From Deltaproteobacteria bacterium (GTDB taxonomy: Bacteria; Desulfobacterota; Desulfuromonadia; Desulfuromonadales; JAAYDE01): a stretch of DNA of 32,652 nucleotides. The stretch is from contig JAFZPK010000110.1 of NCBI GenBank assembly GCA_017552515.1, forward strand, positions 1-32,652, read 5' to 3'. Shown in pieces: positions 1 to 32,652 of the stretch. The translations under genes and the position numbers were made by a program. The notes beneath the pieces are model-generated. The model was not told the DNA's origin, did not search any database, and saw only the letters and a list, made by a program, of their open reading frames with translations. Within the stretch, counting starts at the first letter, position 1; every line of letters begins with the position of its first letter.

Positions 1-1
1 C

Positions 2-184
2 TACGAGGCGTTCTCCGCCCTCAGTTCGGAGCTGTGCCTTGCCTTTCTGATCGGCGGCCTCATATTTGCCCTGATTCTGACGCCCATCACCTACACCCTC
101 GTTCTTCAGCTGGTCACCCGCCACCGCAACAAGCGGGGCGGTAAAACGAACGCTGCCTCCAGCGCCCCGCCATCGGAAAGCTAG
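2..184 (+). CDS. C-terminal end of a DUF2062-like membrane protein (partial)
   Basis: The frame is open from the left edge and ends at TAG, giving the last 60 residues of a protein whose start lies outside the window. It has one strong hydrophobic segment (around residues 8-35 of the visible part, LCLAFLIGGLIFALILTPI) followed by a basic, Ala/Ser-rich tail ending SAPPSES. A hydrophobic hairpin near the C-terminus followed by a short basic tail is typical of DUF2062 proteins, small integral membrane proteins of unknown function. With so little sequence the family call is tentative; that it is the end of a membrane protein is clear. A possible terminator follows at 212-256. Confidence 0.5.
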   Translation, partial: YEAFSALSSELCLAFLIGGLIFALILTPITYTLVLQLVTRHRNKRGGKTNAASSAPPSES

Positions 185-211
185 CCCCCACAAAACCGTC
201 TTCCCCGTAGC

Positions 212-256
212 AAGCGGAGCAAAAAGAAATTAGTTTTCCCAACTATCCGCTTTTTT
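212..256 (+). terminator. Possible intrinsic terminator after the partial first gene
   Basis: AAGCGGA (212-218) pairs with TCCGCTT (246-252) and the stem runs directly into a six-T tract (251-256). The loop is long (27 bases, A/T-rich), which weakens the call. The position, just after the stop at 184 and before the next start at 347, fits termination of the upstream gene. Confidence 0.45.
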
Positions 257-346
257 GGTATTCTTCCTGCCCGTTGCGGCGTTTCAGGCAAAAAGGCCGC
301 AGCCATCACCGGAAAACACCTTTTTGCAAGGACAAGGGCTTGGTCT

Positions 347-2020
347 ATGGCTCACAAATTTCCCTTTACACGCTGGCGCATAGAAGACGTTCTGGATCTC
401 GAATACTTTCTTCATGCCGACAAGGAAAGCGGCTGCGACAAGGAAACACTGAAGCAGCGTGATCGCAGCATTTTCAACAAGATAAAGGCGAACTTTACAG
501 GAAAAGGCGATCTGGACCACGACAATACGCCGGAGGCACGCCGCTACCTGATCAAAAACTGGCTGGAAGCCCGCCGGGAAAAATCGAATAACAAGGAGTT
601 GCCCGGAGGCCTTTTTCACAGTACGTTGAGGCTCCTCAAGTGGGCTCTCGCGGTTTTGGGTGCCTTTTCCGGCGTGGGGCTTGCGCTCTCCCTGCTGCAA
701 TATGACGGAAAGATGCCCATCAATATTGCTTTCTACGGGGGACTGCTCATTGTGCTGCAGTTCGCCATCTTCATCCTGTTGATCACCTTTGGCATGTGGC
801 ACAAATTCGCGGCGCAATTCTTTACCTCGCTGTGGTGGGATCATCTGAGCAGGCTGCTGCTCTGTCTGAAACCGAAGGCACACAAAGCGGCGGAAAACGC
901 GCCCTCTGAACTGCGTGAGCGAATGTACGCCCTGTGCGGCCAACTAAAAATCCAAAACTCGATCTACGGCAACCTGTTCCTGCTGATAATCTCCCCCATA
1001 ACCCTGCTCTTTGGGCTGTGTTTCAACCTCGCCGCGCTGGTGGTCACCCTTGTCAAACTCTTTTTCACCGATCTCGCCTTCGGCTGGCAGAGCACTCTGC
1101 TGGTGCCTGAACAGATCCACGAGCTGGTAAAACTCATCGCCCGACCTTGGTCGTGGATGAACATATTCCGGGAGGGAATCGGCGTGCCCACGCTGGAGCA
1201 GGTTCAAAACAGCCATATCATCCTGAAAGATGGCGTCATTCATCTGCAAACCCCCGATCTGGTGTCCTGGGCGGCTTTTCTCTGTCTGGGCTTGCTTTTC
1301 TACGGTGTACTGCCGCGGATTCTGATATGGCTCCTCTCCCTGTGGAAACAGCGCCGTGCGCTGGCGAAGCTCGACTTCTCCCACGCATCCTGTCGGGAGC
1401 TACTCAGCCGGATGCGAACCCCGCAGGTCGTCTTCCACGAACGAGACAAAAACTCGGTAGCGGAACCCCAAACCGGCGGACAGTTCCAAAGCAAGCAAAG
1501 CAAAACCGGCGAACAGTCCCAAAGCACCGAGCAAAACGAAACCGGAGGATTGGGCACTCCCCCGGACATCTCAATTCCCATGCCACCTTCTGGAGAAGAA
1601 AACGGTGAAGAGGCGGTTGTCTTGCTGGAGGAAGATCTGGTGGAGGATGCATATCCCGCCGCTATTCAGACGCTGGGGGAGGAGATGTTTCAGCTGAGCA
1701 TCGGGGAAATGCTGACAGTGGGCGGTAACTTTAAACGAAATGAGGAATCACTCAAGCGCCTGGAGCAGCGGCAGTGGCGTCATAATGGTGCGGTGTTGCT
1801 GATCCTCTCCGCCTGGCAACCACCCATTGATGAAAAACTGGAGTTGTTGCGGCACCTGCGCCGCGTTCTGCCGGAGCATGGTCGCATTATTCTGCTGCTT
1901 ATCGGCAAACCCCGCCCAGACAGTATTCTCACACCGCCCAAACCGACGGATTATGATATCTGGAAACAGCGGGCTCTGGCACTAGGCGATCCCTGGCTGG
2001 AAATCATTGCTTGCGAGTGA
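347..2020 (+). CDS. DUF2868 family integral membrane protein
   Basis: This 557-residue protein resembles the DUF2868 family, membrane proteins of unknown function usually encoded directly before a DUF3482 GTPase, as here (next start 65 bp downstream). The N-terminus (1-90) is charged and soluble, with the family-like opening W-x2-E-D-V-L-D-L-E-Y. Hydrophobic segments lie near residues 97-117, 128-150, 208-240 (long, possibly two passes) and 307-335. A Gln/Thr/Gly-rich linker with short tandem repeats (about 372-405) leads to a soluble C-terminal domain (about 425-557), probably facing the same side as the GTPase. The start is ATG with AAGGACAAGGG upstream. Together the two genes probably form a membrane-tethered GTPase unit, but this is inference from gene pairing; no biochemical role is known to me. 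Confidence 0.8.
   Translation: MAHKFPFTRWRIEDVLDLEYFLHADKESGCDKETLKQRDRSIFNKIKANFTGKGDLDHDNTPEARRYLIKNWLEARREKSNNKELPGGLFHSTLRLLKWALAVLGAFSGVGLALSLLQYDGKMPINIAFYGGLLIVLQFAIFILLITFGMWHKFAAQFFTSLWWDHLSRLLLCLKPKAHKAAENAPSELRERMYALCGQLKIQNSIYGNLFLLIISPITLLFGLCFNLAALVVTLVKLFFTDLAFGWQSTLLVPEQIHELVKLIARPWSWMNIFREGIGVPTLEQVQNSHIILKDGVIHLQTPDLVSWAAFLCLGLLFYGVLPRILIWLLSLWKQRRALAKLDFSHASCRELLSRMRTPQVVFHERDKNSVAEPQTGGQFQSKQSKTGEQSQSTEQNETGGLGTPPDISIPMPPSGEENGEEAVVLLEEDLVEDAYPAAIQTLGEEMFQLSIGEMLTVGGNFKRNEESLKRLEQRQWRHNGAVLLILSAWQPPIDEKLELLRHLRRVLPEHGRIILLLIGKPRPDSILTPPKPTDYDIWKQRALALGDPWLEIIACE
1470..1550 (+). repeat. Short in-frame tandem repeat in the linker of the DUF2868 protein
   Basis: The heptamer AAACCGG occurs at 1470, 1503 and 1539, with offsets of 33 and 36 bases. 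The 24 or so bases after the first two copies are nearly identical (CCGGCGGACAGTTCCAAAGC versus CCGGCGAACAGTCCCAAAGC). Translated, this is a Thr-Gly-x-Gln-rich linker between the last membrane segment and the C-terminal domain. Offsets are multiples of three, so copy-number change would keep the frame. Confidence 0.75.
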
Positions 2021-2084
2021 AAACCTTCCCCCACTTCCTTCCCTGCGAAACGGATGAAGGGGGAGACAACAAAGGACATACACG

Positions 2085-4007
2085 ATGGATCAACCGCTTC
2101 GTTTCGCCATTGTCGGTACTCCCAATGTCGGCAAATCCTCCGTCATCTCCACACTGGCCGAAGACGACAAGGTGCCGGTCAGCCCGATTCCTGGAGAAAC
2201 CAAAGTCTGCCGCACCTACCCCATCACTATAGATGGCCAAACGCTCATCGAATTTATTGACACCCCAGGTTTCATGCATCCGCAAAGCACGTTGAACTGG
2301 CTGCAAGAACATCCGGGTGATGAGGCCATAAGCTTTTTCCGCGCCGAACACAGCGAGCTGAAAGCTTTCCATGACGACAACGAACTGCTGCGCCCGATTG
2401 CGGAGGGCGCCGGCGTCATCTACGTTGTGGACGGTTCCTGCCCGATAAGCGACGGCAATAAAGCGGAGATGGAGATTTTGCGGCTTTCTGGTGCACCTAG
2501 GCTCGCCATCATCAACTCCAAAGAAGATGACCGGCAGTTTTTGGAGAAGTGGAAAATAACGCTCCATCAACATTTCAATGCCACTTGGGAGTTTAATGCG
2601 CACCACGCCTGTTTCGCCGAACGCATCGCGCTGCTGGAAGCGCTGAGATTCCACCAGGAATGGAAACCAGCCATCGATCAGGCGGTCAACGCTTTAAAAG
2701 CCGATTGGGACGAACGACTCCGTAAAACCACCGATCTCATCTGCGATCTTCTGGAAGAAGCGCTCTGTCATGAAGACAAAATTGATTGTAACGAGACCAA
2801 TCGGGAGGAAAAGGAGAAGGAACTCCATGACCGTTTCTGTAAAAAGGTGATAGAGATAGAGGACGGTTTTCATGAGAAAATACGCAGTTTGTTCAAGCAC
2901 AACCTTTTTAAATACGAACCGCTGCCAGATTCCGAGTTCCGACGCAACCTGTTCAGCGAGGAAGTTTGGCAGGTATTGGGCTTAAACCATACACAGCTCA
3001 TACAGGCAGCGGCACTGCTCGGTGCTGGAATTGGAGCTGGGGTGGGAACAGTTAGCGGCACCCCCGTGGGCACTGCAATCGGTAGCGCGATTGGAGCCGC
3101 AATCGGCGCGGCTTCCGCCCACTTCGGCGGCGAAAGTATAGCCCGCAAACTGCGTCCCTCTGGAGTCGGAAAATTTTTATGGCCGTCTGTTGGCCGCACC
3201 CAACTAAAAATCGGGCCACTCTATGATCTGCAATTCTTTTTCGTTCTGCTCGATCGAGTACTGATCTTTTTGCCCTATGTCATCAACTGGGCACACGGCC
3301 GTCGTGAACCACCGCCTTCCAATACGTTGGCTGCCACCTATGAAAGTTACACCACCCAATGGCCGGACGAATGGCGCAAACATGCCATCAAATATTTCAC
3401 CGAGTTGAAACATAACAAGAAAAGAGCTTGGGGAGCCAATAAAGAGGATGTAGACAAATTTCAAAAGACACTGATGGAAATGCTCGAAAAGCTCTCGAAT
3501 GCCCAGGGGAATGATATCTTTTCCATCTATACCCCTGCACCAGGGACATCCCTGCCGAAAGCAACCGCTCCCAAGGCACCAGCATCGGAAGCACCTGTAT
3601 CAGAGACCTCTTCGCAGGAAATTAATGTCTCCGAAGCAGCCGTATCGGAAGTACCTGCAGCAGAAGGTTCTTCGCAGGAAGCAATCGCTCCTGAGACATT
3701 CGCCTCAGAAGCACTCGTATTGGAGGCATCTTCATCGAAAACAACCGCATCAGAGGCCTCTCCGCAGGAAACAACTGCTCCCGAGACATTCACATCGGAA
3801 GTACCCGTATCAGAGAATCCTTCAGCAGAAACAGCCGCTTCCGAAACACCCGCATCGGAAGCACCTGGACCAAAGATGTCCGCCGAGACTTCCACACCGG
3901 AAACGACTGATTCCGAAAGTGACAATTCCAAGGGGCGCTGGTGGTCTTGGGATCACCTTACCTCCACACTGAAAACGATCTATACCGAAAAGAGCAAAGA
4001 CAAGTAA
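2085..4007 (+). CDS. DUF3482-type GTPase with Gly-rich segment and pentapeptide-repeat tail
   Basis: A 640-residue P-loop GTPase of the Era/TrmE-like class with the DUF3482 C-terminal region. Visible G motifs are G1 GTPNVGKS (11-18), a Thr in the switch I region (GETKVCRTYPI, 37-47), G3 DTPGF (59-63) and a diverged G4 NSKEDD (144-149, normally NKxD). A charged helical stretch (about 205-290) precedes a Gly/Ala-rich segment (about 307-350) with many GxxxG spacings that could insert in or bind membrane. A conserved block RIGPLYDLQFFFxLL-like (about 373-400) follows, and the tail at 498-611 is 23 pentapeptide repeats. AAAGGA 8 bases before the ATG sets the start. It sits behind the DUF2868 membrane protein, its probable partner. 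Substrate and process are unknown. A frameshifted paralogue follows at 4212. Confidence 0.85.
   Translation: MDQPLRFAIVGTPNVGKSSVISTLAEDDKVPVSPIPGETKVCRTYPITIDGQTLIEFIDTPGFMHPQSTLNWLQEHPGDEAISFFRAEHSELKAFHDDNELLRPIAEGAGVIYVVDGSCPISDGNKAEMEILRLSGAPRLAIINSKEDDRQFLEKWKITLHQHFNATWEFNAHHACFAERIALLEALRFHQEWKPAIDQAVNALKADWDERLRKTTDLICDLLEEALCHEDKIDCNETNREEKEKELHDRFCKKVIEIEDGFHEKIRSLFKHNLFKYEPLPDSEFRRNLFSEEVWQVLGLNHTQLIQAAALLGAGIGAGVGTVSGTPVGTAIGSAIGAAIGAASAHFGGESIARKLRPSGVGKFLWPSVGRTQLKIGPLYDLQFFFVLLDRVLIFLPYVINWAHGRREPPPSNTLAATYESYTTQWPDEWRKHAIKYFTELKHNKKRAWGANKEDVDKFQKTLMEMLEKLSNAQGNDIFSIYTPAPGTSLPKATAPKAPASEAPVSETSSQEINVSEAAVSEVPAAEGSSQEAIAPETFASEALVLEASSSKTTASEASPQETTAPETFTSEVPVSENPSAETAASETPASEAPGPKMSAETSTPETTDSESDNSKGRWWSWDHLTSTLKTIYTEKSKDK
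3576..3917 (+). repeat. 15-bp coding repeat: 23 pentapeptide units xxxSE
   Basis: From APASE to TTDSE the translated sequence has Glu (twice Lys) at every fifth position, mostly preceded by Ser, Pro, Gln or Ala: for example APASE, APVSE, TSSQE, INVSE, AAVSE, VPAAE. There are 23 units; 22 are five residues and one is four (MSAE), which exactly accounts for 342 bp. A higher-order period of six units (90 bp) is visible: GSSQE-AIAPE-TFASE recurs as ASPQE-TTAPE-TFTSE. The units have diverged at DNA level, so this is an old repeat. Confidence 0.9.
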
Positions 4008-4057
4008 AATCACTTACCTGCTACACCCTTATAAAAAAACGTAATGCATAGTGCTCA

Positions 4058-4160
4058 TGTTTTTTCTGCCGCCCACAGGAAAACACTTTACGCACAAAGC
4101 GCTCCAATTCCCGCGCGCAATCCAGAACATCCACAATAGAAATCGGGATACAACAGACAA
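4058..4160 (-). pseudogene. Relic of the 3' end of the DUF192 gene
   Basis: On the minus strand this stretch translates to CARELERFVRKVFS, close to the C-terminus of the intact DUF192 protein at 5552-6094 (RARELERFVREKCS). At DNA level, 4079-4121 aligns with 5563-5607, including an identical core ACAAAGCGCTCCA. Both sites are flanked on the left by a poly-T run and both lie just downstream of a GTPase copy. Similarity fades rightwards towards 4160. I read it as the left-hand remnant of a tandem duplication of GTPase plus DUF192 tail. It has no start and is not expected to be expressed as protein. Confidence 0.75.
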
Positions 4161-4211
4161 CGCCATACAGATTGAAACCGACATACACAGAAAAATAAAG
4201 GATTCTACATA

Positions 4212-5520
4212 ATGGATAAGCCGCTTCGTTTCGCCTTTGTTGGTACACCAACTCTGGTAAATCCTCTGTCATCTCCACGCTGGTCGAAGACGACATGATA
4301 CCAATCAACCCGATTCCCGGAGAAACCAGTGTCTGCCGCACCTACCCCATTACCATCAATGGGCAAACGCTCATCGAATTTATCGATACCCCCGGTTTCA
4401 TGAATCCTCAGGCCACACTAAAGTGGCTAGAAAAACATCCGGGCGGTGAAACCATACGCCTTTTCCGCGCCGAGCACAGCGAGATAGATGCCTTCCGCTA
4501 CGACAACGAACTGCTGCGCCCGATTGAGGAGGGTGCCGGTATTATCTATGTCGTGGACGGATCCTGTCCGATAAACGGCAACAACCGGGCAGAGATGGAG
4601 ATTCTTCGGCTCTCCGGCGCGCCCCGGGTTGCCCTCATCAACTCCAAGGAAGAGAATCGACAATTTCTGGAAAAATGGAAAGAGGCACTCAACCAACATT
4701 TTAACATCATCTGGGAATTTAACGCACACTGCGCCTGCTTCGCCGAACGCATCCAGTTTTTGGAGGCACTCAAAGGGACCAAACAAGAATGGTGCACCAC
4801 CATTGATCAGGCGATCAACTCTTTACGTGCCGATTGGGACGAACGGCTCCATAAAACTACCGATCTCATCTGTGATTTTCTGAAAGAAGTGCTCGGCTAC
4901 GAGGACACAATTAACTGCGACAAGGCCAACCAGGAGGAAAAGGAAAAGGAACTCCAGGACCGCTTTTGTAAAAAGGTGATGGAAAGAGAGCATGATTTTC
5001 ATGAACAGATCCGCAAACTGTTCAAACACAACGCTACCTACCAACCACCTCCTGATTTAACGCTGCGAGGCAGTTTGTTTAGCGAAGACCTCTGGCATCG
5101 TATTCAGACAGTTGAAGGCGCTGTCAGCGAGAATTTCGACTACCTTCCTCACCTTCCTGTCTGCTGGTTCCTCCCCCCCACCGGAGACTTACGACCTATG
5201 CGGTCTTCTTCTTATGTGCTCCGGATCGGACCGCTTTACGATCTGCAGTTCTTCTTCATTCTGCTCGATCGTGCACTAATTTTTTTGTCCCATGTCATTA
5301 ACTGGACACACGGCCGCCGCGAACCGCCGTCTTCCAACATACCATCCGCCACTTCCGAAGAATATGTGGCACGGTGGCCAGCCATCCAATACTTCAAAGC
5401 ACTGAAAGACCACGAAGAAAAAGAGCCGATCGGCAAGGAAGCTCTGCAGGGATTTCAAACGGTGTTGATGGAAGTGCTCCACAAGATCTCAAGCACTCAG
5501 AAGAATGAGATTTTCACAAA
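4212..5520 (+). pseudogene. Second, frameshifted copy of the DUF3482-type GTPase
   Basis: This copy matches the GTPase at 2085 from its own AAAGGA ribosome site and ATG (4212) through to about 5520. One base is missing inside the P-loop: codons that should read GTP-N-x-GKS read GTPTLVNP, and this frame stops at 4298. The rest of the homology continues in the -1 frame from an ATG at 4295 that overlaps the TGA (ATGA) and lacks G1. It retains GETSVCRTYPI, DTPGF and NSKEEN. Compared with the intact copy it lacks the Gly-rich segment and the pentapeptide tail. It has no stop of its own: the open frame runs to 6112, antisense through the DUF192 gene. A sequencing error could explain the one-base loss but not the other losses. 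Confidence 0.8.
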
Positions 5521-5551
5521 ATCCGCAAGCAATTCGTTTTTTTCCTCTTTT

Positions 5552-6094
5552 CTATCGCTTGCGAGAACACTTTTCGCGTACAAAGCGCTCCAGTTCTCTC
5601 GCGCGCACATCAATACGATCGCCGGCCCGCACGTTCAGGACTTCCAGCTGGCCGCCGGCCAGTTCCAGCGCATAGCGGGCAGGGCGTTCGCTGGTATAGA
5701 TGGGCAGGCGCCGCTCGTAGTCATCCAGACTTTCCCCCGGGCGCCGGGGCGTTTCCCGTGGCATATGCTGCAGCCCCACCACACGGCCATCCGCATCCAA
5801 AAAGGCCACATCAATATCCATGCGGCAGTTCTTCATCCAGAAGTACAGGAAATTTTCCCTGGGATAAACGAACAGCATGCCGCCGCCCGGCGGCAGGGCG
5901 TCGCGATCCATCAGGCCCCTCTCATGCTCCCGCGCGGTCACCGACAACTCGATGCGTTCATGCGGCACACCGTTAATGTTCAGTGGCCAGTAACAGTCCT
6001 TGCGGGCATTACCGGAAGCAGCCCCCACCGCCCAACCTGCCCACATCACCATAAGAAAACAGCCCCAGGCCACAAGCGCGCCATGATGCTTCAC
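5552..6094 (-). CDS. DUF192 family exported protein
   Basis: A 180-residue protein with an N-terminal hydrophobic stretch (about 5-27, AWGCFLMVMWAGWAVGAAS) that looks like a signal peptide, followed by a DUF192 domain. Family-typical features are HERGLMDRDALPPGGGMLFV (about 57-76) and FWMKNCRMDIDVAFLD (85-100). DUF192 proteins are small beta-rich, mostly exported proteins of unknown function. The start is GTG at 6094, overlapping the rlmN stop as GTGA, which indicates translational coupling in a two-gene operon. A relic of its last codons sits at 4058-4160, and the decayed GTPase frame runs antisense through the whole gene. Confidence 0.85.
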   Translation of the reverse strand: MKHHGALVAWGCFLMVMWAGWAVGAASGNARKDCYWPLNINGVPHERIELSVTAREHERGLMDRDALPPGGGMLFVYPRENFLYFWMKNCRMDIDVAFLDADGRVVGLQHMPRETPRRPGESLDDYERRLPIYTSERPARYALELAGGQLEVLNVRAGDRIDVRARELERFVREKCSRKR

Positions 6095-7125
6095 GAGGTC
6101 GTCGTCCCCTGAGCACGCAACTGTCCGCAGGCGGCGAGGATGTCTGCCCCCTTGGAGGCGCGCCGCACCGCCACCAGGCCGCGATCGAGCAATGAAGTCT
6201 GAAAGGCCTCGATGCGTGCCTCTTCCGGACGGCGGAACGGACTTCCCGGATACTCGTTGAAGGGAATGAGATTGATCTTGGCCTTGACGCCATGCAGCAG
6301 CCGCACCAGCTGCCGCGCATCCTGCGGAGAATCGTTGACGCCCCGCAGCAGGATGTACTCGAAGGTGATGCGCTGGCGATCTTTCAGCGGGAAGGCCTTG
6401 CAGGCCGCCATCAGTTGTTCAAGCGGATAGCGGCGGTTGACGGGCATCAGCTGATCCCGCAGGGCATCATTTGCGGCATTGAGCGACACCGCCAACGAAG
6501 TGTCGGAACAGGCCCCCAGCCGGAGAATTTCCGGTACCAGTCCGCTGGTCGAGACCGTCAGTTTGCGGGAACTGAAGTTGAAACCCTCATCCATCCGCAA
6601 AATTTTCAGCGCCTTGACCAGATTGTCGAAATTGGCCAGCGGCTCCCCCATCCCCATGAAAACCAGATTGTTGACCGGCTCTTCCTCCATCACCGCGCAG
6701 ACCTGGCCGACGATCTCCGCGGCGGTCAGATTTCGTTTGAGCCCCATCGTGCCGGTCAGGCAAAAGGCGCAGCCCATGGCACAGCCCACCTGGCTGGAAA
6801 CACAGAGCGTCGCGCGCTCCTTGTCCATGGGAATGCGCACCGCCTCAATATGTTCGCCATCGGCAAGCGCCAGCAGATACTTGCGGGTACCGTCCACACT
6901 TTCCTGCACCCGGGCAACGGCAGGCAGCGAAATTTCCGCCACCTCCGCCAAATCCCGCCGGAAGTCCAGCGCCAGCGTGGTCATGGCGTCAAAGGAGCGC
7001 GCGCCGTGCCGGTAGATCCACTGCGCGATCTGGCGGGCGCGAAAGCGCTTGCCGCCCAAAGTGGCGACCAGCTCGGCCAGTTCATCCAGCGTCAGACCGA
7101 CAAGGTTGATTTTGTCCGTTGCCAT
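6091..7125 (-). CDS. rlmN: 23S rRNA (adenine-2503-C2)-methyltransferase RlmN
   Basis: A radical-SAM enzyme that methylates C2 of A2503 in 23S rRNA, and in some bacteria A37 of certain tRNAs. In the 344-residue form chosen here, the [4Fe-4S] motif CX3CX2C is at Cys115, Cys119 and Cys122 (CAMGCAFC), the SAM-contacting GMGEPL motif follows, and the C-terminal Cys333 (ILAACGQL) matches the methyl-carrying cysteine. The N-terminal helical domain begins KINLVGLTLDEL, as in known RlmN proteins. An in-frame ATG exists at 7179, but the ATG at 7125 has a better ribosome site (GGGAG, 9 bases away) and fits the family's N-terminus. The DUF192 gene overlaps its stop. Confidence 0.95.
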   Translation of the reverse strand: MATDKINLVGLTLDELAELVATLGGKRFRARQIAQWIYRHGARSFDAMTTLALDFRRDLAEVAEISLPAVARVQESVDGTRKYLLALADGEHIEAVRIPMDKERATLCVSSQVGCAMGCAFCLTGTMGLKRNLTAAEIVGQVCAVMEEEPVNNLVFMGMGEPLANFDNLVKALKILRMDEGFNFSSRKLTVSTSGLVPEILRLGACSDTSLAVSLNAANDALRDQLMPVNRRYPLEQLMAACKAFPLKDRQRITFEYILLRGVNDSPQDARQLVRLLHGVKAKINLIPFNEYPGSPFRRPEEARIEAFQTSLLDRGLVAVRRASKGADILAACGQLRAQGTTTS

Positions 7126-7243
7126 AAGATAGCTCTCCCATTCTCGTTTCACCCGGATCCCCTTCCGGAAAGGATCCATTGCCTACTCAAAAGTATAGCC
7201 CACCCCGATTTGGGAGGCCACTCCGGACCACTTTAAAATCCGC

Positions 7244-7283
7244 AAAAAAATACAGCCCCGGCAAGCCAAAACCTGCCGGGGCT
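7244..7283 (-). terminator. Intrinsic terminator of the PAS-GGDEF-EAL gene
   Basis: AGCCCCGGCA (7254-7263) and TGCCGGGGCT (7274-7283) form a perfect 10-bp GC-rich stem with a 10-base loop. On the minus strand it is followed by TGT and a seven-T run (7244-7250 read in reverse). It lies 43 bases after the stop at 7326 and before rlmN, separating the two transcription units. On the plus strand no T-run follows. Confidence 0.85.
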
Positions 7284-7325
7284 ACTGAGCTTTGCATTGA
7301 AAGATACGTTCTTATTCTGACCCTG

Positions 7326-9188
7326 TCATTTCAGGGGAACTTCCTGTCCCTTTTCAGAAGGCTCAGAACCCTCTCCGTCCGAGGGGCTGGCTGTAACAGA
7401 AGCAGGCGTTACATTTGCCTGTTCCCGGAAACACTCTTCCCAAAAATCTTCGGTTTCCCACTCCAGTCCCATCTCCCTCGTCAGACGGCGGGATTCCTCA
7501 AGAGGCATTGGCCGTGCGAAGTAAAAGCCCTGTGCGTAGTCGCAGCCGATCTTTTTCAGAAATTCCAAATGTTCTTTGGTTTCAACACCTTCCTGAAGCG
7601 CTTTGACCCCCAGAGCGCGCGCGCTCTGCACAATATTGTGGATGAGGTTGGCGGCTTGCGGATGTTCGTCGTAGGTACGCAGGAAATCCATGTCGAGCTT
7701 CAGCACATCAAAATCATAACTGAGCAAACGGTTGAGCGACGAGTACCCACTGCCGAAATCGTCGATCCAGACATGGTAACCAACATCGCGGAAATTTTTC
7801 ATTTCCTGCCGCAAGTGCAGGTAATCGTTGCTCATTGCACTTTCTGTAATTTCTATGTGAAGCAAGTTGCGGGGAATACTGTAGCGCAAACACGTTTGCT
7901 CAATTATTTCGAAGATGTTGCAGAGCTTGAAATCAAGCCGCGACAGGTTTATCGAGACGGGCACCACAGGCTCATTCTTGTCCAGCAGCGTCCTCAAATC
8001 CTCGCAAACCCTTTTTACAACAAAGATATCGACTTTGTGAACCAGGTGGAATTCCTCAAGCGTCGAGATAAAATCTCCCGGCGGGAGAAAGCCCTTTTTC
8101 GGATCAATCCAGCGCACAAGCGCCTCATACGCGCAGATCTTGCCTGTTTTCACACGGATGATCGGCTGATAGTAGACACAGAGGTATTCGTTTTCGACTG
8201 CCTTGTCTATCGTATTGACAACATACTTCTGAAGGCGCAGACGCTCATTGAGCGAGGAGTCGTACATGCCGTATATCTTGTCGTAGCGCTTCTTCACCGT
8301 GCTGCAGGCAAGGCGCGCGCGATCGCAGGCAGTCCGCACTTCGTCGCAGCTGTCTTCGAGTTTGTAAATACCGGCTTTGACTTCTATATGGGTACTCTCG
8401 TAAACAATTGCCATGAGCTTGTGAATGTTTTCAACGCTCATGATCACATTGGGCGAGGTCGTACACACAACGAAATGGTCACCGTCAAACCGCGCCACCT
8501 GGGCATCCGGGAATTCCTTAAGCAGGGTTTTCGCCATCTGGCACAGCAAATCATCACCGCGCTCGAAGCCATAGTCTTCATTGAACACTTTGAAGTGCGC
8601 GATATCAAAGTAAATAAAAAACACATCGGCGTTTTTGTACGCATTGGTCTCAAAGATGGCATCCTGGACATTCTCGTAAAACGAACGCCGGTTCATAAGA
8701 CCGGTCAGCCGGTCAAAATTCTGCATCTTGGAAAGGATTGCCGCTTCGGCCACGCTGTTGCTATCGCGGTTAAAGTACTCGTCCCTGCCTACATCGACGA
8801 TATAGACGTAGAAGTATTTCCGCCCCCCTTTGCCATGCAGAAGATGACCAAAATCTTCGATATAACGAGTTTTCCCCTGTTTGGTCAAAATGCGGTAGCG
8901 CACATAGTCGTGTATCTTCTCGCTTGAAAATGTTTGGGCGTGGATGTCGTTTTCAACTTTTTCAAGATCATCCGGATGCACCATGCCTTTAAAGCTGTTG
9001 CCGGTAAGCTCGCGGAATTCGGCTATGGTTTTGCAGCCAAACAGCTCGATGACATTTTGATCTGCGAAGTAGATTTCCTCGTCACCTTGCGCATTATAGA
9101 TAAAAAAGCCCCCTGGCAGACCTGTTGGGATGTAGTTCTCTTCCGGCCTCAATGCAATTTGCCCGTTGTTGTTCCTGTTCTCAGGCAT
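7326..9188 (-). CDS. PAS-GGDEF-EAL protein, probable cyclic-di-GMP phosphodiesterase
   Basis: A 620-residue cytosolic signalling protein with no membrane segment. A PAS-like sensor (about 25-135) is followed by a GGDEF domain (about 150-310) and an EAL domain (about 320-575). The GGDEF signature is spoiled (FDGDHF, 234-239) and the metal-site motif reads DIAHFK, so cyclase activity is unlikely; the domain may bind GTP as a regulator. The EAL domain keeps the expected metal and catalytic residues: E355 (EAL), N414, E446 (EITES), D476-D477 (DDFGSGYS), K497, E533 (EGVE) and Q553. It should therefore hydrolyse c-di-GMP. The C-terminal 45 residues are a low-complexity Ser/Glu-rich tail. It is a single-gene unit with a terminator at 7244-7283. 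What the PAS domain senses cannot be told. Confidence 0.9.
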   Translation of the reverse strand: MPENRNNNGQIALRPEENYIPTGLPGGFFIYNAQGDEEIYFADQNVIELFGCKTIAEFRELTGNSFKGMVHPDDLEKVENDIHAQTFSSEKIHDYVRYRILTKQGKTRYIEDFGHLLHGKGGRKYFYVYIVDVGRDEYFNRDSNSVAEAAILSKMQNFDRLTGLMNRRSFYENVQDAIFETNAYKNADVFFIYFDIAHFKVFNEDYGFERGDDLLCQMAKTLLKEFPDAQVARFDGDHFVVCTTSPNVIMSVENIHKLMAIVYESTHIEVKAGIYKLEDSCDEVRTACDRARLACSTVKKRYDKIYGMYDSSLNERLRLQKYVVNTIDKAVENEYLCVYYQPIIRVKTGKICAYEALVRWIDPKKGFLPPGDFISTLEEFHLVHKVDIFVVKRVCEDLRTLLDKNEPVVPVSINLSRLDFKLCNIFEIIEQTCLRYSIPRNLLHIEITESAMSNDYLHLRQEMKNFRDVGYHVWIDDFGSGYSSLNRLLSYDFDVLKLDMDFLRTYDEHPQAANLIHNIVQSARALGVKALQEGVETKEHLEFLKKIGCDYAQGFYFARPMPLEESRRLTREMGLEWETEDFWEECFREQANVTPASVTASPSDGEGSEPSEKGQEVPLK

Positions 9189-9307
9189 GGCGTGCTCCGT
9201 TCATCCGTCCTGTCAAGAGTGGCACCCATCAAAACAAACCACCTACGTAAAGACGCTTTCCCCCTTTATCCCCACATATGACATCTCTTGTCAGCAGGAA
9301 ATTGTAT

Positions 9308-9313
9308 ATTATA
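9308..9313 (-). promoter_or_regulatory. Candidate -10 element for the PAS-GGDEF-EAL gene
   Basis: On the minus strand this reads TATAAT within a very A/T-rich stretch, about 120 bases before the start at 9188. No convincing -35 hexamer sits 16-18 bases further upstream. The palindrome TGACA-TCTCT-TGTCA (9279-9293) lies between it and the gene and could be an operator. Both are weak, by-eye observations. Confidence 0.3.
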
Positions 9314-9432
9314 TATGAATGTCTCTTCTTAATATACTTTAAAAACAGCTCTTCTGGATTTTAGGCGCCTGATTTTTGAGCAGGCGATGCTTCATCTTTC
9401 ACATTCCATTCCGGGGAAGTTCCTCTTCTTCC

Positions 9433-9849
9433 CTATTTCGCTTTTTTCTTCTGATTGAGAGGATGAAGCGGTGTATCCCAGCCATCTTCCACACAGGCAT
9501 ACTTCTCCACCGGGAAGGTTTCATCGGAATCGGCGGACAGGCAGTAAGGGCCCTCCCCTTCCTCGCCGATATTCAGGAAAATCCTCCAGACATAACCGGT
9601 ATCCCGATCGTAGGAATTGGCGTTGGCGATCACAATATCCGTTTTTCCATCACCATTCATGTCGATATATTGAACCCGCACGCTCCCTTCCACCTTGTAG
9701 AAAAGAAAATCCTTCTGCCGGTTCACATATTGGGTATAGCTTTCACGGATCGCCTGCTCATCCTTGAGGATCAGCTGCTCTGCGCAGGCATTGCCGCATA
9801 GAATCGCCAGTACAAATATCCCGAATATCCCAAACAGTTTTCCTTTCAT
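9433..9849 (-). CDS. Small exported protein with calcium-loop-like motif, function unknown
   Basis: A 138-residue protein starting with a clear signal peptide (KGKLFGIFGIFVLAILCGNACA, cleavage near residue 23), so probably periplasmic. The central motif DMNGDGKTDIVIAN matches the DxNxDGxxD calcium-binding loop found in dockerin, EF-hand-like and FG-GAP/VCBS repeats, followed by the short hydrophobic strand usual in FG-GAP repeats. Only one such motif is present, so it is not a full propeller. Two cysteines late in the chain (YCL, YACVED) could form a disulfide. The start is supported by GGTGGAG 8 bases upstream of the ATG. It lies 88 bp after the NlpC/P60 gene on the same strand and may be co-transcribed. 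I do not recognise a specific family. Confidence 0.75.
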   Translation of the reverse strand: MKGKLFGIFGIFVLAILCGNACAEQLILKDEQAIRESYTQYVNRQKDFLFYKVEGSVRVQYIDMNGDGKTDIVIANANSYDRDTGYVWRIFLNIGEEGEGPYCLSADSDETFPVEKYACVEDGWDTPLHPLNQKKKAK

Positions 9850-9937
9850 AATTCATTCTCCACCTTATGGAAAAACCAACGAAAAGGCGCGTTCTCGTTT
9901 TCCACGCAGTGCGCCCAAACCCGTCCAATATTCCTGC

Positions 9938-11287
9938 TCAATCTTGCCTGGAGGGATCCGTCATAAAGTCCATGCGTTCCAGTAACAGTCGTCCAACCCT
10001 CCTGGGATGCTCAACACCGGGTTCCGCGCCGGTAAAAACCGCCGCTCCGACAATCTGGCGGTTGCTTCGGGCCTCGCCAGTAAAGCGAATCGGCACACCC
10101 CACATGGCATGAAAAAAGACCGGCTCACCGCCATGCCTTCCGGCATAGAGCGCTATATGTCCTTTGCGCCCGACCAGATGCAAAAAGGGAACGCCCCGCT
10201 CAAGCAGCCGCGTTTTCTTGCTCGCCAGTCCCAGTCCGGCCAGCTTCTCAACCCGTCCAGTACGCGCCTGGGCGTAAGAATTGCGCGGCAGCCAAATGCC
10301 GAACGGCGTGAAGTAATCCCGCATCAGCGCGGAACAGTCCCGGTTGCGATAGAGGCCTCCCCAGCCGTAGGGCTGTCCCTGAATGCTGTCAATAATGCTG
10401 GCGACATTGGCGCCGTTCATTGGCACGGGAAAGGAAGCTATCCTTTCACGAACTTCCGTCAGCACCACACCGGAATCACGCCGCACCGGAAACAGCGTCT
10501 TGCCGCCGCGTACCGGCAGCAGCATGCCGACACGGCCCTCGCCCACCACTGTGCCGTCGGCGGCGTGAAACAGCTGATGATCGGCAGTCACCGCGCCTTT
10601 TTGCTCCTTCATGAAGATCGACATCTCGCGGGAAGAGATCGGAGCGACATCGCAGGCTTCCACCCAGCCAAACACAAAACCGCTCCCCACAAACACCCAC
10701 TGTCCGTCGCGAGAAGTATGGAGAATCCGGATAGGCGTTCCCGGCCACAGCAACGATTCCTGCAACAGGTCAAAGGGGAAACCGTCGGGCCCGCTTGCCG
10801 CCTTGAACAGAGGACGAATGGTGGGAAGGGTACGCAGATTGACCGTGCGATAGGTCAGGGCGCAGGTGGAACGGGAGGGAAACGTCTCCACAGCGGCGTT
10901 GTCGGCCACCCAGACCAGAAAACGCGATCCCAATGGCCGCAGATTCTCGCCCAGTCCCCGACTCTTGGTCAGATTGCGGTAGCGGGTTTGCAGCTCATGA
11001 CGGGGGACCACCCGGAAATTGCTCTTCCACGGCGAAAAAAAGTTTTCCAGATAACGCCGGGAGAGAACCGCCTGCCGATCCTGGGAGAGCACGGTGGTCT
11101 GCGGAGAAATATAGCGCGCGGCGCTCTGCGGAAAAGTCCGCAAATCTTTGGGCAGGTCCTCCGATGGCATCGGTTCTGTCGGATAGGGAATCCGGTTCGC
11201 CGGCGGGCTCGACTGGCTACAGGCCGTGATCAGCAATCCCAGAAGAACAACGCAAGGCCACCATCTTTTTCCCCACACAGACATCAT
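9938..11287 (-). CDS. SH3b/NlpC-P60 lipoprotein, probable peptidoglycan hydrolase
   Basis: A 449-residue lipoprotein that probably cleaves peptide stems of murein in the periplasm. The signal peptide ends in the lipobox LITAC with Cys23 as the lipid-bearing residue. The middle (about 95-260) resembles bacterial SH3 modules, including VNLRTLPT and WVFVGSGFVFGWVEACDV. The C-terminal NlpC/P60 domain carries the catalytic Cys318 (NRDCSALMRDYF), His377 (RKGHIALY) and a likely third residue His393 (FFHAMWG). The frame is open further upstream to 11509, but the ATG at 11287 has GGAGG 7 bases before it and begins the signal peptide. SH3b-NlpC/P60 proteins of this layout are known in sulfate reducers and relatives. 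A role in wall turnover follows from the family; its exact cut site is not visible. Confidence 0.9.
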   Translation of the reverse strand: MMSVWGKRWWPCVVLLGLLITACSQSSPPANRIPYPTEPMPSEDLPKDLRTFPQSAARYISPQTTVLSQDRQAVLSRRYLENFFSPWKSNFRVVPRHELQTRYRNLTKSRGLGENLRPLGSRFLVWVADNAAVETFPSRSTCALTYRTVNLRTLPTIRPLFKAASGPDGFPFDLLQESLLWPGTPIRILHTSRDGQWVFVGSGFVFGWVEACDVAPISSREMSIFMKEQKGAVTADHQLFHAADGTVVGEGRVGMLLPVRGGKTLFPVRRDSGVVLTEVRERIASFPVPMNGANVASIIDSIQGQPYGWGGLYRNRDCSALMRDYFTPFGIWLPRNSYAQARTGRVEKLAGLGLASKKTRLLERGVPFLHLVGRKGHIALYAGRHGGEPVFFHAMWGVPIRFTGEARSNRQIVGAAVFTGAEPGVEHPRRVGRLLLERMDFMTDPSRQD

Positions 11288-11480
11288 TCCTTTTCCTCCA
11301 GATATAGTATTTGCACATTCCGAAACAGGCGCCCGGAATACTGCCAAAACCATGCCATAAAATCCACCGGGATTTTTTGGAAAAAAACCGGCATATGTGT
11401 TTAAATAAGGCTCCCTGGTGCGGTTGTTTGTCCGCCTCAATTTCCGCTTTTCAAAAAATCGCAAAGGAGATGTCCGAATT

Positions 11481-11666
11481 ATGTACTTCTGGTGCACACG
11501 ATGCCACAAGGTTTTTGAATCGGCCGAAGATTATCCAATGGACTGCTATTTTGGCTGCGGCGCGGGGATCTACGATCTGAGACGATGGGAAAAAGTCCGG
11601 GAGAAAAATCCCGACCTGCCCGAAATTCCCCGCATCAAGGAGCGTTACGATCAGATTAAAGAGTAG
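11481..11666 (+). CDS. 61-residue cysteine-rich (zinc-ribbon-like) protein
   Basis: A short protein whose first half carries four cysteines, CxxC (CTRC, residues 5-8) and CxxxC (CYFGC), in an arrangement that could hold one zinc ion. The second half is charged and helical (RRWEKVREKNPDLPEIPRIKERYDQIKE). The start is the ATG at 11481, with AAAGGAG at 11463-11469; the cysteines begin right after it. The open frame extends upstream to 11418, but that part lacks a ribosome site of its own. It is divergent from the NlpC/P60 gene and sits 139 bp before the large membrane/phosphorylase gene. Function unknown; a single-domain zinc protein is the best description. Confidence 0.7.
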   Translation: MYFWCTRCHKVFESAEDYPMDCYFGCGAGIYDLRRWEKVREKNPDLPEIPRIKERYDQIKE

Positions 11667-11805
11667 CCGCATTCCCAATGGGATCGTGAAAGCACCGGCT
11701 CTTGCCAAAGAAAAGTGTTCTGCCTCGGAAGCACAGGTTTCCCCAGGCATTGCCCTGTTTTGAAATGACAGCTTTTTGGTTCCTTCTTACATAAAAAGGA
11801 TTTCC

Positions 11806-14800
11806 ATGAATCATTCCCCTCTTCCACAAACAACCGTCACTCCCCTGGGAAACATCATGCTGTTTGCCGGAGGCACCCTGGCTGCGGCGGCAGCCGCCTG
11901 GAGCGCCGCTCTGGGGCGCCACTGGTTCAGCGTACCGGCCTGCGCCCTCTGCACATTGGCCGCACTGGCCTGTTTCCGGCAGCTGTTTACCCAAAAACGT
12001 CCCCCAAAGAACGAACTCTGTCACCACCTGCTGGCGGCGATTCTGCTGGCATTGGCGGTCGATCCCCAGATGGTCATCTGGCAGGTTCCCAAAGTCTGGC
12101 CGGAAGTCTTGCGAATCACCAGTCTCACCGGCGGTTTTCTGATCCTTTGCCTGGTGCTGAACACGCTGCGCCACACAATGACAAGCGCCGACACGCCGCA
12201 TCCGCTGGAGACGCTGGCCCTTCTTGTCAGCCCGGTACTTTTCAACAGCCTGCTGATGCTCAGTACTCCCGATCAGGTGGCGAAACTGGGCGCGTGGTGG
12301 GGAGCCTCCGGCCTATGCGCTCTGATCCTGGGGAGGACGATTATCCTTGGCCTGTTCAATGAAGTGGTGGGGCAACTGCTCAGCCTGCTGATTATCCGGC
12401 GGCCAATTCGCGAGTTCCGCCTGCATGCGCTGCTTATCGGTGCGGCGCTTTTGGCCGCGATTTCACCGGAATGCGCGCTGCTGGGCTCCTCGGCCAGTCT
12501 GGCGTCCTGGCCCAAACTTGCGGCCATACCGGCGGCCATCGGCGCTTCCATGCTGTCGCAAGCGGGTCTGTGGGCGCAAACCTTTCTGCTGACCGGCCTC
12601 ATCATGGACGTTTTCCACCACAAGAAGCCGACCGCCTACTGGGGAGAACGGCATTTCTGGTCGGGACTCGGCAAGGGAGCGGTCTATGCGCTGCTCTTCC
12701 TGGGGTTGATTCAGGTCATGGCTCTGTTTGTCCAGGTGCCACTCCTTAAATCCATTTTAACATTTTGTCCCATTCCCTGCGCGGCCGTGCTCGGCGCCCT
12801 GTCGTTTCCATTTTTCCAGACCATCGTTGAAAGCTTCGATGGAAGCGAGGCTTTCCATCGTCGTGTACGGCGCAACTACCGCGACTGGTCGGGAATGGCG
12901 CGCGGCGCGGTGGTGGGCGTGGGGATTGCACTGGCGGTACTGGTGCGTCTTCCGTCCGCATCCAGTTTCGGACGTTTTCTGTTTGGAGCAATCGTGGGCA
13001 TTGCGGCCTACGCCGGAGTCAACCTGCTCCGCGATCTGCTGCGGATCCGGCGGAAAGAGCGCAGCAATCTGCAAACCTGGCGTCTGTACGCGCTGGGCGC
13101 GATCCTGGGAGGATGCGCCGGCGGCGGACTCGCCTGGTATGTGGACGCTGCCCAAATTCAGGTGCTTGTGGCAAAATTCTTCAAGTACACCGCGCTGTTC
13201 TATCCCCAGGCCGGCATGGCGGTGGAAGACTATGTCATTTATCCGCTCTTCAGCAAGTGGGGCGCCGTCAATCTGGGCGCCTCTCCCGGAGCGGTGCGTC
13301 TCTTCTACAACGAGGCTCTCTCGGGCGTTATCAACTGGTCGCTGGCAGCGCCGCTCTTCAGCGTCAACATCGTCCTGCTCAACTCGCTTCTTCAACGCAG
13401 TCTGGCTCCGCTGAAAGGACTGTTCACCCGCGACGGCATCATCGGCGTGGTGGAACAGACATTGAGAGTACTGCGCTGGGGTCTGTGGATGGCGCCGGTC
13501 ATCTACTCGTTCCTGCGCATGTCGCCGGATCCGACCTGGTACAATCAGGACGGAGCCATCCGTACCGTCATGGCCACAGTGCAGGCCTGGCTTCTGGAAC
13601 CTTCCGCCTATCGCGCCTGGAGCCTCGACCTCTTTCTCAAGATGATGACCTACGACTGGCTGCGCATCCTTATCTGGGTCGATCACATGGGGCTGCGGGT
13701 AGCGACCCTGGTCAACCTCTCCTTTGTGGGATTCGACATTCTGGATGAAAAGGCCGCCCACGCGCTGGGCTGTTCCGCACGGACCCGCTGCATTCCCGAA
13801 GGGATCCGCCGCTTCGCCACCTGGGCGCCGCTGCTCATCCCCTTCTATCTGCCACGCGGCGCGGACTGGAGCTATGTGTGGGATACTTCCGCGGCACGCG
13901 CGGCAGAACTGGCCGCAACTTCCTGGCCACCCATCAACTACCTGCTGGCAGCCTTTATCTTTCTCATGGCACTGACCGGTTTGACGCTGGCCCTCCACCG
14001 CCGGGCAAAAGCCTCCGTTTCCGCCCCCTCTCCGGCACTGGCTCCCCCGGCCTGTCATCTGCTTGGCAACGGTCGCTACACCGTCGAGATCTCCGAAAAC
14101 GGATGTGGTTACAGCCGGGTTTTCAGTGGTGTCCGCAAGGGGTTTGAGCTCGATCTGACCCGCCGTCCCGACGATCCGCTCCAGTGGCGGGGCAAGTTCT
14201 TCTACGTGACCGAAAAAGGGAAAAAGGACTGGTGGGCGGCAAGTCCCGGTCCCTCGAAAACCACCGTTGACACCATCTGCACCCGTCCCGATCCGCTGAC
14301 GATTGTTTTCGAACGCTCCCACAACGGGCTCAGGGTGATAAGCACCGTCTCGCTGAACCCGGATCAGACGCTGGAATACCGCTCTTTGCGTTTCATCAAC
14401 CTGGAGGATCGGCCGCGTAGCCTGGAGCTGGCCAGCTATCAGGAATTTGGCCTGAACAACACCGACGCCTACCGCCGCGCGCCGTTCTACAACTTCCTGC
14501 ACATCGGCGTGCGCTTCAACCGCCCGTTCACCGCTCTGCTGGCGCAGAACCGTCTCAACAAGACGGATCATGAGGATCCAACCTTGAGAAAAATGTCCGG
14601 AGAGACGGCGTTTCATGCGATCATCCCGGGCGAAGGCATCACGCTTCTAGGCTACGACGATTCACGCACCGACTTTCTGGGACGCGCGACCGCGCTTTCG
14701 CCGGATGCGCTCAACCGGCCGCCCGCCCATTCGCCCTGCGATGAAACGCTGCACTATACCTTCGATCCGGCCGCAAGCCTGCGCCTGGGCGTGGAACTTG

Positions 14801-17112
14801 AGGCTCACGGTGTCCGGGAAGTGCGCTTCGTCGACGGCTATGCCGCAAGCGAAGCCGAAGCAATGGCGGAGCTGGGCAAGCTCCGGCATCCTGCCCCCGA
14901 GGCCGCAGGATCCGCGGACAACGAGCAGCCCCTGCCTCAAAAACCGGTCCCAGAGCCCGCAAGGCAGCTTTTCTCCTTCTCTTCCTCGGGAGACGAGCTG
15001 ACGCTTTCCGACAAAACGCCCCGTCCCTGGCACCATATCATGGCCAATCCTCTGGGATACGGCCTGATGGTCGCCAACGACGGTTCCGCCTCTTCCTTCA
15101 TGCAGAACGGCCAGCAAAACGGCATCACCCCCTGCGATACCGATTCGGTCTGTTCCCAGCTGCCGGGGCAGGTTTTCTACATCCACGACATGGATCGCAA
15201 CGAAACCACAACGCCCGGCTTTGTTCCCCTGCGCCAGGCGGGAGATTTCCAGAACACCTGGGGCGTGGGCTACGCCATCCAGCAGCATGAAACCGAAAAG
15301 GCGCGCATTGCCCTGACCCGTTTCGTCCTCCCGGACGAGCCCGCGGAACTGCTGCTGCTCAAACTTGAAAACCGCTCCGCGGAAACCGCGCGTTACCGGC
15401 TGACCCCCTACTTCCAGCTTCTGCTGGGCGAAACGCCGGTGGACACGCGCTCCCGCCTGAACACCGAAAAACGCGGGGATCTGCTACTGGCCTCCAATCC
15501 CGCAAACGACTTCTGGAAAGGCTGGGCCTTTGCCGCGGCAACCTTCAGGGTTTCCGCCATGGAAACCGTGCGTGCCCGTTTCCTGGGCGGCCACGATCTG
15601 GAAAATCCGGTCATGGTGACGACGGGCCTTTCCGCCCAAAACGCGCCTGATGACGGATTCCGCTGCTTTGCCCTGAGCGGCGAGGTCAGCATTCCGCCAG
15701 GGAAGACCATCGAAGTGGGTGTCCTTTTGGGACAGACCGCCACTCCCGAAGAGGCCGAAAAACTGGCAAGGGCCTTCTCCTCTGTTGAGGCAATGCGCCA
15801 GGCCCTTGAAAAAACCCGGGCCTGGTGGCGCGCCATGCTGGAAAAGGGGCAGGTCGCCAGCGGTGACGAAGCTGTGGACCGGCTGCTCAACATCTGGCTG
15901 CCCTACCAGGTGCTGGTCGCCCATCTGTGGGGACGGATAGGCCCCTACCAGCGCGGCGGCGCCTTCGGCTTCCGCGATCAGCTGCAGAGCGTTCTGGCCC
16001 TGACCCACACCCATCCGGAAATCGCGCGCAGCCAGATCCTGCTCAACGCCGCCCAGCAGTTTCCGGAAGGCGATGTTCTGCACTGGTGGCACCTGAGCTG
16101 GGAGGGCAAAACCGGCATCGGCATGCGCGGCAACGCTTCCGATCCGCATCTCTGGCTGCCCTACGTCGTCTGCCAGTATCTTGAAGATACCAATGATTAT
16201 GGCATCCTGGATGAATGCTCCCACTTCCTGGAAGCACCCGCCGGAGCGGCGGTGGTGGCCTCGCGCCCGTCCCGTGACACGGCGACGCTTTATGAACACT
16301 GCGTCCGCGCCATCGAGCTTGCCCTGCGGCGATACGGACCGCATGAGCTGCCGCTTCTGGGTGCCGGAGACTGGAACGACGGGCTGGATACCGCGGGCTT
16401 CAAGGGACGCGGTGAAAGCGGCTGGATGGGATTCTTCCTCTACGGGATTCTCAACAGTTTCGCGAAGGTCGCGGACAGGCGGGGCGACAACGAACGGGCC
16501 CGGGCGTACCGCGAGAAAGCCGCCCGTCTCAAAGAAGCCCTGGAACACATCTGGCGCGGCGATCACTATGTACGGCTCATCACCGATGACGGCAGGGAAT
16601 CCAACCGGAACGACGCGCTGATGGCAGCCTGGCCGATTCTCTCCGGCGCGGTCGATGCCGTCCGCGGCCGGGAAATCATGGCGGCGGCGCTCAGCACGCT
16701 GGAACGGGATCGTCTGGTGCAGCTCTTCGATCCGCCCTATACCGAAAATGACGACCTCTATCCGGGACGTCTGGCCGACTATCCCCCAGGTGTGCGTGAA
16801 AACGGCGGCCAGTACACTCATGGTGTCTCCTGGCTGGTAGATGCATTGCTGGTACTGGAGCAGAGTTGCAACAATGCCTCGCAAGCGGCTCATGACCACC
16901 AGCGCGCCGTTGATCTGTGGCGCAAAATATCGCCGCTTGCGCACACGGACGATCCGGAAGACATGCAGGTGTACGGGCTGCCTCCCCATCAGCAGACGGC
17001 AGATATCTACTATGCGCCGGCCTATAAAGGGCGCGGAGGCTGGAGCTGGTACACCGGCGCAGCCGCCCGCATGCTGTACGTGGGAAGAAAGCTTTTCGGC
17101 ACCCGGCGATAG
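11806..17112 (+). CDS. Multi-spanning membrane protein fused to a cellobiose-phosphorylase-like (GH94/GH36-type) domain
   Basis: A 1768-residue protein. Residues 1 to about 740 contain many hydrophobic segments, the last near 711-732. From about 745 it resembles the GH94/GT36 group (cellobiose and chitobiose phosphorylases, and the C-terminal part of cyclic beta-1,2-glucan synthases). It has two beta-sandwich-like modules (starting at GNGRYTVEISENGCGYSR and at NPLGYGLMVANDGS) and then an (alpha/alpha)6-barrel with AFGFRDQLQS, HWWHLSWEGKTGIG and GDWNDGLD (about 1522). The Asp in the last motif is the general acid in this family. I saw no glycosyltransferase-84 region such as cyclic glucan synthases have. 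The start at ATG 11806 follows AAAAAGGA. A role in making, trimming or recycling a beta-glucan at the inner membrane is inference. The activase gene follows 37 bp downstream. Confidence 0.8.
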   Translation: MNHSPLPQTTVTPLGNIMLFAGGTLAAAAAAWSAALGRHWFSVPACALCTLAALACFRQLFTQKRPPKNELCHHLLAAILLALAVDPQMVIWQVPKVWPEVLRITSLTGGFLILCLVLNTLRHTMTSADTPHPLETLALLVSPVLFNSLLMLSTPDQVAKLGAWWGASGLCALILGRTIILGLFNEVVGQLLSLLIIRRPIREFRLHALLIGAALLAAISPECALLGSSASLASWPKLAAIPAAIGASMLSQAGLWAQTFLLTGLIMDVFHHKKPTAYWGERHFWSGLGKGAVYALLFLGLIQVMALFVQVPLLKSILTFCPIPCAAVLGALSFPFFQTIVESFDGSEAFHRRVRRNYRDWSGMARGAVVGVGIALAVLVRLPSASSFGRFLFGAIVGIAAYAGVNLLRDLLRIRRKERSNLQTWRLYALGAILGGCAGGGLAWYVDAAQIQVLVAKFFKYTALFYPQAGMAVEDYVIYPLFSKWGAVNLGASPGAVRLFYNEALSGVINWSLAAPLFSVNIVLLNSLLQRSLAPLKGLFTRDGIIGVVEQTLRVLRWGLWMAPVIYSFLRMSPDPTWYNQDGAIRTVMATVQAWLLEPSAYRAWSLDLFLKMMTYDWLRILIWVDHMGLRVATLVNLSFVGFDILDEKAAHALGCSARTRCIPEGIRRFATWAPLLIPFYLPRGADWSYVWDTSAARAAELAATSWPPINYLLAAFIFLMALTGLTLALHRRAKASVSAPSPALAPPACHLLGNGRYTVEISENGCGYSRVFSGVRKGFELDLTRRPDDPLQWRGKFFYVTEKGKKDWWAASPGPSKTTVDTICTRPDPLTIVFERSHNGLRVISTVSLNPDQTLEYRSLRFINLEDRPRSLELASYQEFGLNNTDAYRRAPFYNFLHIGVRFNRPFTALLAQNRLNKTDHEDPTLRKMSGETAFHAIIPGEGITLLGYDDSRTDFLGRATALSPDALNRPPAHSPCDETLHYTFDPAASLRLGVELEAHGVREVRFVDGYAASEAEAMAELGKLRHPAPEAAGSADNEQPLPQKPVPEPARQLFSFSSSGDELTLSDKTPRPWHHIMANPLGYGLMVANDGSASSFMQNGQQNGITPCDTDSVCSQLPGQVFYIHDMDRNETTTPGFVPLRQAGDFQNTWGVGYAIQQHETEKARIALTRFVLPDEPAELLLLKLENRSAETARYRLTPYFQLLLGETPVDTRSRLNTEKRGDLLLASNPANDFWKGWAFAAATFRVSAMETVRARFLGGHDLENPVMVTTGLSAQNAPDDGFRCFALSGEVSIPPGKTIEVGVLLGQTATPEEAEKLARAFSSVEAMRQALEKTRAWWRAMLEKGQVASGDEAVDRLLNIWLPYQVLVAHLWGRIGPYQRGGAFGFRDQLQSVLALTHTHPEIARSQILLNAAQQFPEGDVLHWWHLSWEGKTGIGMRGNASDPHLWLPYVVCQYLEDTNDYGILDECSHFLEAPAGAAVVASRPSRDTATLYEHCVRAIELALRRYGPHELPLLGAGDWNDGLDTAGFKGRGESGWMGFFLYGILNSFAKVADRRGDNERARAYREKAARLKEALEHIWRGDHYVRLITDDGRESNRNDALMAAWPILSGAVDAVRGREIMAAALSTLERDRLVQLFDPPYTENDDLYPGRLADYPPGVRENGGQYTHGVSWLVDALLVLEQSCNNASQAAHDHQRAVDLWRKISPLAHTDDPEDMQVYGLPPHQQTADIYYAPAYKGRGGWSWYTGAAARMLYVGRKLFGTRR

Positions 17113-17149
17113 GCACGCCGCATAACGAAGGAGCTTAAAGAGAGAAAAT

Positions 17150-17917
17150 ATGGATGCTCTCGGTATCGATCTCGGCAGCCGGCAGATCAAAATCGCCTTC
17201 CTTTCGGAAGACACGATCGTCTGGCTGAAAAGTTTTGACACCATCCCGTTTTACCGCCAGTTCGGCCGGCTGGAAAACGGCGAACTGCGTCTTGACTTTG
17301 CCGCTGCCGGCATCGATACCGGGAGCGCCACCCTCACCGCCACCGGGTATGGCCGCAACATCCTGAATCTGGCCGGGGCGCGGATCATTCCCGAAATTCA
17401 GGCGCACTGCCACGGCGCACTGTTCCAGACCAAACTTCCGACCTTTACCCTTCTGGATCTGGGCGGCCAGGACACCAAGGTGCTCCGGGTCGAGAATGGC
17501 ATTCTGATCGATTTCCTGATGAACGACAAATGCGCTGCTTCCTCCGGGCGCTACCTGGAAAACATGGCGGCGGTCCTGGACGTTCCGCTGGAGGAACTTG
17601 CACGCCATGCCGCCCATCCCGTGGCCCTGAACGCCACCTGTGGCATCTTCGGCGAAAGCGAGCTCATAGGCAAAGTGCTGGAGGGACATCCGCTGGAGCA
17701 TCTGTGCGCCGGCGTCAACCAGGCGCTGGTGCGGCGCATCCTTCCCATGCTGCGTTCCTTTCCTCTGGATCGGCTGGTCATCACGGGAGGGGTTGCCCGC
17801 AACACCGCGCTGATGACGCTTCTGGAAGAAAAACTGGGCCTCACGCCATTCATCCCCGCCCATCCCACTCATAATGGCGCCATTGGCTGCGCGGTCTATC
17901 CCCACGAACACTTTTAA
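17150..17917 (+). CDS. 2-hydroxyacyl-CoA dehydratase-type activase (BadF/BadG/BcrA/BcrD ATPase family)
   Basis: A 255-residue ASKHA-fold ATPase like HgdC, which uses ATP to drive an electron into 2-hydroxyacyl-CoA dehydratases or benzoyl-CoA-reductase-like enzymes. Visible are the phosphate-1 motif GIDLGSRQIK (5-14), phosphate-2 LDLGGQDTK, the first iron-sulfur cysteine in MNDKCAASSGRYLE, the second in NATCGIFGESELI, and the adenosine motif VITGGVARN. The two cysteines, one per subunit pair, hold the bridging [4Fe-4S] cluster of the homodimer. Length is normal for the family. AAGGAG lies upstream of the ATG. The dehydratase subunits it would activate are not in the window; the neighbour is the phosphorylase fusion gene, 37 bp upstream, with which it may share a transcript. 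Oxygen sensitivity of this family points to an anaerobe. Confidence 0.88.
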   Translation: MDALGIDLGSRQIKIAFLSEDTIVWLKSFDTIPFYRQFGRLENGELRLDFAAAGIDTGSATLTATGYGRNILNLAGARIIPEIQAHCHGALFQTKLPTFTLLDLGGQDTKVLRVENGILIDFLMNDKCAASSGRYLENMAAVLDVPLEELARHAAHPVALNATCGIFGESELIGKVLEGHPLEHLCAGVNQALVRRILPMLRSFPLDRLVITGGVARNTALMTLLEEKLGLTPFIPAHPTHNGAIGCAVYPHEHF

Positions 17918-18318
17918 AACCGTTTTCTCGCCGACATGAGCCAAGATGTTTGCAAACTGCCAAAATCGTTGGCGCTTGTCTGGAAAACTTGTTTTCTTTG
18001 CCTGATTCTCTTAAGATGTTGCCATGGGTTATGAATACTTTGCGGGTATGCTTGCTCTCTTCTCTCATTTTATGAGGAAAGACTTGTAGGCATAAAAAAT
18101 TTGTACTATTCTGAATCAATATCTGTAGGCATTACAAGTTTTCAGCATTGCCTAATTTGTTTGTAATGTGACAATTTGATACCATTTTCCTCGCCAGGCT
18201 AAGGGGAGGAGAGCATCATGATGAAGTTGGTATGCTTCTTGCTGAAGATTTGGTTGTGACCTAATTTTTTATAAATGAAGCGTTTATCGGAAATTTTACA
18301 GGCTACGGGAGAAAGAAA
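17918..18318 (+). promoter_or_regulatory. A/T-rich intergenic region before the type I secretion genes, with repeated TAGGCAT motif
   Basis: This 401-bp gap has no credible gene and is much more A/T-rich than its flanks. TGTAGGCAT occurs at 18085-18093 and again at 18124-18132 (39 bp apart), and a near-inverse CATTGCCTA lies at 18146-18154. CTTGT (18083) and ACAAG (18134) bracket the two direct copies. Such spacing suits a regulator binding site. No standard -35/-10 pair with proper spacing stands out; TATAAA at 18270-18275 is a possible -10 about 44 bases before the start. Confidence 0.4.
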
Positions 18319-19719
18319 ATGAAAAACAATCGGAAAAAAACTATTCTTTACAGAGGGATCACCGCCGCCCTGCTGGGGAGTTTGGCCTGTTTTCCTCAAG
18401 TCTCAAGCGCCGCAACTGTGGCAGAAAGTGTGACAAACACTCTCGATTACGCCAAAACGCTGAAATCCATCCAGCAAAACCGGGAAGTCATTGTCCATGA
18501 ATTGCGCCGGGCAAAAGCTGGTTGGGGACCAAGGGTTGACCTCAGCGGAAGCACGGGAGCCAGCCGCTTGAGCGATACCACCTCCCGCTCCCTGGGGGGA
18601 GACAAGGACATGTACGGCTACAACAGCATCAGCGCGACACTGACCCAGCCGCTGTGGGACGGACTGGAAACCCGCGGCAGAGTCCGTGCCGCCCAGGCAA
18701 CCCTTGACTCCATGACCGAACGTGTGATGGACAATGCCACAACTATCGGCCTGGATGCCGTTATTGCTCATATCAACCTTCTGCGTCGTCAGGAAATTTT
18801 CCAGCTGGCCCAGAAAAATGTCGCGGAGCATGAAAGGATTCTGGCCGCCTCTCATGATCGTGTGAGCATGGGCGCCGATACGATGGCGGATGTTACCCAG
18901 ACGCAGGGCCGTCTGTCCAGGGCCCGTGCCAACCTGGTAGAAGCTGATGCTGCTCTGAAAGAAGCGCGGAACGCCTACGAGAAATTGACCGGCAAACCCG
19001 TTCCGGCCCATCTTGATCCTGTACAGAAACTGGCACCGGCTTACAGAAACGCGGATGAAGTTATCAAGGAAGCCAAAAACAGCAATCCCAAAATTATGGC
19101 CTATCAGGCTGATGTTCGAACCATGGTCGGCAACAAGGAAGTCGCCAAATCCGCGTTCCATCCCAAGATCAATCTTGAAGTTGGCCCGCGTTATGTCGAT
19201 CGGCACGGACCGGGAGACCGTTGGGAAAATGAATTCTCCGCTCTCGGCACCATGCGGTGGAACATCTTTAACAGCGGCGCGGATCTCGCCGAGGTCAAGG
19301 CTTCTACCGCCCGTATCTATCAGGCCCGTGAAGCGCTGTTCGAGGTAGTGGATGCAGTGGAGCAGGAAATTCGCGATACCTGGACCGGTTACCTGTCCGC
19401 CGAGGATCAGCTGAAGTTCTATCGCGAGGCCATCGACTTCAACACCAGAACCCGCAATGCCTATCAGGAGCAGTTTAACATAGGGCAACGCAGCCTGCTG
19501 GACCTGCTGGATGCCGAAACCGAATTGTTCAACTCCTCGACCCAGGCCGCCACGGCAAAGGGCAACGTGCTGGTCAACAACTACCGTCTGCATGCACTGG
19601 CCGGCCAGATGCTGCCACGTATGGGAGTTGACCCGGCGCTCTACGTCACCGACTATGACAAGAACGCTCATACCCAGGATGAAGCACTGCTTCCCAAAGA
19701 TGGGCCTTACGGAGAATAA
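18319..19719 (+). CDS. TolC-family outer-membrane protein of a type I secretion system
   Basis: A 466-residue outer-membrane efflux/secretion protein, the exit duct of a type I system. A signal peptide (about 1-32, ending VSSAAT) is followed by the two repeated OEP halves, each with long amphipathic helices: for example ETRGRVRAAQATLDSMTERV in the first, and FNIGQRSLLDLLDAETELFNS, a hallmark of the family, in the second. It most resembles the LapE/AggA-type TolC proteins that pair with LapB/LapC transporters, as here. GGGAGAAAG precedes the ATG. The ABC transporter follows 74 bp downstream, with a strong hairpin between. The C-terminal tail (after about 445) is charged and likely periplasmic. 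Confidence 0.9.
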   Translation: MKNNRKKTILYRGITAALLGSLACFPQVSSAATVAESVTNTLDYAKTLKSIQQNREVIVHELRRAKAGWGPRVDLSGSTGASRLSDTTSRSLGGDKDMYGYNSISATLTQPLWDGLETRGRVRAAQATLDSMTERVMDNATTIGLDAVIAHINLLRRQEIFQLAQKNVAEHERILAASHDRVSMGADTMADVTQTQGRLSRARANLVEADAALKEARNAYEKLTGKPVPAHLDPVQKLAPAYRNADEVIKEAKNSNPKIMAYQADVRTMVGNKEVAKSAFHPKINLEVGPRYVDRHGPGDRWENEFSALGTMRWNIFNSGADLAEVKASTARIYQAREALFEVVDAVEQEIRDTWTGYLSAEDQLKFYREAIDFNTRTRNAYQEQFNIGQRSLLDLLDAETELFNSSTQAATAKGNVLVNNYRLHALAGQMLPRMGVDPALYVTDYDKNAHTQDEALLPKDGPYGE

Positions 19720-19740
19720 ATTTCTCAATCGCTAAAGAGG

Positions 19741-19783
19741 AAAATATCTGGGAAAGATACAAAATCTTTCCCAGATATTTTTT
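19741..19783 (+). terminator. Perfect 18-bp hairpin with T-run between the TolC-like and ABC genes
   Basis: AAAATATCTGGGAAAGAT (19741-19758) is exactly complementary to 19764-19781, with a 5-base loop ACAAA. The 3' arm ends in a six-T run (19778-19783). This has the form of an intrinsic terminator, effective on the plus strand and, because of the A-run on the other side, possibly on both. It ends just before the GGAG ribosome site (19786-19789) of the ABC gene, so it should cut down transcript reaching the two downstream genes. Confidence 0.85.
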
Positions 19784-19793
19784 ATGGAGCAAA

Positions 19794-22019
19794 ATGAACG
19801 AAAATTCTTCCATGCCGTCGCCGCCTGCCGTGCCGCCGGTTGCCACAACACCGCTGGCCCCTTCCGATGTCGATTTCATGCCGCCATTGCTGCGCAGCAT
19901 ATCCACGCTGTTGCGGCTGCGCGGCAAAATTGTTTCATCGCAATTTTTGTTGGCAGGATTGGCCGGAACCGCACACATTACGCCTTCCGCCTGCCTGCTT
20001 TCGGCAAAACGAGCCGGAATGTCGGGAAAGATCATGCCAAAGCAGCACTTGCCGGACATTTCTCCGCTGACTTTGCCCTGCATTCTGTTGCTAAAAAACA
20101 ACAGCTCCTGTGTGTTGACCAAAATCACCAAGGATGAGGCGGAAATCATCACACCGGAGGCCGACGACATCACCCAGACTGTGCCCCTTGAAGAGCTGGC
20201 TTCAAACTATTCCGGCTATGTCCTTTTCGGCGCGCTCGAATCCCGCCTGGACAACCGGGCGGAAGAACTCAAACTGTCACACGGCAAAACCTGGTTTTGG
20301 GATGTCATCAAGCATTACGGCCCCATCTACCGGCATGTGGCGCTGGCCAGCGTCGTCATCAACCTGATCGCCGTGGCGACTCCCCTGTTTGTCATGAATG
20401 TCTACGACCGCGTGGTGCCCAACAATGCGATGGAAACGCTCTGGGTGCTTGCGGGCGGAATTTTCATAGCCTACCTTTTTGACTTTCTGCTGCGTACCTT
20501 GCGCAACTACTTCGTCGATCTGGCGGGACGCAACGCGGATGTGGTGCTTTCCAGCAAACTGGTGGACAAGGTGCTGAGCATGCGGCTGGATGCCCGGCCC
20601 GAGTCAACAGGCGCGCTGGTCAACAACCTGCGGGAATTCGAATCCGTACGGGAATTCTTCAGCTCGTCCACTTTGCTGGCCTGCATGGACCTGCCTTTTC
20701 TGGTCGTTTTCATGACCCTTCTCTTTTTCATAGGCGGCCCTATCGTGGTCATCCCCCTGCTGGCGATCCCCATACTTATCGGCGTTGGCCTGTTTCTCAA
20801 GCAGATGTCCAAGAGCGTTGCCGAACGCGGCTACCGCCAGAGCATGCAAAAAAATGCCCTGCTGGTCGAAATCGTCAACGGTCTGGAAACACTGAAATGC
20901 TGCCTTGCGGAAAAACGGATGCAGAGGTTATGGGAAGCGGTAGTCGGCCAATCGGCGGATCAGACGATCATCTCCCGCAAGTATACCAATCTGGCCATCA
21001 CCATTTCAGTGCTGACCATTCAGATGGTCACCGTCGCTACCGTTATTTGGGGCGTCTACCGAATCAAAAGTGGCGAGATGACCATGGGTGGGCTTATTGC
21101 CTGCAATATCCTCATCGGACGCGGCATGGCGCCCATGATGCAGATAGCCAGTCTTTTGACCCGGTTCCAGAATTCCCGTGTCGCCTTGAAGGCGCTGGAT
21201 CTGCTTATGGAACTTCCTTCGGAAAACCAGGATGAAAAGGCTCTGGCGGACTTCAGCACCCTGAAACCTTCTTTCAAGCTGGAAAACATTACCTTTTCCT
21301 ATCCTGGAGCCGCCTCTCCCACACTGTACGACATCAACCTGACCATCCGCCCCGGTGACCGGGTCGGCATTATCGGACGAATGGGATCCGGCAAAAGCAC
21401 GCTGGGAAAACTGCTGATAGGTCTGTACCAGCCTTCCCAAGGGACGGTGAAATATGGGGATGTGGATATCCGCCAGCTCTCCAGTGCGGATCTGCGTGGC
21501 AAAATCGGCTTCCTGCCGCAGGATGTCGTCCTGTTTTACGGCACATTGCGAGACAATATCGCCCTGGGCGATCCCGCCATCACCGACCATTTGATTCTGC
21601 GCGCCGCGACGTTGGCCGGCGTCAGCAACTTTGTCAAATCCATGCCGGCCGGGTTTGCTACCCAGGTCGGCGAACAGGGAAAATCCCTCTCCGGGGGTCA
21701 GCGTCAGGCAGTCGCCCTGGCACGGGCGCTGTTGCGGGATCCGGAGGTGCTGATTCTGGATGAACCCACCAGCAACATGGATGATGCGACCGAGCGCATG
21801 ATTCAGCGCCGTCTCAATGAAATTCTCCCCAACAAGACACTTATCGTCATCACCCATCGTCCCAGCATGCTGCAGATAGTCAATCGCATTCTTGTCATGG
21901 ACAATGGCCGGATCGTCATGGATGGTCCGCGTGATGAAGTTATCCGCCGTCTCCGGGAGCAAAGTACCGCTTCCAGTACCAGAAAAGGTATTCAACATGA
22001 CCAACAAGAGCGAGCCTGA
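19794..22019 (+). CDS. Type I secretion ABC transporter, LapB-like, with inactive C39-like domain
   Basis: A 741-residue inner-membrane ABC exporter of the HlyB/LapB class. The N-terminal region (about 28-150) matches the C39-peptidase-like domain (PLLRSISTLLRLRGK) but has Arg/Ser where the catalytic Cys belongs, so it should bind rather than cut the substrate. Six membrane segments follow (about 175-455). The nucleotide-binding domain has Walker A GRMGSGKST (about 527-535), Q-loop FLPQDV, signature LSGGQRQ (about 632), Walker B VLILDEPTS and switch His in ITHRPS. LapB-type transporters usually move large RTX adhesins or enzymes with a C-terminal signal. GGAG lies 5 bases before the ATG. The HlyD-family gene overlaps its last 23 bases. 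No candidate substrate gene is in the window. Confidence 0.93.
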   Translation: MNENSSMPSPPAVPPVATTPLAPSDVDFMPPLLRSISTLLRLRGKIVSSQFLLAGLAGTAHITPSACLLSAKRAGMSGKIMPKQHLPDISPLTLPCILLLKNNSSCVLTKITKDEAEIITPEADDITQTVPLEELASNYSGYVLFGALESRLDNRAEELKLSHGKTWFWDVIKHYGPIYRHVALASVVINLIAVATPLFVMNVYDRVVPNNAMETLWVLAGGIFIAYLFDFLLRTLRNYFVDLAGRNADVVLSSKLVDKVLSMRLDARPESTGALVNNLREFESVREFFSSSTLLACMDLPFLVVFMTLLFFIGGPIVVIPLLAIPILIGVGLFLKQMSKSVAERGYRQSMQKNALLVEIVNGLETLKCCLAEKRMQRLWEAVVGQSADQTIISRKYTNLAITISVLTIQMVTVATVIWGVYRIKSGEMTMGGLIACNILIGRGMAPMMQIASLLTRFQNSRVALKALDLLMELPSENQDEKALADFSTLKPSFKLENITFSYPGAASPTLYDINLTIRPGDRVGIIGRMGSGKSTLGKLLIGLYQPSQGTVKYGDVDIRQLSSADLRGKIGFLPQDVVLFYGTLRDNIALGDPAITDHLILRAATLAGVSNFVKSMPAGFATQVGEQGKSLSGGQRQAVALARALLRDPEVLILDEPTSNMDDATERMIQRRLNEILPNKTLIVITHRPSMLQIVNRILVMDNGRIVMDGPRDEVIRRLREQSTASSTRKGIQHDQQERA

Positions 22020-23568
22020 CCATTTTACACCTCCGGCGGCCTCGTCACCGTCGTCGCAACCTCTGGTTCAACTGCCCATACAGCAGCAGGCGCAGCAACC
22101 TCCGCCCCCAAAGGGGGAACCGGGTGCCGGGCCGCAAAAGCTCCCCCAGCAGATGGTAAAGAGCCTGTTCGCGCCTTTCCAGGAACCACTCAGGGGATTG
22201 AAAGTGGACGACCTGCCCTTTACCAGTGAAGTGAACGCGGCTTGGGTGGTCAGGCCCGGGAAAAACGCCCGGGTGCTTTCCATAGCGGTGGCTGCCCTGT
22301 TCGCGTTTATGCTCCTGTGGGCTTCCATCGCCAAAATTGACGAGGTCACCCACGCCGAGGGGAAGGTCATTTCCTCACAACGAACCCAGGTCATCCAAAA
22401 CCTGGAAGGCGGCATTTTGCGTGCGATTCTGGTACGGGAGGGGCAAATCGTCGAAAAAGGCGCGCCGTTGGCGCGTCTGGATAACGAAATGGCTGAAAGC
22501 TATTTCCGTGACGCCGCCCACAAGGCTTTGGACAACACGGTAAACCTTATCCGCCTGGAAGCGGAACTGGCCGGAAAGAAACCCGTTTTCCCCGACGATC
22601 TGGAAGCAAACCTGAGAAAGGGAATGGGGAACGCCGGCAAAGTGGAAGGCCTGTTCCAAAACGTCAAGCAGATCATTAACGACCAGAAAACCACTTACGC
22701 CAACCGCCAGCAGCAACGTGCGGCAGAACTGCGCGTCCTGCGGGCGCAGTACGAACAGCGGCGGCGCGATGTGGAAAGCCAGGTCGCCCGCAGAAAGCAG
22801 CTGAGCGACAGCCTGGCCCTGGCGACCCAGCAGCGCAACATAGCCGCTTCCCTGCTGCAACGGAAAAATTACGCGCAGACACAGTATCTGGAACTGCAGC
22901 AAAAGGTGGTCTCTCTGCAGGGCGAGCTCAACACCTTGGCTTCAACCATTCCCAAAGCCCAGGCGGCCGCAGAGGAAGCCCGCCAGCAGATTGAGGTGCG
23001 CAAAGCCGCACTGGATACTGCCATCACCGAGGAAATCAACAAGCGGCGCGCCGAGCTGGCCTCACTTCTGGAAACCATCTCCGCCGGCCGTGACCGGGTG
23101 AGTCGTACCGAACTGTGCTCTCCGGTACGGGGTACGGTCAAGCAGATCTACATCAATACGGTGGGCGGAGTCGTTAAACCGGGAGAATCCATCATGGATG
23201 TGGTTCCGTTGGATGATGCCCTGATGATCGAGGCGCATGTGCGTCCGGCGGACGTCGCCTTTCTGCATCCCAATCAGCAGGCCATGGTCAAGATTTCCGC
23301 CTATGATTTCTCCATCTACGGCGGACTGGAGGGAGAGTTGGTGGAGATCAGCGCCGATACCATTGAAGACCAGCGCCGTGGCGGTGAATCTTTCTATCAG
23401 GTCAAGGTCCGCACCCATAAAAACTGCATCACCTACCGCGGTGAGGATTTGCCCATTATTCCCGGCATGATGGCCACAGTGGACATTTTGACCGGCAAGA
23501 AAACCGTGCTCGACTATCTGATGAAGCCGCTGCTCAAGGCCAAGCAGAACGCGCTGCGCGAGCGCTGA
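21997..23568 (+). CDS. HlyD/LapC-family type I secretion adaptor (membrane fusion protein)
   Basis: A 523-residue periplasmic adaptor that links the ABC transporter to the TolC-like duct. A Pro/Gln-rich cytosolic N-terminus (to about 85) is followed by one membrane segment (about 90-110, VLSIAVAALFAFMLLWASI), then a lipoyl-like half-motif (EGKVISSQRTQVIQNLEGG), a long coiled coil (about 160-370) and the closing beta-barrel part, with the family-typical ISAYDFSIYGGLEGELVEIS and SFYQVKVRT. The ATG at 21997 lies inside the end of the ABC gene, so the two are translationally coupled; AAAAGG precedes it. The N-terminal Pro/Gln tract is longer than in many HlyD proteins. A hairpin at 23600 ends the unit. 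Confidence 0.92.
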   Translation: MTNKSEPDHFTPPAASSPSSQPLVQLPIQQQAQQPPPPKGEPGAGPQKLPQQMVKSLFAPFQEPLRGLKVDDLPFTSEVNAAWVVRPGKNARVLSIAVAALFAFMLLWASIAKIDEVTHAEGKVISSQRTQVIQNLEGGILRAILVREGQIVEKGAPLARLDNEMAESYFRDAAHKALDNTVNLIRLEAELAGKKPVFPDDLEANLRKGMGNAGKVEGLFQNVKQIINDQKTTYANRQQQRAAELRVLRAQYEQRRRDVESQVARRKQLSDSLALATQQRNIAASLLQRKNYAQTQYLELQQKVVSLQGELNTLASTIPKAQAAAEEARQQIEVRKAALDTAITEEINKRRAELASLLETISAGRDRVSRTELCSPVRGTVKQIYINTVGGVVKPGESIMDVVPLDDALMIEAHVRPADVAFLHPNQQAMVKISAYDFSIYGGLEGELVEISADTIEDQRRGGESFYQVKVRTHKNCITYRGEDLPIIPGMMATVDILTGKKTVLDYLMKPLLKAKQNALRER

Positions 23569-23599
23569 AAAACGTCAGGCTTAAAAACCCGTCAATCAC

Positions 23600-23635
23600 A
23601 AAGGCCCCGTGGATCCATGATCCGCGGGACCTTTT
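23600..23635. terminator. Hairpin between convergent secretion and elongation clusters
   Basis: AAAGGCCCCGTGGATC (23600-23615) pairs with GATCCGCGGGACCTTT (from 23619) with one C/A mismatch and one G-U wobble, around a tiny CAT loop. The plus side runs on into CCTTTTCATA, the minus side into CCTTTGTG. It lies between the stop of the HlyD-family gene (23568) and the stop of the Smr gene (23643), so it can serve as a terminator for both directions. Confidence 0.75.
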
Positions 23636-23642
23636 CATATCA

Positions 23643-24278
23643 TCAGCCCAAACTCTTCAGAAAGACCGCCAGCGCGCCCTCTCCACCCAAACGCTGGGGC
23701 ACCTCGCTCCAGGAAGAGGCCCACTTTTTCCCTTCCTTTTCGAGGAAATGAATGACCGCGCTTCGCAATACCGCCTCGCCGGCAACGGAATTTTTGCCGC
23801 GTCCCGTAATGATCAGCACGCTCCGCAAACCATTGTACACCGATCTTTCGAGAAAATACGCAACCTTGGGCAGTGCCTCGGCCCGCGTCAATCCATGGAG
23901 ATCGATTTCGTCATCCGGATGGAAACGATGGCGCCGGGCGCTGCGTCTCCCCTTCGCTTCCTTTTCATCCTCCCAGTCCAGATCGTCGCGGAAAACCTTG
24001 TCGAAAGAACCAACCGCAATGGCAAAGATCTCCGCATCGCTTTGCGGCGGCGGCGTTCGCGATGCAAGCGGCCGCTCTCGCGACTCGGAGGATTCCGCAT
24101 CACTCTCCTCACCGGGCAAACGCACAACCGCCAGCCGGGCCATTTCCTCTTCGAAAGTTCCTTCGAACAGCGGAGCCGCCACCGGAGAAGCTGGTTGCTT
24201 TTCCGCTTTTTTTTCATATTTTTCCGGCAAGGTTTTTTTCAAGGCACGTAACCGCCCTTTGAAATCGGAACTGGCCAT
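23643..24278 (-). CDS. Smr-domain protein
   Basis: A 211-residue protein with an Smr (MutS2 C-terminal-like) domain at about 120-205. The core motifs are the DLHGLTRAEA block (about 126-135) and the ITGRGKNS block (about 156-163). Smr domains bind nucleic acid and many have endonuclease activity; stand-alone versions such as SmrA/SmrB act on DNA or on stalled-ribosome mRNA. The first 115 residues are charged, with Pro/Ser/Glu-rich stretches and no recognisable fold. It starts 5 bp after the TPR gene's stop and is the last gene of the minus-strand cluster. Its presence behind the elongasome genes may be mere co-transcription. Confidence 0.88.
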   Translation of the reverse strand: MASSDFKGRLRALKKTLPEKYEKKAEKQPASPVAAPLFEGTFEEEMARLAVVRLPGEESDAESSESRERPLASRTPPPQSDAEIFAIAVGSFDKVFRDDLDWEDEKEAKGRRSARRHRFHPDDEIDLHGLTRAEALPKVAYFLERSVYNGLRSVLIITGRGKNSVAGEAVLRSAVIHFLEKEGKKWASSWSEVPQRLGGEGALAVFLKSLG

Positions 24279-24283
24279 AATAC

Positions 24284-25021
24284 CTATCTACGCACCATTT
24301 TGCGACGTCCCTGCATGGAGCGTACCTGCATCTTGAACAGTTCTCCCGTTTTTTCCAGATGGAACTGATACCAGAGCGGGCCATAGTTCTCCATCTTCAT
24401 CCGGCGCCCTTCCCGCAACGCGCTCAAATTCGCTTCCAGTTTTTCATCTCTGCTGGTCTTCTTCAAGCCCCGCTCCATAATCTCGATGGCCTGCTGGTGT
24501 TCGCCAATCTTGTCCATACAGAAGGCGTACAGATTCCAGAGCAACGGCTCATTCTTGGTCAGCGCCACCGCCTTTTCGAAGGTTTTCTTCATTTCCTTCG
24601 GCTTGCTGCGCTTCATATAACAGATGGCCAGCATCCCCATGGCCGCCCAGTTACGGGACAATCCTTTTTTCAAATGCTCAAAGGCCTCGGCAAAATCGCG
24701 TTTGATGTAATAGATCATACCTATCTGGGAATGAATCTGCGAAGTCACATACAACTGCCAGTGGCGATAGCGCAGACCCTTTTCCAACACCTTGATGGCG
24801 CGATCGGTGCGGTTGGCCTGCAACTCGTGTTCGGCCTCCGCCATAATCGCGGTGAGCTTCTTGACAAACAAGCGGCTCAGCACAAAAAATGCCGCCACAA
24901 ACACGACCGAAGCCACCAATGTCGCATATCCCGCATATCCGGAAGCGCCTTTCCAGTATCCCCAGTACAAACCGCTGCCGACCAGCGCAGCAAGAGCAAA
25001 CGATATCAAGATGTTATACAT
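24284..25021 (-). CDS. Membrane-anchored TPR-repeat protein
   Basis: A 245-residue protein with two hydrophobic segments at the N-terminus (about 5-23 and 32-52) and a soluble part made of helical TPR-like repeats. Recognisable units include DRAIKVLEKGLRYR, GMIYYIKRDFAEAFEHLKKGL and GEHQQAIEIMERGLKKT. The C-terminus is basic (QVRSMQGRRKMVRR). TPR repeats bind partner proteins, so a scaffold role at the inner membrane is likely. It follows rodA by 41 bp and AAGGGG precedes the ATG by 7 bases, indicating membership of the mre-mrdA-rodA operon. A link to cell elongation is inference from position only. Confidence 0.75.
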   Translation of the reverse strand: MYNILISFALAALVGSGLYWGYWKGASGYAGYATLVASVVFVAAFFVLSRLFVKKLTAIMAEAEHELQANRTDRAIKVLEKGLRYRHWQLYVTSQIHSQIGMIYYIKRDFAEAFEHLKKGLSRNWAAMGMLAICYMKRSKPKEMKKTFEKAVALTKNEPLLWNLYAFCMDKIGEHQQAIEIMERGLKKTSRDEKLEANLSALREGRRMKMENYGPLWYQFHLEKTGELFKMQVRSMQGRRKMVRR

Positions 25022-25062
25022 ATAATGACCCCTTTTTTAGTATTTGTTCCCTTGAACAACTC

Positions 25063-26157
25063 TCAAAAAATAAAACGGCGCATACTGACATTCAACAACA
25101 GTCCCACACCTACCATGGTGGTAATCATGCTGGTTCCGCCGTAGGAAAACAAGGGCAAGGGCACGCCAACCACCGGCAGCAGGCCAATAACCATCCCCAA
25201 ATTGATGGTTATATGCCAGAACAGCATGGCGGTCACACCGATTGCCAAATAGCGCCCAAAAAGATCGGGAGCGCGATACGCAATAAAGATTCCCCACAAC
25301 ACTATCAGCAGATAGGCCAGCAGCAAGGCGGCACTGCCAATAAATCCCCATTCCTCGGCAAATACCGAAAACGCGAAATCGGTGTGACGCTCCGGCAAAA
25401 ACGACAACTGTGCCTGTGAACCCTGCAGAAAGCCCCTTCCCCAAAAACCGCCATCGCCGACCGCAATCTTGGACTGAATAATATGATATCCCGACCGCAG
25501 GGGATCACTCTCCGGATTCAGGAAAGTGTGGATCCGCGACTTTTGGTAGTCATGCAGGAACGACCATCCCACACACATGGTCACAGCCCCTCCGATTCCC
25601 ATCAGAGCCAAAACCTGCCAACGAATGGGATTGAACAGCACCATGCTCATTCCAATGGCCAGCACAAGCATGGATGTCCCCAGATCCGGCTGCTTGAGAA
25701 TCAAGCCACAGGGAATCGCCAGCAGAATACCGGAAATGAGCATATCCGCAAGAGTGCACTCACGTTCCGCGCTCCGCTTGCTGAAATAACGCGCCAAAAT
25801 GACAATGATCACAATCTTGACGATCTCGCTCGGCTGAAGGTTGAAAAAACCGAGATGGATCCAACGCCGCGCCCCCATCGCCACCTTGCCAAAAACAAAA
25901 ACCCCGGCCAACAGCAACACGGCGCCGCAGTAGAGCGGCCACGCCCAGCGCCGCAACCAGCGATAGTCGAACAGGCAGCAAAGCAGCGCTATCACCAGGC
26001 CAGCCCCCACCCAGCAGATCTGCCGCTGGTAGAAAGGCACCGCGTTTCCCCAGGAATGGGTGGCGCTGTAAATATTGACGACGCCGGCAATCGCTACCAG
26101 GAGCACCATCAACAGCAAAAACCAGTCAAAATGGGTTATAAGCCTGCGATCGAACAT
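25063..26157 (-). CDS. rodA: Rod-shape-determining glycosyltransferase RodA
   Basis: A 364-residue SEDS-family protein that polymerises lipid II into glycan strands for side-wall growth, working with the PBP2 encoded just upstream. About ten membrane segments are visible. The signature region QAQLSFLPERHTDFAFSVFAEEWGFIG (in the C-terminal half; FLPExHTDFxF) contains the Asp shown to be needed in RodA, and the closing block LPLFSYGGTSMITTMVGVGL is the SEDS family signature. The ATG start has only a modest ribosome site (GGATGG). The gap from mrdA is 68 bp. Length is normal. Confidence 0.95.
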   Translation of the reverse strand: MFDRRLITHFDWFLLLMVLLVAIAGVVNIYSATHSWGNAVPFYQRQICWVGAGLVIALLCCLFDYRWLRRWAWPLYCGAVLLLAGVFVFGKVAMGARRWIHLGFFNLQPSEIVKIVIIVILARYFSKRSAERECTLADMLISGILLAIPCGLILKQPDLGTSMLVLAIGMSMVLFNPIRWQVLALMGIGGAVTMCVGWSFLHDYQKSRIHTFLNPESDPLRSGYHIIQSKIAVGDGGFWGRGFLQGSQAQLSFLPERHTDFAFSVFAEEWGFIGSAALLLAYLLIVLWGIFIAYRAPDLFGRYLAIGVTAMLFWHITINLGMVIGLLPVVGVPLPLFSYGGTSMITTMVGVGLLLNVSMRRFIF

Positions 26158-26225
26158 GGGGCATCACCATCCGTCAAAACAAGGATGTTTTTCATCATAT
26201 GAAAGAGACTGCAGGAAAAAGCATA

Positions 26226-28088
26226 TCACTCTTCGCCATATTCATCCTCGGGGATTTCATTGTCGGCACCTTTCACCGGCAAAGCGGGATTAAAATAATG
26301 TCCAATGATGTTGTGACAGATGGGTGCCGCCACACTGCCGCCATGCATTCCGTGCTCCACCACCACCGCCACCGCTATTTCCGGTTTGTCCGCCGGCGCA
26401 AAAGCCACATATAACGCATGATCCCTGAACCGGTAGGGAATATGCCGTTCCTGACTGCGGCTGATTCGCTCCCGCTGCTTGACCACCTGCGCCGACCCGG
26501 TTTTACCGGCAATGGCGACAGATTTCAGCCGGCTTTTCCAGGCGGTTCCCCGGCGCTCGTTGACCACCGCCACCATACCATCCCGAACCGCCCGCAGATT
26601 GCGCTCCCCCAAGGGAAGAAAACGTACCACTTCAGGCTCTTTATTGTAAGCGCCCGTGTCATCGGTAAGGGATTTGATCTCCGCGACCACATGCGGACGG
26701 TAAACGGTGCCGCCGTTGGCAATGGCGGCAGTCATCACCGCCAGTTGCAGCGGTGTCACCAACACAAAGCCCTGCCCGATACTGGCATTGACCGTTTCGC
26801 CGTCAAACCAGCGCTGTTTGAACCGCCGCATCTTCCACTCGCGGGTGGGGATCAGTCCTTTGCGCTCGCCCTTCAGCTCGATACCGGTCTTCTCACCCAG
26901 GCCCAGGGCAAAAGCCATCCGGGAAAGGCGATCAATCCCCATTTCATAACCCACCTGATAAAACCAGACGTCACAGCTTTCCCGCAAGGCCTCGTGCAGA
27001 TTGACCGAACCGTGTCCGCCACGTTTCCAGCATCTGAACCGGCGCGTACCAAACTGGGCTGAACCTGGACAGAAAACGCGCCGTTCCGGATAGGTCATCC
27101 GGGATTCCAGCGCCGCCAGCGCTGTCACCATTTTGAAAGTGGAACCAGGCGGATACTGTCCATGAATCGCCTTGTTGGAAAGCGGATTACGAACATCCCG
27201 GATCAACTCCTGCCACTCCTCGCTGCTGATCCCCCGGGCAAAATGCGCCGGACTGAAACCGGGACGGCTCACCATTGCCAGTACTTCGCCGTTATGCACA
27301 TTCAGCACGACCGCGCTTCCGGCTTCTGTGCCAAAAGCCATCTCCGCAGCCTTTTGCAGTTTCCAGTCGATGGTCAGCCGGATGCTTCGCCCCGGTTTGG
27401 GTTCCTTCGTTTGCAAACTCCGCAGTTTCTTGCCCCGCACGTTGACTTCAATAAACCGCTCTCCCGGTTCACCCCGCAACTCATTTTCCAAACTTTTTTC
27501 CAGGCCACTCTTGCCAATGAAATCCCCGGGATAATATTTTTCGTTTTCGCTTCCTCTCTTCGCCAGTTCCTCTTCGGTAATCTGTCCCAGATATCCCAGA
27601 AGATTGGCGGCCAAATCACCATGGGGATAGAATCGCATGGGCCGGGATTCAATAAAGACACCGGGCAAATCGACGCCATTCTCCTCCAACTGCTCCACCC
27701 GCTCCACTTCCAGATCTTCGGCCAGCACCAGCGGCAGATGCCTGGGCTGCCGTTTCACCTTGCGCCAGTACCGGTCCAGGGTTTCCCGGTCACAGCCCAA
27801 AATCGGCAACAGGCGTTCAAACAGCGATTCCGGATCGTCAATTTCCAGCGGCAAAGCCATCAGGCTGAACGAGGGACGGTTTCCCACCAGCAACTCGCCA
27901 TTGCGATCAAAAATGGATCCACGCGGCGACGGCAAGGGCATGCAGCGAATGCGGTTGTTTTCCGACAGAGCGCGGTAGTGATCGCCACGCACCACCTGCA
28001 AATGCCACAGCCGCAGCAGCAGTACCGTAAAGACCGCCAGCACGACACACACCAGCAGGGAAAACCTTTTTTTGTTCGTCACAACCAC
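26226..28088 (-). CDS. mrdA: Penicillin-binding protein 2 (murein transpeptidase of elongation)
   Basis: A 620-residue class B PBP that cross-links peptidoglycan in the elongasome. One N-terminal membrane anchor (about 10-27) is followed by the pedestal domain (RGSIFDRNGELLVGNRPSF, about 57-75) and the transpeptidase domain with S316-TFK (SxxK), S371-CD (SxN-type) and K529-TG. Ser316 is the acylated nucleophile. The start is GTG at 28088, with GGGAAG 5-7 bases upstream; a second GTG two codons later is an alternative. It sits 43 bp after mreD and before rodA, the usual order. The C-terminal tail is acidic (NEIPEDEYGEE). Confidence 0.96.
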   Translation of the reverse strand: MVVTNKKRFSLLVCVVLAVFTVLLLRLWHLQVVRGDHYRALSENNRIRCMPLPSPRGSIFDRNGELLVGNRPSFSLMALPLEIDDPESLFERLLPILGCDRETLDRYWRKVKRQPRHLPLVLAEDLEVERVEQLEENGVDLPGVFIESRPMRFYPHGDLAANLLGYLGQITEEELAKRGSENEKYYPGDFIGKSGLEKSLENELRGEPGERFIEVNVRGKKLRSLQTKEPKPGRSIRLTIDWKLQKAAEMAFGTEAGSAVVLNVHNGEVLAMVSRPGFSPAHFARGISSEEWQELIRDVRNPLSNKAIHGQYPPGSTFKMVTALAALESRMTYPERRVFCPGSAQFGTRRFRCWKRGGHGSVNLHEALRESCDVWFYQVGYEMGIDRLSRMAFALGLGEKTGIELKGERKGLIPTREWKMRRFKQRWFDGETVNASIGQGFVLVTPLQLAVMTAAIANGGTVYRPHVVAEIKSLTDDTGAYNKEPEVVRFLPLGERNLRAVRDGMVAVVNERRGTAWKSRLKSVAIAGKTGSAQVVKQRERISRSQERHIPYRFRDHALYVAFAPADKPEIAVAVVVEHGMHGGSVAAPICHNIIGHYFNPALPVKGADNEIPEDEYGEE

Positions 28089-28131
28089 AACAGCTTCCCA
28101 ATCACTTTATGATAAAGTTGCCCCGTCGATA

Positions 28132-28680
28132 TCAGTCGTGGGATTCCCAGAACAGCTCCTCTTCCTCAAGCACCGGCCCTGGCAAAGATGCCGCCCATTC
28201 CCAGCGTCTGCGCAGCCAATTGAGGCCATTCAGCAACAGAACGGCCAACAGCAGGTTGAGCCCGGCCTGGGGAAAGAGCTCTGCCGTCGCCAGTATCCAT
28301 AACGAAGCGTTATCCCCAAGGACAAAGGAGAAAAAGGCCAGCAGAAAAATTTCGGCGCAGGTGCCAAAGGCCACCATATAATAAAAGGGAAATGAGGTTT
28401 CGGTATTGACATAGGCAATCAGCGCATGAACGCCAAAAAAAATCAGCGGCAATGTCAAACCGTACAAGCCAAATGTCGTGCCGGAAAAGGTATCCATGAC
28501 ATAGCCCATTCCAAGCACCAGCAATCCCCCGCTCAACCAGCGGCCAAAAAACGCCAGATAAACTGTCATAACAAGAAAGCCGTCCGGCTGCCAGGGTGAA
28601 GAAAGCACCCGGGGGAAAAACCATGTCTGCACTATCACCATCAGGATAACAAACAGAAGCAGGAGCACAAGATCCCGCAT
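28132..28680 (-). CDS. mreD: Rod-shape-determining membrane protein MreD
   Basis: A 182-residue inner-membrane protein with about five hydrophobic segments, starting MRDLVLLLLFVILMVIVQTW and including the MreD-like stretch GLLVLGMGYVMDTFSGTTFGLYGL (about 55-78). MreD joins MreC and links the cytoskeleton to the murein synthases. The ATG shares one base with the mreC stop (TAATG), showing tight coupling. The C-terminal 20 residues form an acidic cytosolic tail with a run of Glu. The sequence family is weakly conserved, so the call rests partly on position between mreC and mrdA. Confidence 0.9.
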   Translation of the reverse strand: MRDLVLLLLFVILMVIVQTWFFPRVLSSPWQPDGFLVMTVYLAFFGRWLSGGLLVLGMGYVMDTFSGTTFGLYGLTLPLIFFGVHALIAYVNTETSFPFYYMVAFGTCAEIFLLAFFSFVLGDNASLWILATAELFPQAGLNLLLAVLLLNGLNWLRRRWEWAASLPGPVLEEEELFWESHD

Positions 28681-29513
28681 TATTCCTCTCCAGCATCATC
28701 CGGCTTCAGGATCAAGACCTCCTCAAGCCGGGAAAAATCCACGTTCGGCGTTACCACAACCGTTTGAAACATGTCATAATTTCGCCGCTCCACCCGGGCC
28801 ACGGTACCTACCGGAATCCCCTTGGGAAACACTCCGCCCTGTCCGGATGTAATGACGAGATCCCCAACGGCAATGGTATTTTGCAACAGGGCAAAGTCCA
28901 GCGTCAGCACCCCGCCCGCTCCCCGGATGACACCGCGGGCGCGGCTCTTCTGCACCAGAGCCGAAAGCGCCGAGGAAGCATCCGTTATCAGCAACACCCG
29001 CGCTGCGTGCGGCGCCACCCGAATCACCCTTCCCACCACACCTTCGGCCACCACGACCGGCGCTCCCATGACAACACCATCGGAACTGCCCTTGTCCAGC
29101 ATCACCGAGCGAAACCAGCTGGTGCTGTCATCGGCAATAACCCGTGCCTGCAAAGCCGGAAGTTCCTGTTCCTCACGGAACTCCAGCAGACGCTGCAAGC
29201 GCTGATTGGTGAGCCTTATTTCCTCCATCTCCTGCAATTTGGCCCGTAACTGCCGATTTTCCTCTTTCAGCCGCCGGTTCTCCTGGGAGACCCCCACCAA
29301 CCGGAAATAATTTTCCCCCCAATTGCCCAGCGTTGTGGCAATCCAGGTAGCCCCCCGCTGAAACGGCGCCATGCTCTCCAGAACAACCTTTTCAAACAGC
29401 GTGGTTGTTTCGCGCTTGCTCAGCTGGACCGAATAGACAAGCAAAGCACAGATCATCAGAAAAATGATGAAAATACCCCTGCGAAATTTTCTTATCCAAT
29501 CCAGCATAGGCAT
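28680..29513 (-). CDS. mreC: Rod-shape-determining protein MreC
   Basis: A 277-residue bitopic protein: a membrane anchor (about 9-30, GIFIIFLMICALLVYSV), a coiled coil (about 65-105, RRLKEENRQLRAKLQEMEEIR) and a periplasmic beta-domain with the family-typical SSWFRSVMLDKGSSDGVVMGAPVV and GQGGVFPKGIPVGTV. MreC activates PBP2 in the elongasome. Start choice is uncertain: the frame opens at a GTG at 29549 with no ribosome site, and ATGs lie at 29513 and 29507. I chose 29513 because other MreC proteins begin shortly before the anchor. It follows mreB after about 200 bp that contain a weak hairpin. Confidence 0.93.
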   Translation of the reverse strand: MPMLDWIRKFRRGIFIIFLMICALLVYSVQLSKRETTTLFEKVVLESMAPFQRGATWIATTLGNWGENYFRLVGVSQENRRLKEENRQLRAKLQEMEEIRLTNQRLQRLLEFREEQELPALQARVIADDSTSWFRSVMLDKGSSDGVVMGAPVVVAEGVVGRVIRVAPHAARVLLITDASSALSALVQKSRARGVIRGAGGVLTLDFALLQNTIAVGDLVITSGQGGVFPKGIPVGTVARVERRNYDMFQTVVVTPNVDFSRLEEVLILKPDDAGEE

Positions 29514-29593
29514 ACCAGGGCGCGGGCAGAAGGGCAAAGCATCTGTCACCGGCGCGGTTATTCAAAAACCAGTCACCGTTAAAACGTACTCGT

Positions 29594-29633
29594 GAAAACA
29601 TCAGGGACGACCCGCACGCGAGCCGCCCCTGAT
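29594..29633 (-). terminator. Weak terminator or attenuator between mreB and mreC
   Basis: ATCAGGG (29600-29606) pairs with CCCTGAT (29627-29633), with a 20-base GC-rich loop that can partly pair internally. On the minus strand the stem is followed by GTTTTC. The short T-run makes full termination unlikely; partial termination would leave mreB expressed above mreCD. Confidence 0.4.
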
Positions 29634-29710
29634 AAGACTGTCAGGATACCTTGATAAAAACCACAAAAAACCTGACCGCATCCGCAAACATCACGAACCG
29701 CGGCAAACGG

Positions 29711-31108
<1,398 letters not shown>

Positions 31109-32652
31109 ATGCTTGACGCCATTCGCAAAAAGCAAAAATCAGTCTTCATCCAGGCCATCTTCTGGATCATCATCGCCGCCTTTATTGGGACCATATTTTT
31201 GGTCTGGGGCAAAGGAGAATTCGGCAACGAAAAGGACGATCGCCTAGCTGTGGAAGTGAACGGTACCCGCATCAATCTGGACGTTTACGAGCAAACCCGG
31301 CAGAACTTGGCCTCTTTCTACCGGCAGATCTACGGCGGTCAGTTCTCTCCGGAGATGGAAAAGCGTCTCAATCTCCCTCAACAGGCCCTGCAGAAGCTGA
31401 TCGATCAGACGCTTTTGCTTCAGGAAGGAAAACGGCTGGGAATCACCGTGTCCAAAAAGGAGTTGATCGACTCCATCGCCGCCATTGAGGCGTTTCAAGT
31501 TGACGGCGTTTTTAACCGTCAGCAGTATATTGGTCTCCTGGCCCACCAGCGTCTTACTCCCGCCCAATTCGAGCAGTCGCAGCGCAACCACCTGCTGATG
31601 GAGAAGACACAGAACAAAGTGGCGGAAAGCGCCAAGGTTTCCGACGAAGACGTTTTGAACGCCTTCAAAAAACGCGAGGAAAAAATCAACCTGAACTTTG
31701 TCCGTATGAAACCTTCGGCCTTTGAGGAAAAGGTCACGGTGGACAATTCCAAACTCGAAGAGTTTTTGGCCGAACACAAGGAAATGTTCAGGGTCCCCGA
31801 AAAGTTCGTCATTGACTATGTGACTTTCGATCCCGCGAATTTCCGGGAGCAGGCGGGTGATCATACGCCCGAAGAGCAAGAGCGTTACTACAACCGCCAC
31901 CGCGAACAGTTCGAAATAGATGAAAGCGTCAAGGTGGCGCAGATCGTACTGGGATTTCCGGAAAACGCCGATGATGCGGCCAAGGAGCAAGTCCGCGTAC
32001 TGGCGGAAAAAACGCTGGACGAGCTGCGTACCGGAGCCGACTTTGCCAAAGTGGCGGCTGAACGCTCCACCGACAAGGAAAGCGCAGCCAGGGAAGGCGT
32101 CATGGGCACTTTTGGCCGCGGCGGCGCGTTGGCACCCGAGCTGGAAGATGCCGTCTTCGCCTTGCGCAAAGGCCAGATAAGCGAGCCCATTGCCATGGAT
32201 GACGGTTATCACCTGATCAAGCTTCTGGAGTATACCGAAGCCGGCTTCAAACCCCTTGAAACCGTCCTGGACGAAGTCAATGCCGGCCTGAGCGAGGAAA
32301 AGGCCCGGGCCTTGGCGCTTGACAAGGCCATGGACTTCTACAACATCAACCGCCGTGAACATGACCTGGCCGCCGCCGCCAAAGCGGTCGGAATGCCTCT
32401 CGGAACCACACCGCCCTTTGAAACTGGAGAAGCGGCAGGCGATCTGGGCATTCTGACGGAAAATGCCGCCATGGTTACCGATCAGGCGCCGGGCAATCTC
32501 AACCGTCCCATGTCGCTGGGCGGTAAAATCGTCGTGATGTCCCTGCGGGAACGCCAGCCAAGCTTCATTCCCCAGCTTGCCGAAGTCCACGAGAAAGTGG
32601 AACAGATGATGCGCGAGGAAAGCGCCGCCCAGCTTGCCAAAGATGCCGCGGC
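31109..32652 (+). CDS. ppiD: PpiD/SurA-type periplasmic folding factor (runs off the window)
   Basis: At least 514 residues are visible with no stop before the right edge. Like PpiD it has a short basic N-terminus, one membrane segment (about 12-33, VFIQAIFWIIIAAFIGTIFLVW) and a large periplasmic part: a SurA-N-like helical domain (about 45-230, VNGTRINLDVYEQTRQNL and QQALQKLIDQTLLLQEGKRLG) and a parvulin rotamase domain (about 270-370) with VMGTFGRGGALAPELEDAVF and DGYHLIKLLEY. Such proteins help newly exported outer-membrane and periplasmic proteins fold. GGGAGG (31090-31095) lies 13 bases before the ATG. Divergent from mreB. SurA_N_3/PpiD family membership is clear; whether it is the true functional PpiD is inferred. 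Confidence 0.9.
   Translation, partial: MLDAIRKKQKSVFIQAIFWIIIAAFIGTIFLVWGKGEFGNEKDDRLAVEVNGTRINLDVYEQTRQNLASFYRQIYGGQFSPEMEKRLNLPQQALQKLIDQTLLLQEGKRLGITVSKKELIDSIAAIEAFQVDGVFNRQQYIGLLAHQRLTPAQFEQSQRNHLLMEKTQNKVAESAKVSDEDVLNAFKKREEKINLNFVRMKPSAFEEKVTVDNSKLEEFLAEHKEMFRVPEKFVIDYVTFDPANFREQAGDHTPEEQERYYNRHREQFEIDESVKVAQIVLGFPENADDAAKEQVRVLAEKTLDELRTGADFAKVAAERSTDKESAAREGVMGTFGRGGALAPELEDAVFALRKGQISEPIAMDDGYHLIKLLEYTEAGFKPLETVLDEVNAGLSEEKARALALDKAMDFYNINRREHDLAAAAKAVGMPLGTTPPFETGEAAGDLGILTENAAMVTDQAPGNLNRPMSLGGKIVVMSLRERQPSFIPQLAEVHEKVEQMMREESAAQLAKDAA

What the first reader, a model, noticed from the sequence alone, without database searches (positions are those of the whole stretch)
4058..6112. 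Tandem duplication of GTPase plus DUF192 tail, revealed by a gene relic
Between the two GTPase copies, 4079-4121 matches the 3' end of the DUF192 gene (5563-5607), in the same orientation and at the same relative place after the GTPase. The peptide ARELERFVR is preserved. The simplest history is a tandem duplication with one end inside DUF192, followed by decay. This locus catches a paralogue in the act of being lost.
Basis: partly seen in the sequence, partly recalled or inferred. Interest (0 to 1): 0.6.

Follow-up and report, generated by a model that had tools for sequence, protein, structure and literature searches.

The report
Decaying duplicate GTPase beside gene relic
A bacterial GTPase gene was duplicated in tandem together with the last ~45 bases of its neighbour, and the second copy is now falling apart (its GTP-binding loop is frameshifted); this is a clear but ordinary example of gene duplication and loss, helped by a second allele of the same locus that has only one copy.

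Summary
Window 4079-4122 matches the 3' end of the DUF192 gene (5563-5612), same orientation, far above chance (score 51, best of 1000 shuffles 28), and occurs nowhere else in the assembly. It stops at ~4122; the next ~70 bp match nothing. GTPase copies A (2085-4007) and B (4212-~5530) align collinearly (78% over 832 columns, plus further collinear blocks including the relic). In N-terminal trees A and B are sisters relative to the GTPase of contig C182, an alternative assembly path leaving the same contig end (exact 141-base fork) with DUF2868-one GTPase-RlmN. None of 65 relatives' loci has two GTPases. A tandem duplication with one breakpoint inside the DUF192 tail and the other near the GTPase ribosome-binding site is well supported. 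Not supported: 'GTPase then DUF192' in relatives; DUF192 sits beside the GTPase only here. Unexplained: the relic is better preserved (83%) than silent sites of A versus B (~60%). Ordinary evolution; low-to-moderate interest.

The parts
347..2020 (+). DUF2868 gene, the usual partner directly upstream of the DUF3482 GTPase
   Evidence: PF11067 E=4.9e-65; upstream of the GTPase in relatives
2085..4007 (+). GTPase copy A, intact: MMR_HSR1 domain, DUF3482, glycine-zipper segment, plus an A-private S/T/P/E-rich C-terminal tail of ~150 aa
   Evidence: PF01926 7e-15, PF11981 1.5e-48; alignment
4033..4067 (+). Decayed terminator after copy A, homologous to a strong hairpin after the single GTPase in C182
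   Evidence: alignment score 29, 0 of 1000 shuffles; folding z -0.8 here versus -6.3 in C182
4079..4122 (-). Relic of the 3' end of DUF192 (ARELERFVR frame kept)
4123..4211 (.). Spacer: ~70 bp with no detectable homologue in DUF192, upstream of A, upstream of the C182 GTPase, or elsewhere in the assembly; the last ~20 bp (ribosome-binding-site region, AAGGATTCTACATA) resemble the 5' leaders of A and C182 by eye
4212..5530 (+). GTPase copy B, decaying: 1-base deletion in the P-loop near 4250, membrane segment largely deleted near 5100-5217, stop codon lost so the frame runs on to 6112
5552..6094 (-). Intact DUF192 gene, overlapping the rlmN stop codon
   Evidence: PF02643 E=1.4e-25; ORF
6091..7179 (-). 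rlmN (rRNA methyltransferase, radical SAM)
   Evidence: PF21016, PF04055

Best explanation
An ancestral locus DUF2868-GTPase(+)-terminator converging on DUF192-RlmN(-) underwent a tandem duplication of a ~2 kb unit running from the ribosome-binding-site region of the GTPase to a point ~50 bp inside the 3' end of DUF192. The product is DUF2868-GTPase A-(terminator)-DUF192 stub-GTPase B-DUF192-RlmN. Shown: collinearity, the stub, sister relationship of A and B in the N-terminal part, single GTPase elsewhere. Inferred: that stub and B arose in one event, and that DUF192 stood there before it. Afterwards B lost function: frameshift in the GTP-binding P-loop, deletion of the membrane segment and of the stop codon, excess change at conserved residues. 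Copy A, next to its DUF2868 partner, presumably kept the function, whatever that is for this uncharacterised pair.
For: Collinear blocks including the relic and shuffle test. Relic unique in the genome. Longest exact match between the A and B regions is 27 bp and between relic and DUF192 13 bp, which makes a mis-assembly through these repeats unlikely in an assembly with 141-base overlaps. N-terminal trees put A and B together against C182 (SH-aLRT/bootstrap 96.5/97 protein, 98.6/100 DNA). One GTPase in each of 17 relatives with a match and in all 65 loci of the second collection. C182 gives the same locus with one GTPase. B broke 41 of 185 positions invariant in the others versus 5 of 149 for A and 3 of 147 for C182 (Fisher B against A p=3e-7, N-terminal part alone p=0.004).
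Against: No relative has GTPase next to DUF192, so the ancestral order is not seen independently; only a weak 17-base resemblance after the C182 terminator hints that DUF192 was once there too (19 of 1000 shuffles as good). The relic (35/42) is more alike than fourfold sites of A and B (49/83; binomial p=0.0007, post hoc). In the C-terminal part A-B sisterhood is not recovered. The ~70 bp after the stub have no source.
Confidence: 0.68

Rival explanations
1. Recombination between diverged alleles: GTPase B (with or without DUF192) came from another strain by unequal or Campbell-type exchange in the DUF192 tail, so the copies were already diverged when the tandem formed and the stub is the younger scar.
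For: The DUF2868-GTPase operon differs by ~25% between two co-binned paths that are identical over 141 bp upstream and 94% alike (identical over the last 62 bp) at rlmN, so divergent alleles seem to coexist at this site. A, B and C182 are nearly equidistant at silent sites (0.56-0.71 fourfold identity in the N-terminal part). In the C-terminal part B is nearer to C182 (73% aa) than to A (56%). The relic is better preserved than silent sites of A/B.
Against: N-terminal trees join A and B with good support. No donor allele closer to B has been seen. The better preservation of a 42-base relic is a post hoc observation.
Confidence: 0.22
2. Insertion history: the C182 order (GTPase-terminator-RlmN) is ancestral and a segment carrying GTPase B and DUF192 was inserted, with the stub a by-product of the insertion.
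For: DUF192 is rare in the class: 5 of 276 other genomes, none in the three family members held; it is absent from C182.
Against: A DUF192 tail beside A, in the place and direction expected of a neighbour, is hard to get without a DUF192 already next to a GTPase.
Confidence: 0.08
3. Assembly chimera of two strain haplotypes.
For: The bin appears to be a strain mixture at this locus (fork of C93 into C136 and C182).
Against: No shared word long enough at the junction: longest common stretch relic/DUF192 13 bp, A/B 27 bp.
Confidence: 0.02

Closest known systems
Tandem gene duplication with a truncated neighbour at the novel joint, followed by pseudogenisation (general bacterial process)
   Same: Collinear repeat unit, truncated neighbour at the joint, one copy intact and one degenerating
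   Different: The copies are old (silent sites ~60% identical) although the truncated stub is still readable
DUF2868 (PF11067) - DUF3482 GTPase (PF01926+PF11981) gene pair, seen here in deltaproteobacterial MAGs, Chromatiaceae and others
   Same: Copy A has both domains and lies directly after DUF2868
   Different: A second, broken GTPase copy and an adjoining DUF192/RlmN pair, found in no other relative examined
DUF192 (PF02643, COG1430)
   Same: Full-length gene at 5552-6094 above the curated cut-off
   Different: The relic holds only the C-terminal extension, outside the Pfam domain

Membership tests
Tandem duplication with one breakpoint in DUF192 | Continuous collinear alignment of the two units, same orientation | tested here: met
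   Four collinear blocks
Tandem duplication with one breakpoint in DUF192 | Copies are each other's closest relatives | tested here: inconclusive
   N-terminal part yes (support 97-100), C-terminal part unresolved
Tandem duplication with one breakpoint in DUF192 | Unduplicated state in relatives: single GTPase | tested here: met
   C182, 17 genomes, 65 loci
Tandem duplication with one breakpoint in DUF192 | Unduplicated state in relatives: GTPase followed by DUF192 | tested here: not met
   No DUF192 next to the GTPase in C182 or any other relative; no genome of the same genus was returned among the relatives
Pseudogene (GTPase B) | Frame disruption in an essential motif | tested here: met
   1-base deletion in the P-loop; no ATG/GTG/TTG start restores it, first start at 4295
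Pseudogene (GTPase B) | Relaxed constraint | tested here: met
   41/185 conserved residues changed or missing versus 5/149 and 3/147
Pseudogene (GTPase B) | No expression or activity | not testable with these tools
   No transcript or protein data
DUF3482 GTPase family (PF01926 + PF11981) | Both domains above curated cut-off | tested here: met
   Copy A 55.6 bits (cut-off 21.9) and 166.1 (29.2); the copy B frame only DUF3482, 105 bits

The most novel reading that the evidence does not exclude
The DUF2868-GTPase operon is a site where highly diverged alleles are exchanged between coexisting strains of one population, with flanks kept nearly identical, and the tandem GTPases are the scar of an unequal exchange between two such alleles, so that the DUF192 stub is younger than the divergence of the GTPases it separates.
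Probability: 0.22. Interest if true: 0.4.

Novelty: new member of a known kind. Interest (0 to 1): 0.27.

Why it matters
It is a compact, readable example of how a tandem duplicate is created and lost: joint, stub, single-copy allele and decaying copy are all present in one assembly. If the allele-exchange reading is right, it would point to an uncharacterised but widespread GTPase pair (DUF2868/DUF3482) as a locus under diversifying exchange, which would be a clue to its function.

Tried and rejected
Relic as a repeated regulatory element: rejected, only two places in the genome. Relic as a longer DUF192 remnant: rejected, nothing beyond ~4122. Relic ORF 4021-4341 (minus, 106 aa) as a gene: no Pfam family, and it only reads through the stub and the terminator region. 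The 4123-4211 spacer as a piece of the 5' leader of A or C182, or of another repeat: no significant match apart from ~20 bp by eye at the ribosome-binding site. First scan of genome contigs with copy A alone found nothing; the profile scan worked. Literature: DUF3482 and DUF2868 are named in only two and three held papers; the one read (PMC12864544) calls both of unknown function.

Full report
Observation. Nucleotide comparison of 1-4212 with 4200-8200 gives four collinear plus/plus blocks: the N-terminal ~830 nt of the GTPase (78%), a block around the 'IGPLYDLQFFF...HGRREPP' stretch (83%), a block near the C-terminus (71%), and the relic 4079-4118 against 5563-5604 (35/42, E=2e-6). A dinucleotide-shuffle test puts the relic at score 51 against a maximum of 28 in 1000 shuffles and extends it to 4079-4122 / 5563-5612. 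The core is found only at these two places in the 1.66 Mb assembly.

Genes. 347-2020 DUF2868; 2085-4007 GTPase A (MMR_HSR1 + DUF3482 + glycine zipper); 5552-6094 (-) DUF192; 6091-7179 (-) RlmN. Copy B starts at 4212 as MDKPLRFAFVGTP and then loses one base in the P-loop (GGTACACC-AACTCTGGTAAATCC), so that the motif GTPNxGKS is split between frames; the rest of the frame is open and runs past its lost stop codon into sequence antisense to DUF192, to 6112. The membrane segment is largely deleted.

A second allele. The assembly holds a 3821-bp contig, C182, whose first 141 bases are identical to the first 141 of the window and to the end of contig C93. I read this as a fork in the assembly graph; 141 is a common largest word size of metagenome assemblers (my knowledge, not tested). 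C182 carries DUF2868 (73% aa), one intact GTPase (68-70% aa) and, after a strong terminator hairpin, the end of RlmN (94% nt, the last 62 bases identical), with no DUF192 and no second GTPase. So the same place exists with one GTPase. Allele of another strain is the simplest reading; a second locus in one genome is not excluded. The terminator has a decayed counterpart after A (4033-4067), just before the relic, which supports that the relic lies where a converging neighbour's 3' end would lie.

Relatives. Each of 17 relatives with a match has exactly one GTPase. In 65 loci from a second collection (the closest titled Deltaproteobacteria/Desulfuromonadaceae, then Desulfocapsaceae, Desulfofustis, Desulfamplus; beyond them many Chromatiaceae) all but one have a detectable DUF2868 before a single GTPase; none has a second GTPase, DUF192 or RlmN beside it. 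DUF192 is found in 5 of 276 other genomes of the class and in none of the three family members held. The tandem copy and the DUF192 neighbour are thus private to this lineage as far as sampled; no genome of the same genus appeared among the relatives.

History. In the N-terminal part A and B are sisters against C182 (96.5/97 protein, 98.6/100 DNA); in the C-terminal part the order is unresolved. Fourfold sites in the N-terminal part are 59% identical between A and B, 71% between A and C182, 56% between B and C182: the duplication is old or involved diverged alleles. B broke 41 of 185 positions that are invariant in the others, A 5 of 149, C182 3 of 147 (Fisher B against A p=3e-7, N-terminal part alone p=0.004). 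Because third-position changes still predominate in B (57, 41, 77 by position) and the frame is otherwise open, most of its divergence probably accrued under constraint and the loss is recent.

Verdict. Tandem duplication of 'GTPase + DUF192 tail' with later decay is the best explanation (0.68). The relic is better preserved than expected for neutral DNA of the age of the A/B split (35/42 against ~0.59; p=0.0007, post hoc), which leaves room for recombination between diverged alleles (0.22).

Noticed in passing
window 1-141; contigs C93, C136 and C182 of the assembly: Exact 141-base fork: two alternative paths (window and C182) leave the same contig end and diverge at once to ~77% identity over the DUF2868-GTPase operon, then come back to near identity in rlmN; looks like strain variation with a replaced operon.
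   Followed up: partly
window 3536-3960: GTPase A ends in a ~150-aa S/T/P/E-rich tail containing a 90-bp tandem repeat (1.9 copies at 3669-3838), absent from B, C182 and the family relatives aligned.
   Followed up: partly
window 6091-6094: DUF192 overlaps the rlmN stop codon, suggesting translational coupling; DUF192 is rare in this class and may have been acquired recently.
   Followed up: partly
window 5524-5563: A hairpin with a 7-bp stem and long loop (z -2.9) lies between the end of GTPase B and the end of DUF192 where the original terminator should be.
   Followed up: no
window 11776-17112: 1778-aa protein with N-terminal hydrophobic region and C-terminal GH94 supersandwich and catalytic domains (cyclic glucan synthase-like).
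   Followed up: no
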